From Desulfobacteraceae bacterium Eth-SRB2 (lineage in GTDB: Bacteria > Desulfobacterota > Desulfobacteria > Desulfobacterales > UBA11574), in assembly GCA_004193595.1 (NCBI GenBank), contig RPGQ01000005.1, forward strand, positions 4,021-68,020: a DNA stretch of 64,000 bases. The letters run 5' to 3'. The translations under genes were made by a program, and so were the position numbers. Below are positions 1 to 64,000 of this stretch, in pieces (positions within the stretch are counted from its first letter, which is position 1; each line of letters opens with the position of its first letter). The notes below the pieces were generated by a model that saw nothing but the letters and a program-made list of their open reading frames with translations, did not search any database and was not told the DNA's origin.

Positions 1-155
1 TTTTTTGCCACGACCAATGCTTCGCGAATGGTAATGTACGGATCTTCCAGTTTTGGAATTTTCCCAAACAGAATAATGCCGCCAAAAAATATCACAAGCA
101 TTATCACGATAACGGTTCGCGAATTATTGAGTGCAAAATCGGTTATACTTTTCAT
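1..155 (-). CDS. RND efflux transporter permease, N-terminal fragment (cut by window edge)
   Basis: Inner-membrane pump subunit of a tripartite RND exporter; only the first 51 codons are in the window and the rest lies beyond base 1. The translation starts MKSITDFALNNSRTV, enters a first hydrophobic membrane helix, and then reads KIPKLEDPYITIREALV, a pattern typical of the start of AcrB-type permeases. A GGAG box lies 5 nt before the ATG at 155. It follows the adaptor gene (215-1318) on the same strand after a 59-nt gap, the normal adaptor-permease order. Substrate cannot be inferred, and no outer-membrane channel gene is adjacent within the window. Confidence 0.85.
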   Translation of the reverse strand, partial: MKSITDFALNNSRTVIVIMLVIFFGGIILFGKIPKLEDPYITIREALVVAK

Positions 156-214
156 TTTCTACTCCGAATTTAAAAACCTGACATATTTTTTAAGACTTTC
201 GACCCTATGGACAG

Positions 215-1318
215 TTACTGTTCCATAAGCTTTACCTTCATTCCATCAGCCAGGAAACTTACGCCGGCAACGGCAATGATATCTCCGGCGGATAGACCTT
301 CAGATACGATCACCATGTTCTGCTCTGCGCCGAGGGTACGAATCGGCGTCTTCCGAACGGTGGAGGTTTCCGGGTCATACACAAAAGCATATCCTTGCCC
401 AACCTCCTTGGCGGGAAGGATCGCCTGAATCGGGACCCGGTAACCGGCAATTTGGCTGTCATCTTTTAGGAGCAGAGATGCTTCAGCGGTCATACCAGGA
501 TTTATATTCGCCGGCGGCTCGATCAGCCCCACCTTGACCGGAAAAGCGTTGGCTTTTACAGCGGCGGAACCGATAAAGGAGATACGGCCTTTTACAGAGT
601 GCCCGGGCAGCGTGGGAAACCTGATAGTTGTCGGAGTACCCATATGTACTCGATGGATCGTGGTCTCCGGAACCGCCAGGTGCACTTCCAATGCCCCTTT
701 GGCATCAATCGCGAACACTTTCTGTCCAACCTTTATTTCTTCGTGCGGATCCATGGAACGCCAGGCGATATGGCCATCGTACGGCGATGTCAGCATGGTC
801 TTACGGAGATTTCGTTTGGCGAGATTCAGCTTTGCAATCTGATAATTCACCTGGCTCCGGGCGGCATTGTAATTATACTTTGCTCTGTCCAGCTTGCTTT
901 TGGCGCCTGCGCCCTGTTGATAAACCCTCTCCTGGCGATCGTACTCCTCTTTTGTATTAATAACCTTGGCCTCAGCCGTTACAAGTTCAGCCCGGGCAGC
1001 ATCAACGTCCAACCGGTAGGGCTCTTTATCAAGAACGGCCAATAGTTGTCCTTTCCGGACGCGATCTCCAATATCGACGTTCACCGTCTCAACCCTTCCT
1101 TTGACCTCAAAACTCAGATTGGAAGAATCGGTTGCCCTGACAATCCCGGAGAACTTGCGTATCTGACCGGTTGCCAGTTCGGAAACGGTGATGGTCTTAA
1201 GGGATCGAACCTGTTCAATGATTTCAACTTTTTTCTCGCATGCCGTTACAGCAACCCATATGATGGCCAAGAATAAAATCTTTATCAAAAGCCTGTCAAA
1301 AAACAATTTCTTAACCAT
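215..1318 (-). CDS. RND efflux periplasmic adaptor (membrane fusion protein), lipoprotein
   Basis: Adaptor linking the inner-membrane pump at 1-155 to an outer-membrane channel. At 367 residues it has the usual length. The N-terminus is a lipoprotein signal (hydrophobic stretch to VTAC, Cys about 27). A barrel-sandwich half follows (residues about 60-95, with the family pattern VDIGDRVRKGQLLAVLD), then an alpha-helical hairpin rich in Ala/Glu/Arg (about 95-165), the second lipoyl half (about 165-200) and beta-barrel and membrane-proximal domains to the end. It lies 76 nt after the pqiC-like gene and is transcribed towards the permease. It could share a transcript with pqiABC upstream, but the gap leaves this open. 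Confidence 0.9.
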   Translation of the reverse strand: MVKKLFFDRLLIKILFLAIIWVAVTACEKKVEIIEQVRSLKTITVSELATGQIRKFSGIVRATDSSNLSFEVKGRVETVNVDIGDRVRKGQLLAVLDKEPYRLDVDAARAELVTAEAKVINTKEEYDRQERVYQQGAGAKSKLDRAKYNYNAARSQVNYQIAKLNLAKRNLRKTMLTSPYDGHIAWRSMDPHEEIKVGQKVFAIDAKGALEVHLAVPETTIHRVHMGTPTTIRFPTLPGHSVKGRISFIGSAAVKANAFPVKVGLIEPPANINPGMTAEASLLLKDDSQIAGYRVPIQAILPAKEVGQGYAFVYDPETSTVRKTPIRTLGAEQNMVIVSEGLSAGDIIAVAGVSFLADGMKVKLMEQ

Positions 1319-1394
1319 ACTTCTCTCCTTTATTTTTATCCTATCGCTTCATAAATAACACATTACCGGATCAGTTTTTGCTACCGGGAAAACA

Positions 1395-2015
1395 TCAGTC
1401 CCTATGACTCAGTTTTTCTATTTCAACAACAATGGCGCGACTGAGGGTGCCTATAGCCCTGCTCTGGGCCGCAACTAGCGCGTCATAGTCCTCGGCGGAT
1501 ACGGGTTCTTTTATACGGGTATGCTTAAATATGGTTTGATTCGTGTCTTTTTGATTCCATACGGACCAGGTCACGTTCAACACAACGTTCCCCCCAAACC
1601 GGCCGTCAAACTCCTCCACAATCAGCTGAATACGGTGGGTCGGGGAAAACCGGTCTGTCCAGGGATATGCGGCCACCCGATCTGCTGGCAGAAGCATGGA
1701 AATGTTTTTGGCCAAAACCCGCAAGAAATCTTCCGAAAACGAGCCGGCCCATCGATGGAACTCGGATACCTCTACACGGTGTTGGCTTATACGGGCCACG
1801 ATCTGAGGCCGGTCAAGAAATCCTGGAAATTCCACCGGCCCCACACCGATAGCAATGGTATTCTCGGAAACCGCTTGAGAAATATCCGGTTGCATCTCTA
1901 GTGAGGGGTTCAGGGTATAATATCTCACCACAGGGGTGGTACTGCATGCCCCAAGAAAAAACACCATAAGAAAAAATACCCGGCCCATGTACCCATAGCA
2001 TGCTCTATTTTTCAT
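1395..2015 (-). CDS. pqiC: PqiC-like ABC-type transport auxiliary lipoprotein
   Basis: Outer-membrane lipoprotein partner of the PqiB MCE tunnel, a family thought to move lipids between the membranes. The 206-residue product has a lipobox (LGAC, Cys24) followed by STTPVVRYYTL, the conserved start of the DUF330/ABC-auxiliary domain, and the FPGFLDRPQIV pattern in its first half. I chose the ATG at 2015 because GGAAAGGA lies just upstream and the signal peptide starts there; a longer reading from 2033 adds six residues without a better ribosome site. The start overlaps the end of pqiB by 11 nt, so the two are translationally coupled. Confidence 0.85.
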   Translation of the reverse strand: MKNRACYGYMGRVFFLMVFFLGACSTTPVVRYYTLNPSLEMQPDISQAVSENTIAIGVGPVEFPGFLDRPQIVARISQHRVEVSEFHRWAGSFSEDFLRVLAKNISMLLPADRVAAYPWTDRFSPTHRIQLIVEEFDGRFGGNVVLNVTWSVWNQKDTNQTIFKHTRIKEPVSAEDYDALVAAQSRAIGTLSRAIVVEIEKLSHRD

Positions 2016-3624
2016 TGTGCTTATCCTTTCCAAAAACCAGGGACTCGGGATGTCGTCCCAGGTAATCCGCCAGAACGCTGATATTCCGGGCCGCGTCGGC
2101 CAGCTCTGCCAGCGCTTGCTTCAATTCATATCCGGTGGGAGACTCCGCATCCAAAAGCCTGTCTACCTTCGTCAGTGTGGTCTCGGTCTTTTCCAACGTT
2201 GCCGTGGCCGCTGGTGCAACTTTTTCATCTATGGTTTGCATGAGCTTGAGCAACTGTTCGGTGGATTTGTTCAAGTGCGCTAGGGTCTCTCGAAGGTCTT
2301 TGCCAATTTGCTCCAGGGGAAGTTTTTCCAGCTTGTCTACAATGCGGGTGATGCCTTTTGTGATCTCTTCTATGGGCGTCGGAATGGTAGGTATTTCCGG
2401 ATATTTCCCGCCGTATACGATCTTGCTGGGCGGTTCATCCGGATACATATCCAGATCAATGTAAAGTTGTCCGGTCAAGAGATTTCCCTGCTTGAGTTGC
2501 GCCCGGAGACCCTTTTCCACAAGAATCTCGTTCCCGCGCTTTCTGTCAATGGTTTCCTTGCCGGTCATTGAGATCCGCTTCGGTTCTATCTCAATTTCCA
2601 CAGGGATTCGAAAGGCCTTGGCATCATAGTCAAACTCCAATTTTAGATCAATAACCTCTCCAATAGTAATGCCTTTAAATTTCACCGGCGCGCCCACGGA
2701 AAGGCCTCTTACCGAACCTTGGAAGTGCAACAGCCAGCGGGTTTTTTTCACATAAGTTTTCTTGTAGATATCCTCCCGTCTATCATACAGTCGAAAGATC
2801 TCACCCTCTTTGACGGCCGGACCGGGTTCCGAATGCTTCGGGTTCTCGAAGGCAATCCCTCCGATTATAATGGTCACAAAGGATTCTGTGTTGACCTTGA
2901 TGCCGCCGGCATCAACGGATACGTCCACCCCTCCCGCATTCCAGAACCGCGTAGTTTTACGCACGCGCTCATGGTGTGGCGCATGAATAAAGATCTTGAT
3001 ATCAATGGCTTGTCCGCCTTTTTCCATCTCGTATGCCACAACCTGGCCCACCTGGATCTGACGGAAATAGACGGGCTTGCCAATATCCAGGGAACCCAGT
3101 CTTTCCGCCTTGAGCATAAAATGGCGACCGGGCAGATCCGTGGTTACAATGGGCGGCGTCTCCAGCCCTTTGAAGGACCGGGCTTTTTTACCGGATTTTC
3201 CCGGATCCATGCCGATATAAGCCCCGGAAAAAAGGGTGCCAAGTCCGGAAACTCCGCCCCCGGCCACCCGGGCTCGAACCACCCAGAAGCGGGTGTTTTC
3301 CGTTAAATAGTCTTTGGCATCTCGCGTCAACTGAGCCGTTACCATGACGTGCGACAGGTCCCGGCTGAGATGAATCTCCTCCACTTGACCCACTTCCACG
3401 TCTTTGAATTTGATCTTGGTTTTGCCGGCTTCCAGCCCCTCGGCGCTTTTGAAAGTAATCGTGATGGTAGGGCCCTTTTCGGTAATGGCCTTGAATGCCA
3501 GCCAGCCGCCGATCAAAAGGGCGACCAAAGGCACGATCCAGACAATGGAAACGCTTTTTTTGGGTTTAACAACGGCCTGGGCCGCACCCGAAGCATCGGT
3601 TTCTTGGATTTGCTGTTCACTCAT
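2005..3624 (-). CDS. pqiB: PqiB-type intermembrane transport protein with three MCE domains
   Basis: Periplasm-spanning MCE protein. In E. coli PqiB forms stacked MCE rings and a helical needle between the membranes. This 539-residue product has one N-terminal transmembrane helix (about 25-47, after a KPKKS stretch) and three MCE repeats, recognisable by the recurring pattern of G, hydrophobic, G, V/K-F-K/R, I/V-G-x-V (near residues 53-150, 165-250 and 295-390). A long coiled-coil tail from about 430 (repeated Leu/Lys/Glu heptads) matches the needle. The start at 3624 has GAGG at good distance and overlaps the pqiA stop by 8 nt. It is the middle gene of pqiABC. Confidence 0.92.
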   Translation of the reverse strand: MSEQQIQETDASGAAQAVVKPKKSVSIVWIVPLVALLIGGWLAFKAITEKGPTITITFKSAEGLEAGKTKIKFKDVEVGQVEEIHLSRDLSHVMVTAQLTRDAKDYLTENTRFWVVRARVAGGGVSGLGTLFSGAYIGMDPGKSGKKARSFKGLETPPIVTTDLPGRHFMLKAERLGSLDIGKPVYFRQIQVGQVVAYEMEKGGQAIDIKIFIHAPHHERVRKTTRFWNAGGVDVSVDAGGIKVNTESFVTIIIGGIAFENPKHSEPGPAVKEGEIFRLYDRREDIYKKTYVKKTRWLLHFQGSVRGLSVGAPVKFKGITIGEVIDLKLEFDYDAKAFRIPVEIEIEPKRISMTGKETIDRKRGNEILVEKGLRAQLKQGNLLTGQLYIDLDMYPDEPPSKIVYGGKYPEIPTIPTPIEEITKGITRIVDKLEKLPLEQIGKDLRETLAHLNKSTEQLLKLMQTIDEKVAPAATATLEKTETTLTKVDRLLDAESPTGYELKQALAELADAARNISVLADYLGRHPESLVFGKDKHNEK

Positions 3625-4846
3625 GGTTTTCCTCACAATTGTCCCAGATTAATCTCGGATCAAAGCTCATGGCCGCGAACATGGTGATAATCACCACGCC
3701 GCAAAAATAGACTGCCGCAGGACCGGCCTCTATGGTTGCCAGAGCGCCTAAATTCACCATGGCAATCAGGATGGTTACCACATACACATCCACCATGGAC
3801 CATCGGCCCACAACCTCTGCTATTCGATAGATTTTCGTGCGATCCACGGGTCGCCATCCGGATTTTCGCTGGACCGAAAAAGACAAATAACTGAGAGCCA
3901 AAAGTTTTAACAATGGCACAAACACACTGGCCACGAAGATGACCAGCGCAATGGGCCACATGCCTGTGGAAATAAAATAAATGACTCCGCTAATGATGGT
4001 ATCGGCCTGCTTTTTCCCCAAAGAGGTGACAATGGTGATGGGCAGCACGTTGGCCGGAACATAGAATATTGCGGCCGCCAGGATCAGTGCCCAGGTCCGC
4101 GCAATGCTGTTGGGCTTGCGCCGGTGCAGGTACGTGCCGCATCGCGGACAGGTCAGGCCATGACCCCCTCGGGAAGGGGAACGGCACAGGAGATGGCAGG
4201 TATGACAGCTGATCGGGTTGGCCCGTGCAACGGGGATGCCGCGGGTACTCTCCTGGATTTTTATTCTTTCCCACACCGCATGGGGATCCAATACCGCCAT
4301 GGACGCGGCCAAAACAAAGATCAAGGCCATGAATGCAAACGCGGCGATGCCCGGTACGATCGTGGCCATTTTGCCCAGTTTTACAATGGAAACCAGAATA
4401 CCCAGCATGAACACTTCCATCATGGCCCAGGGCTGCAGGGATTGGATGAGCCGAAACACTTCCTTCAGCTTCCAGGGGAGCCGGTTCACCCTGAGCGGTA
4501 CCAGCACATACAGCAACCCCATCATCTGTGCCGCAGGCATGACAATGGTCGTCAACAGTACCACAGTTGCCAGGATCCACATCCCCTGATGATAAAGCTC
4601 CTGGACGCCGGTAATCAATAGGGTCTCGTGGACCTGGGCCTGGAGTTTGAAGCCTAAAAAAGGAAAGGCGTTCGCCACCACAAACAGAATAAGGCCCGTC
4701 ACCGTCAATGCCAGCGTACGCTCCAAACTATCGCGTTTGTGCTGATACAACAGCGCGCCGCACCGGGAACACCTGGCTGCGCTTCCTTCGGGCACAGGGT
4801 CAACCCGATGAATTAAATCACAGTCGTGGCAGGCTATTAGCGACAT
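3617..4846 (-). CDS. pqiA: PqiA family integral membrane protein
   Basis: Inner-membrane partner of PqiB. The 409-residue protein shows the family's two-fold repeat: each half starts with a four-Cys zinc-ribbon (C6/C9 with C26/C29, then a second set near residues 213-235 reading CHTC...CPRC) followed by four hydrophobic helices. Length and architecture agree with E. coli PqiA. The ribosome site GGAAGGAG is only 2 nt from the ATG at 4846, unusually close, but no later Met precedes the first zinc-ribbon. It is the first gene of a tight pqiA-pqiB-pqiC operon. E. coli pqi is induced by paraquat through SoxRS; no such site was recognised here. Confidence 0.92.
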   Translation of the reverse strand: MSLIACHDCDLIHRVDPVPEGSAARCSRCGALLYQHKRDSLERTLALTVTGLILFVVANAFPFLGFKLQAQVHETLLITGVQELYHQGMWILATVVLLTTIVMPAAQMMGLLYVLVPLRVNRLPWKLKEVFRLIQSLQPWAMMEVFMLGILVSIVKLGKMATIVPGIAAFAFMALIFVLAASMAVLDPHAVWERIKIQESTRGIPVARANPISCHTCHLLCRSPSRGGHGLTCPRCGTYLHRRKPNSIARTWALILAAAIFYVPANVLPITIVTSLGKKQADTIISGVIYFISTGMWPIALVIFVASVFVPLLKLLALSYLSFSVQRKSGWRPVDRTKIYRIAEVVGRWSMVDVYVVTILIAMVNLGALATIEAGPAAVYFCGVVIITMFAAMSFDPRLIWDNCEENHE

Positions 4847-4931
4847 GACTCCTTCCCGAATTGATCATAATGTATTTATTTCAAAACCAATACATTGTTT
4901 AATGTTTCGAAATGTGGATCATTGCCGCCTA

Positions 4932-5138
4932 TTACTTCCCTTTTAAAATATCCTCTTTGGCTTTGTTATATTCTTTTTCAGTAATTATACCGTCTTTGTA
5001 TGCTTTGTCGAGATCGGTTAATTCTTGACCCAATGTGGTCTGCTTGGCTTTGATTTCGGCGCCCCCGCCACCACATCCGATAAAACCGACTCCGGAAAAT
5101 AGAAGGATGATGACGACACAAACTCTCAGAAACTTCAT
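4932..5138 (-). CDS. Small SHOCT-domain lipoprotein
   Basis: A 68-residue lipoprotein: signal peptide ending at Cys22 (GFIGC), a Gly-rich linker, then a C-terminal helical pair with the SHOCT pattern of a hydrophobic residue, LDxAYKDGIITEKEYxxAK, and a terminal KGK. SHOCT domains are short oligomerisation modules of unknown specific role. A ribosome site (GAAAGGAG) precedes the ATG. It lies between pqiA and a DUF3313 lipoprotein, all on the minus strand, and opens a run of small exported proteins. Confidence 0.8.
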   Translation of the reverse strand: MKFLRVCVVIILLFSGVGFIGCGGGGAEIKAKQTTLGQELTDLDKAYKDGIITEKEYNKAKEDILKGK

Positions 5139-5194
5139 TTTAGAATCTCCTTTCTTTTTTAAATGTTAACTAATTAAACGTCTCGGAATTTCTA

Positions 5195-5884
5195 CTATTT
5201 TTTCTGTTCTTGCAATCCACGAAGACCGTCAAGCCGCTCGCGGAAGCGCTTCGCCCAGTACTCGAAGGCATTTTTGGTGTCCACCCATTTGCCACGGAAG
5301 GCGGACTTTCCGCCCTGGCGACGGTCCACTGCTGCGGCCAGGCGCTCCTTGGTCATGGAGTCGAGGACTTCCATTTCCGTGGCGGCTTCACCGGTTCCCA
5401 GGTTGGCATCACTGACAGCCTTGGTCGCTCCGGCAACGACCATCCCGACAGGAATGATGGAAGACAAGGTATTGGCCGTCGGGCTGGACGGCTCTACATC
5501 AGTGATGGCCACGCGCACCCAGAGCACATCCGGACCGGGTTGATCGACAACTTCATACCCATCCTTCACCGCTTCGACCAGGGCATTCTGATAGAAGTCG
5601 GTCAATTCCTTGAGAATGGTCGGGTCGATCTCCCGGCTTTCCGATGTGGGACTCAGAAAAACCGAGACCCGCTCGAACATCAGCTTGGTATAGGGTCTAA
5701 AATCGACACCCGGCTTGAAATAATTGAGTGCCGCTCTGTCGTCAGCGCCCGGCCGCAGCTGGCCGTAGTCCTTGAGGAATCCGCTTTGCTCCACATTCTT
5801 CATGCCGCTGGCCGCACAGCCGACCAGGCCGATAGCCGCAGTTAAGATTGCTGCAATCTTGAAAAATCGAAATACTCTTTTCAT
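5195..5884 (-). CDS. DUF3313 family lipoprotein
   Basis: Predicted outer-membrane lipoprotein of 229 residues. The signal peptide ends at a lipobox (LVGC, Cys23). The body carries features I recognise from DUF3313: SGFLxDYxxLxPG just after the lipobox, a Y-x-K-L/V-M-F-E-R-V strand, a helix with F-Y-x-N/A-L-V-E-A-V, and a C-terminal W-x-D-x-K/T-A-F-E-Y-WA-K-R-F-R-E-R-L helix. The frame stays open to 6040, but GGAGG lies 5 nt before the ATG at 5884, where the signal peptide begins. Function unknown; members are often found beside SYLF-domain proteins, as here. The stop codon overlaps a dispersed repeat motif at 5173-5197. Confidence 0.82.
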   Translation of the reverse strand: MKRVFRFFKIAAILTAAIGLVGCAASGMKNVEQSGFLKDYGQLRPGADDRAALNYFKPGVDFRPYTKLMFERVSVFLSPTSESREIDPTILKELTDFYQNALVEAVKDGYEVVDQPGPDVLWVRVAITDVEPSSPTANTLSSIIPVGMVVAGATKAVSDANLGTGEAATEMEVLDSMTKERLAAAVDRRQGGKSAFRGKWVDTKNAFEYWAKRFRERLDGLRGLQEQKK

Positions 5885-5993
5885 CATTTCCTCCCTTTGT
5901 TTTCTGTAATCGACTAACATGCAAATATTCTTATGCGCTATGCTAATTGTAGTATATTTATAATGATTTAAAAGTTCAAGGAAAAACCTTGAG

Positions 5994-6566
5994 TTATTTG
6001 TCCGGATCAATTTTCGTAATCTTGGAACCCTGGAGACCAATTCCGGCCATCAGACCCTTCTGACCAAAGAAAAAGGCATAGATGTCATCCTTTGCCGTAG
6101 AGGTAGTCATGGATTTGGCCAAGCCCTCGTCTACGACCACAATGCTGGGTCCAACCCCGATTTCCCATCCCGAACTTTCTTGAAGATACTTGAGCGCTTC
6201 GTCTGTCATCAGAAAAATGGCGTAACCGAAAGATTGCGCGCCGGCCTGGAGACCATACGAAGCGGCAACCGTATTGTAGTAGCCAACCGTCTTGCCTTTT
6301 ACAAGCAAAGCCCCCTCGCCATATTGCCCGCCAATTACCAGACCGGCCTTGATGACATCAGGGAAAATCAGAATGCCTTTCGCAACGGTTGAGAATTCCT
6401 GCGCTGTTGCCGAACTCGCATAAAGCTTTTCCAGGGCGAGTTCAACTTCTTTGTCGATTTCGGCAGCCGAACCGGCAAAGGCAGGCTGTTGAATGAGACT
6501 CATCATGATTACAATGAGCAAGCAATGAATTGTCACTTTTAAAACACGTACGTAAGTTCGTTCCAT
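5994..6566 (-). CDS. Exported SYLF-domain (Ysc84-like) lipid-binding protein
   Basis: A 190-residue protein with a signal peptide ending near AFA (residue about 31) and a SYLF/Ysc84 domain over the rest. Visible family features: AKGILIFPDVIKAGLVIGGQYGEGALLV, a Y-Y-N-T-V-A-A-S-Y-G-L-Q-A-G-A-Q-S-F-G stretch, and the C-terminal half with YAFFFGQKGLMAGIGLQGSKITKI. Eukaryotic SYLF domains bind phosphoinositides; the bacterial role is unknown. TTAGG-free but Shine-Dalgarno-like AAAGGAGG lies upstream of the ATG. Same strand as, and 109 nt before, the DUF3313 gene. Confidence 0.88.
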   Translation of the reverse strand: MERTYVRVLKVTIHCLLIVIMMSLIQQPAFAGSAAEIDKEVELALEKLYASSATAQEFSTVAKGILIFPDVIKAGLVIGGQYGEGALLVKGKTVGYYNTVAASYGLQAGAQSFGYAIFLMTDEALKYLQESSGWEIGVGPSIVVVDEGLAKSMTTSTAKDDIYAFFFGQKGLMAGIGLQGSKITKIDPDK

Positions 6567-6715
6567 GATTATTTCCTCCTTTACATATAGTTAAAAACGC
6601 TGATCCTTTTCAAATGGTTACCGATTCTGCCATAATTAAAAATTGGGGTTATTGTTTGAATTCAATAAAATACAATCAAAAAATAATTAACGCATGCTGC
6701 AATATCATGGGTTTC

Positions 6716-7129
6716 CTACGGGGTTATACACGCACCAAAAACCACGAATCCTACCTGGTCGTCAGAGGCTGTTATTGTCATCTTTCCTGTAGCCTCATTG
6801 ATTAACATACTCCAACCCTTGTTGTTTTGGGTGCCCTGAAGTACCAGTTTGCCGTCACCGCGCTCCATATTTTCTATTTTGGTGGTTAGCACTTCCCCGC
6901 TCTCCCGGGTACCGCTGATTTTTTTCGCCTTAAAGTCGATTTTTAGAAACTGCGGAAGGTTGACGCTCTGGGCCGTGCCTCGCCGGCACTCGATACCAAA
7001 TCCACATTCGAAGGTTTCGATTGTAGCACAGAGCAGCGGCCTGGAACCGTCAAAGTCGGCGGCCGCAATTGAGAAAGGTGTGACGATAATACATAAAAGG
7101 GCTAAACCCATAAGTTTAATTTTCTTCAT
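6716..7129 (-). CDS. Hypothetical exported protein
   Basis: Not recognised. The 137-residue product has a good Sec signal peptide (MKKIKLMGLALLCIIV, cleavage near IAAA-DF). The mature part is about 114 residues with four Cys (two in an ECGFGIEC cluster near the N-terminus and one near the C-terminus), suggesting periplasmic disulfides, and alternating hydrophobic strands (KIDFKAKKISG, KLVLQGTQNN, MTITASDDQVGFVVFG), suggesting a small beta-sandwich or barrel. AAAGGAG lies a proper distance before the ATG. Part of the row of small exported proteins at 4.9-8.9 kb. Confidence 0.7.
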   Translation of the reverse strand: MKKIKLMGLALLCIIVTPFSIAAADFDGSRPLLCATIETFECGFGIECRRGTAQSVNLPQFLKIDFKAKKISGTRESGEVLTTKIENMERGDGKLVLQGTQNNKGWSMLINEATGKMTITASDDQVGFVVFGACITP

Positions 7130-7178
7130 GCCAAGCTCCTTTGAATTTTCTATCCAATACTAAATTAATCCAGTAAAC

Positions 7179-7673
7179 TTACTTCACCGTGTAGCCGCGA
7201 CCTTCCATGCAAGAACCGAAAGCACGGTTGTATTTGGAACGATTCTGTTCATAATTTGCTGCCTGTTGATTTGCCCACTGTTCCCGGTTTGCCTCCTCAC
7301 GACTCTGCTGATCCCGCCTTCTCATGCCGCCGAACAAACCGCCGCCGGCTGCGCCGATGGCCGCCCCCTTGCCCGCATCTCCGGCAATGGCTCCTATCGC
7401 GACTCCCGCTAGTGCACCCCTGGCGGCTCCTTTAACCACCCCTCCCTGTTTAGCCTCTTGTGCCGGAGGTGGCGCAGTGGCCTTGGGCTGAGCCATGGGG
7501 TCGAATCCGGTCTGCTGCTTGGCCCAGTTATAACACTCGTATTTGTCCTTATCCTGCTGCTGCTTGGTCTGGCCCTTGTTGGGGTAGATGAACACATCAT
7601 CTCCCAGGGTTGGACCTGCAAAAAGCAGGGATGCCATAAACAGTAACAACAGTATTTGCATCTTGCTTCTCAT
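7179..7673 (-). CDS. Exported glycine-zipper protein
   Basis: A 164-residue exported protein with a signal peptide (about 22 residues), a polar Gln/Lys-rich region containing YECYNWAKQQTGFDP, and a central glycine zipper (GAARGALAGVAIGAIAG and GKGAAIGAAGGGLFGG) of the kind that inserts in or spans a membrane. An Arg/Gln/Glu-rich tail ends in FGSCMEGRGYTVK, a motif seen in many YMGG/Gly-zipper proteins. AAAGGAG lies 7 nt before the ATG at 7673; the ATG one codon earlier (7676) is the alternative. The role is unknown; an outer-membrane or stress-linked function is inferred. Confidence 0.78.
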   Translation of the reverse strand: MRSKMQILLLLFMASLLFAGPTLGDDVFIYPNKGQTKQQQDKDKYECYNWAKQQTGFDPMAQPKATAPPPAQEAKQGGVVKGAARGALAGVAIGAIAGDAGKGAAIGAAGGGLFGGMRRRDQQSREEANREQWANQQAANYEQNRSKYNRAFGSCMEGRGYTVK

Positions 7674-7787
7674 CATAATTCTCCTTTCTTTGTTTGAATG
7701 GGTGAACTTCTTTGTATCTTCTCGATAAGTCAGGATAACTCGGCTCATAATTTTGAAAACAGGTATTGGGTGTCAAGAAGACATATC

Positions 7788-7963
7788 GAGACCTTTGCAA
7801 AACGCCCCTTTTTGCCCAATCCTGGCGTCAGTCTCAAATTTTAATCCTCAAAATACTCAATGTATTCCTGCCTGCCCCGTAGGTCCGGAAGATCGTACTG
7901 GGGTGGTTAAAATTTTCGCTTTCCTTAGCCTTGAACAAAAATGAACATTTTTCAAAGGACTCA
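7788..7963. repeat. MITE-like element copy A, with nested 33-bp module
   Basis: About 176 bp bounded by imperfect inverted repeats (left GAGACCTTTGCAAAA; right end, read on the other strand, GAGTCCTTTGAAAAA), with ATAT next to both ends. Interior blocks TTTTTGCCCAATC, TAATCCTC and CTTGAACAAAAAT recur in the same order in the element at 25806-25950. A CCCCGTAGG...TACTGGGG hairpin module sits in this copy where the other has none. No ORF of note. Confidence 0.65.
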
Positions 7964-8071
7964 TATCGGAAGATTGGAAACCTGAACACTGAAACCCGAA
8001 AATTGTTCCATCATTCCAATTGTGAGCTAAGCGAACTAACTTGTTATTGTGACCTCCTCTGGTGTTGTAAT

Positions 8072-8893
8072 CTAAAATACAATTTTCAACCCCGCGATAG
8101 GCCCGTGTAGCGTTACATCCCACTCGAACTTATCGTTTCCGTGGCCATCGTCATAATCCTGGGACAGGGCCCGATAGCCAACTAACACCTTTGCGTCATC
8201 GTCTGCGAACAAGCCGAAGTGATAGCCGATCAGACCGTATGCATGCCAAGCGAAATCGGAACCCACGCCGAACCCCTCGATACTTCCCTCCAGTGCCAAA
8301 GTCCATCTATCGGAAAGGCTCCAGAGGGTCCGGACCCCGATAAGCGGATCCACCCAGTTCTCGTCACCTTCAGGGTTATGAAACCCTTTAATGTCGAGCT
8401 CGATGTCGAGATAGGTGTACCGGGCGCCGAACAAGGCGTCCACGGTAATCGTCGGCGACTTTTTTCCCGGAGCTTCCGAAAGATCCCAGGTGCCCATCCG
8501 GTAAAACCCGCCGGCCGTCAGCATTAGGAGATTTATATCCGGCTCAATCCGGATACCCTGAACATGGGTTGCTTTGCCTAAGTTGGCATAGATTATATTA
8601 CTATAGAAGCCCCATTCGCCCTTACGGGCCTCGAATACCACCATCGTGGCCATATTGAGTTCGTCCCAGATATCGCTGAATTCCATGTCGACATCTGATT
8701 TTCGCCCTTTCACCTTGACATCACCGTCAAGAGAAAGAGTCCACAAGTAAGGAGTCACGGCATACTCCCAGCCCTCTTCCTGTGCTGCCGGGCTCCCGGG
8801 TATGGCCGCCACAAGAACCAGGAACAATATCAACAATAGTGCCGTTTTGCCCAGCATTCTGATTTCCTTCATGGTTTTTGCGATAGAATTCAT
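8072..8893 (-). CDS. Predicted outer-membrane beta-barrel protein
   Basis: A 273-residue exported protein: signal peptide (cleavage near PAAQ-EE), then alternating-hydrophobicity strands with aromatic girdles (YAVTPYLWTLSLDGDV, WGFYSNIIYANLG, FGARYTYLDIELDI, GVRTLWSLSDRWTLALEG, YGLIGYHFGLF, VLVGYRALSQDY), and a C-terminal Phe in GPIAGLKIVF, the usual signal for barrel assembly. The opening W-x-Y-x-V-T-P-Y-L-W is common in a large family of uncharacterised 'porin-like' proteins. GGGAG lies 6 nt before the ATG. It lies downstream of the sulfatase and SCP-2 genes on the same strand, separated by a hairpin at 9008-9031. Confidence 0.75.
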   Translation of the reverse strand: MNSIAKTMKEIRMLGKTALLLILFLVLVAAIPGSPAAQEEGWEYAVTPYLWTLSLDGDVKVKGRKSDVDMEFSDIWDELNMATMVVFEARKGEWGFYSNIIYANLGKATHVQGIRIEPDINLLMLTAGGFYRMGTWDLSEAPGKKSPTITVDALFGARYTYLDIELDIKGFHNPEGDENWVDPLIGVRTLWSLSDRWTLALEGSIEGFGVGSDFAWHAYGLIGYHFGLFADDDAKVLVGYRALSQDYDDGHGNDKFEWDVTLHGPIAGLKIVF

Positions 8894-9007
8894 TGCGTTC
8901 TCCCTTTCTGAAAATTATTAGATAGTTAGAACACTGACGCCATTCAATTCTATGATTTGTTTGCGTGCGTTCATCAGGTCTATCCTTGCTCCGATCTGAA
9001 ATTCAGC

Positions 9008-9031
9008 GTGCCCGCCAAATACAGCGGGCAC
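9008..9031 (-). terminator. Perfect 8-bp hairpin after the sulfatase gene
   Basis: GTGCCCGC and GCGGGCAC pair perfectly around an 8-nt loop, 40 nt past the sulfatase stop and before the beta-barrel gene. There is no T-run on the minus strand, so it is either a weak or Rho-assisted terminator or an mRNA 3-prime-end stabiliser. Confidence 0.45.
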
Positions 9032-9070
9032 ACCTTAAACTCAATTTACGAATACCGGTCAACTTAATAC

Positions 9071-10609
<1,539 letters not shown>

Positions 10610-10704
10610 CTTTTGCCCCTCCTTTTTTGTGTTATGATTTTTGATGACGTTCCTTAGTATATCAACGAAAAAAATCACGCCTCTACGGGAAATTTTTGCA
10701 TATT

Positions 10705-11199
10705 TCAGGGACTTCTTTCTCGTCGAAGGGTTTCCATTTTCGATCGGTACGATATCAGTTCATCCTCTGACATTTCATCGGGAAACTGCAGATCAACCTG
10801 GGTTAAAAAATCGAAAATATTGTTGACGTGAGGAGCCAGATCGATCATGCTCACCTTGGTACCCAGTTCCAAGTTGATTTTACCCAGCATGACATCCGTG
10901 ACAAAATCGCTGTTTTTTCTTAATATGTTTTTCCATGTCTCCGGCGTTGCCGTCATCAGATAGTCGGCCTCTTGAAAAGCTTCCCCTTCTGTGAAAAAAT
11001 TTAGCGTTCTCAGGTCACCCTTGTCAAAAAAGGCACCAAAGATGATATCTTCACCGATACCCCAATCCGGATTGGATTTAACACGGCAACAAATCTTTGC
11101 CGTAAGCTTCTTCAGCTTATTTTTGGCGTCTGGGCTTGCTCTATAAATTCGTGCACTTTCTTCCAGCCATTCCGGTGTACAAAACTGATGCGTAGTCAT
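10705..11199 (-). CDS. SCP-2-like sterol/lipid-binding domain protein
   Basis: A 164-residue cytoplasmic protein without a signal peptide. The fold-family cues are those of SCP-2/SCPx lipid carriers: a basic helix at the N-terminus, an F-x-x-G-D-L-R-T-L strand, a Y-L-M-T-A-T-P-E-T-W-K-N-I-L segment, and D-V-M-L-G-K-I-N-L-E-L-G-T-K. SCP-2 domains bind sterols, fatty acyls or acyl-CoAs. The ATG at 11199 has GGAGG 6 nt upstream; the open frame to 11268 would run through the predicted sigma-54 promoter and is rejected. First gene after the promoter at 11252-11268, followed by the sulfatase gene. Confidence 0.8.
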   Translation of the reverse strand: MTTHQFCTPEWLEESARIYRASPDAKNKLKKLTAKICCRVKSNPDWGIGEDIIFGAFFDKGDLRTLNFFTEGEAFQEADYLMTATPETWKNILRKNSDFVTDVMLGKINLELGTKVSMIDLAPHVNNIFDFLTQVDLQFPDEMSEDELISYRSKMETLRRERSP

Positions 11200-11251
11200 C
11201 GTTATCCTCCACGACTGAGTTTTTGTACCACATCGTGTTGCCAATTTTAAA

Positions 11252-11268
11252 AGCAAAAGGCATGCCAA
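11252..11268 (-). promoter_or_regulatory. Sigma-54 (-24/-12) promoter for the SCP-2/sulfatase genes
   Basis: On the minus strand TTGGCATGCCTTTTGCT fits the RpoN consensus: GG (11266-11265) and GC (11254-11253) are separated by exactly 10 nt, with TTGGCA and TTGCT boxes. It lies about 42 nt before the SCP-2 ATG, allowing for transcription starting about 12 nt past the GC, and directly downstream of a sigma-54 activator gene. Confidence 0.7.
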
Positions 11269-11355
11269 ATTCTGATAAAATTAAATATGTAGACATATTA
11301 AATGGTTATGAAGAAACAGGTTGCGAGGCGGCTATCTGGCCATTGGGGTGATAGG

Positions 11356-11449
11356 CTGCCAGTTATGGCAGTATATTGCTTATAATGTATGTATCTTTAT
11401 GATATTACAGGCATTTGTTTGTATAACATATATGGCAGTTATGCTGCCA
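11356..11449. promoter_or_regulatory. Pair of dyads, candidate upstream activator sites
   Basis: CTGCCA-GTTA-TGGCAG (11356-11371) is a perfect 6+6 dyad and TGGCAG-TTATG-CTGCCA (11433-11449) is built from the same half-sites in the opposite order. They lie about 105 and 185 nt upstream of the -12 box at 11253, the usual distance for enhancer sites of sigma-54 activators, and immediately after the activator gene. Confidence 0.55.
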
Positions 11450-13294
11450 CTATAGGCCATATTTTTTTATTTTTCTGTAGAATGTGCGAGGTGGCAGTTC
11501 AAGACTGGCAGCAGCCTTTTCTCGGTGCCACTGATTGGCTTCCAAAGCTTCGGTCAGGAGATTTTTCTCGAAATTCTTTGTGGCTTTTTTAAAAGAAATA
11601 AATTTTTTATTGGCAAACGCTTTTGAGGCCTCATCAAATTCGGAATCTTCCGTTTCGGTTGGCGGGATGATGTCAAACTGGTTCAAAGTGAGATACCGAT
11701 AAATAACATTTTGCAGTTCCCTAACGTTTCCAGGCCAACTGTAATTGAGCAAGGCCTCATGCATTTTCCCGCTCAAAGGTCGAGTTGATTTACCTTTAGC
11801 GAAAAAACTTATGAAATAATCTGTCAACAAGGGGATATCTTCTCTGCGCTTTCGTAAAGGCGGCAAATTAATCGGTAAAATATAAACTCTGTAAAAAAAG
11901 TCCTCTCGCATTAATCCTTGCTCGATTTGCTTTTGAAGGTTGCGATTGGTTGCAGCGATAATGCGGACGTCGGAGTGCTTCGCCTGATTTGCTCCAAGAG
12001 GCGTATATTCTTTGCTTTCCAATACCCGTAAAAGCTTTATCTGCATGTTCAGGCTGATTTCGCCCAGTTCATCTAAAAATAGGGTTCCGCCGTCAGCAAT
12101 ATCAAAATAGCCGCTTTTGTCTGCATCGGCTCCTGTGAAAGCGCCTTTTCTATAACCAAAAAATTCACTTTCCATCAGGTTTTCCGGTATGGCGCCGCAG
12201 TGGACCGGGACAAATTTGTTGCCCTTACGGTCGCTCATTTCGTGAATCTCTCCTGCCACCATCTCTTTGCCTGTTCCAGACTCGCCGTACACGATAACAT
12301 TTGCGTCCGTGGCAGCTGCCTTTAAAATGAGTTCATACACTTCCTGCATGTCCGGGCTTTTGCCGATGATATTACCGAACTTATATCTATCTTTAATATT
12401 CGATCGTAAACGAATATTCTCTTCCCGTAGATATGCTTCTCGCTGCTGTAATTCTTCCGTCTCCCGTTTTTGCTGAGTAATGTCTGTCATGATGCCTTCG
12501 AAGAGTTTCAACGTTCCTTCCTGATCAAAAACCAGGCGGGCATGCACAGACACCCAAATTTGACTTCCATCCTTACGATAAAACTGAGTTTCAAATCCTG
12601 AGACTTTCTTTTGGGTTTTAAGTAACCGTATGAAATCGTCCCTGACTTTTTTCGAGATATAGAGCTGTTTACCGACATTTTTAACCGTTACTATCAACTC
12701 CTGCGCCGAATCATATCCTAAAATACGCGCCATGGCCGGATTAGTGCTGACAAAACGACCTTGTGGTGTTGTCTGATAAATACCATCAACCGCATTTTCA
12801 AAAATCTGTCTGTATTTTTCCTCGCTTTCACGTAACTCGTTTTCCGTTTTCTTTAGCTTGCTCAGATCAGTACCCATACCCAAAAGGTATTTTCTATTAT
12901 CGATTATCATTCGCATGGCGGTAAAATAGTATGGAACCTTTTCCCCGCTTTTGATGAGCAAATTACCTTCAGCATCAGATTCCCCTCGAGTAAAAGTCTC
13001 CTTTACTCTTGAGGCGATGTATTTTTTTTCTTCTTCGTTGAACCAATCTAATATTTTTCTGCGAGATACCTCCTCGGCGGAAAACCCGGTTAAAATTTCG
13101 TGATTCTTATTCCAGCGAACAATATTTCCATCCTCATCATAAAGGTAAAAAATACCCGGAAGACTGCTTAGCACCTTTTCAGAAAACTTTTTTTCTTTTT
13201 CAAGGTCTTTTACTGCCCGCTTGCTTTCTTTAATATTCTTCTCTGACTGCTTGACTCGTTTTAACAACTCTTCATAGGTCGGCTTCTTACCCAT
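11450..13294 (-). CDS. Sigma-54-dependent transcriptional activator with two PAS domains
   Basis: Enhancer-binding protein of 614 residues. In order: N-terminal coiled coil (about 10-45), PAS 1 (about 42-145, FYLYDEDGNIVRWN), PAS 2 (about 158-275, IYQTTPQGRFVSTNPAMARILG), linker coiled coil, AAA+ domain with Walker A GESGTGKE (337-344), the sigma-54 contact loop GAFTGA (384-389) and Walker B GGTLFLDE (402-409), and a Fis-type helix-turn-helix at the C-terminus (ending PPRTFYRKIKKYGL). PAS rather than a receiver domain means it senses a ligand, redox or a partner directly. The start at 13294 has AGGAAGGA upstream. It lies immediately before a sigma-54 promoter and dyads, so the SCP-2/sulfatase genes are its likely target. 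Confidence 0.93.
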   Translation of the reverse strand: MGKKPTYEELLKRVKQSEKNIKESKRAVKDLEKEKKFSEKVLSSLPGIFYLYDEDGNIVRWNKNHEILTGFSAEEVSRRKILDWFNEEEKKYIASRVKETFTRGESDAEGNLLIKSGEKVPYYFTAMRMIIDNRKYLLGMGTDLSKLKKTENELRESEEKYRQIFENAVDGIYQTTPQGRFVSTNPAMARILGYDSAQELIVTVKNVGKQLYISKKVRDDFIRLLKTQKKVSGFETQFYRKDGSQIWVSVHARLVFDQEGTLKLFEGIMTDITQQKRETEELQQREAYLREENIRLRSNIKDRYKFGNIIGKSPDMQEVYELILKAAATDANVIVYGESGTGKEMVAGEIHEMSDRKGNKFVPVHCGAIPENLMESEFFGYRKGAFTGADADKSGYFDIADGGTLFLDELGEISLNMQIKLLRVLESKEYTPLGANQAKHSDVRIIAATNRNLQKQIEQGLMREDFFYRVYILPINLPPLRKRREDIPLLTDYFISFFAKGKSTRPLSGKMHEALLNYSWPGNVRELQNVIYRYLTLNQFDIIPPTETEDSEFDEASKAFANKKFISFKKATKNFEKNLLTEALEANQWHREKAAASLELPPRTFYRKIKKYGL

Positions 13295-13777
13295 TACGGC
13301 ATCCTTCCTGAGATTCATATTGAATATAAGCTTGCTGATAATATTTATCAGTTTAAGGGACGTTTTTTGAAAAGTAGACCCTCAAATTGGTATGCGTCAT
13401 GTGGTGATATCTAATAAGTGTTTTATCCATCGTCCCGTAACATTATCAAAGTCTTGCGTCTGATGTCAAACAGCGTATGTTTTTCATCATTGGTTTATCC
13501 TTCCCAAAGAGAAATATCAGCATCAAGTCCAAAGATCGCGGCTTTTTTTGTGGTGGATAGAACTGTGGGTATTGTTGTAAGCTGCCTTCCATAGACTTAC
13601 TCAAAAGACGAGGATTTTCAATGCCATTAAGGCAAATGCAGCCGGGAACACTCAACGCATCCAGCGGTCAATCGCCTGCGCTTGTCCTCCTTCTTGGCGC
13701 GCTCCATGAAACGGAGGTTAATATTATCAATTTAAGATAGCAGTATCGCTATCCTGATCCATGGTTTTCCCCTTATC
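13295..13777. other. Intergenic region, no gene recognised
   Basis: About 480 bp between the activator and the octaheme cytochrome. It has short open frames on the minus strand without ribosome sites or recognisable motifs. A small hairpin (GATAGC/GCTATC near 13736-13753) lies about 25 nt past the cytochrome stop and may be part of its 3-prime end. The segment around 13500-13680 could be a decayed gene, but I cannot identify it. Confidence 0.4.
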
Positions 13778-16093
13778 CTATTGAATCTCCTTTGTCATAT
13801 TCCTTTTAATAATTTCAATCAGTTCATGCCCGATGCGCTGGTCGGGGTGTTTGGCGATCATCTGCTTGGCAATGCCTTGGGCTTTTTGTAATTTTCCCCT
13901 TTTCATGTAGTGATCCGCAAGGGCGTAGAGATAATCCATGCTGTCCGTGTCCAGTTTTAGAGCTTTGAGCAAAGCTGCTTCGGCTTCTGCATCTCGCTGA
14001 AGGTACTGCAAAAGCAACCCGAGATTGTAGTGTATACGATCACGCCCCGGCATGCCTTTTGACGCCTTTTCCATGTAGACGGCCGCCTGGTCATATTTCT
14101 TCATTTCAGAAAGCAGAAGTCCCAACGAATAAGCGATTTCGTGCATCTGCGGATGCGCTGCCGTCACTTCACGGAGCAGCACTTCGGCTTTATCATTCTC
14201 CCCCCTTTGATTGTAGAGCATTGCCAGGTTGACTTTAGCCGGGTAGAACAATCCGTCAATCTTGATGGCGGCTTGATAGTTTTGGATGGCCTCTTCCGGC
14301 CGATTAAGAGCCGTGTAGAGATTGGCCAGGTTGTACCGACCAGAGGCAAAGTCGGCGGAATATTCCATGGAAGCTTCAAATTCTTTCAGGGCGGCCTGAA
14401 AAACCTTCTGCTGGTTGGAGTCGAGGTGTTTGGAAGGTTCTTCGGCCAACCGTCGGCCAACCTCGATGCGTACGGCCTTGACGGGATCGTAAAGCAAGGG
14501 TGCAATGAGTTTAGCCAGCTTACTTTGATCAGAGGGATGGATACTTTCAACTGCCGTACGACGGATCAGGGCCTCATCATCCATCAATGCCGGCTCTATG
14601 GCCCGGGAGCTGTCCTCACCGGGATAATTGGTTAAAAGAGCCATGGCCGTGGCCCGCACAATCACAGGATAAAGAGGATCCACGGCCAATTGGATGAGAT
14701 CCTTGTGGGCTTCGGGTCGCCTTTTGCGGCCGGCATCGATAATGGTACCATAGTGTCGCCTGCGCCCCGGCCCGTACCATTTGGCGATGGTTTGATCGGA
14801 CCATCGAGCGGTTTTATCAATGTGACAACGGTTACAGGCATTGGGCGTACCTATCGTAATACTCAGGTCGGGACGCGGCACCCGAAAACTGTGATCCTGA
14901 CGATAATCGATCCCCATGTAGGTTCGGCCCGGCATATGGCACTGGACACATTCTGCACCAGTGCCGACGTCGAACAGAACCTCCCCCTTTAAAGATCTGA
15001 TGGGCTCCCCTTTTTCGCCCTTATTCTTGTGAAAATGATGTGCTTTTGTGTTATACTCGTTTGCCCTGTGGCACTGCAAACACAGATCGTTGCCCTCTTT
15101 TACCAGCTTTAAGCTGTGGACGTCGTGGCAGTCGTTGCAGCGCACATCACGATGATACATTTTGCTTTGTGTAAATGAGCCGTAAACATAGACCTCTTCC
15201 AGAATCTGGCCGTCGGCAAAATACATTTCTTCGGCAATGAGGGTGGGCAGCATACTGTCCAGCAAGTCGGGTTCGGCATGTGTGTAATCGCTCAGCGCAG
15301 CCCGGCGCGAGTGACACGGCGCACACAACTCCACCAGTTCGCGGGAGTTGATTCCGGAGGTTTTCACTACCAGTTCATAATTCTCCACCTGGGGCCGGGC
15401 CATGTCCGGCATCTCAGCCCAATCCACATGTCGGGAACCCGGTCCGTGGCAGGCCTCGCACCCCACATCTATATCCGACCAGCTTGTTTTGTAAGCATCG
15501 GCATTGAGATCGTAATTCTTTTTTAAATTGGTGGAGTGACACTCGGCGCACATGCCGTTCCAGTTCTGTCCCCCATTGGTCCAGTACAGCCAGTCTTTCG
15601 GATCAAGGGGTTCTTCTGGGTTGAGGTGGTACCACTTTTTTTCTCTCACATCCCATGCGATGGGAAGACATTGCAGGCGGCCGCCTGGAAAGGGAACGAG
15701 ATATTGTTGAAGCGGATACCAGCCAAAGGTGTGAGTCACTTCAAACTCGGCCATCTTGCCGTTCGGTCCCTGGGTATGAACAAAAAACCTGCCGTCTTTT
15801 CGATAAAAGCGCGAGGTCATCCCATGTATTTCAAACACGGCGTTGTCAAAATCTCCCAGAACGGTACTCTCATCGGCAACATCCATAGCGTGATCGTGGT
15901 GGGAATTTTGCCATTTGTCATACGCCTTTTTATGGCAGTCCATGCATTTCTTACTTCCTACGAATGTTGCAGGCGGTTCTCCCTCCTTTTCATGTTGAAG
16001 TGTCCGGCCATATTCCACCTTCAGATAGTAGATAGGAATGGCGAGAATGATAACAATCGTTGCAATAAATCCGGTTATTTTCCAGTTTCTCAT
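13778..16093 (-). CDS. Membrane-anchored octaheme cytochrome c with TPR domain
   Basis: Periplasmic multiheme electron carrier of 771 residues. An uncleaved-looking N-terminal anchor (about 5-27) is followed by eight CxxCH motifs (Cys at 50, 182, 212, 257, 319, 338, 382 and 420). A HEAT-like segment (about 460-580) and at least four TPR repeats (about 595-760) complete it. Heme c is attached at each CxxCH by the cytochrome maturation system. It lies downstream of cytochrome b and Rieske genes on the same strand and may be the electron acceptor or carrier of that complex. No ribosome-binding sequence lies before the ATG at 16093: an inverted-repeat element begins 8 nt upstream and seems to have displaced it. 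Confidence 0.9.
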   Translation of the reverse strand: MRNWKITGFIATIVIILAIPIYYLKVEYGRTLQHEKEGEPPATFVGSKKCMDCHKKAYDKWQNSHHDHAMDVADESTVLGDFDNAVFEIHGMTSRFYRKDGRFFVHTQGPNGKMAEFEVTHTFGWYPLQQYLVPFPGGRLQCLPIAWDVREKKWYHLNPEEPLDPKDWLYWTNGGQNWNGMCAECHSTNLKKNYDLNADAYKTSWSDIDVGCEACHGPGSRHVDWAEMPDMARPQVENYELVVKTSGINSRELVELCAPCHSRRAALSDYTHAEPDLLDSMLPTLIAEEMYFADGQILEEVYVYGSFTQSKMYHRDVRCNDCHDVHSLKLVKEGNDLCLQCHRANEYNTKAHHFHKNKGEKGEPIRSLKGEVLFDVGTGAECVQCHMPGRTYMGIDYRQDHSFRVPRPDLSITIGTPNACNRCHIDKTARWSDQTIAKWYGPGRRRHYGTIIDAGRKRRPEAHKDLIQLAVDPLYPVIVRATAMALLTNYPGEDSSRAIEPALMDDEALIRRTAVESIHPSDQSKLAKLIAPLLYDPVKAVRIEVGRRLAEEPSKHLDSNQQKVFQAALKEFEASMEYSADFASGRYNLANLYTALNRPEEAIQNYQAAIKIDGLFYPAKVNLAMLYNQRGENDKAEVLLREVTAAHPQMHEIAYSLGLLLSEMKKYDQAAVYMEKASKGMPGRDRIHYNLGLLLQYLQRDAEAEAALLKALKLDTDSMDYLYALADHYMKRGKLQKAQGIAKQMIAKHPDQRIGHELIEIIKRNMTKEIQ

Positions 16094-16099
16094 AGCATT

Positions 16100-16600
16100 A
16101 TTTTGACAGGATTACAGGATGAACTGGATAAATAGAAAATTCATTCAGTTACACTAAATCCTTTATCTTGCGTTTGACTTCAACTTTTCTTTCACCAAAG
16201 TTTAAAAGTAAACCTAAGGGCTTGACTGTAGCGACAAGATAATTTACCAGCAGTACTTCATGGGCTCTAATGACTCGCCTGACCGACTTAAGCTCCAAAA
16301 TAATTGTATCATTAACTATTATATCAGCCATAAAGTCACCTACAATTTCATTTCTATAGAAAACTTTAATGGGCTTTTGTGAATTCGCGTTTAGCCCCGC
16401 TTCCTTCAGCTCAATAAGCATGCATTTTTCATAAACTGATTCAAGAAAACCAAAGCCCATTTTATTATAAACCTGATAAGCACACCCGATAATTGTTTCT
16501 GTTAGTTCCTGTATTCCATGTTGCCTCCTTCAGGCTGTGATAAGTGTTTATGATTAACAAATTTTAAATCATGTTTATCCTGTTATCCTGTCATTTTTCT
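16100..16600. mobile_element. Inverted-repeat-bounded unit carrying a GxxExxY gene
   Basis: About 500 bp flanked by TGACAGGATTACAGGAT (left, from 16104) and, on the opposite strand at the right end, TGACAGGATAACAGGAT (to about 16592). The only gene inside is the GxxExxY gene. The right terminal repeat encodes the last residues (DRITG) and stop codon of the Rieske gene, and the left one lies next to the cytochrome start codon, so the unit appears to have inserted between two neighbouring genes. No transposase is present and a target duplication is not clear. Confidence 0.6.
16149..16519 (-). pseudogene. GxxExxY family protein gene, frameshifted near its start
   Basis: The 103-codon open frame from 16460 gives the family signature GFLESVYEKC, then a PD-(D/E)xK-like core (VGDFMADIIV, IILELKS), so it resembles a small nuclease-fold protein of unknown function. 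Upstream the same frame continues as ELTETIIGCAYQVYNK, the usual N-terminus, but has no start codon. The proper start is in the neighbouring frame: GGAGG and then ATG at 16519 reading M-E-Y-R-N-stop. One missing base near 16505 would restore M-E-Y-R-K-L-T-E. It is therefore a one-base-deletion pseudogene, a sequencing error, or a gene using the internal ATG at 16460. Confidence 0.75.
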
Positions 16601-17114
16601 TCTTCGGATAAGTGACTTGTCCAGAGCGAAATTCAGTCCGCTTGATTTTCTTTCCAGTATCTACCTTTATGATGTTGTTCTCAATAAAAACATGATAGAT
16701 ATCAAGGGCTCGGGGAGCGGGTGGGCTGATCACTTCCCCTCGAATATCAAACGCCGATGAATGACAGGGGCACGCAAAGTTCTTTTCCTTGGATATCCAG
16801 GGAATCGTACAACCCAAGTGGGTGCATTTGCGAGACAGGGCCAGAAACCCACCGTCTTCCAATCGGGAAAGGTAAAACTTACCTCGGATAAAGGCAGTTA
16901 CAGAATCGAGAGGGAATTTTTCAACTGGACCCGCTTCGATTATCGGTCCAAAATTACTGGTTTTTATCCTTCTTTTTCGAGGAAGAAGAAATGCGCCCAC
17001 CACACTGATAAATTCGGCGAAAGCGACAAATCCAAGAAAAATCCAGAGCTTGTTAAAAAAAGATCTGCGAGACGTATTTGTCGAATTTTGTAGGTTTTCT
17101 TGTTTTTCAGGCAT
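16575..17114 (-). CDS. Rieske [2Fe-2S] subunit of a cytochrome bc-type complex
   Basis: Quinol-oxidising complex subunit carrying a [2Fe-2S] cluster. The 179-residue protein has an Arg-Arg N-terminal region (twin-arginine-like SRRSFF), one membrane helix (about 21-44) and a Rieske domain with box 1 CTHLGC (Cys97, His99, Cys102) and box 2 CPCHSS (Cys115, Cys117, His118). AAAGG precedes the ATG. It lies 35 nt after cytochrome b on the same strand, an order (b before Rieske) opposite to the usual petA-petB. Its last codons and TAA come from the terminal repeat of the GxxExxY unit, so the native C-terminus has probably been replaced. Confidence 0.92.
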   Translation of the reverse strand: MPEKQENLQNSTNTSRRSFFNKLWIFLGFVAFAEFISVVGAFLLPRKRRIKTSNFGPIIEAGPVEKFPLDSVTAFIRGKFYLSRLEDGGFLALSRKCTHLGCTIPWISKEKNFACPCHSSAFDIRGEVISPPAPRALDIYHVFIENNIIKVDTGKKIKRTEFRSGQVTYPKKKNDRITG

Positions 17115-17149
17115 TATAACCTTTCAACCTCAATTGAGACCTAATTTAA

Positions 17150-18538
17150 TTAGAACGGCAACACAAATTTCATCCCAATACCTCTGAACCATACCCCTGT
17201 TACAGTTAAAATAATAAATGACACTAAAAAGAGAACGAAAAGCGTTTGTATGGCTTCGTTATTCGTAGCCGAATATTTGCGTTTTATCAGAACGTAAAAT
17301 CCTATAATACCGACTAAAATTATCATAAACGGGATTAAGCCGTTGCTGATGGAAGGCGGCACACCCTGCATCCATGCGGCAAGATCAATCATATACTCAT
17401 CTGCCAAAATTCCTGCAGGAGTTGCTATAGTTGCAGTAATTGCAGCAACGAGCGCCATCTTTCGTCCCTTAAAGGAGCCAAACCAGACACCTGATGTATT
17501 CGACTCATAATCAATATATGGCAAACAAAGCAAAGCGATCATCATCAAAATCGGAATAATGAAAAGCGAAAAAAATGGGTGGAAATGCATAAGCATTTCT
17601 TGAATGCCACTAAAATACCAAGGCGCTTTCGTAGGGTTGGGGCTCAGTCCGGGATTGGCCTTGCTTTCCAGGGGCGCGTTAAAAACCATTGCAAAAACCA
17701 GGATGAATGCAAGCAGCACTATGGCCGTCACGATCTCACGGACAAGCAGATTGGGCAGGGTCGGTACACGGATCGGCTTTTCTTTGATCTCTTCTTGCGG
17801 CGCTCTGGGAATAACCAGGCCGCCTGCTTTGCGTGTTCTCCAAAAATGAAAAGACATTAAGATGATCAACCCGAACGGAACCATGGCCGTATGAATGGCA
17901 AAAAATATGCTCAGGGTAGCCGGACCGATGTCGCTGCCACCCCGTACCATTTCTTGCAGTAGGACACCAATACCAGGGATGTATTCCAGCACGCCGGTGG
18001 AAACCGTCACCGCCCAGTATGCCAGTTGATCATAAGGCAACAAGTAACCGGTAAAATTGGCGGTTAACACCAGGCCAAACAACCCCAGGCCGACAATCCA
18101 GTTAAACTGCCGCGGCGGATGAAAGGCACCGGTGAAAAATACCCGCAGCATGTGCAGAAACACGATCAGCACCAGAAAGTTGGCACACCAGTGGTGAATG
18201 TTGCGAATCAGTTGTCCGAACATCACCTCGTTTTGCAACACCTGAATCGATGTATAGGCGGCTACAGGGATCGGTTTGTAGACAAACTTCAGCAAAAGTC
18301 CCGTTCCAAACTGTAGAATTATCAACGAAGCCGCCATTCCGCCCAAACCCCATGTTAGAGAAAACTTCAGCGTCTTTTCCGGAACAGTTGCCGGCCTAAA
18401 ATGCAGAATTAGATTCTTAAGCAGATAGCGTTTGCGCTCTTGCTCAGATTTTGGAATTAGTGGATCGGGGAAAATGGACTGGAATATTCGATGAAAGCAT
18501 TTTGAGATTCCCGAGGATTGCCTTTTTTGTGGTTTCAT
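17150..18538 (-). CDS. Cytochrome b subunit of a bc-type complex
   Basis: Di-heme membrane subunit that oxidises (mena)quinol with the Rieske protein. At 462 residues it carries both the N-terminal four-helix part and the C-terminal part, as a fused bc1-like subunit. Heme-ligand candidates are His115 or His116 with His216, and His129 with His231, in helices reading NIHHWCANFLVLIVFLH and AIHTAMVPFGLIILMSFH. The quinol-site loop reads KAPWYFSGIQE in place of PEWY. The ATG lacks a clear ribosome site. With the Rieske gene and the octaheme cytochrome downstream it forms an apparent quinol:cytochrome oxidoreductase operon. Confidence 0.92.
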   Translation of the reverse strand: MKPQKRQSSGISKCFHRIFQSIFPDPLIPKSEQERKRYLLKNLILHFRPATVPEKTLKFSLTWGLGGMAASLIILQFGTGLLLKFVYKPIPVAAYTSIQVLQNEVMFGQLIRNIHHWCANFLVLIVFLHMLRVFFTGAFHPPRQFNWIVGLGLFGLVLTANFTGYLLPYDQLAYWAVTVSTGVLEYIPGIGVLLQEMVRGGSDIGPATLSIFFAIHTAMVPFGLIILMSFHFWRTRKAGGLVIPRAPQEEIKEKPIRVPTLPNLLVREIVTAIVLLAFILVFAMVFNAPLESKANPGLSPNPTKAPWYFSGIQEMLMHFHPFFSLFIIPILMMIALLCLPYIDYESNTSGVWFGSFKGRKMALVAAITATIATPAGILADEYMIDLAAWMQGVPPSISNGLIPFMIILVGIIGFYVLIKRKYSATNNEAIQTLFVLFLVSFIILTVTGVWFRGIGMKFVLPF

Positions 18539-19125
18539 TCATACACTCAAAATAAAGTATCCAATAGTTAAGAGACACTTTCAATTACCATCAACTGTTA
18601 TTCAGGTCAAGTTATGAGTAAATAAATGGTTCTTATGAAACTTTTTATTGTCTTCATACGAACACCACGTCAAAGTGCGGTTCTATCCCCTTGATAGCAG
18701 AGACTTATAAGAAGGTCTTTGTGCAGATTATATGACAAAATATAGGTAGACTCGGGATGATTTGTATCTTTTAGTACATTGAAGATCTTTGTTCCGGTCG
18801 ACCACAATATATGGACATAGGTTAATGAGGTGGCCATTTATGACTTAGGGCCTGAATCTTAAATTATCGAAAAGTAAAGCTTTCAAACCGAAACCTAACT
18901 TTTGTTTATTGTTAAAAGCTTTTTTTATCCATGTCAAATTGTTGTGATATCATCAATTCCTGGTAGACATGTGAACATGTGATATCCATTCCTTACATCA
19001 GATATGGCGTTATCTGTGATCTATTGCCAATATTGCTGTCACCATTAAAACAATTGAGTTACAGGTATCATGCTATGTTGGAGTAAGCTCGAGTAAATCC
19101 TCTTCTGACAGCTTAATCTTGAGAA
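18539..19125. other. AT-rich intergenic region, nothing recognised
   Basis: About 590 bp between the DUF3124 gene and the cytochrome b gene, both minus strand. It must hold the promoter of the bc-complex operon, but I see no convincing -35/-10 pair, RNA gene, repeat or gene relic. Confidence 0.4.
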
Positions 19126-19629
19126 CTATCTATTGTCATCTTTAATGACTCGGCCGTAAAAAACTAAGATAGTTACCCATCCAGTTCCAGATTTACCTAT
19201 AATCCCCTCAACTATGGGCTCGCTGACTTTTTTTCTAGATTCCCATAAAATAATAAAACAGCCAGCCATACCACTCCCGGTATCCAACTCTTTTTCCTCA
19301 AAACGCATAGATTTTGAGGATATTGGATTTAATATCACAGGTTCCTTCAAGACCTGTTTCTTTAGAGCCCCGTTTGAATCATGGTAGTTTATTGAATTAA
19401 CAGTTATTGGGTACCGCAAATCTGTGTTTCTGATAGTAAGTATAGTGATAAGGAAATTAGGTGCCATTTTTCCGGCTCTCTCAATTTTAGGATAAAGAGA
19501 GAGGTAAACGGTTTGACCTTTTGTTAGTCTGATATCTGCATATGACACATTATTGGCAAACAAGATGGTCAATATAAACAAAATCGCCATGACAGATTTA
19601 ATAACATTTACTTTCCTAATCAGTTTCAT
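19126..19629 (-). CDS. DUF3124 family exported protein
   Basis: A 167-residue exported protein: N-terminal hydrophobic signal (to NVSYA), then the DUF3124 pattern: KGQTVYLSLYPKI, a central TIRNTDLRYPITVNSINYHD strand-turn, and FIILWES...IVEGIIG near the end. Function unknown; probably periplasmic. The ribosome site is weak (AAGA). It follows a lipoprotein gene after 66 nt on the same strand. Confidence 0.78.
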   Translation of the reverse strand: MKLIRKVNVIKSVMAILFILTILFANNVSYADIRLTKGQTVYLSLYPKIERAGKMAPNFLITILTIRNTDLRYPITVNSINYHDSNGALKKQVLKEPVILNPISSKSMRFEEKELDTGSGMAGCFIILWESRKKVSEPIVEGIIGKSGTGWVTILVFYGRVIKDDNR

Positions 19630-19695
19630 TTAATTTTCTTAATCTTTCACCTACAAATAATTTAGATAATTTGCTCTGATTTTTAATAGACGCAT

Positions 19696-20313
19696 TCATT
19701 TTGGCGAGATCAATTTGTTCTTTTGTAAATCATCAATCACAACCTTGATCACATCATTAATGATTTGATATTTTGAGTCTTTGCTCCATGTTTTTGATTG
19801 CCCGGACCAAATGAGTTGTTCTGTTTTTACATCGTACAAATTCGTTTCCAATCGGACGGTTTTGCTTGTGCTTGAATAACTCGGGTCACGCGAATAACTG
19901 AATCGGTTGTAATAAAAACCGTAATAGCCTGTATATGCTTGACCGCCTCGTGTGATGACTTCTTTTTCTTCTTTGTCAATCAAGTGCGTGATGATTACAG
20001 CGTCATTTTTAAATTGATTGACAGCATTTAATATCATTTTTTTTGTCAGTTTTAAATCCGGAGGCATAGGTATGGCATCTTCACTTGAGATAGCTTCAAC
20101 TCCAACTGATTTTAACTGTGCGATGAATTTTCGCTCAAAAGATCGCCGAGAATCTTCATTACCCGTTATTGCGATTACAAGAATATTAGATACGGGTTTT
20201 CCTTTATACGTCTCATTTACTTCCTTGTGGGTGAGTTCGGTCCCGGCGCAAGAAATAATCAGAAAAACAAAAGAAAACAAATAGACAACCCATTTAGCAG
20301 AACTTTGTTTCAT
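19696..20313 (-). CDS. Hypothetical lipoprotein
   Basis: A 205-residue lipoprotein of unknown function: signal peptide with lipobox IISC, then a compact alpha/beta domain starting KPVSNILVIAITGNEDSR, a segment rich in Tyr/Ser (YTGYYGFYYNRFSYS), and a C-terminal part with L-I-W-S-G-Q-S and a long helix (NDVIKVVIDDLQKNKLI). The overall pattern resembles lipoproteins of the LpoB/CsgG/DUF4136 type that read out in the periplasm, but I cannot assign a family. AGGAGG precedes the ATG at 20313; a longer frame to 20379 lacks such a site. Confidence 0.75.
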   Translation of the reverse strand: MKQSSAKWVVYLFSFVFLIISCAGTELTHKEVNETYKGKPVSNILVIAITGNEDSRRSFERKFIAQLKSVGVEAISSEDAIPMPPDLKLTKKMILNAVNQFKNDAVIITHLIDKEEKEVITRGGQAYTGYYGFYYNRFSYSRDPSYSSTSKTVRLETNLYDVKTEQLIWSGQSKTWSKDSKYQIINDVIKVVIDDLQKNKLISPK

Positions 20314-20446
20314 TAAACTCCTCCTAACCGTAAAAGTGCCGAATCGCAGACGGCTTTTATCATAGTGGTCGATTAACAAAATTTGGTCTATAAACTGTTT
20401 GGCAGGTATTGTGATAACTATTCTGTTAGGTATTTATTAGGCTCGG

Positions 20447-20466
20447 TTAAAAAATTAATTTTTTAA
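20447..20466. other. Perfect 20-bp A/T palindrome
   Basis: TTAAAAAATTAATTTTTTAA is its own reverse complement. It lies between the solute-binding protein gene (stop at 20592) and the next lipoprotein gene on the same strand. It may be a terminator remnant, an AT-rich protein-binding site, or chance in AT-rich DNA. Confidence 0.3.
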
Positions 20467-20591
20467 AAAGGTACTAACTCCATCCCCAAGATATTTCGCC
20501 AAAAGTTTCTGACATAATTCTGACATAAAATTAGAGCTTTAATAAGGCTATGGAATTATATTTCTACAAAACATCTGATCTCAATCACTGC

Positions 20592-21395
20592 TTAAGGTAA
20601 TTCATCGATCCATGAGCCTCCTTTAAGCCACTTCTTACCCATCTGTTTTAATTTGCCACTGCCTTGAAGACTGATCATAAAATTCTGAACCCAGTTGATC
20701 AACAGTGTATCTTCGGCCATGGCGATGCCTAACGGTTCGAAAGTGAGGGGTGACTTCCCTGCCATCAGCCCCTTATCTTGGTAACGGTAAGCCGTCAGTG
20801 CACAAAAATAAAAATCAGCTACAATGACATCGATCTTACCCTTGAAAAGAAGATCAATGGCCTCATCGTAGGTAGCGGTAAGAATTAATTTTGCCTTGGA
20901 CATTAACGTCTCGGCAAATTTCTGACTGGTAGAATTCTTCAGAGCTGCAACAGTAACCTCCGGTGTATCCAATCCCTTTGCATCTTGCAAGGCAGCATAC
21001 TTCTCGGCCACGGCCAGGATCCCCTTTCCGGAAACATAATACGGACCCACAAACGCCACCTTTTGATTACGCTTCGGGGTTATGGTCATGCCGGACAGGA
21101 TCATGTCTACCCGGCCTGATTCGAGGGCCGGAAGAAGCTTGGCAAATGGCATTAAAACAAATTTTACTTTAACACCCATTGCACTGGCCATTGCCCTGGA
21201 AATGTCAGCATCCAGTCCGATGATCTCGCCTTTTTTGGCCAGGGCTGTCATCGGCGGCTGTGTGCCGCTTGTGCCAACCACCAACTCCCCTTTCTTCATG
21301 ATACGATCCATGGCAGGACCCGCCGAGGCAGCCATGGCAAACATCAGAGAAAATGCGGATAATAAAGCAACGAAAACGAATGTTTTTTTCATCAT
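20592..21395 (-). CDS. Periplasmic solute-binding protein (SBP family 3)
   Basis: Amino-acid-type solute-binding protein of 267 residues. It has a cleaved signal peptide (to ASAG-PA) and the SBP-3 pattern: GELVVGTSGTQPPM, GEIIGLDADISRAMASAMG (the conserved Asp-x-Asp helix), GRVDMILSGMTITPKR and VAFVGPYYVSGKG. AAGGAG precedes the ATG. It is a paralog of the lipoprotein version at 22009-22827. No ABC permease or ATPase gene is next to either, so they may serve a distant transporter or act as sensors or decoys. Confidence 0.9.
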   Translation of the reverse strand: MMKKTFVFVALLSAFSLMFAMAASAGPAMDRIMKKGELVVGTSGTQPPMTALAKKGEIIGLDADISRAMASAMGVKVKFVLMPFAKLLPALESGRVDMILSGMTITPKRNQKVAFVGPYYVSGKGILAVAEKYAALQDAKGLDTPEVTVAALKNSTSQKFAETLMSKAKLILTATYDEAIDLLFKGKIDVIVADFYFCALTAYRYQDKGLMAGKSPLTFEPLGIAMAEDTLLINWVQNFMISLQGSGKLKQMGKKWLKGGSWIDELP

Positions 21396-21584
21396 ACTTC
21401 TCCTTTTTTGATTCTTTTAAAGGTTAATGCCATATATGGGTCTCGTCTGGGTGTTAAAAAATACACAACATGTAGATTGCGTAATATTCAAACAATATTT
21501 CTCAAGTGAAAAGTAAAAAATCCTAGCCCAAAGGACCAGGCTTTGGTTTACCCCTGAAAGGGGCTGCTTTACTTAAAACCGTAC

Positions 21585-21870
21585 AAGTTAAAAGTGTCTA
21601 AACAGTGATCTAAAGTGCCTATTTATCCCGTATCAAGCGGGGAAGTTATGGTGTCGCTCCCGCCTGCCATTGCAAGGCACGAGCGGGCAGGTCGCTCCGC
21701 TGATTTTATATAATTGACAGAATTCCTTAACCCTGGCCCAGACCGATCACCAATACGTTATATTCAAAAAGACAGGTTTGCAATGATGTATACCCGATCT
21801 CAAGATACATGTACGAGTCGCACCAGGGCGGGCTTTAGCTCACTTCAAACTTTAGTTCACTTCAAACTCT
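21585..21870. repeat. Composite repeat region between the two binding-protein genes
   Basis: Left part AAGTGTCTAAACAGTGATCT near 21590 matches, in inverted orientation, CACTTCAAACTTTAGTTCAC near 21840-21860, giving a MITE-like unit of about 270 bp. Inside is a CGCCTGCC...GGGCAGG hairpin (about 21659-21692) of the type also found at 28870, 58096 and 59459. A further CCCGCAATGCGGG hairpin lies at about 21910. No gene. Confidence 0.5.
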
Positions 21871-22008
21871 TGCAGCAATTCTTCAGGCAGAGCCATAGAA
21901 CTCTGACTCCCGCAATGCGGGACAGGTTTGGCCCATCAAAGATCCCGCACTGCGGGGAAGGACCAGGTTTTTCAGGGCAAAATAAATTGAGCGATTTTTT
22001 GATTGGTG

Positions 22009-22827
22009 TTACGGCAACTCTTTTAACCATGAACTGTCCTTAATCCAACGGGCTCTGAGTATGTCCAGTTCACCGGACTTTTTTAAGGTGTTTAGAAAGT
22101 TATTTACCCAGTTAATCAAATGGGGATCGCCGGCCCGTAATGCAATACCCAACGGCTCATATGTAAAGGGAGTAATTATTGAAATTAAACCTTGGTCCGG
22201 ATGTCGGAGAAGAGAAACCACACAAATCTGGTAATCAGCAACCAGGGCATTCACTTTATCCTGCAGAACCATTTCAACCGCATCATCATAATTTTTGGTT
22301 GTAATCAGTTGGGCCGTGGGCATTATTTCTTTTACCAGTGTTTCACTGGTAGAGCCTTCCAACGCCACAACACGCATTTCAGACAGATTCAGTTCAGACG
22401 CATCTTTGGTCGAAACAATGTGTTTATCTTTCGTCAAAAACGCTTTTCCGGAAATGATATACGGCCCGGCAAAGGCGACCTTCAAATTGCGTTCCGGTGT
22501 AATGGTCATCCCGGAAAGAATCATATCGACCTCACCTGCCTCCAGGGCCGGTAATAGTTCCGAGAATGGTTTTTTCACCAGATTGAGTTCTACTCCCATG
22601 GCTCCGGCAAAATAATGTGCGATATCCACCTCAACACCGATGATTTCCCCTTTTTTGTCTGTCATATTCAAAGGCGGCATATTCCCGGCGGTTCCGACGA
22701 CCAACTCTCCTCTTTTCAAAATCTTATGGATGGTGGGGGAGCTTTTTTCAAAGCCCATCATGTGTGCACATGCTGAGGTGAATACCCCTACCAATAACAA
22801 TACGAAAAACAGCTTTACTCTTTTCAT
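22009..22827 (-). CDS. Solute-binding lipoprotein (SBP family 3)
   Basis: A 272-residue paralog of the protein at 20592-21395, membrane-anchored instead of free: the signal peptide ends in a lipobox (FTSAC). The mature part begins with a polar linker, then GELVVGTAGNMPPLN, GEIIGVEVDIAHYFAGAMG, GEVDMILSGMTITPER and VAFAGPYIISGKA. Both paralogs end in SW-(I/L)-(D/K)-ELP. AAGGAG lies 7 nt before the ATG at 22827. Gene order and similarity indicate a tandem duplication, later separated by repeats. Ligand unknown. Confidence 0.9.
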   Translation of the reverse strand: MKRVKLFFVLLLVGVFTSACAHMMGFEKSSPTIHKILKRGELVVGTAGNMPPLNMTDKKGEIIGVEVDIAHYFAGAMGVELNLVKKPFSELLPALEAGEVDMILSGMTITPERNLKVAFAGPYIISGKAFLTKDKHIVSTKDASELNLSEMRVVALEGSTSETLVKEIMPTAQLITTKNYDDAVEMVLQDKVNALVADYQICVVSLLRHPDQGLISIITPFTYEPLGIALRAGDPHLINWVNNFLNTLKKSGELDILRARWIKDSSWLKELP

Positions 22828-23034
22828 GTGGTTTCTCCTTTGTTTAAGTTGGTTCGATTTGCTCACAATTGGAATAATGCAATAGCATTATTTTAAGATC
22901 AACATTCCAATATTCCATGATTCCAACATTCCATGCACGAATGAAATATTTAAGCCTCAAACCCCTATTGTTTTCAATAGATTGCAGAAATTCCGAAACG
23001 TTTATTTTAAGTGTTTACCGATCAAATCCGGTTT

Positions 23035-23078
23035 ATGAAGATGGGGCCAGATAACCATCTTTCCCGCCCCATCTTCAT
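23035..23078 (-). terminator. Long hairpin after the OmpA-family gene
   Basis: ATGAAGATGGGGC (23035-23047) pairs perfectly with GCCCCATCTTCAT (23066-23078), a 13-bp stem with an 18-nt loop, 35 nt past the stop at 23113. No T-run follows on the minus strand, so it may terminate weakly or protect the mRNA end. Confidence 0.5.
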
Positions 23079-23112
23079 ATCTGTATAGTCATTAATAACC
23101 GAATCGGAGTTT

Positions 23113-24366
23113 TTATTTAACCGGCGTCAATTCAACCCTTCGGTTCTTGGCACGGCCTTCCTTGGTTTCGTTGCTTGCGGCCGGCTGGGTAAACCCAAAA
23201 CCCTTGGTCGTCAGCCGTTCCGCTTCAACGCCTTTGTCCACAAAATATTGCATGATGGATTTGGCACGCCTTTCAGAAAGTTTCATATTATAAGCCGCAG
23301 GACCCCTATTATCCGTATGACCATCAATCTCAACCTTCATCTCCGAATTTTTTTTCAGTATGGAGATCGCCTCATCAAGCATGGGGAAGGCTTCGGACTT
23401 AACTTCAGCACTGTCAAAGCCAAACAGCACCACCGCTGCATAGGTCCAGCACCCCCTTGCATCCACAGTGGCGCCCTTGGGCGTATTCGGGCATTTATCC
23501 AGATAGTCATAGACGCCGTCACCGTCTGTGTCTATGGGGCAACCGCGGCCGTCCACTTTAACACCTCGGGGAGTATCCGGACACCGGTCCAAGTCATCCG
23601 TTACCCCATCCCCATCACTGTCCAACGGTTTGGCCATCATGGGTTTGGCCATCCCGGCCAAAAATACGTTTTTCACAAAATTTCCCATGTCACCGCTATC
23701 TTTAACCCCGTCTGCACGCACTGAAAATCCACAACCTCCGGCTGCAGAAACCTGTTTCATAAGCGTTTCACCGGCAGGATCATCTCCCACCAGCACTGTG
23801 TATATGCAAACCCGGTCACCGTATTTAGCTTTCATGTTCTTCGCAGCCGTTATCGGCGTGGTGTCCATATCCGCTCCATCGCTGACGATAATCACCGCTA
23901 TTTGACCTTCACTTTTCTTCAAGTCACCTGTGGCGGCGGTGATGGCTGCACCCAGGGGGCTCCTTCCCATGGCCCGTTGTGCAGCGTCCAAAGCCCCTTG
24001 AAACTTTTTCTTTGAATATTCCGCGGGTCCGTAAAAAAGCACGCTCGGTTTGCCGGACGCACTGGCCATATGGCCAAACGTCCTGAGTGCGCCATTGAGC
24101 TTTATATCGGGAAGGGTCTGATTCATAGCGCTCAAAAATTCTTTGGCAATGTTTAACCGTTTTTGCCCGTTATATTTATAAGACATTGACGAAGATTTAT
24201 CTAAAATTACCATAAAATTGTCCACCTTGGGCTTATACTGATCCGCTTCCAATGTGTCTGGGCTGAAAAGGGGTTGGGTTGTTTGCACTTGCCCGGTCGC
24301 GCAACCGAACAGCAGGGCGCTGATCATTACCAAAAACACTGTCCTCAAGTAATCCTTTGTCATCAT
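23113..24366 (-). CDS. OmpA-family lipoprotein with VWA and thrombospondin type-3 repeats
   Basis: Envelope protein of 417 residues. Lipobox LLFGC (Cys22) anchors it to the outer membrane. A von Willebrand A domain follows (about 50-230) with the metal site DKSSS starting at Asp56, then two calcium-binding TSP3 repeats (DSDGDGVTDDLDRCPDTP and DTDGDGVYDYLDKCPNTP, about 245-300), and a C-terminal OmpA peptidoglycan-binding domain (about 305-417, EIDGHTDNRGPAAYNMKLS and GRAKNRRVEL). It should bridge outer membrane and cell wall while presenting a metal-dependent adhesion domain in the periplasm. Linking VWA to OmpA is known but not common. GGAGG precedes two adjacent ATGs (24366, 24363). Confidence 0.9.
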   Translation of the reverse strand: MMTKDYLRTVFLVMISALLFGCATGQVQTTQPLFSPDTLEADQYKPKVDNFMVILDKSSSMSYKYNGQKRLNIAKEFLSAMNQTLPDIKLNGALRTFGHMASASGKPSVLFYGPAEYSKKKFQGALDAAQRAMGRSPLGAAITAATGDLKKSEGQIAVIIVSDGADMDTTPITAAKNMKAKYGDRVCIYTVLVGDDPAGETLMKQVSAAGGCGFSVRADGVKDSGDMGNFVKNVFLAGMAKPMMAKPLDSDGDGVTDDLDRCPDTPRGVKVDGRGCPIDTDGDGVYDYLDKCPNTPKGATVDARGCWTYAAVVLFGFDSAEVKSEAFPMLDEAISILKKNSEMKVEIDGHTDNRGPAAYNMKLSERRAKSIMQYFVDKGVEAERLTTKGFGFTQPAASNETKEGRAKNRRVELTPVK

Positions 24367-24433
24367 GTTACCTCCTTGTTTGCTTTTGTTTTGCTTGTGT
24401 TTTTATAATTCAAAAAAATGCAGGCTTATTTGT

Positions 24434-24603
24434 CTCGTAAAAAGTCAGATTATGATAGCAAAATAAAAAGCTCCAAATTCCCCCGATTAAATCTCTCGGG
24501 ATAAAAAGGCGTCGCAAATTCCGAGGAATGAGACGTACGTATAGTACGTCGCAGTAACGAGGAATGCAGCGCAACGCAGAAGTTGGACTTTTTCGAAGCC
24601 ATC
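24434..24603. repeat. MITE-like repeat, TCGTAAAAAGTC family (interior type 1)
   Basis: Starts TCTCGTAAAAAGTCAG and ends GTTGGACTTTTTCGAAG, a pair of inverted ends. The inner right half (AGGAATGCAGCGCAACGCAG, next to AAGTTGGACTTTTT) matches the element at 53587-53740. It lies just past the mscS stop codon. No ORF. Confidence 0.6.
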
Positions 24604-24620
24604 AAGCATGTTTGTGCCTG

Positions 24621-25433
24621 TCATTCCTTATGCTCATACATATGCACGTCGCGCTGTGGGAACGGAATGCTGATGCCTTGAGCATCGAAACTTTTCTTAA
24701 TAGTTTCCGTTGTATCAAAATAGACATCCCAGTAGTGTTCCGACTTCACCCAGGGACGAACCACAAAATTCACACTACTGTCCGCCAATTCCACAACAGC
24801 AATCTTCGGTGCAGGATCTTTAAGGATGCGTTCGTCCTTTGCCAGGACATCCGCCATTATCTTCTTTGCTTTATCGATATCATCTCCATACCCAATGCCC
24901 ATTACAAGATCTACACGCCGTGTCCCTTTGACCGACCAGTTCGTGATGTTGTCTGCCGTCAAACTGGCATTGGGTATAATCACCGTCTTGTTGTCTGGAG
25001 TCTGTAGCTGGGTAGTAAAGATCTGAATCGCTTCGACAGTACCGGAAACCCCTGCTCCTTCAATAAAATCACCGACCTTGAACGGACGAAAAATGATCAT
25101 CAGAAAACCTGCGGCAAAATTTGACAAAGACCCTTGCAACGCAAGACCAATAGCCAAACCTGCCGCACCGAGAACTGCAATAAATGAAGTTGTTTGGATA
25201 CCAAGTTGTCCGAGAGCCGCCAGAATCACAAACACCAATAAAGCAATATAAGTCATATTTGCAGCAAAGGAGACGATGGTAGGATCAACCTGCCGTTTGT
25301 TCATCACTTTTTCCGCAAATTTGCTCAACCCCTTTGCGATCCAGCGACCCACGATAAAAACGGCAACGGCTGCAATGACTTTAAGTCCGTAAATTGTTAA
25401 TAATTCCCATATTTTTGCAATTATATTTTCCAT
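24621..25433 (-). CDS. Small-conductance mechanosensitive channel, MscS family
   Basis: Inner-membrane channel that opens under membrane tension to release solutes on osmotic downshock. The 270-residue protein has the compact MscS layout: three membrane helices (about 10-110), the pore-lining Gly/Ala-rich helix (VLGAAGLAIGLALQGSLSNFAAGF), a beta domain with FKVGDFIEGAGVSGTVEAIQIFTT, IPNASLTADNITNWS, and an alpha/beta C-terminal vestibule. Length is close to E. coli MscS (286). AGGAGG lies 6 nt before the ATG. A sigma-54-like promoter lies about 215 nt upstream. Confidence 0.92.
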   Translation of the reverse strand: MENIIAKIWELLTIYGLKVIAAVAVFIVGRWIAKGLSKFAEKVMNKRQVDPTIVSFAANMTYIALLVFVILAALGQLGIQTTSFIAVLGAAGLAIGLALQGSLSNFAAGFLMIIFRPFKVGDFIEGAGVSGTVEAIQIFTTQLQTPDNKTVIIPNASLTADNITNWSVKGTRRVDLVMGIGYGDDIDKAKKIMADVLAKDERILKDPAPKIAVVELADSSVNFVVRPWVKSEHYWDVYFDTTETIKKSFDAQGISIPFPQRDVHMYEHKE

Positions 25434-25647
25434 AATTAACCTCCTTTGATAATCAATTATTTAAAAATAAATTAAATAATTCATCCTGAACAATCAGGAG
25501 GAAATGACTTTGTGATTATTCAGTACCAATAGTAACAGAAGTAACATAAATTAAAAGGGGTAAATAAAAACGAAACATGCGTTGCGTTCAAACTCTACAA
25601 TTGTTCGATTTAGGCTAAAATTTTTAGGTTTATAAACAAATACATTT

Positions 25648-25664
25648 GGCAAATTTTGTGCCAA
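25648..25664 (-). promoter_or_regulatory. Possible sigma-54 promoter upstream of mscS
   Basis: Minus-strand TTGGCACAAAATTTGCC has GG and GC separated by 10 nt and close TTGGCAC and TTGC boxes. It would give a leader of about 200 nt before the mscS ATG. The site is also a TTGGCA/TGCCAA dyad, so a repressor or activator site is the alternative. Confidence 0.4.
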
Positions 25665-25805
25665 GTAGGAGAAAAACCGATAATTATAATGAAAAACCTG
25701 AAAATTCAATGGGTTGTTAAAGTCAGGATAGTAAATACATAACAAAAAAGACGTTTAGGATGAAACACATATGTTTAATAAGATTTCGAACGGTTATGAT
25801 CTACT

Positions 25806-25950
25806 TAGTGTCCATTCATAAATGGTCTTTTTGCCCAATCTTAGCGTTATGTTCAAAAAATAATCCTCGGAATATTAAACATATGCCTGTGGTTATTTTT
25901 TTCACATGCCTTAATCTTGAACAAAAATCCTCATTTATGGATGGACACTA
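25806..25950. repeat. MITE-like element copy B
   Basis: 145 bp with 20-bp terminal inverted repeats matching at 18 positions (TAGTGTCCATTCATAAATGG and, on the other strand from the right end, TAGTGTCCATCCATAAATGA). Interior blocks TTTTTGCCCAATC, TAATCCTC and CTTGAACAAAAAT are shared with the element at 7788-7963, but the terminal repeats differ. Confidence 0.65.
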
Positions 25951-26468
25951 CCTAAGATGTAAAATGGATACGGATTCAAGATTTTCCAAGGGTATTGCTG
26001 AATCGCATTATAGAATTGAGATTAAAAGTCGTCTCATAATTACTAGTGATACATATCTGTCTCATGAGACAATCGATCATTTTTTATCACCCCATACCTC
26101 TCTTTGAAACCGGCCCAATATCTGCCGAAAAATTGCAAAATGATTGCCAAATATTGTCACAATACCGATAGCATGAAACATTTTGCACATGCTAACCACT
26201 TGATTTTTATCAATTTAACTGTTTTTCAGAAACGCAAGTTTTTATCTTGCATGGTTCTTGCGTATTTTTATCAAACTTATGGGCAAATTGGGCAAATCGA
26301 ATATCGGAGTTCAAAGTCTAAAGCCAAGGACCGCGTAAAAAAAATGATTGGAAACCCATCAGCAGTTCTCAAGCCCCGTCACTGGATGCTTACCTATAAA
26401 TCCTGATTATCTGGTTGAAGCCTACCTGTTGCGACCAATCTATTATGAGCAAATAGGAGACAAAGGTT
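25951..26468. other. Intergenic region before the lytic transglycosylase gene
   Basis: AT-rich; short open frames lack ribosome sites. The promoter for the downstream gene must lie here, but I could not pick one out. No RNA gene or relic seen. Confidence 0.35.
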
Positions 26469-28760
26469 ATGAAAAAAATGCATCTGAAATTTTGTTTGAT
26501 TTGCCTTTTTTTCCTGGCAAACTCGCCTTTTTCTACGGCGTTTTGTGCCGACCTTGATCCCTTTCCTGTTTATCCCAGCATAGAACCGAATGTGGAATTT
26601 TGGACCCAGGTCTACACAACGTATTCAACCAAACAGGGCATTCTCCATGACAGCGAAAACTTGCATATCATCTATGAAGTGATCGAACTGCCGGAACCCG
26701 GAGGTGCCGGTACAAGAACAAACAACAAGAAACGGATCAAGAATGCCAAAAGTAAATACAAAGGGATGTTAGAAAAACTGGCTCGAAATCCTTCTGCCTC
26801 AGATAGCCAAGCAAAACGTATTGCAGCCATGTTTGGCAAGAATGCGAATCCGGCCGCTTTCCGAAAGGCGAGGTACAACATCCGTTGCCAGATCGGCCAA
26901 AAGGATCGCTTTCGAGAAGGGGTTATTCGCTCCGGAGCCTTTATTAAGCAGATCAGAGACGTGTTTCGTTCATACGGTCTGCCCGAGGATCTCACCTATC
27001 TGCCCCATGTAGAATCTTCTTTTAACCTTAAAGCCTATAGCAAATTCGGAGCCGCAGGCATCTGGCAATTTGTTCGTGACGCCGGCAAGCGGTTTATGGC
27101 CGTGGGATATGCCGTGGATGAACGGTGGGATCCTATTCGATCGTCAGAGGCGGCAGCTCAGTTGCTGAAGCATAGCTATGAAAAATTTGCAAGCTGGCCG
27201 CTGGCAATTACGGCTTACAATCATGGGATTGCGGGGGTTTTAAAGGCAAAATGGGCCAAAGGCGGTTATGAATCGATTTTTAACCATTACAAAGGCAGGC
27301 GCTTTAGATTCGCCAGCAGAAATTTTTACTCAGAATTTCTGGCCGCACGCAAGGTAGCGAAAAACTATGAGCAATATTTCGGCGAGCTGGAGCTGGACAA
27401 ACCGGCAGAGAGCCGTGAAATAGTGCTTGCCGGTTATGCCTCCGTCAAAGACCTGTCCCGTTATTTTGAAGTGGACATGGCAACCATCCGAAGGCTCAAC
27501 CCCTCTTTACGACCACCGGTTTTTAGAATGCAAAAATATGTCCCCAAGGGATATTCGCTGAAGTTGCCGGCTCACGCAGTGCAGTGTTTAATAGGTGCGT
27601 CTGCGGAATTACCCCGGGAGATTTATAAACCTCACCAAAAATCCAGCGCCTTTTATCGAGTAAAAAGGGGCGACACGGTTACAAAAATTGCAAAAACACA
27701 CGGACTCAAAGTTTCCGACTTGATCCTGGCCAATAATCTTAATTCCAGAGGTTCCATTTATATTAACCAGAATTTGCGATTGCCGGCGCCTGATGAAAAG
27801 CCTTATCTGTCAAAAGCTGTCGCAAGCATGGGTCGGAAAGAAAAGCGACTCCAATTAACCCATGTTCCTGCTTTTGGAATCCAGTCTCAGGCAGCACAAG
27901 CCAAAACCATGGTATCCAGGCAATCCACTTTCGCACTTGAGGCCAAAATCACCGCTTCTGAATTAACCGCCAATCCCGTTTTAGTGGCAGGCAATCTTCA
28001 GGTTGAACGGATTATAACAAAAAGAGGCAAACCCGTGGGAATCATTCGAGTCGAAATCGAGGAAACCCTGGGGCACTATGGGGAATGGCTGGAAATTCCC
28101 ACAAGGAACATCCGAAGGCTGAACGGATTTCCCTACGGAAGGCCATTACCATTGCATAAGAAAGTCAAAATTCCTCTGGATAAAATCTCAAAAGACCAAT
28201 TTGAAGAAATACGGTTTGAATACCACAAAAAGATTCAGGAGGATTTTTTCAGCTTTTACAAAATTGAGGCTGTTCAGACATATCGGGTCAAAAAAGGAGA
28301 CAATATCTGGACACTTTGCAATGAAGCGTTCGAAATACCGGTCTGGCTGATCAAGAAATATAATCCAAAAATAAACTTTAATGATTTAAGATGGTCACAG
28401 AATTTAGTAATTCCCGAAGTCAGGAAACTGGCCGCCAATGAAATGAATGATTTTAATTCGGCACTGACGGTTGCTGCGGATATCCCGGATGGGGGCATCG
28501 CAGCAGACGCCGACGAAACCCAGTCAGGTTCGAGCGGTATTATAAACACTTGTCTCGATCCGTTCACAAACTGGATTGCTTCATTTACCAAAAACATTGC
28601 CGTAATCGGCGGCCTTTTGACCGCTTTATGTTATCCCTGGCTTTTTATGGTCCTGATGATCTCTTTCATTTTACTAATAACTTTCTGCTGCCAAAACTTA
28701 GAAGGAAAATCAAAAAAATTAGCAATGAGAAACCAGGCAATAAAATGTATTGAAGAATAG
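26469..28760 (+). CDS. MltD-like lytic transglycosylase with two LysM domains and C-terminal membrane helix
   Basis: Cleaves peptidoglycan glycan strands in the periplasm. The 763-residue protein has a signal peptide (to FCA-D, about 28), a lysozyme-like SLT domain (about 140-290) with the catalytic Glu in YLPHVESSFN followed by GAAGIWQF and ITAYNHGIAG, a LysM (about 393-438, FYRVKRGDTVTKIAKTHG) and a second, divergent LysM (about 603-650, YRVKKGDNIWTLCNEAF). Unusually, it ends with a strongly hydrophobic segment (about 708-742) that would anchor the C-terminus in the inner membrane; MltD itself is an N-terminal lipoprotein. GGAG and AAAGG lie before the ATG. It stands alone between repeat-rich spacers. 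Confidence 0.9.
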   Translation: MKKMHLKFCLICLFFLANSPFSTAFCADLDPFPVYPSIEPNVEFWTQVYTTYSTKQGILHDSENLHIIYEVIELPEPGGAGTRTNNKKRIKNAKSKYKGMLEKLARNPSASDSQAKRIAAMFGKNANPAAFRKARYNIRCQIGQKDRFREGVIRSGAFIKQIRDVFRSYGLPEDLTYLPHVESSFNLKAYSKFGAAGIWQFVRDAGKRFMAVGYAVDERWDPIRSSEAAAQLLKHSYEKFASWPLAITAYNHGIAGVLKAKWAKGGYESIFNHYKGRRFRFASRNFYSEFLAARKVAKNYEQYFGELELDKPAESREIVLAGYASVKDLSRYFEVDMATIRRLNPSLRPPVFRMQKYVPKGYSLKLPAHAVQCLIGASAELPREIYKPHQKSSAFYRVKRGDTVTKIAKTHGLKVSDLILANNLNSRGSIYINQNLRLPAPDEKPYLSKAVASMGRKEKRLQLTHVPAFGIQSQAAQAKTMVSRQSTFALEAKITASELTANPVLVAGNLQVERIITKRGKPVGIIRVEIEETLGHYGEWLEIPTRNIRRLNGFPYGRPLPLHKKVKIPLDKISKDQFEEIRFEYHKKIQEDFFSFYKIEAVQTYRVKKGDNIWTLCNEAFEIPVWLIKKYNPKINFNDLRWSQNLVIPEVRKLAANEMNDFNSALTVAADIPDGGIAADADETQSGSSGIINTCLDPFTNWIASFTKNIAVIGGLLTALCYPWLFMVLMISFILLITFCCQNLEGKSKKLAMRNQAIKCIEE

Positions 28761-28860
28761 GGTGATCAAAGGAAAAAAGAAAGATTGCCCAAATCATTTT
28801 AAAATAGATCTCGATAATTTTCTTGACATTTAACCTCCCACAGCCATAAAGAACCACACA

Positions 28861-29185
28861 ATTTAGTTCGCTTCGCCCCGCCTGCCATTGCAAGGCCCGC
28901 CTGCCACGCAATGCACGAGCGGGCAGGTCACAATTGGAATGCTGGAATAATGGCCGAATGGGTTTTGGGGAAATGGGGGATTGGGATATTGATAACATCT
29001 ATTTTGACAAAATAGTTCAAACAATCAATAACTAATAAAATTCCTATAGTAATCAACATTCCACTATTTTATCATTCCATTCATTCCATTATTTTTACCC
29101 CGCCTGCCCCGTAGGTCCCCGAAAAAATTCCGGGACATGGCCGGCAGATCGTACTGGGGTGAAACTTTTTTCTATTTCACTGGAG
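28861..29185. repeat. Repeat-rich spacer before the acyl-CoA synthetase genes
   Basis: Contains a CGCCTGCC/GGGCAGG hairpin repeat (28870-28928), ATTCCA/TGGAAT short inverted repeats (28930-29095), and a roughly 90-bp repeat (about 29085-29185: GCCTGCCCCGTAGGTCC, then CAGATCGTACTGGGGTGAAA and a GTGAAA/TTTCAC stem) whose second copy lies inverted at 59583-59665. Confidence 0.6.
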
Positions 29186-29211
29186 CTATATTTGAGGCAA
29201 AAAGATCATTT

Positions 29212-30585
29212 ATGAAAAAATTTTTCTACCCGTCAAGTATTGCCGTTTTTGGTGTAGCAGACAGCCTGGGGAACCTGGCAAAAAATATTGTCTTAAACTG
29301 CCGGGAGATGGAATTCAAAGGGGAAATTTTCCCTGTTGGAAGAACCCGTGGCTCGGTGAATGGCTTAAAAATTATTACAGAAACGGATGCGTTGCCCGCC
29401 GGTATTGAACTGGCGGTGATTTTGGTTCCGGCGGCCTATGTCGCCGAAACATTAGATATTTGCGGCCGGAAGGGAATTTCACATGCTATTATTTCCACCT
29501 CAGGTTTTCGGGAATATTCCGGAAAAGAGAACCCATTTGAAAAAGATGTGCTTGCCGTAGTCAAGCATCACGGAATTCGATTGATCGGCCCGAACTGTAT
29601 CGGCGTGATTTGCACGAATTCGGGCCTATGCACCCCCTTTAATCCTCTGCGGTCCAAACGGTTCAAAAAGGGACGTATCAGTCTGGTAACCCAAAGCGGC
29701 GGCTTAACCATCAAGGCAGCTCATTTATACTCCGAAGAACATGTGGGATTTTCAAAGATAATCAGCATCGGAAACAAGCTGGATCTTAATGAAATCGATT
29801 ACCTGGAATATCTTATAGGTGATGAAGATACGGAACAGATACATTTACACCTGGAAAGTATTGAGGATGGACGCAAATTGATCAATGTGGCCCGGAATGC
29901 CGGCAAGCCGATTGTTATTTTCAAATCCAATGTCAGTGTAACATCCGCCCAAATCGCCAAATCTCATACAGCCGCGCTTTCAAATGACGACCGAATTGTA
30001 ACGGGCGCCTTTCGACAGGCGGGTATCGTGCGCGTAAAAAGCATCCAGGATATGACCGTCTGCGCAAAATCTTTGCAGCTTCCCCCGCTTTTAGGTGACC
30101 GGTTGGCGGTGATATCTTTATCCGGAGGTTTTTCTGTAATTCTCGGAGATGCATGCGAAGAATACGGCTTTAAATGCCCCTCGCTGCCCCGTGAACTTCT
30201 GGATAAAATTGAGAGCTTTCGCCGGGGCGGTGTGATCCGTATGGGGAACCCCATGGACTTCGGCGATGTGCACAATATTGAGGGGTTAGCTTTTGCGGTA
30301 GAACATTGTTTAAAACTGGATCATATCCATGGAATGGTGCTGGCGATGTTCTATGACCCGGAAATTGCCAAGTTGTTTGGCCAGGGAAAGGACCGCATTC
30401 AGGAGATGCTGGATTTTTTAGATGTGACCATAAAGGCTTGTAAAAAGCCCATAGCGTTGAGCTTTCTTTCTGAACGGCGCTATATTGAAGAATACAAAAA
30501 AATCAGCCTGTTACCCGTTTTTAATGATCCGGTGGAAAGTGTTCAGGCACTGCGAACAAATCGGAATTACTGGAAAAGAAGATAA
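29212..30585 (+). CDS. ADP-forming acyl-CoA synthetase (acetate-CoA ligase type), alpha subunit
   Basis: Part of a CoA ligase that converts acyl-CoA, ADP and phosphate to free acid, CoA and ATP, used by anaerobes for substrate-level ATP. The 457-residue product has a CoA-binding Rossmann domain (about 5-130, SSIAVFGVADSLGNLAKNIV), a ligase domain with LIGPNCIGV and LVTQSGG, and SHTAALSND around the His expected to be phosphorylated. The ATG at 29212 is chosen because the 25 upstream codons (from 29137) lie in a dispersed repeat. The matching beta subunit is downstream, split off by a 231-bp insertion that begins in this gene's stop codon (TAA; before insertion the frame would have ended TAG). 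Confidence 0.9.
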   Translation: MKKFFYPSSIAVFGVADSLGNLAKNIVLNCREMEFKGEIFPVGRTRGSVNGLKIITETDALPAGIELAVILVPAAYVAETLDICGRKGISHAIISTSGFREYSGKENPFEKDVLAVVKHHGIRLIGPNCIGVICTNSGLCTPFNPLRSKRFKKGRISLVTQSGGLTIKAAHLYSEEHVGFSKIISIGNKLDLNEIDYLEYLIGDEDTEQIHLHLESIEDGRKLINVARNAGKPIVIFKSNVSVTSAQIAKSHTAALSNDDRIVTGAFRQAGIVRVKSIQDMTVCAKSLQLPPLLGDRLAVISLSGGFSVILGDACEEYGFKCPSLPRELLDKIESFRRGGVIRMGNPMDFGDVHNIEGLAFAVEHCLKLDHIHGMVLAMFYDPEIAKLFGQGKDRIQEMLDFLDVTIKACKKPIALSFLSERRYIEEYKKISLLPVFNDPVESVQALRTNRNYWKRR

Positions 30586-30815
30586 CCGTTCACGGGTTCA
30601 GGGTTCAACGTTCAGGGTTAAGGACAAAGAAGGCATTGAAGATCCGAAGTCCTCGTTACAAATGTTCAATTTTCTGAGTAATTGCCAATTTGGCTTCAAA
30701 TTTTGGATTGGGCCTGCTGAAACTGACGCTTTTCTCGTAAATACGCATCCCAAATGCAGTCCGGGGACGAGGATGGAACCTTGAACCCCTGAACCTTTGA
30801 ACCGTGAACGGTTAC
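30585..30815. mobile_element. 231-bp inverted-repeat insertion with 11-bp flanking duplication
   Basis: Ends ACCGTTCACGGGTTCAG (left) and, on the opposite strand from the right, GTAACCGTTCACGGTTCA. AAAAGAAGATA occurs immediately left (30574-30584) and immediately right (30816-30826), as expected of a target-site duplication. No ORF. Removing it places the two acyl-CoA synthetase genes about 14 nt apart. Confidence 0.75.
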
Positions 30816-30840
30816 AAAAGAAGATAGGAAATCGTCGCCC

Positions 30841-31539
30841 ATGAAATTTCCAAAGCAAATTTTAGAAACCGTAATGAGCCAAAAAAGGACCGTGCTTTCA
30901 GAATATGAGTCCAAACAGATCCTATCCGCATATCAAATTCCGGTAACCAGAGAATTTTTAGTGAATGCGGAAAACGAGTTGATCCGGGCAACAAATGAAA
31001 TAGGATATCCTCTGGTTTTAAAAGGCTCCTCAGGGGATATTATCCATAAAACCGAACAGAATCTGGTCCGTGTGGATATCAGAAATGACCATGAAGCTAA
31101 AATTGCGTTTAAAGACATTATGGCGGTTCTAAACGGGGCTGGCGGCACCGTATTGGTCCAGGAGCTGGTTAAAGGACAGCGGGAACTGGTGATCGGCATG
31201 ACTCGGGATCGTCAGTTCGGAGTTTCGGTAATGTTCGGCCTTGGCGGAATATTCACTGAAATCCTTGAGGATGTTACCTTTCGCCTGGCTCCGCTGGCCA
31301 AAAGAGATGCCCTGGATATGATGGAAGAGATTCGATGCCGAAGGATTTTGGAAAATATTCGTGGAATGGAAGCGGCGGATTTGAACCAGTTGGGTGAAAT
31401 TCTCATTCAGGTGGGACAGATCGGAATAGAGCACGACATCATTAAGGATATCGATATTAACCCGGTAATAATTTCAGAGGGTAAAGGTATTGCCGCTGAT
31501 GCTTTGATTGTTCTGGAACCTGCACTTGTCAAAAAATAA
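30841..31539 (+). CDS. ADP-forming acyl-CoA synthetase, beta (ATP-grasp) subunit
   Basis: Nucleotide-binding partner of the alpha subunit. The 232-residue ATP-grasp protein shows LSEYESKQILSAYQIPVTRE at its start, GYPLVLKGSSGDIIHKTE, VLVQELVKGQRELVIGMTRD, GVSVMFGLGGIFTEILEDV and IKDIDINPVI, all typical of ACD beta subunits. TAGGAAATCG lies just before the ATG at 30841. The gene would have been 14 nt after the alpha gene before the 231-bp element inserted; it now either relies on read-through across that element or on a promoter inside it. The acid substrate (acetate, aryl or branched-chain acids) cannot be told from sequence. Confidence 0.9.
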   Translation: MKFPKQILETVMSQKRTVLSEYESKQILSAYQIPVTREFLVNAENELIRATNEIGYPLVLKGSSGDIIHKTEQNLVRVDIRNDHEAKIAFKDIMAVLNGAGGTVLVQELVKGQRELVIGMTRDRQFGVSVMFGLGGIFTEILEDVTFRLAPLAKRDALDMMEEIRCRRILENIRGMEAADLNQLGEILIQVGQIGIEHDIIKDIDINPVIISEGKGIAADALIVLEPALVKK

Positions 31540-31548
31540 AAAAACTTA

Positions 31549-31645
31549 CCACATATGCGACAGCTTCCATTAAATTCGTTTTATGACGGTCGGTGGCATC
31601 CGCCAGCCGTTCGATTTCTTCAAGCCGCGCTTTGAATTTATCCAT
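31549..31645 (-). pseudogene. Relic of the 5-prime end of an aldehyde dehydrogenase-like gene
   Basis: Reading the minus strand from ATG 31645, 31 codons match the N-terminus of the aldehyde dehydrogenase at 55660-56850 at 23 of 31 residues (MDKFKARLEEI against MDKFKPRLDEI, then DRHKTNLMEA against DRHKTDLMEA). The similarity includes the upstream AAGGAG site with identical spacing, but the upstream in-frame ATG of the intact gene is ATA here. The frame stops soon after, next to the acyl-CoA synthetase beta stop codon. A decayed paralog or the scar of a rearrangement. Confidence 0.75.
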
Positions 31646-31709
31646 GTGAATTATATTTATTCTCCTTAGTCCTTTAGTTGTGCTTTTTGTGACAAAACTT
31701 TTTCAATTC

Positions 31710-32023
31710 TGCCACTAAGGCACCAAGACACGAAGAAAGAATAATTAAACGTCTCGGAAATTCTACAACTTCATGAAAATACAGGTTTATTAATGGCAAC
31801 CTGTTTATGCCATCAGAATGGAATGCTGGAATGCTGGAATGTTGGGGATAAAGGCGAAAATAAACCATTTTAATTGTAAAAAACTCCTTTCCTTCAACTT
31901 CGTTCAGGACAAGCTCACCCATCATTCCATTACTCCATTACTCCATTATTCCATTATTCCATTAATCCAATTGGGGCGAAGCCCCTAAGTTCTATATCCT
32001 TTGTGTCTTAGTGTCTTTGTGGC
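31710..32023. repeat. Inverted-repeat element with embedded ATTCCA repeats
   Basis: Ends TGCCACTAAGGCACCAAGAC (31710) and, inverted, TGCCACAAAGACACTAAGAC (32023). Inside are the motif AATTAAACGTCTCGGAAA, which recurs at 5173, and short GGAATGCT/ATTCCATT runs. It fills most of the gap before the tetR gene. No gene seen. Confidence 0.55.
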
Positions 32024-32075
32024 ATTTTTTTTGGTTTCGGCTCGTCCGGGTTAGGTCTTTTTGATATTTTTTTTC

Positions 32076-32103
32076 TTGACATTCATTTTTTTCTTATTAT
32101 ATT
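32076..32103 (+). promoter_or_regulatory. Sigma-70-type promoter for tetR
   Basis: TTGACA (32076-32081) and TATATT (32098-32103) are 16 nt apart, about 52 nt before the chosen tetR start. AACG-AAAAG-CGTT just downstream is a short dyad that might be a TetR operator (autoregulation inferred). Confidence 0.6.
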
Positions 32104-32154
32104 TTGTACTATAAAACGAAAAGCGTTCAATTGATCATCGGAAAGGATAAAACT

Positions 32155-32739
32155 ATGAAACAGGAAAAGCTGGAATCCATCTTAACAACCGCAAGGAAGA
32201 TGTTTGCTCGGTACGGTCTCAGAAAAACAAGTCTTGACGAGGTTGCCCGGATGGCAAGAGTGGCCAAAGGCACCATCTATAACTACTTCGGAAGCAAAGA
32301 CCAGGTTTATTTGGAAGTCCTTCGCCGGGAAGCAGATGAAATTGTGGAAAGGGTCTCTTCATCAGTGGCTCAAGAGGTATCGCCCGACGATAAGCTTACC
32401 GCCTTTGCCCGTGCCAAGTTTCGGTATATGCGCCATGCGATAAATATCCTTAATCTGGATCGGGAAGGGATAGAAAAACTTTTACCCAGCGCTGAAAGCA
32501 TTCGAAACGAATTTTTTAAACGGGAGGTCAATATCATCGACTCTATTTTAAGAGAGGGGATAGAAAAAGGTGTTTTTCAGCTTAAGGAGACCCTCCTTGC
32601 CGCCAGAGCCATTGGCTATGCACTAAGGGGATTTGAACTTAACTGGCTGGTTCAAGATGGCGAGGAGCGCATTGAGCATTATCTTACTGAATTGTTGAGC
32701 ATTATTTTTTACGGGCTGACATCCGAAAAAAGGTGTTAA
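32155..32739 (+). CDS. TetR family transcriptional regulator
   Basis: DNA-binding repressor of 194 residues. The N-terminal helix-turn-helix reads TSLDEVARMARVAKGTIYNYFGSKDQ (about 25-50), the family hallmark; the C-terminal helical part binds an unknown ligand. AAGGA lies 7 nt before the ATG at 32155; the open frame starts earlier (32104), inside the -10 region, and is rejected. It heads a plus-strand run with the membrane-HD fusion and the giant activase, so it likely controls those genes and may respond to an acyl-CoA or aromatic compound, by analogy with other regulators next to such activases. Confidence 0.88.
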   Translation: MKQEKLESILTTARKMFARYGLRKTSLDEVARMARVAKGTIYNYFGSKDQVYLEVLRREADEIVERVSSSVAQEVSPDDKLTAFARAKFRYMRHAINILNLDREGIEKLLPSAESIRNEFFKREVNIIDSILREGIEKGVFQLKETLLAARAIGYALRGFELNWLVQDGEERIEHYLTELLSIIFYGLTSEKRC

Positions 32740-32802
32740 GAGGAAAATCAAGCCGTCGCTTCTTTGCAAATTAACATGGTAAGGATTAACAAAGATCTAT
32801 AA

Positions 32803-33831
32803 ATGAGGATTGACATCTTGAATATACTTTTTTCATTCTCTTTCTTTTCCATTATTGGCTGGATTCTAGAAGCATCTTACCGTTCTTTACGTGACAGACG
32901 GTTCATTAACCCCGGTCTCTTAAAGGGACCGTATCTCATTCTTTACGGTACAGGCGCCCTGCTGCTCATGGGAACTGTTTCTCTGTTACAGGAATCCAAT
33001 TTACTTGCCAAAGCTCTCGTCTATTTTGCGATCACAACCGGCTTTGAACTGATCTCGGGATTTATTGCCCAATACCTTTTTCGGGTCCGTCTTTGGGACT
33101 ATTCGGATCAATGTTTTAATTATAAAGGTCATATTTGCCTTAAATTTTCACTTTACTGGATATTACTGGCCTTTGCTTTTGAACATCTCATCTTACCGCC
33201 ATATCAAGATATTCTCATCCTGCTTTCACCGGCTGCCAAAGGTCTCTTTGTGGGAATGACGGTTTCAATAATACTGATGGATTTCTTGGCAATTTCAATC
33301 AAGCGCTTCCTAAGCATGGGGCCGGAGGAAAAAACCATAATGGAGAGGGAATACATGAATGCGGCAAGGCCGCTTCTTGAGAACCCAATGGTTGCAAGAC
33401 TTTCTCAGTATGAACATCACAACGGCAAGACAAGATTGGAACATGTAAAGGATGTAGCATATTTAAGCTTTCTTTGGGGTAAGCGATTTTCTCTGGACTG
33501 CAACGCCATTGTTCGGGGAGCTCTGCTGCACGATCTTTTTTTTTATGACTGGCTGCATGAAGGCCCGAGGCTGCATGGTTTCAGGCACCACAACATAGCC
33601 CTGAAAAATGCACGCAATGTAACATGCCTTTCTAAAAAGGAAGAGGATATTATTAAAAAGCACATGTGGCCTCTTACAATTATTCCTCCGTTTTATATGG
33701 AATCTCTTATCGTTTCACTAATAGATACGTTTTGCTCTACAAAGGATTATTTAAGCTTTAAGAAGCACAAAAAAACGAGAAAACCGATTGCGCTTTTGGA
33801 TAATTCAAGATCGGGAGGAAAACGGATATGA
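32803..33831 (+). CDS. CmpB-type membrane protein fused to an HD domain
   Basis: A 342-residue two-part protein. Residues 1-175 hold about five hydrophobic helices with the 'putative ABC-transporter permease' (CmpB-like) pattern: FFSIIGWILEASYRSL, FINPGLLKGPYLILYGTGALLL and LWDYSD. Residues about 195-310 form an HD-type phosphohydrolase domain: RLEHVKDVAYLS, the metal pair LLHDLFFYDW and HGFRHHNIALKNA, IIKKHMWPL. HD domains cleave phosphate esters, often nucleotides. The stop overlaps the activase start (ATGA), so the two are translationally coupled. Only a weak ribosome site precedes the start. Membrane-HD fusions of this kind occur in anaerobes but have no proven role. Confidence 0.8.
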   Translation: MRIDILNILFSFSFFSIIGWILEASYRSLRDRRFINPGLLKGPYLILYGTGALLLMGTVSLLQESNLLAKALVYFAITTGFELISGFIAQYLFRVRLWDYSDQCFNYKGHICLKFSLYWILLAFAFEHLILPPYQDILILLSPAAKGLFVGMTVSIILMDFLAISIKRFLSMGPEEKTIMEREYMNAARPLLENPMVARLSQYEHHNGKTRLEHVKDVAYLSFLWGKRFSLDCNAIVRGALLHDLFFYDWLHEGPRLHGFRHHNIALKNARNVTCLSKKEEDIIKKHMWPLTIIPPFYMESLIVSLIDTFCSTKDYLSFKKHKKTRKPIALLDNSRSGGKRI

Positions 33832-36800
33832 CAAACCATACGGATAATAACCATTTAGCTGGAATTGATATAGGCTCGACAACAGCAAAAGTGGTAATGT
33901 ACGACGGGGACAGGAACATGATTTTCTCCAGATACCGTCGCCATAGTGCCAAAGCCGTAGAAACCGTGCACAAGATTTTTGAAGAGGCTCTTCAAGAGGT
34001 GGGCGATGTTAAGCTCGATCTGGCGGTCACCGGATCAGCAGGAATGGGCGCTGCTGAGACTTTTGGGCTGCCCTTCGTTCAGGAGGTGGTGGCTTCTGCC
34101 AACTTTATAAAGAAACACTATCCAAAAGCCAGGACATTTATTGAGATAGGCGGTGAGGACTCTAAGATAATATTCTTTGATGATCAATTTCGGCCGGATA
34201 TCAGGATGAATGGCAGTTGTGCCGGAGGTACCGGGGCCTTTATTGATCAGATGGCCGTCCTTCTGAATGTAGATGTCATGGAGCTAAATGCCCTGGCGGA
34301 AAAAGCAGTAAATATTTATCCCATTGCATCCCGGTGCGGGGTTTTTGCCAAGACCGATATCCAGGCTTTACTAAGTCGCCATGTTTCAAAGGAAGATATT
34401 GCCGCTTCCGTATTTAATTCGGTTGCTTTGCAAGTGATTACTGCTCTGTCCCATGGCCGTGATATAGAAACAAAAATACTTATCGGCGGCGGTCCCCTTA
34501 GTTTTTATCCTGAACTGCGCCTGGCTTTTAAAAACGTTCTTAAAATAAATAATCCGGGTGATTTTATTGTTCCTGACCGTCCGGAGCTTATTCCTGCTAT
34601 GGGAGCCGCCATGACACGGAACGGTAGCCCTTATCTATCCAGAATCAGTGAGCTTTTTTTAATCCTGGGAAATGGGCCAAACCGGGAGATAAACAGTTCT
34701 TTCAGCCGCGTTGGAGAACCGGATTTGGATACAAAAAGGCTCCCCCCTTTATTTGAAAATAAAACAGAGATTGAGTTGTGGCAGGAAAGGCACAATGAAA
34801 CCCGTGTGTCCCGGATAAATATAAAAGAGGTCCATGGCGGCGAACTTTTTTTAGGTATCGATTCCGGTTCCACAACCACCAAGCTTGTCCTTGTTGATGA
34901 ACAGGGAGGATTTGTGCTTGGCTATTACGAGGCCAACAATGGCAATCCAATACAGGCTGTAAAAGAGGGACTATCTGACTTTAAGGAACAATTCTTAAGG
35001 GCCGGATTTTTACCTCATATAGTCCGAACCGCAGCAACAGGATATGGAGAAGGCCTGATCAAAGCGGCTTTTGGGTTAAATGACGGTGTGGTTGAGACTA
35101 TAGCGCATTACCAGGCAGCCAGACGCTTCGACAGGGATGTTTCATTTGTTTTGGATATCGGCGGGCAGGATATGAAAGCTATCTTTATCAGCGCTCACGC
35201 AGTTTCCGATATTCAGGTTAATGAGGCGTGCTCATCAGGATGCGGTTCCTTTATAGAAACTTTCGCCCGTTCCCTTGGTTACACAACTTCTGATTTTGCC
35301 AAGATTGCCTGCGAGAAAAATGCGCCGTTTGATCTGGGAACCCGTTGTACAGTCTTTATGAACTCCAGGGTCAAGCAGGCGCTCCGGGAAGGTGCAACGG
35401 TTTCCGATATTTCAGCAGGGCTGGCTTATTCGGTGATCAAAAATGCACTTTATAAAGTTCTCAAACTGAAAAATACTGCTGAATTAGGTGATAAGATCGT
35501 TGTTCAGGGCGGGACATTTCGCAATCAGGCCGTGCTGCGGGCATTAGAGCTCCTGCTCAATAAAGAAGTTGTTCGGTCTGATATCCCCGAGTTAATGGGA
35601 GCATATGGCGCAGCATTAACGGCTCTTAATAATCACCGCATAAGACCGGATGAATCAACGGTTTTTGATGGTATTGAGAATCCTGATACAGGGACGGATT
35701 TCTCAAAAAAAGAGATTCACTGCAAAGGATGCGAGAACCGGTGTGCGGTATTAAAGCTCACTTTTGCTAATGGAAATCATTTTTTTACAGGGAACCGATG
35801 CGAAAGGCATTTCAGCAATAATCCCGAGATAAAACACAGGGGCAAAAATCTGATAACAGAGCAAATAGAGCTTCTTTTTGACCGCAATATGGAACCCGAA
35901 GGCGATCCGATCCTTACATACGGTATTCCTCGCTGTCTGAATATGTATGAGAACTTTCCCTTCTGGAACACATTTTTAACAGTTTGTGGATTTAAAGTCG
36001 TTCTTTCTTCGCCTTCTAATTTCAAACTGTATGAAAATGGAGCGCCAACTGTAATGTCGGAAAACATCTGCTTTCCGGCAAAGCTCGCTCACGGGCATAT
36101 TTTAGATCTTATAGAAAAAAAGGTGGACAGGATCTTTTTCCCTACTGTAGTCTATGAGCAAAAAGAATATCCAGATGCCCTAAACAGCTTCAACTGTCCG
36201 GTTGTTACCGGATATCCGGATCTTTTAAAGAGCGCCATTAATCCTGATGAAAAATATGGAATTCCCATTGATAATCCTCCCACCAGCTTTAAAGATATTC
36301 AACTTCTTAAAAAGCAGCTTCATCTCTTTTTCATACAATTTGGCGTAAATTACCAGACAGTGTCAAAAGGGGTGGAAAAAGGATTGGCAGAGCAAAAGGA
36401 ATTTAAAAAGAAACTTAAAGCCAGAGCAAAAGCCTTGATAAACAAGGCGGAAAATGAAGGAAGGATGGTTATTGTCCTGGCCGGCCGGCCTTATCATATA
36501 GATCCTTTAATCAACCACGGCATTGGAGATTTTCTCACAGAACTTGGAGTGGATGTTATCAGCGAAAATGCCGTTCCTGCTGCTGCGGGGCAAGCCCTTG
36601 ACGATGTCAATGTCCTTACTCAATGGAGCTATGTCAACAGATTGTATGAAGCTGCCGGGTGGGCCGCCGGTAACCAAAATGCCCAACTGGTTCAACTAAC
36701 GTCTTTTGGTTGCGGCTCTGATGCCGTATCTGCAGATGAGGTCAGGGAAATTATCCGGAACCACGGGAAAATTTACACTTTAATCAAAATGGATGAAATC

Positions 36801-38306
36801 GCTAACCTGGGTGCAGTTAAGATAAGGCTGCGTTCTATGCTGGAAGCGGTTCAAGAGAATACAGCCAGGTCGCACAGGAAGCGAGGAAATAGAAAGAAAG
36901 CAAACAGGACTTTCATGCAAAAAGACAGGAAAAGAACCCTTATTGCACCGTATTTTTCTCCATTTTATTCTCCACTGGTCCCGGCTGCGTTCAGGCCCCT
37001 GGGCTATCGCGTCGATGTGCTCCCGCCCCAGGACAAGACCTCGGTGGAATTAGGTCTTAAGACTGTAAACAACGATATGTGCTATCCGGCCATTCTTGTT
37101 GCAGGCGACATAATTAAAGCCTTTCAATCCGGCAGGTACGATCCGGAAAAGACGGCGGTGATTTTAACCCAGACGGGAGGTCAGTGCAGGGCATCCTCTT
37201 ATGTTTCCCTTATCAAAAAGGGACTGACTGATGCAGGGCTGACTGATGTTCCGGTGATTGCCGTATCTGCTGAAAAGATAAATCCACAGCCCGGATTTGT
37301 CATCAATGAAAAAGAGCTTTTGAAAAGACTGGGCCTTGGAGTTATTTTTGCCGATCCGCTGGCCCGGATGTATCTTTCCACAGTAGTCAGAGAAGAGACT
37401 CCGGGAACCTCAATGGCTTTACATTCTAAATATCTCTCAAAGATGGAACCGGGTGTAGAGAAAGCAGATTATCATTATTTGCTGAATCTTCTTCAAGAGG
37501 CGGTGGAAGATTTCAATATGGTCAAGATTAAAAATGGGTCTGTCCCCAGAATCGGAGTCGTAGGGGAGATATTTGTCAAATACAACTTTTTTTCAAATGG
37601 AAATATCATTGAGTGGCTTTCAGGTCAGGGGGTGGAGGTGGTTCTTCCATCTTTGCAAAGTTTTTTTGCTCAGAGGTTTGTAAATGAATCATTCAATCAG
37701 AAGGCGTTTTTTAAATTTTCTCCTGTTGATAATATTAAAACCAGGCTGCTGGAAATTTATGCAAATTATTATCTGTTTCGTGTTGACCGGGTCATGCAGA
37801 AATTTCGTTTTTACCGGAAGCGTTTTAATCTAAAAGATCTGGCTGAAACCACAGGGGAAGTGGTCAGCCTGGCTAACCAGTTCGGCGAGGGATGGTTGTT
37901 GACAGCCGAAATGATTACCATGTTGAACGAAGGGATCGGCAATATAGTCTGCCTTCAACCCTTTGGCTGTATTTCCAACCATATCACCGGCAGGGGTATT
38001 GAGAAAAAACTAAAGGAGATGTTTCCTTATTTACATATGCTTTCGCTTGATATGGATGCCGGGATTAGTGAGGTAAATATACTGAACAGGCTGCATTTTA
38101 TGGTCATTGGGGCCAGGGAAGAGATGGAACAGGGAACAGAAATGATGTTCAAGCCCGAAGCGGCCCAGCGCTTCTCCATCACCCGTGTCTGGCCTCGTGA
38201 TCTTAATATTCTGGAAAATTATGTGTCGCTGGAAGTCGAAAAATGGAAATCCTGGGTATCGGGATTGGGATTATGGAAAAAAGCGGGTAATTTTATACAC
38301 AAGTAG
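33828..38306 (+). CDS. Giant 2-hydroxyacyl-CoA dehydratase-type activase (double BcrA/BadF ATPase domain)
   Basis: A 1492-residue fusion. Two actin-like ATPase domains come first: domain 1 (about 12-270, GIDIGSTTAKVVMYDG, VTGSAGMG, IGGEDSK and cluster-binding NGSCAGGTGAFIDQMA) and domain 2 (about 342-600, GIDSGSTTTKLVLVD, DIGGQDMK and NEACSSGCGSFIETFA). A Cys cluster follows (about 628-655, CKGCENRC), then an activase-associated region (DUF2229-like, about 690 onwards: YGIPRCLNMYENFPFW) and two further segments with Cys-rich conserved motifs (RTLIAPYFSPFYSPL, NDMCYPA, TGGQCRAS). Activators of this family use a [4Fe-4S] cluster and ATP to drive an electron into dehydratases or benzoyl-CoA reductases. 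No such dehydratase gene lies in the window, so the partner is unknown. Confidence 0.9.
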   Translation: MTNHTDNNHLAGIDIGSTTAKVVMYDGDRNMIFSRYRRHSAKAVETVHKIFEEALQEVGDVKLDLAVTGSAGMGAAETFGLPFVQEVVASANFIKKHYPKARTFIEIGGEDSKIIFFDDQFRPDIRMNGSCAGGTGAFIDQMAVLLNVDVMELNALAEKAVNIYPIASRCGVFAKTDIQALLSRHVSKEDIAASVFNSVALQVITALSHGRDIETKILIGGGPLSFYPELRLAFKNVLKINNPGDFIVPDRPELIPAMGAAMTRNGSPYLSRISELFLILGNGPNREINSSFSRVGEPDLDTKRLPPLFENKTEIELWQERHNETRVSRINIKEVHGGELFLGIDSGSTTTKLVLVDEQGGFVLGYYEANNGNPIQAVKEGLSDFKEQFLRAGFLPHIVRTAATGYGEGLIKAAFGLNDGVVETIAHYQAARRFDRDVSFVLDIGGQDMKAIFISAHAVSDIQVNEACSSGCGSFIETFARSLGYTTSDFAKIACEKNAPFDLGTRCTVFMNSRVKQALREGATVSDISAGLAYSVIKNALYKVLKLKNTAELGDKIVVQGGTFRNQAVLRALELLLNKEVVRSDIPELMGAYGAALTALNNHRIRPDESTVFDGIENPDTGTDFSKKEIHCKGCENRCAVLKLTFANGNHFFTGNRCERHFSNNPEIKHRGKNLITEQIELLFDRNMEPEGDPILTYGIPRCLNMYENFPFWNTFLTVCGFKVVLSSPSNFKLYENGAPTVMSENICFPAKLAHGHILDLIEKKVDRIFFPTVVYEQKEYPDALNSFNCPVVTGYPDLLKSAINPDEKYGIPIDNPPTSFKDIQLLKKQLHLFFIQFGVNYQTVSKGVEKGLAEQKEFKKKLKARAKALINKAENEGRMVIVLAGRPYHIDPLINHGIGDFLTELGVDVISENAVPAAAGQALDDVNVLTQWSYVNRLYEAAGWAAGNQNAQLVQLTSFGCGSDAVSADEVREIIRNHGKIYTLIKMDEIANLGAVKIRLRSMLEAVQENTARSHRKRGNRKKANRTFMQKDRKRTLIAPYFSPFYSPLVPAAFRPLGYRVDVLPPQDKTSVELGLKTVNNDMCYPAILVAGDIIKAFQSGRYDPEKTAVILTQTGGQCRASSYVSLIKKGLTDAGLTDVPVIAVSAEKINPQPGFVINEKELLKRLGLGVIFADPLARMYLSTVVREETPGTSMALHSKYLSKMEPGVEKADYHYLLNLLQEAVEDFNMVKIKNGSVPRIGVVGEIFVKYNFFSNGNIIEWLSGQGVEVVLPSLQSFFAQRFVNESFNQKAFFKFSPVDNIKTRLLEIYANYYLFRVDRVMQKFRFYRKRFNLKDLAETTGEVVSLANQFGEGWLLTAEMITMLNEGIGNIVCLQPFGCISNHITGRGIEKKLKEMFPYLHMLSLDMDAGISEVNILNRLHFMVIGAREEMEQGTEMMFKPEAAQRFSITRVWPRDLNILENYVSLEVEKWKSWVSGLGLWKKAGNFIHK

Positions 38307-38344
38307 TTTCTAACCAATAACATAAATTTAAGGAGGTATGAATC

Positions 38345-39487
38345 ATGTCAGAAAATCAGATGAAAGATCGTATTGCAGAGGAATTGAAGAAGGCCAAAGA
38401 GGCCGGTCAGATCACCACAGAAAAGGTATATGAAACTGTCAAGGCGGCGGTAGCAGATGCCGTAGCTGAAAGCAAAGGTGATATCGAGGAACTTCGCCCT
38501 ATTGTGAAAGATGCTGTCTCTGCTGCTATTGAGGGTTTGAAGGATGTGGGCGTGGATGTAAAAGATAAAGTAGAAGGGGCCGTAGTAGGCGCCATTGCCG
38601 GTGCTTCCAGCAGGGGTGATGAAGCGGTTGAGGCCGCCCGGGAAGAACTTCGCAAACTCGAAACACGTTTGGAAGATGAAAGGACCAGGTTGGCCCATGG
38701 TCTCAGGGAGGGCTTGGAAGGAGCAAGGGAGGCAGTGGCTTCATTGCCTGAAGAAATTCAGGAACAGGTGGAATCTGCTGTGTCCGACATTAAACTGAAA
38801 AGTACAGAACTATTGGGTTTAACAAAACAGACTGTTAAAGAAGCGGTAAAACATGCTATTGAGTCAGGAAAAGATGTAAAAGAAACCGTCGTTCAGATTA
38901 CAAGCCATGCCACGGAAAGGGCGCTTAAAGAGGGCCGGTTCACCGCTGACAGGGTCAAGGAAATTGCCGACAAGGTCATGTCCGGCGCAGTGGAAGCCGC
39001 AGAGGAAGCGGGTAAAGAGGTCAAGGACGTTGCCCTGGGAGCTTTTAAAGGGGCTCAGGAAGGAATCGCATCGGCAGTTGAATCTGTCGGGGATAAGACA
39101 AAGGCATTTGTCCATGAGGACCTCGCAGAGACAAAGGAAGATCTGGAGGCAATCGAAGATCTTTTTATAGAGACTGCCCGCAAAGTGGCAAGACGTTCCG
39201 GAGAAGTGGCAAAGGATGTATTAAATGATCTGGCTGATCAAACAAAAAAAACGAGTTCTGTCTTGAAAGAAAAAGCTATACATGCTGCAGAAACAACTGC
39301 CAAAAGATTGAAGGAGACTAGTAAAGATGCGGCCAAAGCGACTGCAAAAGCTGCAAGCAAAGCAGCCCATGTCATGGCTAAAGAGACTAAAGAACTCGGG
39401 AAAAGGTCTGTGGATGTGGCCAGGGGGGCCATTACAGGTATGTGGGAAGGGGCAAAGCATGCTTTAAAGAAAGACAAGAAGGAATAA
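38345..39487 (+). CDS. Long helical repeat protein (DUF6781/apolipoprotein-like)
   Basis: A 380-residue, nearly all-helical protein made of 11- and 22-residue-like amphipathic repeats rich in Ala/Lys/Glu/Val (for example VKEAVKHAIESGKDVKETV, ALKEGRFTADRVKEIA, AVEAAEEAGKEVKDVALGAF), similar in texture to apolipoproteins and phasins. No signal peptide. A central basic/acidic pattern and Lys/Ala-rich tail (KATAKAASKAAHVMAKE) end with GMWEGAKHALKKD. I recall such proteins as DUF6781. GGAGG lies before the ATG and the gene starts 39 nt after the activase, so it probably belongs to that operon. A scaffold, lipid- or nucleoid-associated role is possible. Confidence 0.78.
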   Translation: MSENQMKDRIAEELKKAKEAGQITTEKVYETVKAAVADAVAESKGDIEELRPIVKDAVSAAIEGLKDVGVDVKDKVEGAVVGAIAGASSRGDEAVEAAREELRKLETRLEDERTRLAHGLREGLEGAREAVASLPEEIQEQVESAVSDIKLKSTELLGLTKQTVKEAVKHAIESGKDVKETVVQITSHATERALKEGRFTADRVKEIADKVMSGAVEAAEEAGKEVKDVALGAFKGAQEGIASAVESVGDKTKAFVHEDLAETKEDLEAIEDLFIETARKVARRSGEVAKDVLNDLADQTKKTSSVLKEKAIHAAETTAKRLKETSKDAAKATAKAASKAAHVMAKETKELGKRSVDVARGAITGMWEGAKHALKKDKKE

Positions 39488-39530
39488 TCACGACAAATGG
39501 GGTTATAATACTTTTATTGAAAAGTAACCA

Positions 39531-39665
39531 TTGACGGTTTCGTAAAAAGTCGAAAAACACCCTTTTTTGTCATTCCGGCGAAAGCCGGAATCCAGTAAAT
39601 TCAATGGCTTCTGGATGCCGGATCAAGTCCGGCATGACGGTTTTAGGACTTTTTACGAGTTTATC
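39531..39665. repeat. MITE-like repeat, TCGTAAAAAGTC family (interior type 2)
   Basis: Inverted ends TTCGTAAAAAGTC (from 39531 TTGACGG) and GGACTTTTTACGAG. The interior holds two hairpins, TTCCGGCGAAAGCCGGAA and GCCGGATCAAGTCCGGC. An inverted copy lies at 59057-59190. No ORF. Confidence 0.7.
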
Positions 39666-39730
39666 ACCATTGGTATATTTTTAAAGTTGCAGTCCGGTCC
39701 GTGTTTAAAGGATCGGGCTGCAGTCTATTT

Positions 39731-39901
39731 ATGAGCAAGGCGTATCGCCTCTTAAGTCTCATGTATCAAGACATAAAAATGGCCCGTATTGCCCTGGAAA
39801 GAGGTCAAAGCCAAACCCGGGCCATTGAAGACTTAAAAGCCAATTTGAAAAAGTTTATAAGGCTTTGTAAGAAAACACGGCAACACCTATTGAATTCGTA
39901 G
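39731..39901 (+). CDS. Small hypothetical protein (56 aa)
   Basis: A short helical product, MSKAYRLLSLMYQDIKMARI onward, with a C-terminal basic helix (LKKFIRLCKKTRQHLL). No clear ribosome site; the frame also opens at 39701. It lies 22 nt before tolC and could be a leader peptide, a small membrane-associated protein, or non-coding. Not recognised. Confidence 0.4.
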   Translation: MSKAYRLLSLMYQDIKMARIALERGQSQTRAIEDLKANLKKFIRLCKKTRQHLLNS

Positions 39902-39923
39902 TCGTTCAAGGAGTTTCAAGCAA

Positions 39924-41393
39924 ATGAAAATTTCACAAAAACTGCTTGTTGTTATATTAATACTATTTTTCGGGATTGAACTGAATCCGGTTGCAAAACC
40001 CGTTTTTGCTCAAAACCGTAATGCTGATGCCACAGATTTTACGAGCCGGTTGACTACCATTTTCGGTCTGGGCAGCCGGATATCTCATGAAGGCAGCGAG
40101 ATGCTTTTGCCCTTCAGGCAAAACGGGAAACTCCACCTGGCCTTAACGGATTGCATCGATATTGCATTGGAGAGAAACCTGGATATTCATCTCATCGAAG
40201 AGACCCTGGCCCAGGCCAATGCCGATATCACCCGGGCATGGTCGGCCATGCTCCCTTTCTTTGGCGCTGAGGCAAATTACACAAAGCTTGATGAAGATCT
40301 AACCTTTGGGCTGGGGCCGGTTTCAATGACCTTCATGGATCGGGACATTTACAAGGGCGGAGTTGTTCTCCGGCAGCCGATTTTTACGGGCGGAAGACTA
40401 AATGCGGCCCGTAAGGCGGCCCGATACTCCAGGGACGCCCGCATTCAGGACAAAAAAAGTATTGAAGAGGAAATTATTTTCCAGGTCACACGGGTTTACT
40501 GGACCGCACAGGTGTCCGAGGCGTTTCATAATGTTGCTATAGAAGCCGTCGAGCTCCTCGAGAAACATGAGCATGACGTTTCCATCCTGGTTCGTGAGGG
40601 GGCGAATCCGGTAGTCGATCTGCTTCGCACTAAAACGGATCTTGCAGATGCGAGAAAAAATCTCAATGCTTCTGCCAATGCTTTTGACATCGCATTATCC
40701 GGGTTGAAAAATCTTCTGGTTATGGATCTGGAAGAACCGGTTTTCTTGACCCAGGGCCTTGACCGCCCTCCCAAACCGGCAGGCGATCTTTCTTCTTTCA
40801 CCAGCCTGGCCATTAAAAGTCGGCCGGAACTTTCGTCTTTAAAATTTCAGGTTGCGGCGGCCGAACAAGGTTTGGCTGCGGCCAGGGGAGAGTATTTCCC
40901 AAGTGTTGCCCTGGAGGGACGTTATGAGTATATTCAGGGCGATACCAGGGAGATAGACGGAGATTCTCACTGGACCGTTGGAATCGGCGCCGAAGTTCCC
41001 CTCTGGAACTGGGGAAAAACCAAGGCAGACGTCATCAAAGCCGGGTCTAAGCTTAATCAGTCGAAAATTGAGTATAAGAAGGTCGAGGAACAGATATGTC
41101 TTGAAATTCGAAAGGCTTTCTTAAATCTCGGAAAGGCGGAAAAAAACATTGCGGTAGCAGAAGCCGCCCTGAAAACATCCAATGAAGCTTACCGCATGGA
41201 AAGGGCCCGTTACCAGGCCGGAGAAGGTACCAATACAGATGTACTGGATGCCCGAACGGCTTTCAGCCGGGCTGAAGCGAATCATGTCCAGGCCCTCTTT
41301 GAGTACAATGTGGCCATGGCAACGCTTGAACGGGCGATGGGAGTAAATATCAGAGAATGCGCCAATCTTAAGCAAAAGGAGCAGACCGAATGA
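39924..41393 (+). CDS. TolC-family outer-membrane efflux channel
   Basis: Outer-membrane tunnel of a tripartite exporter. The 489-residue protein has a signal peptide (to VFA-QN), then two OEP repeats: LALTDCIDIALERNLDIHL and FGAEANYTKL in the first half and FTSLAIKSRPELSSLK, with EYFPSVALEGRYEY, in the second; long helices (about 170-240 and 385-450) build the periplasmic tunnel. AAGGAG lies 10 nt before the ATG. The stop overlaps the adaptor start (ATGA), so tolC, adaptor and permease form a coupled operon. A fragment of a related gene lies at 46663-46725. Confidence 0.93.
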   Translation: MKISQKLLVVILILFFGIELNPVAKPVFAQNRNADATDFTSRLTTIFGLGSRISHEGSEMLLPFRQNGKLHLALTDCIDIALERNLDIHLIEETLAQANADITRAWSAMLPFFGAEANYTKLDEDLTFGLGPVSMTFMDRDIYKGGVVLRQPIFTGGRLNAARKAARYSRDARIQDKKSIEEEIIFQVTRVYWTAQVSEAFHNVAIEAVELLEKHEHDVSILVREGANPVVDLLRTKTDLADARKNLNASANAFDIALSGLKNLLVMDLEEPVFLTQGLDRPPKPAGDLSSFTSLAIKSRPELSSLKFQVAAAEQGLAAARGEYFPSVALEGRYEYIQGDTREIDGDSHWTVGIGAEVPLWNWGKTKADVIKAGSKLNQSKIEYKKVEEQICLEIRKAFLNLGKAEKNIAVAEAALKTSNEAYRMERARYQAGEGTNTDVLDARTAFSRAEANHVQALFEYNVAMATLERAMGVNIRECANLKQKEQTE

Positions 41394-42574
41394 AACGAAT
41401 CCTCATGTATATTTTTATTGCCGGGGTTGTCGCAGGCGCGGTTTTTTTTACCTTTCGAACCATGAACAGGGATAGAAGCAAGAACGATACAAAAGTGGAC
41501 GAAGCGGCAGTACCGGTGGAAGTCGTGTGCGCAGCCTTTCATGATTTTCAGGATACCACCAATGCCGTGGGCACGCTCAGAGCGCGTGAAACCAATCTTT
41601 TAAGTCCGAAAGTGGCCGGTAACGTGGATGCCGTTCTGGTGGATATCGGCGACAGGGTCGAGGCAGGCCAGGTCGTCGTTCTGCTGGACCGCACCAGTTT
41701 TGAACTGGCTGTTAAACAGGCGAATGCTGCGTATCAGTCGGCAGAGGCGGCTGTGGCGCAGGCAGGGTCGCAGCTTGATCAGGCACGGAAAGAGTACCGC
41801 CGCGCCACCAGACTTTTAGCCGAAAAAGTCATCCCCCAGAGCCGGTTCGATGCCGCGGAAGCGACCTATAATACTGATCGGGAGGCGCTGTCTGCGATAA
41901 AGGGAAAATACAGCCAGTCCAGGGTTGCCCTTGAAACAGCCCGGGAGCATTTAAAGAACGCCCGGATTCGATCTTCCATTACAGGGGTCGTTGTGAATAG
42001 AAATGTGGAGGTGGGACAATCGGTGGCGCCGGGTGTTCAGGTTCTTAGAATTCTTGATCAGACATCGATGAAAACGGATGTTGAACTCCCGGAGAAAGAT
42101 TTTGGGCGTATTACCGTTGGTGCCTCAGCGGTGGTAACGGTGGATGCCTACCAGGGACAGGACTTTCCTGGAAAAGTTACGGTGATCAATCCGATGGTTG
42201 ACCAGAGGGTGCGCACTTTTCGGGTTCGGATTGAAATATCTAACCCATCCGGAAAACTGGTGGACGGAATGTTTGCCAGGGTGAGGCTTTTAACCGGGCG
42301 GAAAACAGCATTGGCCATACCCCGCGATACTCTTAACCGGCTACCGGGAAGCGGAACTTTCTATGTGTTTATTGTAAAAGGGGATACGGTGGTAAAACGA
42401 ACCCTAAAAACAGGAAAAGTGGGTAATCAATATGCCGAGGTGCTGGAAGGCTTGACCAAAGGTGAAAAGATAGTCATAAGCGGCGCCGGGCGGTTGCGAT
42501 CCGGCATGAAGGTGGTTGTTAAGGATGAAAAGGGTGGCAATTCTAAGATCTCCGCTGGGGAGAAACAACAATGA
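41390..42574 (+). CDS. RND efflux periplasmic adaptor subunit
   Basis: Adaptor of 394 residues. It has one N-terminal membrane anchor (about 4-22, no lipobox Cys), the lipoyl half-motif VDAVLVDIGDRVEAGQVVVLLD (about 80-105), a coiled-coil hairpin (about 105-175, with RATRLLAEKVIPQSRFDAAEA), the second lipoyl half (RSSITGVVVNRNVEVGQSV), a beta-barrel (ELPEKDFGRITVG, VINPMVDQRVRTFRVRI) and a membrane-proximal domain. The start overlaps the tolC stop (ATGA) and its stop overlaps the permease start in the same way. The substrate is not evident. Confidence 0.93.
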   Translation: MKRILMYIFIAGVVAGAVFFTFRTMNRDRSKNDTKVDEAAVPVEVVCAAFHDFQDTTNAVGTLRARETNLLSPKVAGNVDAVLVDIGDRVEAGQVVVLLDRTSFELAVKQANAAYQSAEAAVAQAGSQLDQARKEYRRATRLLAEKVIPQSRFDAAEATYNTDREALSAIKGKYSQSRVALETAREHLKNARIRSSITGVVVNRNVEVGQSVAPGVQVLRILDQTSMKTDVELPEKDFGRITVGASAVVTVDAYQGQDFPGKVTVINPMVDQRVRTFRVRIEISNPSGKLVDGMFARVRLLTGRKTALAIPRDTLNRLPGSGTFYVFIVKGDTVVKRTLKTGKVGNQYAEVLEGLTKGEKIVISGAGRLRSGMKVVVKDEKGGNSKISAGEKQQ

Positions 42575-45500
42575 AGCTACCTGAAATAGCAGTAAGACGG
42601 CCGGTAACAACAATAATGGTTTTTGCCGCCCTTGTCATGATTGGGGCGGTTGCGTTTTTCAAGGTTAATCTGGACCTGCTGCCGGACATCGAACCGCCGG
42701 CCGTGAGTGTGATTACCGCCTATCCGGGGGCTTCTGCTGTGGATGTGGAGTCCGAAGTCACCAAGTACCTTGAAGACCATCTCTCCACTACACCTGATCT
42801 CGACCGTCTGGAATCAAAATCAAAGGACAACATATCCATCGTCAATTGCATATTCGACTGGGGTACGGACCTGGATGTGGCGGTGAATGACATCCGTGAG
42901 AAGATCGACCTTTCAAAGCCGGACATTGCAGACGGTGCCAAAGAACCCTTTATTTTCAAGTTCAGCAGTTCCATGGTTCCGGTTTTAGTCATGACCGTGA
43001 CGGCTAAAGAAAGCAGTCCCGATCTTTACAGGATCGTGGACAAGCTGATTGCGGATCCTTTGAAACGTATCCCCGGTGTGGGAGCCATAGTCTATGTTGG
43101 AGGTCAGGAGAGACAGATCAACGTACATTTCGAACGCGAGGCCCTGGAAGCCTACCACATTTCCATCCAACAAATCAGGGGGGTGCTTGCCGCTGAAAAT
43201 CTCAACCTTCCCGCGGGTACAGTTAAGGTGGGCAGGAAAGAACTCCAGATCAGGGTGGCAGGCCGTTTCAGGAACGCCCGTGAGATCGCCGGTATTGTCA
43301 TCGGAAGTCACAACGATGCCCTCGTCCGTCTCAGGAATGTTGCCGATGTCAGTGATGCTTTCGAAGAGCCGCAGGAATGGGCATGGTCAGGCGATCTCCC
43401 CGCTATAGCAGTTATTATCCAGAAACAGTCCGGCGCCAACACTGTGAACGTCATCAATCGTATTAAAAAAGAATTGAAGACATTAAAAAACAGTCTTCCC
43501 GCGGATATCGAGGTTCATACCATCATAGACAATTCCTACCACATTAATAATATGATTAAAAACCTGGCCGAAGCCGCTATTGTCGGAGGCATCCTTGTTG
43601 TCATCGTCTGTTTTCTCTTTCTTCGCAGGTATCGATCCAGCCTGATAGTCACTATGTCGATCCCTTTATCCATTATCGCCTCCTTTATCGGACTCTATTT
43701 CATGGGATATACTTTTAACGTGATTTCTCTCATGAGCCTTGCCATCGCCATGGGTATGGTAGTGGATGATGCCATCGTGGTGTTGGAAAACGTGATCCGG
43801 CATATCGATGGGGGAGAGGACCCGAAAACAGCCGCCGTCACCGGCGCTTCAGAGGTGGCACTGGCGGTAGCGGCATCGGCCTTGAGTATTGTGGCTGTTT
43901 TTGTTCCGCTCCTTTTTGTCAAGGGAATCGCCGGAATTCTCTTTGGACAACTGGCCTTTATCATGATTGTCGTTATTTTAACATCCTATTTAGTCTCTAT
44001 AACCTTGACGCCGATGGCCTGTTCCCGATTGATTCGTCCTTTGAGTAAAAGGAAGACAAACAAACTGTTTGAATGGAGTGAACGGATATTTAATAATATT
44101 GAAGCAGCATACTCTCGTATTATCGAACGCGGATTGAAGCACCGTGTGATATCGCTCGGTTTGATATGTCTTGTATTTTTCGGAAGCCTGACCTTAATTC
44201 CTGTTGTGGGAACCGAATTCTTTCCGGAAGTGGATTCAGGTGAAGTGGAAGTGGTTCTTGAAATGGCTGAGGGCACTAGGGATGAAATCACGGCCCGAAC
44301 AACAGAGCAGATGCTCAGTGCAGTCAATGCCGTTTCGGAAATGGAGGCTTCTTACGCCATTGCCGGCCAAACCAAGAAAGGCTTTTTAACGGCGCTCGGT
44401 TTTGACGAAGGGACAAATATAGGGCGCATCGGCGGACGTCTCATTGACAAAGAAGAGCGAAGCCGCTCCGCCAAAGTGATAGCCGCAACGCTTCGCGATC
44501 GAGTCATGGAACTGCCGGGTGTTTCAAAGTTTTCGGCCAGTGCGGTCAGCTCCATTCAAAAGGCTTTTTTAGGAGGCGGACAGGCCATCAGCATTGAGGT
44601 GCTGGGCCACGATATTGAAAAAACCGATAGAATAGCCGAACAAATCCGGCTCATAACGAAGAGTGTGCCGGGATCGGTGGATATTTCAGTCAGCAGAAAA
44701 CAGCCGCGACCGGAAATCCGTGTACGTCTTGACCGGGATAAGGCGGCCTCTTTAGGATTGAATGTCGCGATTGTGGCTGATGCATTGAGAACCAACTACT
44801 ATGGTTTTGATGATACAAAATTCCGAGAGGCCGGGGACGACTTCGACATTGAACTGCGCCTGAAGAAGGACGAACGGCAGAGCATTCTGCAGATCGGAGA
44901 GACCCCGCTGACGACTATGAGGGGACAGATCGTCAAGCTTCGCAACGTGGCAACTATTGAAGAGATGTTCGGGCCCGTGGAGATTGCCCGAAAGAACCGT
45001 ATCAGGATCACTCGCGTTCAGGCAGGTGTTCAAGGTAGAGTTTTGGGGGATGTTGTGCGCGATATTCGAGAAAAAATGTCAACTCTTGATCTGCCCCCCG
45101 GCGTTTCCATCGAATGGGGAGGTGAAGTGGAAGAACAGAGAAAGGCCTTTAATGACATGATGCTTCTTTTGATACTCGGCATAATTCTCGTTTATATGGT
45201 CATGGCAGGGCAGTTTGAGGATTTTACAGATCCGTTTATCATCATGTTCTCTGTTCCCTTTGCCTTTGTAGGAGTGATCTGGGCTTTTGTGCTCACGGGA
45301 ACTGCACTTAACGTAATAACCTTTATAGGTATTATCATGCTAATGGGCATTGTTGTAAAGAACGCCATTGTGTTTGTGGATTACACCAAGCAATTGAGTG
45401 GCCGCGGCATGAATCTCCATGACGCCGTTGTCACGGGGGGAAAGACGCGTCTGCGTCCCGTTCTAATGACCAGCCTGACCACAATTTTCGGCATGATCCC

Positions 45501-45654
45501 CCTGGCCCTTTCCCGGGGGGAGGGATCGGAAATCTGGAACGCACTGGGCATTACTGTAATCGGCGGGCTTCTAATTAGCGGAATTGTGACATTGATTCTT
45601 GTACCGATTGTTTATTATATGGTTCATAAACCTCGATCTGAAGGAAATACATAA
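42571..45654 (+). CDS. RND efflux permease
   Basis: Proton-driven inner-membrane pump of 1027 residues, the full family length. Twelve membrane helices in the usual 1+5 and 1+5 arrangement; the proton-relay Asp pair is in SLAIAMGMVVDDAIVVLENV (helix 4). It begins MKLPEIAVRRPVTTIMVF and shows LPDIEPPAVSVITAYPGAS, the porter-domain duplication, and a terminal half with GIIMLMGIVVKNAIVFVDY. The motifs fit the hydrophobe/amphiphile efflux (HAE) branch, including RND pumps of Gram-negative anaerobes. Coupled to the adaptor and followed 69 nt later by a patatin-like phospholipase gene. Confidence 0.94.
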   Translation: MKLPEIAVRRPVTTIMVFAALVMIGAVAFFKVNLDLLPDIEPPAVSVITAYPGASAVDVESEVTKYLEDHLSTTPDLDRLESKSKDNISIVNCIFDWGTDLDVAVNDIREKIDLSKPDIADGAKEPFIFKFSSSMVPVLVMTVTAKESSPDLYRIVDKLIADPLKRIPGVGAIVYVGGQERQINVHFEREALEAYHISIQQIRGVLAAENLNLPAGTVKVGRKELQIRVAGRFRNAREIAGIVIGSHNDALVRLRNVADVSDAFEEPQEWAWSGDLPAIAVIIQKQSGANTVNVINRIKKELKTLKNSLPADIEVHTIIDNSYHINNMIKNLAEAAIVGGILVVIVCFLFLRRYRSSLIVTMSIPLSIIASFIGLYFMGYTFNVISLMSLAIAMGMVVDDAIVVLENVIRHIDGGEDPKTAAVTGASEVALAVAASALSIVAVFVPLLFVKGIAGILFGQLAFIMIVVILTSYLVSITLTPMACSRLIRPLSKRKTNKLFEWSERIFNNIEAAYSRIIERGLKHRVISLGLICLVFFGSLTLIPVVGTEFFPEVDSGEVEVVLEMAEGTRDEITARTTEQMLSAVNAVSEMEASYAIAGQTKKGFLTALGFDEGTNIGRIGGRLIDKEERSRSAKVIAATLRDRVMELPGVSKFSASAVSSIQKAFLGGGQAISIEVLGHDIEKTDRIAEQIRLITKSVPGSVDISVSRKQPRPEIRVRLDRDKAASLGLNVAIVADALRTNYYGFDDTKFREAGDDFDIELRLKKDERQSILQIGETPLTTMRGQIVKLRNVATIEEMFGPVEIARKNRIRITRVQAGVQGRVLGDVVRDIREKMSTLDLPPGVSIEWGGEVEEQRKAFNDMMLLLILGIILVYMVMAGQFEDFTDPFIIMFSVPFAFVGVIWAFVLTGTALNVITFIGIIMLMGIVVKNAIVFVDYTKQLSGRGMNLHDAVVTGGKTRLRPVLMTSLTTIFGMIPLALSRGEGSEIWNALGITVIGGLLISGIVTLILVPIVYYMVHKPRSEGNT

Positions 45655-45723
45655 AAAACAGACCATTGAGCGTTTTTCGCTTAATTAAAGTGTCATTATT
45701 AAAAAACTAACCGGAGTTTTATT

Positions 45724-46611
45724 ATGAAAAGCATATCTTTGGTCCTTGGAAGCGGAGGCGCTCGAGGATACGCCCATATCGGGATAATTGAGGTGTTGGA
45801 GGATTATGGTTATGAGATTAAATCCATAGCCGGATCTTCCATGGGGGCATTGATCGGCGGACTTTATGCCTGCGGAAAGCTCGATGCTTATAAGGAGTGG
45901 GTTTTAACTCTTGACGTCCTGGATGTATTGAAACTGCTGGATTTCACAATCGGTAAAATAGGTTTTATCAAAGGCGACAGAGTCTTCAGCATCATGGAAG
46001 AGATGATTGGTGAAAATAATATTGAGGATTTGCCCATAGCCTTTACCGCTGTGGCTACTGATTTGACAACTCAAAAAGAAGTGTGGCTGCAAAGAGGAAA
46101 TTTAAGTGTTGCTGTCAGGGCATCGATTGCCATCCCAACGATTTTTACTCCCGTTGAAATAAAAAATAAAATATTAATCGATGGCGGTATACTAAATCCT
46201 GTTCCCATAGGACCCACGCTATCCGACATGACCGATTTAACAGTTGCGGTTAACTTAAATTCGACTATAATAATGAAACATCAAATAATAATGCCCGAAA
46301 AAGAAAAGAAGCGGCAACACCTCTTGCACGGCAAAATAAATACCTTTTTGGAACAAAAACTTCCAGGCAAAGAAGAACCCGGCCTCAATTACACGAAAAT
46401 ATTCAGAAAAACGATTGATGCCATGCAACATGCCATTACACGGTATAAAATGGCAGGATATCAGCCGGACGTGGTCATTGAAATTCCGAGTAACGCCTGT
46501 GGCTTTTATGAATTTCATAAAGCATATGAGATGATCGAAATTGGGAAAAAGACGGCCGCTGAAGCATTAGAAAGACTTGATGATGCGACACTCCATCCGA
46601 ATAGTGGATGA
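45724..46611 (+). CDS. Patatin-like phospholipase (RssA-type)
   Basis: A 295-residue serine hydrolase of the patatin family: oxyanion loop GSGGARGYAHIG (9-20), nucleophile elbow GSSMG with Ser39, and catalytic Asp153 in LIDGGILNP, the Ser-Asp dyad of the family. No signal peptide, so cytoplasmic or membrane-associated; likely acts on acyl esters of lipids. CCGGAG lies before the ATG. It follows the RND operon on the same strand. The last part (FHKAYEMIEIGKK) is closely copied in a relic at 53528-53585. Confidence 0.9.
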   Translation: MKSISLVLGSGGARGYAHIGIIEVLEDYGYEIKSIAGSSMGALIGGLYACGKLDAYKEWVLTLDVLDVLKLLDFTIGKIGFIKGDRVFSIMEEMIGENNIEDLPIAFTAVATDLTTQKEVWLQRGNLSVAVRASIAIPTIFTPVEIKNKILIDGGILNPVPIGPTLSDMTDLTVAVNLNSTIIMKHQIIMPEKEKKRQHLLHGKINTFLEQKLPGKEEPGLNYTKIFRKTIDAMQHAITRYKMAGYQPDVVIEIPSNACGFYEFHKAYEMIEIGKKTAAEALERLDDATLHPNSG

Positions 46612-46662
46612 GCTTACTTCTTTCATTTCCATTGTTTTTTGATCCGCATTTTGTTGCAGCTT

Positions 46663-46725
46663 GTATCTCATTCAGGCAGCGGGATGTTTTTGCCGTTCAA
46701 ACGAAACGGAAAACTTTATCTTTAA
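46663..46725 (+). pseudogene. Relic of a tolC-family gene
   Basis: One frame reads VSHSGSGMFLPFKRNGKLYL then a stop. It matches residues 53-72 of the TolC at 39924-41393 at 13 of 20 positions, and the DNA is clearly alike (TATCTCAT, AGGCAGCG, TTTTGCC blocks in the same order). Nothing else of tolC follows. It lies just after the patatin stop, where a second tolC of a tandem cassette would begin. Confidence 0.7.
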
Positions 46726-46773
46726 ATCCATAACAGAAGTTGAACTACAGAACACATAAGAGATGAAAAATCC

Positions 46774-47496
46774 ATGATCCGAGGATTATTTTTAAAGTGG
46801 CGCATCGTGATCGGCATTGTATTGCTCTTGGCGCTTGTCGGAGCCCTCTTTTATTTTCAAGGGAAATTCCACGTGGTAAGCGTGGTAAGCTTTCTTGAAT
46901 GGCTTGAGGGGCTTGGCGCGTGGGCTCCGTTCCTGTTCATCTTGATCGATATGTTAGTGGTCGTGCTTGTCTTGCCGGGGGTTATCCTCACCCTTGGCGC
47001 CGGATTTATTTTTGGTATTTTAAGAGGTTCGCTGTATGTAATTATCGGTTCGACGATAGGAGCCACGATCGCCTTTTTGATTGCACGGTATCTTTTCGGC
47101 GAAAGGGCAACGGGGTTCTTCCTTGGCCATTCAAAGCTGAAGCTGGTTAACGATGAATTTAAGCGAGCAGGCTGGAAGATTGTTTTGCTTACCCGCCTTG
47201 TACCGTTTTTTCCGTTTAAGCTCTCCAATTATCTGTTCGGGCTTATGCAAATCTCCCTGCGGGATTTCATTTTCGGCGTTTTCTTCGGAATTATACCATT
47301 TACGATCACCAACGTATATATAGGCTCTCTTGCCGCCGATCTCGCAACGATCGGTTCACGCACGGCTTCGAGATCTAAGATGGAATGGACAATTTATGGC
47401 ATTGGCGTTATCATTGCAATTATTGCGGTCATTTACATCACTCACCTGGCCCGGAGAGCTCTTGATAAGTATATTTCGAGGGAAGAATTGCCTTGA
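46774..47496 (+). CDS. TVP38/TMEM64 (VTT-domain) membrane protein
   Basis: A 240-residue integral membrane protein of the DedA/VTT superfamily, relatives of which scramble or flip lipids. It has an N-terminal helix (about 7-27), then the VTT core with PGVILTLGAGFIFGILRGSLYV, GSTIGATIAFLIARYLFG, and the signature R-L-V-P-F-F-P-F-K-L-S-N-Y-L-F-G near residue 150, followed by FIFGVFFGIIPFTITNVYIGS and a C-terminal helix. Only a weak ribosome site (AAGAG) lies before the ATG. It begins 48 nt after the tolC relic and opens a run of sugar- and lipid-active genes. Confidence 0.88.
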   Translation: MIRGLFLKWRIVIGIVLLLALVGALFYFQGKFHVVSVVSFLEWLEGLGAWAPFLFILIDMLVVVLVLPGVILTLGAGFIFGILRGSLYVIIGSTIGATIAFLIARYLFGERATGFFLGHSKLKLVNDEFKRAGWKIVLLTRLVPFFPFKLSNYLFGLMQISLRDFIFGVFFGIIPFTITNVYIGSLAADLATIGSRTASRSKMEWTIYGIGVIIAIIAVIYITHLARRALDKYISREELP

Positions 47497-47596
47497 AAGT
47501 GTATGCAATAAAATCTACGCCCTTACAGAGGAAAATCTTCATGCGGATTGGATATCCGAAAACAATACATATAACAATACACACAAGAGGTGAGAG

Positions 47597-49849
47597 ATGG
47601 TGTGGTTGAAATGGTTGCCCTGGAGATTTATCGTTCGCCGCGTTGCCAAGGCCCACGGGTTTCTTGACCCGATCGCCTTGCTGGCCCATGTCCATCGATT
47701 TGCCCAGCCTTCAGAGGTTCATGAGCCGATCGAGTTGTTGCGTGCCGGAATGGTGCTTCATGCACGGGGCCTTATTAACAGCCGTGTCATCCAGCACAAC
47801 CTGGATTGGGTATGGCCCTACTGGATCGAGCGTCAATTTGACCCCAGGGACAACGCATTTGTCCCGCGAGCTTTTTCCATCACCCACATCAATCTTACCT
47901 TTCGCAACTGGACGGCCATGGGTTTGCCGGACTGTCCGGAATTACCCATCGTGGATCCTCGGGGTCTGGTCACCCCCTTTTTTGATGAATGGTCACTTGA
48001 TGCCTGGATTATGACTGAAGATGGCCGCTTCTTGCTCCCTTCTCGTTGCAAATCTTGTAGTCAGCGGCTTGATATTGACAATACCCTTGCCATAACCACC
48101 GAAACACGGCAGGAAAATCTTTCTCTAATCACTCATGCGGATGTTCAACCAGGATCCGGCACACCAATCTGTCAGGTAAAACTTGAAGCCTGTGCGGACA
48201 CTGATGCCTGGGTCGTTGTAGCGATTCGTCCATACAATCCGGAAGGGATCAGCTTTATCCACCAGGTCGTCCTCTCGCCCGACCGGACGACCTGGAATAT
48301 CGACGGATGTCGCAATATCGAATTTAGCGCTCCGGCCGACCGGCACCAAGTTTCTCATTATCGCACCGGAGATGTTTATATCCATTTACGCGATTTCGAT
48401 GAGAAAAGCCAGGTCAAATGCGATGTGGGCATGGCCACCGCGGCAGCACTTTTCAAGCTCGAACCTGATAAACTCCGGGAAATTGCCGTGAACATCCCCC
48501 TAAAGAGAGGCGATTCGCAACTACATCTCACAAGTGTACCCTGGTATGAAATCATGAGAAACCGTTGTGAACTCCGTATTCCTGATGAAGATTTTCAGTT
48601 TCTGTATGACGTGGCTTTAAGAACGCTGGTCCTCAACTCGCCCGGTGATGTCTACCCGGGTCCTTATACTTACAAACGATTCTGGTTTCGTGACGCGGCC
48701 TTTATCATTTACGCCTTGCTTTGTGCCGGTTTCATTGATCGCGCCGAGCGTGCACTCGACCGCTTTCCTGCTCGCCAGAATGCTTTTGGATTTTTTCACT
48801 CCCAGGACGGTGAATGGGATTCCAATGGAGAGGCCCTATGGATCATATGCCGGTTTTGCCGGCTTACCGGCCGTCCGCCCAAGGGTAAGTGGTGGAAATC
48901 CATTCGTCGTGGCGCCCGCTGGATCTCTAAGAAACGCTTGTCAGACGACCAAAACTCTATGCATTCGGGTTTATTGCCCGCGGGTTTCAGCGCCGAGCAT
49001 CTTGGTCCCAATGACTACTATTACTGGGACGACTTTTGGGGGGTCGCCGGTTTGCGGGCCGCCGCCTATCTTGCAGAATCCATTGGAAATAATAAAGCAA
49101 AAGAGGAATTCCTTCACGAGACGGAAACATTCTCGGCAGCGGTGGATCGCAGCCTGAGCAAAGTGGCCAAGTGCCTTGGTCGGCCTGCGATGCCCGCCTC
49201 TCCTTACCGGCGGCTTGATTCCGGAGCAATCGGGTCCCTGGCTGCGGGCTACCCTCTCCGACTTTACCCGCCGGATGATCCCCGCTTGCTTGATACAGTC
49301 GACTTCCTCCTTGCCAATTGTTTTGTTGATGGGGGGTTCTTTCAGGAAATGACCCATTCCGGGATTAACGCTTACCTGACCATGCATGTGGCTCAGATTT
49401 TGCTTCGGGCCGGCAATCCGCGTTATTTTGATCTAATGACTTCGGTTGCAAAACTTGCATCGCCCACGGGTCAGTGGCCCGAGGCGATTCACCCACATAC
49501 CCGGGGCGGATGCATGGGTGACGGCCAGCACGTTTGGGCAGCCGCCGAGTGGGTAATTATGATAAGAAATTGTTTTGTGCGCGAGGAAGGTAATCGCTTG
49601 ATCCTGGCTTCCGGGATTCCGCAGCGCTGGCTCAGGGGCAAGTCGACTCTTTCCTTCGGCCCCGCTCCGACTTCCTTCGGCACACTCCGGATTTCCGTTG
49701 AACCAGAGAGGGATAAGATTGCTATCTCCTGGCAAGGGACATGGCACGCCGAACCGCCTGTCATTAAAGTGCATGTTCCCGGTTTTGCCCCTCTTATTGC
49801 CGGGCCGGATCAAAATTGCATCGACCTAAACCGAGGAGATGCCTTATGA
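47597..49849 (+). CDS. (alpha/alpha)6-barrel glycosidase-like protein
   Basis: A 750-residue soluble protein with no signal peptide. The N-terminal 330 residues form a mostly beta region; from about 340 the repeated helical hairpins look like an (alpha/alpha)6 barrel of the glucoamylase/trehalase type: YTYKRFWFRDAAFIIYAL, DGEWDSNGEALWIICRF, NDYYYWDDFWGVAGLRAAA and TGQWPEAIHPHTRGGCMGDGQHVWAAAEW, where acidic residues (in FRDAA, YWDD and WPEA) are candidates for catalysis. The exact GH family is not clear. AGAGGTGAGAG precedes the ATG. Its stop overlaps the GT4 start (ATGA), so hydrolase and transferase are made together. Confidence 0.78.
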   Translation: MVWLKWLPWRFIVRRVAKAHGFLDPIALLAHVHRFAQPSEVHEPIELLRAGMVLHARGLINSRVIQHNLDWVWPYWIERQFDPRDNAFVPRAFSITHINLTFRNWTAMGLPDCPELPIVDPRGLVTPFFDEWSLDAWIMTEDGRFLLPSRCKSCSQRLDIDNTLAITTETRQENLSLITHADVQPGSGTPICQVKLEACADTDAWVVVAIRPYNPEGISFIHQVVLSPDRTTWNIDGCRNIEFSAPADRHQVSHYRTGDVYIHLRDFDEKSQVKCDVGMATAAALFKLEPDKLREIAVNIPLKRGDSQLHLTSVPWYEIMRNRCELRIPDEDFQFLYDVALRTLVLNSPGDVYPGPYTYKRFWFRDAAFIIYALLCAGFIDRAERALDRFPARQNAFGFFHSQDGEWDSNGEALWIICRFCRLTGRPPKGKWWKSIRRGARWISKKRLSDDQNSMHSGLLPAGFSAEHLGPNDYYYWDDFWGVAGLRAAAYLAESIGNNKAKEEFLHETETFSAAVDRSLSKVAKCLGRPAMPASPYRRLDSGAIGSLAAGYPLRLYPPDDPRLLDTVDFLLANCFVDGGFFQEMTHSGINAYLTMHVAQILLRAGNPRYFDLMTSVAKLASPTGQWPEAIHPHTRGGCMGDGQHVWAAAEWVIMIRNCFVREEGNRLILASGIPQRWLRGKSTLSFGPAPTSFGTLRISVEPERDKIAISWQGTWHAEPPVIKVHVPGFAPLIAGPDQNCIDLNRGDAL

Positions 49850-51135
49850 ACATTCTGATGATGACCAATACGTTTACCCCACACGTAGGCGGGGTAGCTC
49901 GTTCGATTGAAGCCTTCACATCCGAGTATCGCAAGCGCGGCCACCGGGTGCTGGTCGTCGCCCCGGAGTTCGAAAACATGCCGGAGAACGAGGTGGACGT
50001 AATTCGCATCCCGGCCATCCAGAACTTCAACGGCAGTGATTTTTCGGTTGTGTTATCGACCCCGGGATACCTCACAGAGACTATCAAGAAATTCGAACCC
50101 GACATCGTTCACTCCCATCATCCTTACCTGATTGGTGGAACGGCACTACGGTTGGCTATTCCCCATAAGCTTCCGCTTGTCTTCACTCACCATACCATGT
50201 ACGAACAATACACCCATTACGTTCCGGGCGATTCAGAAACGCTCAAGCGGTTCGTTATCCAGCTTTCGACCCGCTACGCAAATCTCTGCAATCAGGTCTT
50301 TGCCCCAAGTGAAAGCGTCGCTTCGGTGCTCCGTCGGCGCGGGGTTGTTGCTCGAATTGATGTCGTTCCAACCGGGGTTTACCTGGAAAAATTCGATCGA
50401 GGCAGTGGAGCGGGCTTTCGGGCGGCCATGGATATTCCCGAAAATGCCTTTGTCGTCGGTCATGTGGGTCGGCTTGCCCCGGAAAAAAATCTTGAATTCC
50501 TGGCCAAAGCAATCACCGGATTTCTTAAGACCGAAAACCGGGCTCATTTTCTGGTTGTCGGCAGGGGGCCATCGGAAAATGCAATCCGGGAGATTTTATC
50601 CCGGGGAGGAATGGCCGATCGCCTTCACACCCCCGGTGTCCTCAAGCATCCCCTGCTTGCGAGTGGTTATCGCGCCATGGATGTGTTCGCATTTGCCTCA
50701 AAAAGTGAGACACAAGGCATGGTCTTGACCGAAGCCATGGCAGCCGGGGTACCCGTGGTAGCTCTGGATGCACCCGGAGCTCGCGAGGTTGTAGTGGATC
50801 ACCACAACGGCAGACTTCTGCATTCCGAGACCATCGAGGAATTCTCATCGGCCTTGCAATGGGTTGCCGCGCTCTCTTCCGAACGAATGCAGCAACTCAA
50901 GCAGGATGCCGAGAATAGCGCCAAAGAATTTTCCATGGAACGCTCAGCAGATAAGGCCCTGACTCTTTATAAGAATCTGCTGGATAAGGAATTTTTTGGC
51001 CGGCATAAAGAGTACCGCGCCTGGACCACTATTTTGCACGAGATCAAGACCGAGTGGGACGTCATAAAGGGTCTTGCCGGGGCGGCCGGCGCCGCATTGA
51101 ACATTAATATGTCGGGAGGTAAAAAGAAACTATGA
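49846..51135 (+). CDS. GT4 family glycosyltransferase
   Basis: A 429-residue GT-B enzyme. N-terminal acceptor domain starts MNILMMTNTFTPHVGGVARSI with VHSHHPYLIGGTALRLA; the C-terminal donor-binding domain contains VGHVGRLAPEKNLEFLAKAI, and the family signature SKSETQGMVLTEAMAAGVPVVALDAPGAREVV with the Glu-x7-Glu pair. The pattern resembles alpha-glucosyl or mannosyl transferases acting on diacylglycerol or phosphatidylinositol, but this is an inference. GAGGAG precedes the ATG at 49846 (overlapping the glycosidase stop). The stop overlaps the next gene by 4 nt. Confidence 0.92.
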   Translation: MNILMMTNTFTPHVGGVARSIEAFTSEYRKRGHRVLVVAPEFENMPENEVDVIRIPAIQNFNGSDFSVVLSTPGYLTETIKKFEPDIVHSHHPYLIGGTALRLAIPHKLPLVFTHHTMYEQYTHYVPGDSETLKRFVIQLSTRYANLCNQVFAPSESVASVLRRRGVVARIDVVPTGVYLEKFDRGSGAGFRAAMDIPENAFVVGHVGRLAPEKNLEFLAKAITGFLKTENRAHFLVVGRGPSENAIREILSRGGMADRLHTPGVLKHPLLASGYRAMDVFAFASKSETQGMVLTEAMAAGVPVVALDAPGAREVVVDHHNGRLLHSETIEEFSSALQWVAALSSERMQQLKQDAENSAKEFSMERSADKALTLYKNLLDKEFFGRHKEYRAWTTILHEIKTEWDVIKGLAGAAGAALNINMSGGKKKL

Positions 51136-53549
51136 TCTACCGTCTCGAAGTGCTTCTACGAAAGATACGCCGCTGGGTCAGCCGTAGTGAGTGGCTGATC
51201 GCTTTGCTTCGCCTTCCGAAGTCGAAGGAAACGGAGACGGCCTCCGGTCTTGTCTTAATCCAGATCGACGGTCTCTCCCACACGCAATTTGGCCACGCCC
51301 TTGACAGTGGCAAAATGCCTTTCCTTAACAGACTCCTCAGGCGCGAGGGCTATGGTCTGCACACGCTTTATTCCGGCCTGCCTTCCAGCACGCCGTCTGT
51401 TCAGGCCGAATTATTCTATGGTGTCAAAGGCGCGGTTCCGGCTTTTAGTTTCATGGATCGAAGCTCGGGCCAAATTTTCCGGATGTATGATCCATCCTCG
51501 GCCGCCAGCGTTGAACATCGACTTGAGAAAAAAGGTGAACCGCTTCTCAAAGATGGAAGTGCTTATTGCAACATTTACACCGGCGGGGCCGATAACTCTA
51601 ACTTTTGTGCATCTTCTCTTGGCTGGGGAGCAATTCTGAAAAAAGCGAACCCTTTGGCATTAAGCTTTCTGTTCCTTTCGCACCTATACAGTTTCATGCG
51701 AGCTGCTATTCTGCTGGTCATAGAGTTTTTCCTGGCACTTTTTGACTTTGTTTCCGGCGTAATCGACGGCCGCGATCTTTTCAAGGAGCTCAAATTTGTT
51801 CCTACTCGCGTCGGGATAACCATTTTGCTCCGTGAACTGATCACGATGGGGGCAAAGATTGATATTGCCAGGGGAATGCCCATCGTCCATCTTAACTTGA
51901 TTGGTTATGATGAACAGGCCCACCGCCGGGGCCCGTCGTCAAAATTTGCCCATTGGGCCCTTAAGGGGATCGATGACGCCATCGCCCGAATATGGCGTGC
52001 GGCAAAAAGTTCGGATGGCCGGAATTACGACGTATGGATTTATTCTGACCACGGTCAGGAAGATACGCTTTCCTATACAAAACAGCACGGCAGGACCATC
52101 CAGGAAGCCGTTGTTGATCTGTTTGATCTCCCGGAGAACAGCCGTGGTGACGTTCGGGCTTACAACTTTCGAGGAATCCAGTCTCAACGTGTTCGACATC
52201 TCGGCGGCAGGAAAATTCAAAAGTTGTTCCAGGTCTATCGCGGGGCTGAAGAAAAAACGAAAAAATTGAAGATCAGCATGACAGCAATGGGTCCTCTGGG
52301 CATGGTTTATTCTTCAGCTAAGATTCTTCCGGATGAACGTCATCGCCTGGCCAGAGAACTCGTGGATTCCGCAAAGGTTCCACTTGTGCTGGTGGCCGAT
52401 GAGACTGACAGACTGCGGGCCTGGAACAGCGAAGGTGAGTTCGTGCTGCCCGAACAAAAAGTCAAGGTTTTTGGTCCGGACCATCCCTTTCTGGATGAGG
52501 TCACCCGAGATTTGATTGAATTGAGCCGGCATCCTGACGCAGGGGATTTTATCATCTGCGGATGGCGAACCCACGGTACGCCTTTCAGCTTTCCCATTGA
52601 AAATGGTGCCCATGGGGGCCCGGGATCCGAGGAAACAAAAGCCTTTGCACTGCTGCCCTGCGATACGTCTCTCCCGGAGCGCAACCATTATTACCTCCGA
52701 CCCATGGATCTGCACCAAGCAGCGCTCCATTTTCTCGGTCGATCCGAAATCAAGACTTCAACGAAACCGTATCGGAAAGCCACCGACCCACGGACACTTC
52801 GCATCATGACTTACAACATCCACAGTTGTATAGGGATGGACGGCAAAATTTCACCTGAGCGGATTGCACGGGTGATCGCCCAGTATAGCCCGGACGTTGT
52901 CGCACTCCAGGAACTGGACGTTGGCAGGGCACGCACCGGACGCGTTGATCAGGCAGATCTCATCGCTCAATATCTACGGATGGATTACCACTTTCTTCCA
53001 ACAATTCAAGTTAGAAAAGGACGTTATGGAAACGCTGTCCTGACGCATTTTCCCATGCGCCAGGTCAGGGCGGAAAAGTTGCCCGGGCTGCCCGGCAAGC
53101 CGCGTCTTGAACCCAGAGGAGCACTTTGGGTCGCCATCAAGGCGGGCGGAACCGAGATCCAGTTTATCAACACCCACCTGGGTCTGAAGCCAAACGAACG
53201 CAAGTTTCAGACTGAGGCATTACTCGGCGCCGGCTGGCTATCCCATCCGGATTGTCGCGGGCCGATCATTTTATGTGGCGACTTCAATGTGCCCCCCTTT
53301 TCCCATGTGTGCCGCAGGCTACGCACCCTTCTTCTCGATGCGCAGGCCGAACTGGCCAACCATTGCCCCAAAAAAACGCTTTTCGGGCGTTTTCCATTCG
53401 CCCGCATCGATCATGTCTTCGTTAACCCCGGTATCGAGGTAATCGGTATTGAGGTACCGAAAACGGAATTGACAAGAGTTGCTTCTGACCATTTACCCCT
53501 GATCGTCGAAATTCGAATTCCCAAGCCTTTCATAAAACATATGAGATGA
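51132..53549 (+). CDS. Fusion of an alkaline-phosphatase-fold phosphodiesterase and an EEP phosphatase/nuclease domain
   Basis: An 805-residue two-enzyme protein. Residues about 38-500 form an alkaline-phosphatase-superfamily domain: LIQIDGLSHTQF (metal Asp), the nucleophile region LPSSTPSVQAELFYG, NLIGYDEQAHRRG and IYSDHGQED. A hydrophobic segment (about 172-215) may anchor it. Residues about 555-800 form an endonuclease/exonuclease/phosphatase domain: RIMTYNIHSC, VALQELD, GNAVLTHFP, NTHLGL, LCGDFNVPP, RIDHVFVN and ASDHLPL. Both parts are metal-dependent phosphoesterases. Translationally coupled to the GT4 gene. The last 8 or so residues and the stop come from a patatin gene relic, so the native C-terminus was altered. 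Confidence 0.85.
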   Translation: MIYRLEVLLRKIRRWVSRSEWLIALLRLPKSKETETASGLVLIQIDGLSHTQFGHALDSGKMPFLNRLLRREGYGLHTLYSGLPSSTPSVQAELFYGVKGAVPAFSFMDRSSGQIFRMYDPSSAASVEHRLEKKGEPLLKDGSAYCNIYTGGADNSNFCASSLGWGAILKKANPLALSFLFLSHLYSFMRAAILLVIEFFLALFDFVSGVIDGRDLFKELKFVPTRVGITILLRELITMGAKIDIARGMPIVHLNLIGYDEQAHRRGPSSKFAHWALKGIDDAIARIWRAAKSSDGRNYDVWIYSDHGQEDTLSYTKQHGRTIQEAVVDLFDLPENSRGDVRAYNFRGIQSQRVRHLGGRKIQKLFQVYRGAEEKTKKLKISMTAMGPLGMVYSSAKILPDERHRLARELVDSAKVPLVLVADETDRLRAWNSEGEFVLPEQKVKVFGPDHPFLDEVTRDLIELSRHPDAGDFIICGWRTHGTPFSFPIENGAHGGPGSEETKAFALLPCDTSLPERNHYYLRPMDLHQAALHFLGRSEIKTSTKPYRKATDPRTLRIMTYNIHSCIGMDGKISPERIARVIAQYSPDVVALQELDVGRARTGRVDQADLIAQYLRMDYHFLPTIQVRKGRYGNAVLTHFPMRQVRAEKLPGLPGKPRLEPRGALWVAIKAGGTEIQFINTHLGLKPNERKFQTEALLGAGWLSHPDCRGPIILCGDFNVPPFSHVCRRLRTLLLDAQAELANHCPKKTLFGRFPFARIDHVFVNPGIEVIGIEVPKTELTRVASDHLPLIVEIRIPKPFIKHMR

Positions 53550-53585
53550 TCGAAATGGGAAAAAAGATAGCAAGGAAAACATTGA
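53528..53585 (+). pseudogene. Relic of a patatin-family gene 3-prime end
   Basis: In the frame shifted by one from the upstream phosphodiesterase gene the DNA reads FHKTYEMIEMGKKIARKTL, 13 of 19 residues matching the C-terminal part of the patatin at 45724-46611 (FHKAYEMIEIGKK). At DNA level CATATGAGATGATCGAAAT is identical. The phosphodiesterase stop codon (TGA) lies inside it. A repeat element begins directly after. Confidence 0.75.
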
Positions 53586-53586
53586 T

Positions 53587-53740
53587 GAACTCGTAAAAAG
53601 TCCGATTTAGACGGTTTCGTAAAAAGTTCAAATTCAAGGCGTGCAAATTTTGTAATTATGAGGCGTACTTTTCGTATGTTGAATGATTACGAAATGCAGC
53701 ACAATGCAGAAGTTGGACTTTTTACGAGACCGTCAACATC
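53587..53740. repeat. MITE-like repeat, TCGTAAAAAGTC family (interior type 1), nested ends
   Basis: Starts AACTCGTAAAAAGTCC, shows a second left-type end (GACGGTTTCGTAAAAAGTT) 30 nt later and ends TTGGACTTTTTACGAGACC. The right part matches the element at 24434-24603. The two left ends suggest a second element or partial copy nested beside the first. Confidence 0.65.
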
Positions 53741-53897
53741 AGAAAGGCAGGAATATCTGACAAAGGGTGACTTTTGATACCGCCCAATTTGGGCCATTTC
53801 TAGTTCCTTGAATTCAATCGGACGAAAGAGGCTATTACAGAAGGATATATGGAAACCAAGGCCCGGCTTGACCGTATTTCTGGGGAAGGAGGATGAT

Positions 53898-55592
53898 TTG
53901 ACATTTTTTAAAATCGGAAGTGTTGGGCGCACATACCGCCACATGCAGCGTTACCGCCAGATTCTTACTGTGCTTTTCAAATATGGTTTTGGAGACATGG
54001 TTGACGCTCTTAAGATCGAACAATACCTGAAAACCGGGTTACAGATGATCTCTCGCAAACGTTGGGAAAAAATTGAGACTTTTTCCCGTGCTGCGCGGGT
54101 GAGGATGGTTTTGGAAGAGCTGGGTCCCACTTTCATCAAGATGGGCCAGATTCTTTCCACCCGGCCCGACCTGTTACCGGTTGAATTCATTCAAGAGCTT
54201 CCCAAACTACAGGATGAAGTGCCGCCTTTTCCATTTTCGGGGGTGTCATCAACAATTCAGGAAGAATTCCAAAAACCTCTTGATCAAATTTTTTCAAATT
54301 TCGATGAACAACCCCTTGCGGCAGCCTCTATCGGCCAAGTTCACCAAGCGAAAATGCTTGATGGCAAAAATGTTGTTGTCAAAATCCAGCGCCCGGGCAT
54401 CCAGCGTACTGTAGAAGTGGATCTGGAAATCATGATGCACCTGGCAGGCTTAATGGAACGACATCTGGAAGGTTGGGACATCCAGCGTCCCACCAAAATT
54501 GTGGAAGAATTTGCCAGTACGCTGGAAAAGGAGCTCGACTACACCCTGGAAGCAGCTTACATGGAGCGTTTTGCCAGGCAGTTTGAGAATGAGCCTGCAG
54601 TTTATGTGCCGCAGGTCTATCGCAAAGCAACGACCTCAAGGATTCTTACCATGGAACTTATAAGCGGCATTAAAGCTTCCGATATTGAGCGGCTGGAAAA
54701 AGAGGGGCTTGACCGCTGCAAAATTGCCGAACAGGGCTTCAACCTGATCATGAAGCAAATATTTGTTCATGGTTTCTTTCATGCCGATCCCCATCCGGGC
54801 AACATTTTTGTCCTTCCGAACAATGTCATCTGCTATATAGACTTCGGCATGATGGGACGACTCAATCTGGAAACGCGGGAACGTTTTGCAGATTTGATCA
54901 TGAGTATCGTCCATCGGGATGAAAGAAAGGCTGTGGATGCCCTGCTAAGGCTCACTCTTTCAGAGGAGGAACCGGATTATCACGCCCTGGAAAGAGATGT
55001 GGCCGAGTTTATGGATCAACATTGTTACCGTCCCCTGAAGGAGGTAAAATTAGGGGCACTGTTGCACCAGCTTCTGGAAACGGCGACAAAACATCGACTG
55101 AACATCCAGCCGGATTTGTTCTTGATGATCAAAGCCCTGAGTACGGTGGAAGGACTCGGCCGGACGCTCGATCCGGATTTTGATGTTATCGAACAGGCAT
55201 CCCCCTTCATTAAACGCATTCAGCTAAACCGCATTCACCCCCGCCGAATTGCAAAAGACATGGCAAGTTCAGGAACCGATCTTTTTCACCTTTTAAAGGA
55301 TATCCCCGGAGAGGTTCGAACAATTCTCAAATTGGCCAGACAGGGCAAGGTAAAAATAGAGTTTGAACATCGTGGATTGGAACCGATGATTGCCGCCAAT
55401 GACCGGATCAGCAACCGGCTTTCCTTTGCCGTTGTCCTGGCATCCCTGGTGATTGGCTCGGGCCTTATTGTGCTTTCCGGTATCCCGCCCAAGTGGCATG
55501 AAATACCGGTTATCGGTCTTGCCGGCTTTCTGGTTGCAGGTGCAATGGGGTTTTGGTTGTTGATATCGATTATGAGAAGCGGGAGGATGTAA
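53898..55592 (+). CDS. AarF/UbiB (ABC1) family protein kinase-like protein
   Basis: Atypical kinase-fold protein of 564 residues; UbiB/COQ8 members support quinone or lipid biosynthesis. It begins (M)TFFKIGSVGRTYRHMQRYRQI and contains the KxGQ motif (PTFIKMGQILSTRPDLLP), Ala-rich loop AAASIGQVHQA, VKIQRPG (Lys), the catalytic HADPHPGNIFV and metal-binding DFGMMG; two C-terminal helices (about 500-560) anchor it in the membrane. I chose a TTG start at 53898 because AAGGAGG lies 5 nt upstream and family members start exactly there; the open frame goes back to 53808 but that part has no ribosome site. Downstream gene is convergent. Confidence 0.9.
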   Translation: MTFFKIGSVGRTYRHMQRYRQILTVLFKYGFGDMVDALKIEQYLKTGLQMISRKRWEKIETFSRAARVRMVLEELGPTFIKMGQILSTRPDLLPVEFIQELPKLQDEVPPFPFSGVSSTIQEEFQKPLDQIFSNFDEQPLAAASIGQVHQAKMLDGKNVVVKIQRPGIQRTVEVDLEIMMHLAGLMERHLEGWDIQRPTKIVEEFASTLEKELDYTLEAAYMERFARQFENEPAVYVPQVYRKATTSRILTMELISGIKASDIERLEKEGLDRCKIAEQGFNLIMKQIFVHGFFHADPHPGNIFVLPNNVICYIDFGMMGRLNLETRERFADLIMSIVHRDERKAVDALLRLTLSEEEPDYHALERDVAEFMDQHCYRPLKEVKLGALLHQLLETATKHRLNIQPDLFLMIKALSTVEGLGRTLDPDFDVIEQASPFIKRIQLNRIHPRRIAKDMASSGTDLFHLLKDIPGEVRTILKLARQGKVKIEFEHRGLEPMIAANDRISNRLSFAVVLASLVIGSGLIVLSGIPPKWHEIPVIGLAGFLVAGAMGFWLLISIMRSGRM

Positions 55593-55659
55593 ATGATTTT
55601 TACAGAAAGGAAGATAAAATATAAGCGATCAAATCCATAACATCGCCTTGTTAGGGAAC

Positions 55660-56850
55660 TTATGTTGACAATTCTTTGCTGTAAATAAACGCTCCATCAC
55701 GCTCAATCCAATTATTGCCCTTTCTCTCAAGAATCCAGCCGCTGGCTTTTTTACCGCCAAAAGGAAGTCGCAACGGGGTAAACGTAAAATCGGGATTGTC
55801 ACGCACCATTCCGAAGTGGGAATAAAAAAGCGCTTTTATCTTCTCTGCCGGAGATCCGAAAAAAGATAATAAAAATCCATACCGGGTTTTAACCAATTCC
55901 ATGGCTGCTTCATCAGGATCGTCAAAGGGTATAAGAAGCAGAAACGGGCCAAAGAGTTCCAGATCCGGGATGTCGGTGTTTTCGGTTTCAAGCACCAGGG
56001 GAAAGACCGTCTCGCCATCGATGGCCCCCGTTACCAAACGTGCCGGTCCGCAATTTTCCAGCGCATTTTGAAGAATATTACGGGTCCGTTCCACCCGAAT
56101 GGGTCCGATATCGGTCTTGGGATCAAAAGCATCTCCGACCTTAAGGCGTTGGACCCTATCCAGTATATCCTTGCGAACGTTTTCATAAAGACTACGGTGT
56201 ATATATGCCTTTTTCAGGGTTGTGCAGTATTGACCGCCGTTAATGAACGCCCGACGGGCAATAAATCTCGCGGCCGCGGTGACGTCTGCATCTTCAAACA
56301 CGATGGCGGCGGGCATTCCCCCGGGTCCTGCAAAAAAGAGTTTATCAAAAGAGTTGTGCTGCTTCCGGTATACCTCCCCAACTGCCGAAGCTCCTGAAAT
56401 AAAGAAAAGCCTGATATCTTTGTCTGCTACACAGCGCCGTCCGAATTCGCGGTTGTCCATACCTACAACCGGTTCGATGGATTGGAACGGTTTGCAAATT
56501 TCGGCGAGTACGGATGCGGATCGCGGCGTCTGGGAAGAAAGACTGAACCTCAACGTGTTGCCGGTGAGAAGGGCTGCTCCGCCAAAACGGGCCAGTACCA
56601 CCGTCGGGGCATCGTATGGAAGTATAGTGGCTACCGTACCGTACGATCGACCGTTTTCTACCCAGGGAATTTCTTTGTGCATGGTTCGCAAATAATCAAC
56701 CGATAAATCCACTTCAATAGATGTGATTTTTACCGGGAAGCCGGCATCATATGCGGCAGCTTCCATTAAATCTGTTTTATGACGGTCTAAAACATCAGCC
56801 AGATGTTGGATTTCGTCAAGCCGCGGTTTGAATTTATCCATGAGAATCAT
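55660..56850 (-). CDS. Aldehyde dehydrogenase-superfamily protein lacking key residues
   Basis: A 396-residue member of the NAD(P)-dependent aldehyde dehydrogenase fold, shorter than the usual 480. The nucleophile is present (Cys211 in NGGQYCTT, numbered from the ATG at 56856). The expected general-base Glu in E-L-G-G-K is replaced (FAGPGG, 34 residues before the Cys) and the cofactor-binding Lys of K-P-S-E is not seen (LRFSLSSQTP). CoA-acylating relatives also lack the Glu, so it might make or use acyl-CoA; otherwise it may be inactive. AAGGAG fits the ATG at 56850 (7 nt). It lies 19 nt after the DUF3187 gene, as one operon. A relic of its 5-prime end is at 31549-31645. Confidence 0.85.
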   Translation of the reverse strand: MILMDKFKPRLDEIQHLADVLDRHKTDLMEAAAYDAGFPVKITSIEVDLSVDYLRTMHKEIPWVENGRSYGTVATILPYDAPTVVLARFGGAALLTGNTLRFSLSSQTPRSASVLAEICKPFQSIEPVVGMDNREFGRRCVADKDIRLFFISGASAVGEVYRKQHNSFDKLFFAGPGGMPAAIVFEDADVTAAARFIARRAFINGGQYCTTLKKAYIHRSLYENVRKDILDRVQRLKVGDAFDPKTDIGPIRVERTRNILQNALENCGPARLVTGAIDGETVFPLVLETENTDIPDLELFGPFLLLIPFDDPDEAAMELVKTRYGFLLSFFGSPAEKIKALFYSHFGMVRDNPDFTFTPLRLPFGGKKASGWILERKGNNWIERDGAFIYSKELST

Positions 56851-56869
56851 GGTCATGCTCCTTATAAAT

Positions 56870-57931
56870 CTAAAAATGAAAGCCCCACCCTCCGTGCAAC
56901 CCGAAATCGGGACTATTACTCATGGTTATAACATTTTCAATTAGAGCAAATTCTATCATACCGTACTTGGTTTTCCATTTAAACCCAAGGTGGACTTCAT
57001 GGGAAGCTTCATCCAATTCATTGATATTTTTTATACTTGCCTCACTGTAAAGATACTGGGCAACCAGGGAAAAGGTCGGGGTCCAGTGCCATGAGATCAC
57101 AAATAATCCGTTAACCGCCCTGTCTTCGAAATCCATGGGCGCTACGCCCGGCGCCGGCTCCAAAACATCTCGGGATTCATACCAGGTGTATCCCAACGAT
57201 GCATAGGTATACCATCTTTCGGACCAGCGCTTGGCAAGGCCGAACCCCAACCCAACGTCCACGGGATGATCCTCATCGCATAAATCCGAGCAGTCTAGCG
57301 CGTACCGAACGGCGCTGAAGACATTGACAGACGGACATAGTTTTGTTCCATGGGTAAGAGTGTAGTTCATCAAAAATACCAAGGCGTTATTTTCGAGGTC
57401 TTCGGCTGACGTCTCACTCAACATCTGTCCGGTCTTCGGGTCAAACCGCTGAATCACTTTTCTATCTTTAGACACGTCATCCCGGCCGTCCTGATCAATG
57501 CCGAACAGATCATGAAACCCCTGGATAAACCCATCCATCTCACCGCCAAAATAGTTCCGGTTTTCAAACTCTAAAGACAACCCGAACCGCTTATTGAATC
57601 CGTAACTCACGGTCACTATGGTATCGGACATTTCATAGTCCAGGAGGTATTCCGATTCGTTGGCCCAAACATTTGACCACGTTGAGGCAATGCGGGTTTC
57701 CCAACCCGGCTTGATATCGCCGGGGATAAGCAGCGGCAGGGTGAATCGCAGGCTCTGAACCGGTGACTGGGACCGCAGGTCAATTTTCCCAAGACCGTAA
57801 TTGTAATCATCGCTCAGTTCTTGGGTCTGTCCGGGCACCGCCGGAAAAGCAGTACAAATCAATGCCACCGCTGCAAGAAAGAATCCTTTGATCCGCCACC
57901 GTCGGAAGTATTGACGATTGTTTGGTTGCAT
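56870..57931 (-). CDS. DUF3187 family outer-membrane protein
   Basis: A 353-residue exported beta-barrel-like protein: signal peptide (to PAVPG-QT), DYNYGLGKIDLRSQSPVQSL, LPLLIPGDIKPGWETR, IVTVSYGFNKRFGLSLEFE, then MDGFIQGFHDLFGIDQDGRD, which I recognise as the DUF3187 signature; many W/Y-flanked strands follow and a C-terminal Phe (GWGFHF) fits outer-membrane barrel assembly. Ribosome site weak. Function unknown; paired with the aldehyde dehydrogenase-like gene 19 nt downstream. Confidence 0.8.
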   Translation of the reverse strand: MQPNNRQYFRRWRIKGFFLAAVALICTAFPAVPGQTQELSDDYNYGLGKIDLRSQSPVQSLRFTLPLLIPGDIKPGWETRIASTWSNVWANESEYLLDYEMSDTIVTVSYGFNKRFGLSLEFENRNYFGGEMDGFIQGFHDLFGIDQDGRDDVSKDRKVIQRFDPKTGQMLSETSAEDLENNALVFLMNYTLTHGTKLCPSVNVFSAVRYALDCSDLCDEDHPVDVGLGFGLAKRWSERWYTYASLGYTWYESRDVLEPAPGVAPMDFEDRAVNGLFVISWHWTPTFSLVAQYLYSEASIKNINELDEASHEVHLGFKWKTKYGMIEFALIENVITMSNSPDFGLHGGWGFHF

Positions 57932-57954
57932 GGGTCTTTTCTTTTTTGTAGCCG

Positions 57955-58290
57955 TTCACGGATTTCTTTGAAATCCAAAATTCCAAACGCCAAAAAACCA
58001 TTAAATCATAAATTACAACAAATTACAAATAGCAAATTACAAATAGCAAATAGCAAATAAATGTCAAATTTCAAGCACCAAACCTCAAACAAACCTGCCT
58101 GCCATTGCAAGCTCGCCCGCCAGCCGTGAAGAGCGAGGCGGCCATGGGAACGAGCGGGCAGGTCTCAAACTCCAAATACCAAATTACAAACCGGTTCAAC
58201 GCGCAGCGCAAGCTCTTGCGCCGCGTGAGCGGCTGTTTTTTGTTTGGGATTTTGAATTTCGGTCATTGAAATTTATTTTTTTTTGGGATT
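57955..58290. repeat. Repeat-dense spacer between DUF3187 and tetR genes
   Basis: Outer inverted repeats GAAATCCAAAATTCCAAACG (57971) and, inverted, GAAATTCAAAATCCCAAACA (about 58255). Inside are direct repeats of CAAATTACAAATAG (58018-58060), a CCTGCC...GGGCAGG hairpin repeat (58096-58162) and a GCGCAAGCTCTTGCGC hairpin at about 58207. No gene. Confidence 0.6.
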
Positions 58291-58292
58291 TG

Positions 58293-58997
58293 TTATTTGG
58301 ATTTTCCACTAACGAACGGATATATTTGTTTTTTGGTCATCAAGATTTGGCGGACTGCGGAAGGATCATGTCTCGCGGCTGCTACCGCCTTGATTCCCGC
58401 CAGGGAAAAGCAGGTGATATGATCGGCCATGCGTTTGATCAAATCCTGTGAGAGGGATTGGCCCAGTAGGTACTCCAGATCGCTGCGCCTGATGGTCAGA
58501 AGGACACGGCACTGGTTGATGATGCTCATCTCGCAGAACAGGACCGTTTCATCAGTGGCTTTTGTTCCCATAATTTTGCGGATGATCCCTATTACTATCT
58601 GTCGTCGGGGCTCGATCAGATCGTGCCAGATGTCATGTATCAGCCCGGTGGGGTTAGCCAATTCCATCAAATACAGGCGGGTAAACTGGCCCTGATCGCT
58701 CTGCTCTGTGAAGTTTTGTATGAGGGAGTGTATGTAGATTTGCAGCTGCTCTTCCGGCGAAGTGATAGTGGAATCAGGTGGTTTGGGTCCGGCAAATTTT
58801 TTAAATGTTTCTTGCCACGCCTCGGAGTACAGAGCAGCCTTATCACCAAAATAATAATTGACGGCAGCCACGTTGGCACCGGCCCGTATGCAAATATCCG
58901 CCACCTTGGCACCCTGGTAGCCTTTTTCTGCGAAAACCTCACAGGCGGAATCTAATATTCTGCTGCGCGTTTTCTTGCCATCTTCTCTCTTAGCCAT
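58293..58997 (-). CDS. TetR family regulator with CerR-type C-terminal domain
   Basis: A 234-residue regulator. The helix-turn-helix reads ACEVFAEKGYQGAKVADICIRAGANVAAVNYYFGDKAALY (in segments about 18-56), where NYYFGDKAALY is typical of the CerR/DUF1956 branch; the C-terminal helical domain has the branch motif YLMELANPT. AAGGAG lies 8 nt before the ATG. It is divergent from the RND adaptor and permease genes at 59679 onward and probably represses them. Confidence 0.87.
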   Translation of the reverse strand: MAKREDGKKTRSRILDSACEVFAEKGYQGAKVADICIRAGANVAAVNYYFGDKAALYSEAWQETFKKFAGPKPPDSTITSPEEQLQIYIHSLIQNFTEQSDQGQFTRLYLMELANPTGLIHDIWHDLIEPRRQIVIGIIRKIMGTKATDETVLFCEMSIINQCRVLLTIRRSDLEYLLGQSLSQDLIKRMADHITCFSLAGIKAVAAARHDPSAVRQILMTKKQIYPFVSGKSK

Positions 58998-59056
58998 GAT
59001 GGATGCTCCTTTTTCTGGCCGGTTTTTCAGACAGGATATCAGACAGGATAATTGAT

Positions 59057-59190
59057 AGCTCCGTAAAAAGTCCCAAAACCGTCATGCCGGACTTGATCCG
59101 GCATCCAGAACTAATTGAATTTACTGGATTCCGGCTTTCGCCGGAATGACGACAAAAGCGAATTTACGACTTTTTACGAGACTGTCATAA
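59057..59190. repeat. MITE-like repeat, TCGTAAAAAGTC family (interior type 2, inverted)
   Basis: Inverted copy of the element at 39531-39665: starts CTCCGTAAAAAGTCCC, holds the same two hairpins (GCCGGACTTGATCCGGC, TTCCGGCTTTCGCCGGAA), and ends CTTTTTACGAGAC. It lies between the two divergent genes. Confidence 0.7.
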
Positions 59191-59215
59191 TTAAATAGCG
59201 ATTTAAAGTTTTCGC

Positions 59216-59242
59216 TTGACATAGCCGATAAACGTCTATAAT
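59216..59242 (+). promoter_or_regulatory. Sigma-70-type promoter facing the right-hand RND operon
   Basis: TTGACA (59216-59221) and TATAAT (59237-59242), separated by 15 nt, slightly short of the 17-nt optimum. It points to the adaptor gene 437 nt away, with two repeat elements between. The AAACGTCTATAATTTGTTTT stretch and AAAATGTTTATTT nearby are candidate places for a TetR operator. Confidence 0.5.
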
Positions 59243-59338
59243 TTGTTTTTTAAAATCAACAATTAAAATGTTTATTTAAAATTGTCAAATGATTTTTTTT
59301 TATCGCACCTGAAATATCTAAACTTAGGGGCTTTGCCC

Positions 59339-59565
59339 TATAAGCGCTAAGTTATTTTTTGCGACGGAAGGACTAATGAACATCGAACGTAACACTTCAA
59401 AATAATTACAGTAGCGAAGCGACATCATTATTCGATGTTCAACGTTGGACGTTCGACCCGCCCGTCTCGCCTGAGAGAGCTTGCTCGCGATGGCGGGCAG
59501 GTGTTGGAAGTTCATCTTTTAATATGTTCGACGTTCATCTTTCAAAACAACTCAGCGCTTATGGA
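59339..59565. repeat. MITE-like element upstream of the right-hand RND operon
   Basis: Ends TAAGCGCTAAGTTATTTTTTG and, inverted from the right, TAAGCGCTGAGTTGTTTTG. Interior contains GAACATCGAACGTAA, TTCGATGTTCAACG and TTCGACGTTCATC repeats, and a GCCTGAGAGAGC...GCGGGCAGG hairpin. No ORF. Confidence 0.6.
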
Positions 59566-59582
59566 ACTTCGTTCCAATTGGA

Positions 59583-59665
59583 ATAATGTCCCCGGTGAAA
59601 TAGAAAAAAAGTTTCACCCCAGTACGATCTGCCGGACCTACGGGGCAGGCTGGGTAAAAATGATG
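59583..59665. repeat. About 85-bp repeat, inverted copy of 29085-29185
   Basis: Reads GGTGAAATAG through TTTCACCCCAGTACGATCTG and GGACCTACGGGGCAGGC to AAAAATGATGG; the same blocks occur in reverse order and orientation before the acyl-CoA synthetase genes. Carries the CCCC-GTA/TAC-GGGG hairpin. It ends about 14 nt before the adaptor start. Confidence 0.65.
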
Positions 59666-59678
59666 GAGTAATGAAAAA

Positions 59679-60908
59679 ATGCAACACAAAGACAGTTCCA
59701 ATCACCCCCGATTAACATGCCTTGAAGCGCCTCTCGACTTTCGGTATCCACGGTTGCGACCGGCCAAAATCGGCTCCCGTACGGCTTACTCTATTCTGTT
59801 TGCTCTGCTGCTAATGTCGACTTTTCCCGGGAATGCGTTGGGCGGACCTCCGGGACCGGGGGGCGGACCGCCGCCGCTGGTGACGGTTGTGGCAGTCACA
59901 GAGCAGGATGTGAACCCGCCGGCGGAATATGTGGGCCATATGGAGGCTGTCCAGACCGTGGACCTGCGGGCACGTATCCAGGGGTTTCTTGAACAGGTCA
60001 AATTCAAGGAAGGAAGTGATGTGCGTGCCGGCGATCTGCTCTATGTCATCGAGCAGGCGCCTTACCAGGCCAAGGTTGATGCTGATACGGCTAGTGTGAC
60101 CCAGGCAACAGCGACCTTTACCAAGGCTCATCAGTATTTGGAACGGGTCCGGACGGTTCGCTCCGGCGGAGTGTCCGGAGCAGATATCGATGATGCAGTG
60201 GCCGAAGAACTTCGGGCCAGGGGTAAGCTCGAAGAGGCCAAGGCCGACCTTGATCGTTCCCGACTCGACCTAGGATACACCACGGTCAAAGCTCCAATCA
60301 CCGGACGCATCGGACGCACAGCTTTTACCAGGGGCAATTTGGTGAATCCCGCATCCGGACCGCTGGCCCGGATTGTTCAGATTAATCCCATCCGTGTTGT
60401 TTATTCGGTTAGCGAAAACAATCTTGTCGCCATAAAGATGGCCCTTAAAGACGCCGCCCGTGGTAAAAAACACCCCATGCTGGCACCGCTAATTAAACTG
60501 CCGGGGGGGCAAATTCTTAAAACTTCCGGGCAGATAGATTTCGTGGACAACACCGTGGACCCGGGCACTGGAACCATCGCGGTGTGGGCTCTGTTTGATA
60601 ACCCGGACGGTACATTGCTGCCGGGGCAATATGTCACCGTTCTCGTTGCCCGAAGCCAACCCAAACTCATGACGGTAGTGCCCCAATCGGCGATTTTGGA
60701 AGACCACGACGGACGTTATGTCCTGTTGGTGAACGATCAGAACCAAGTGGTCATGCGACGGGTCAAAACCGGACCTGTGGTCGGCGTCAACTGGGCCGTC
60801 GAATCAGGTCTGGCTGTAAATGAGGGGGTTATCGTGCAGGGGATCCAGAAAGTCCGCCCCGGCCAGACAGTGAAAACTACTGCTGCCGACAAGCAACAAG
60901 GGAGATGA
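59679..60908 (+). CDS. RND efflux periplasmic adaptor (AcrA/MexE-like)
   Basis: Adaptor of 409 residues. An N-terminal signal region (about 33-55) ends near FPGNALGGPPGPGG; the mature part has LVTVVAVTEQDVNPPAEYVGHMEAVQTVDLRARIQGFLEQV in segments typical of AcrA/MexE, GSDVRAGDLLYVIEQAPY, a coiled-coil hairpin with AKADLDRSRLDLGYTTVKAPI, and the final membrane-proximal TAVVPQSAILEDHDGRYV-type strand. The long polar stretch before the signal may mean a later start. The permease starts 3 nt after the stop. Distinct from the adaptor at 41390 and the one at 215, so the window has three separate RND systems. Confidence 0.9.
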   Translation: MQHKDSSNHPRLTCLEAPLDFRYPRLRPAKIGSRTAYSILFALLLMSTFPGNALGGPPGPGGGPPPLVTVVAVTEQDVNPPAEYVGHMEAVQTVDLRARIQGFLEQVKFKEGSDVRAGDLLYVIEQAPYQAKVDADTASVTQATATFTKAHQYLERVRTVRSGGVSGADIDDAVAEELRARGKLEEAKADLDRSRLDLGYTTVKAPITGRIGRTAFTRGNLVNPASGPLARIVQINPIRVVYSVSENNLVAIKMALKDAARGKKHPMLAPLIKLPGGQILKTSGQIDFVDNTVDPGTGTIAVWALFDNPDGTLLPGQYVTVLVARSQPKLMTVVPQSAILEDHDGRYVLLVNDQNQVVMRRVKTGPVVGVNWAVESGLAVNEGVIVQGIQKVRPGQTVKTTAADKQQGR

Positions 60909-60911
60909 TGC

Positions 60912-63900
60912 ATGTTTTCACAAATTTTCATTGAACGCCCGCGCCTGGCCATGGTAGTATCCATTATACTCACCCTGGCCGGACTTATTGCGCTGTTCAA
61001 TATTCCCGTTGCCCAGTACCCACAAATAACACCTCCGGAAATCCGGGTGACCGCCTCCTATCCCGGAGCCAACGCCCAGGTGGTCGCCGACACCGTGGCC
61101 GCGCCCATCGAAAAGGAAGTCAACGGTGTGGACAACATGCTCTACATGTCCTCCTCCTGTTCCAATGACGGACGATATACACTGGCCGTCACCTTTGCGG
61201 TAGGCACGGATCCGGACATCGACCAGGTCAATCTCCAAAACCGGGTGCAACTGGCCACTTCCAAGTTGCCTCAAGAGGTGGTGGATCAGGGCATTGATGT
61301 GCGCAAACGCTCTGTGAGCATGATGGCGGTGATCTGTTTCTATTCACCCAAAGGAACGCGGAACAGGCTCTTTTTGAGCAACTATGTGAGCAAAAATATA
61401 AAAGATGCCCTGGTCCGGCTCAAAGGGGTCAGCGATGTCTTCCTCTTCGGAGAAATGGAATACAGCATGCGGATCTGGATGGATCCGGACCGCCTGACCG
61501 CCCTGGGGCTGACCGCTGACGATGTGATTGCCGCCATCCGGCAGCAGAACATCCAGGCCGCCGTTGGCTCTATCGGATCAGAGCCTGTTGCTCAAAGCCA
61601 ACAGGTCCAGTACACCCTACGGGCCAAAGGCCGACTCAATGAGGTTGAGGATTTCAAAAACATCATTGTCCGCACCAATGACCAGGGAGGGCTGGTGCGC
61701 GTCCGCAACATTGCCCGGGTGGAACTCGGGGCAAGGTCCTACGGTCACGATTCAATCCTCAACGGCGGCCCGACCGTGGCACTGGCAGTCTACCAATCTC
61801 CAGGCGCCAACACTCTGGACACCATGAAAGACGTCAGAGCCGAGATCAAGCGCCTGGCTCAGCAACAGCCAAGTGATGTACAGTATCAGATCATTTTAGA
61901 CACCACCAAATACGTCTCGGCGGCCATCGATGAGATTGTGATGACGCTTGGCCTGACCTGTCTCCTGGTGATCGGTGTGGTTTTTATCTTTCTTCAAGAT
62001 TGGCGGGCCACTCTGATTCCCGCTCTAACCATTCCGGTCTCGCTGGTAGGAACTTTCGCGGTGCTGTTTGCCCTGGGCTACAATGCCAACACCATCTCTT
62101 TGTTTGCCCTGATCATGGCCATCGGCCTGGTGGTGGACGACGCCATCGTGGTGGTGGAGAATGTTTACCGGGTCATGGATAAACGAAAGATAGGCCCAAA
62201 AGCTGCGACCATAAGGGCCATGGGCCAGGTCACCGGACCCATTGTCGCCACCACCCTGGTACTTTTGGCCGTGTTCGTTCCGGTTGGGTTCATGCCCGGC
62301 ATCACCGGACAACTCTACAAACAGTTTGCCGTGACCATGTGCACCGCGGTGGTAATTTCGGCCATCAACGCCCTGACTCTTAGCCCGGCGCTCTGCGCCA
62401 CCCTGCTCAAGCCGCCAAAAACCATCCGCCGGGGCCCCCTATCATGGTTCAACCGGGTGTTGGATGCCTCACGCAAGGGATATGTAGCCGGGGCCGCATG
62501 GCTGCTCCGTCGGCTCGTGGTGGTAGCGTTGATTTTCATTGGTATTTTTGGCGGCACATATTACCTGTTTTCGAGTCGTCCCACCAGTTTTTTGCCCCAG
62601 GAGGACCAGGGGTACTTTTTCTTCAATGTTCAGCTCCCTGAAGCCGCCGCGCTGTCCCGTACCAACGAGGTTATGCAGCAGCTCACCAAAGAGCTCCAAA
62701 CAATCAAGGGTGTTGACCACGTCATTGGAGTCGGCGGGTTCAGCCTGCTCAGCGGAAATGCCGACAATGTGGGATTCGGTCTTGGAATCCTGGCCCCCTG
62801 GGATAAGCGCACCCGTCCGGACGTAAAACTGAATGCCGTGATGGGACAGGCACAGCGGAAACTGGCGGCCATCTCCTCAGCCAACATATTTGCCTTTGTG
62901 CCTCCGGCAATCCTGGGCCTGGGTACGACCGGCGGATTTGATTTCCGGCTGCAGGCCCTGGAGGACCAGAGTCCCCGGGAGATTGCCGCTGCAACCCGGG
63001 CCATAGTAATCGCCGCCAACCAGGACCCGGCCCTGATGCGGGTTTTTTCCACTTATACGGCCAACACGCCTCAGCTTTTCGTGAACCTCGACCGCACCCG
63101 GACCGAGACATTCAAGGTGCCGGTCAGCAGGGTGTTCTCCACCCTTCAGGCCCAGCTCGGGTCCGGGTACGTTAACGATTTTAACCTTTACGGAAGAGTC
63201 TACCAGGTCAAGGTTCAAGCCGATGCGCCATACCGCGACACCGTAGAGGACATAAATCAATTGTACGTGCGCAGCAACGACGGGAAGATGGTGCACATGA
63301 GGAGCCTAATAAGCCTGTCCACGGTCCTGGGGCCCCAGATCGTGAAGCGGTATAACCAGTTCATCAGCACCCAGATTAATGGGAATGCCGCCCCGGGGTT
63401 TAGCTCCGGCCAGGCTATGGCGGCCATGGAGCGGCTGGCTGCCAAGGCCCTTCCCAAAGGATACGCCTATGACTGGTCCGCCATGTCCTTTCAGGAGCGC
63501 AAAGCCGGCGGCAAAGTCTCAGTCCTCTTCGCCATGGCCCTGCTCTTTGGTTACCTTTTCCTGGTGGGACAGTATGAGAGCTGGACTATCCCTTTGCCCA
63601 TTATCATCTACATTCCGGTGGCCAGCCTGGGGGCTCTGGTCGGTCTTTGGATTACGGGGCTCAGCATCAGCATCTACGCGCAGATCGGTCTGGTGCTGCT
63701 GGTGGGTCTGGCCGGTAAGAACGCTATTCTTATCGTGGAGTTTTCTAAAGACCGCCGCGAAGAAGGGATGTCCGCTGAGAAGGCCGCGGTGGAAGGGGCA
63801 CGGATCCGCTTCCGGCCGGTATTGATGACCGCCTTTACCTTTATTCTGGGCGTAACACCCATGTTGATTGCCACCGGCGCCGGCGCCAACAGCCGCCGGG

Positions 63901-64000
63901 CCATCGGCACCACGGTCTTTTCCGGCATGCTGGCGGCGACCCTGGTGGGTATCTTTCTGATTCCGGCCCTTTACTATGCCTTTCAAACAGGCCGTGAAAA
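60912..64000 (+). CDS. RND efflux permease (HAE-1, AcrB-like), runs off the right edge
   Basis: Proton-driven drug-efflux pump; 1029 complete codons are in the window and no stop is reached. It begins MFSQIFIERPRLAMVVSIIL and shows the HAE-1 hallmarks: QYPQITPPEIRVTASYPGAN, VDNMLYMSSSCSNDG, the proton relay AIGLVVDDAIVVVENVYRVM (helix 4), FLPQEDQGYFF at the start of the second half, and LAGKNAILIVEFSKDRREEG. GGGAG lies 7 nt before the ATG. Only about 15-30 residues are likely missing. The gene is visibly GC-richer than the left half of the window. Confidence 0.94.
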   Translation, partial: MFSQIFIERPRLAMVVSIILTLAGLIALFNIPVAQYPQITPPEIRVTASYPGANAQVVADTVAAPIEKEVNGVDNMLYMSSSCSNDGRYTLAVTFAVGTDPDIDQVNLQNRVQLATSKLPQEVVDQGIDVRKRSVSMMAVICFYSPKGTRNRLFLSNYVSKNIKDALVRLKGVSDVFLFGEMEYSMRIWMDPDRLTALGLTADDVIAAIRQQNIQAAVGSIGSEPVAQSQQVQYTLRAKGRLNEVEDFKNIIVRTNDQGGLVRVRNIARVELGARSYGHDSILNGGPTVALAVYQSPGANTLDTMKDVRAEIKRLAQQQPSDVQYQIILDTTKYVSAAIDEIVMTLGLTCLLVIGVVFIFLQDWRATLIPALTIPVSLVGTFAVLFALGYNANTISLFALIMAIGLVVDDAIVVVENVYRVMDKRKIGPKAATIRAMGQVTGPIVATTLVLLAVFVPVGFMPGITGQLYKQFAVTMCTAVVISAINALTLSPALCATLLKPPKTIRRGPLSWFNRVLDASRKGYVAGAAWLLRRLVVVALIFIGIFGGTYYLFSSRPTSFLPQEDQGYFFFNVQLPEAAALSRTNEVMQQLTKELQTIKGVDHVIGVGGFSLLSGNADNVGFGLGILAPWDKRTRPDVKLNAVMGQAQRKLAAISSANIFAFVPPAILGLGTTGGFDFRLQALEDQSPREIAAATRAIVIAANQDPALMRVFSTYTANTPQLFVNLDRTRTETFKVPVSRVFSTLQAQLGSGYVNDFNLYGRVYQVKVQADAPYRDTVEDINQLYVRSNDGKMVHMRSLISLSTVLGPQIVKRYNQFISTQINGNAAPGFSSGQAMAAMERLAAKALPKGYAYDWSAMSFQERKAGGKVSVLFAMALLFGYLFLVGQYESWTIPLPIIIYIPVASLGALVGLWITGLSISIYAQIGLVLLVGLAGKNAILIVEFSKDRREEGMSAEKAAVEGARIRFRPVLMTAFTFILGVTPMLIATGAGANSRRAIGTTVFSGMLAATLVGIFLIPALYYAFQTGRE

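Follow-up and report, generated by a model that had tools for sequence, protein, structure and literature searches.

Short gene fragments on either side of a four-gene block in the genome of the Desulfobacteraceae bacterium Eth-SRB2 are, in our judgement, probably the junction scars of a locus that was rearranged by recombination through its patatin gene. This neighbourhood has clearly been cut and rejoined repeatedly, mainly via patatin, in what is ordinary bacterial genome reshuffling. The window that we analysed is a stretch of 64,000 nucleotides (positions 4021-68020 of contig C74, which has 163,734 bases, in a genome of 5.26 Mb and 83 contigs); coordinates are those of the window unless preceded by C74. 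Relatives with the same patatin are metagenome-assembled genomes (MAGs) of Desulfobacterales, Desulfobacteraceae or Deltaproteobacteria, and all comparison genomes are MAGs or single representative genomes. G004 belongs to the same genus as the window genome. The G084 genome, assigned to another family, is an estimated 8% contaminated, and its contig, ~95% identical to the Eth-SRB2 genome over common genes, may be misbinned, which leaves its use as a structure unaffected.

Organisation of the locus

The genes and scars described here all lie on the plus strand. A phasin-like DUF6781 gene (38345-39487; Pfam DUF6781, E 8e-19) forms the conserved left neighbour of an intact tolC, HlyD-type adaptor and RND transporter trio (39924-45654, assigned with Pfam), which shares 82% DNA identity with the same three genes in G273 and G231. 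The spacer before tolC holds a member of a second dispersed repeat family (39531-39657) that occurs again on this contig and also in relatives. The trio is followed by an intact RssA-like patatin gene (45724-46611; Pfam PF01734, with the NCBIfam RssA model below its cut-off), the tolC scar (46664-46715) and the 5' flank native to the VTT gene (46711-46773). This flank is 98% identical in G205, whose proteins at this place are only ~70% identical.

The block itself consists of genes for a VTT-domain membrane protein (46774-47496; PF09335, E 4e-27), a 750-aa protein (47597-49849), a GT4 glycosyltransferase (49846-51135; Pfam GT4 domains) and AP/EEP, a fusion of a type I phosphodiesterase with an endonuclease/exonuclease/phosphatase (51132-53549; PF01663, PF03372). 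The 750-aa protein, called a glycosidase in the first-pass annotation, is conserved across the order despite having no Pfam or NCBIfam match. The GT4 gene probably starts at 49846 and not at 49816, since residue 11 of the longer ORF is where alignments with homologues begin. Downstream lie the patatin scar (53528-53577), a dispersed repeat (53578-53739), a third scar that had gone unnoticed (53768-53849), and ubiB (ABC1 kinase-like; 53841-55592 including its native upstream flank; PF03109, TIGR01982). Because the third scar continues into the upstream flank that is native to ubiB, we place the true start of this gene at ~53898 and not at 53808; alignments with the homologues of relatives begin at residue 31 of the longer ORF.

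The fragments are remnants of tolC and of two patatin genes

The tolC scar matches the 5' part of the window's own tolC without gaps at 43 of 52 nucleotides, and its local alignment score of 59 compares with a mean of 22.4 and a maximum of 32 in 300 dinucleotide shuffles of the spacer. For the patatin scar, positions 53528-53567 equal 46513-46552 at 37 of 40 nucleotides (E 6e-9 within the contig), with 43/46 to the G004 gene, and the score of 65 compares with a maximum of 35 in the same number of shuffles. At the protein level, tblastn against the spacers returned 13 matching residues of 20 for the tolC piece (TolC 53-72, E 6e-7) and 13 of 19 for the patatin piece. Chance similarity is ruled out by the shuffles. 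The first-pass annotation had described both pieces as true gene remnants on the plus strand, in the order of a tolC-adaptor-RND-patatin cassette, and this description holds, including both residue counts and an identical 19-nt run within the patatin piece.

It had also read a new C-terminus, KPFIKHMR, at the end of AP/EEP, and comparison with other copies bears this out. The protein here ends ...EIRIPKPFIKHMR (PKPFIKHMR), encoded by patatin DNA, while native ends read ...EIRIPRLL* in G190 and ...EVRTTKPL* in G256. On this contig, 67 kb away, a partial, stop-containing copy of the EEP domain (C74:124662-123916, L033) is 96% identical and keeps the native tail ...EVRISKFL*; its neighbour is presumably a transposase remnant. 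These alignments show that the AP/EEP gene has lost its native end, its last codons being those of the patatin scar, and the two sequences overlap at the junction by TTT.

The tail of the patatin scar is cut by the dispersed repeat inserted in it, a stretch of ~160 bp. This repeat is MITE-like, with inverted ends CTCGTAAAAAGTCC and GGACTTTTTACGAG, and occurs ~40 times in this genome, with many further copies in related genera. The third scar corresponds to the 3' end (residues 284-316) of a different patatin, patC, which is ~36% identical to the intact one; it shares 83% nucleotide identity with patC of G231 (61% at the amino acid level, E 4e-11). The patC scar and the ubiB upstream region overlap at their junction by 9 bp, AAGGATATA, common to both.

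At its right end, near 46711-46721, the tolC scar merges with the VTT 5' flank through a short sequence found in both; the overlap is AAACT plus partial matches. The 63-bp flank, possibly a conserved regulatory stretch, recurs at 62 of 63 positions in G205, there behind a different gene. G11 has the tolC scar with its VTT junction at 93.7% identity over 159 nt, so the join is old; since scar and junction pre-exist there behind a patatin with the same tail as the window patatin, the scar came with the patatin/VTT side. Over the same 52-nt stretch, which is short, the scar matches the window's own tolC at 43 positions and the tolC of G235 at 45; an assignment to one particular tolC lineage was dropped for this reason. 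The scar has a TCA codon in common with the tolC genes that follow patatin in G231 and G235; the corresponding codon in the window's own tolC is GAA, which is a weak sign that the scar may not have been copied from the present cassette.

The intact patatin is a mosaic with a reciprocal counterpart

We distinguished two types of patatin tail: type A, which in G11 precedes the tolC scar and VTT, and type B, which in G004 and G084 precedes ubiB. All informative sites of the window patatin between 46375 and 46512 are of type B, and those from 46553 to 46608 are nearly all of type A (one is B and two are neither). The switch from B body to A tail thus falls within 40 bp (46513-46552), the interval that is directly repeated at 53528-53567; the patatin scar is of type B at its informative tail sites. 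A single breakpoint fits 35 of the 36 patatin sites, and none of 20,000 permutations did equally well. The one sharp switch expected of a homologous exchange between two patatin copies is seen in the 3' half of the gene. Upstream, the 5' flank is of type A and the first half of the gene is mixed, which calls for more than one exchange or for gene conversion.

The product reciprocal to this exchange is present 35 kb away. At C74:86055-85933, ten A sites are followed by 19 B sites, with the change in the same 40-bp interval, an exact reciprocal mosaic that precedes a truncated ubiB without its middle. In G084, a single contig unites the counterparts of C74 49.7-50.6 kb (plus strand) and 86.0-83.9 kb (minus strand), which here lie 35 kb apart in opposite orientation, which means that C74 was broken at patatin by a rearrangement. 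There are two separate B tails, the patatin scar before the full ubiB and the 86-kb fragment before the deleted one, and to account for both, the history must include a further duplication or more.

The sequence of events that we favour would begin with a donor in which an A-tail patatin was followed by the tolC remnant and then by the four block genes. Recombination within the 40 bp near the patatin 3' end would have taken place between this donor and the B-tail patatin that resided upstream of ubiB, such that the intact gene retained its B body and acquired the A tail with everything behind it, the counterpart product being A body, B tail and ubiB. A B-tail patatin 3' end would have been stranded before ubiB, and an illegitimate deletion would then have joined AP/EEP to it at TTT; a deletion at a short common sequence could likewise have fused the patC remnant to ubiB. 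What we infer in this account is the donor, the order and direction in which the steps took place, and whether the exchange was an inversion within the chromosome or involved incoming DNA.

No Ku gene was found in this genome or in 24 relatives, which makes classical end joining unlikely and led us to reject a Ku-based system as the cause of the joins. A study of Salmonella records short repeats at the ends of bacterial deletions, duplications and inversions (PMC3411829), and recombination of that kind would be enough to produce the joins at this locus. The spontaneous rearrangements recorded there resemble the present ones in that deleted, duplicated and inverted stretches are joined at short sequences common to their ends; the joins here differ in that they overlap by 0 to ~12 bp, are fossil and are seen across species.

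Gene order in relatives

One gene set recurs in many arrangements among the relatives. In G004 and G084, the DUF6781 gene, a B-tail patatin and ubiB are directly joined, without efflux genes. G273 has the order TetR, a 342-aa protein, BadFG, DUF6781, an LpxR-like protein, tolC, adaptor, RND, patC and ubiB, while G231 has DUF6781, patC, tolC, adaptor, RND, the 342-aa protein and BadFG. G235 likewise has patC before tolC, and patatin stands directly upstream of tolC in G231, G235 and G289. The orders found thus show a single set permuted across the order, in which patatin before tolC recurs. The protein between DUF6781 and tolC, which we take to be LpxR-like from our own reading of its sequence, has no NCBIfam match. 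Internal deletions in the G084 contig (L087; 6210/6211, 6810/6811 and 8412/8417, in the BadFG-type, DUF6781 and ubiB genes) have little or no overlap at their joins.

In G349, G328 and G256 the order is tolC, adaptor, patC, RND. That patatin sits inside the efflux operon suggests that patatin and pump may be functionally linked; the arrangement tolC, adaptor, patatin, RND is seen at loci L189-L193 in several relatives. Partial tandem duplications of these genes occur in G256 (1.25 kb, 90%) and in G328 (525 bp and 207 bp). The tandem pieces lie at L190 4499-6990 and at L191 14786-15846 and 11510-13810, with identities of 90% and 82% for tolC/adaptor and 85% for patC.

The block is also found elsewhere without these scars, with all four genes in G279 and G294 and incompletely in G190 and G079, where the contig ends inside VTT and the block is cut inside GT4, respectively. 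G190, G279 and G294 keep the genes of the block in the same order, and the 750-aa protein is also present in the G079 block. Behind the block in G190 lie genes that we read as CorA- and FtsH-like, with orthologues at C74 93-97 kb. G205 and G286 carry heavily deleted remnants of the block near the DUF6781 gene.

Alternative explanations

The original proposal was that a second tandem tolC-adaptor-RND-patatin cassette once lay before ubiB, and that the four-gene block took the place of its interior, so that a scar of tolC 5' and one of patatin 3' sequence were left at the ends. The cassette order and orientation of both scars agree with this, as do the partial tandem copies in G256 and G328 and the presence in relatives of both RND-patatin and patatin-tolC neighbourhoods, which duplication followed by loss predicts. 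The part of it that stands is a second patatin upstream of ubiB. A full second cassette is not supported: tblastn of adaptor and RND against the spacers (46612-46773, 47497-47596 and 53526-53900, E 1) found no remnant of either, and no tandem of full cassettes, which relatives had been expected to show, was found among the loci fetched from the searched genomes, the only copies being the partial ones. The same type of patatin precedes ubiB without efflux genes in G004 and G084, a third scar from a different patatin is also present, and the TCA codon, weak as that sign is, points away from the window's own tolC. Because patatin often stands directly upstream of tolC in relatives, a tolC piece behind patatin needs no tandem cassette. 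We therefore consider the replaced second cassette unproven, less likely than exchange through patatin and on balance unlikely, although a tandem step may have occurred somewhere in the history of the locus, given the partial copies.

A broader parallel is rearrangement by tandem duplication and random loss, described mainly for mitochondrial genomes (PMC5745709). Changes of gene order, decaying copies between intact genes and the partial tandems in relatives resemble it; here, however, different alleles and paralogues (A- and B-tail patatin, patC) gave rise to the remnants, a four-gene block lies between them, and a clean tandem copy was not found.

Some genomic islands integrate in the 3' end of a gene, restore the gene and displace its old end. 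A Campbell-type integration of this kind would have involved a circle that carried the block together with the tolC scar and the 3' part of a patatin, and a single crossover at the patatin 3' end, which would duplicate 40 bp around 7.0 kb of DNA, restore the gene with a new tail and displace the old tail downstream. We regard it as a doubtful explanation. The direct repeats at 46513-46552 and 53528-53567 (40 bp, 37/40) do bound exactly the A tail, tolC scar and four block genes, patatin is an intact gene with a new 3' end, and the old B tail is repeated at the far boundary, adjoining ubiB. Patatin and ubiB are found without the block in G004 and G084, though both belong to other lineages and carry deletions of their own. 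No recombinase gene lies between the repeats, which enclose only VTT, the 750-aa protein, GT4 and AP/EEP; the target is a protein-coding gene and not a tRNA, and at the right repeat AP/EEP ends in a join that is itself broken. Integration alone also leaves the reciprocal A-body/B-tail fragment at 86 kb unaccounted for. Viral contigs contain no exact match to the core pattern, no plasmid record resembles the 401-bp stretch around it, and patatins in phage records are only ~29-47% identical; for the patatin 3' junction, an origin from a plasmid or virus was rejected.

A further reading, which we think very improbable, is that the 40-bp patatin stretch is a recurrent, attachment-site-like exchange point at which tail-carrying units swap without a recombinase of their own. 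If this were true, patatin would be a docking gene for cargo, an A tail bringing the tolC scar and VTT block and a B tail bringing ubiB.

An assembly artefact, in which the assembler joined unrelated stretches through the repeated patatin and dispersed repeats, is the least credible explanation: several key comparison contigs are short and break in or near patatin or early in ubiB (including those of G004, G005 and G11), as repeats do, but the window contig is continuous over 163 kb, the patatin-tolC scar-VTT join is found independently in G11, and the internal order of the block is kept in G190, G279 and G294.

Significance of the locus

The locus reveals no new system; the mechanism is ordinary but unusually readable. 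What the locus offers is a well-resolved example of how a conserved, membrane-related gene set (DUF6781, LpxR-like, tolC-adaptor-RND, patatin and ubiB) has been permuted between species via patatin genes present in duplicate and joins at short homologies; the two reciprocal products can still be read on one contig. The replaced-cassette reading is thereby corrected as over-specific, and short spacers such as these carry usable history.
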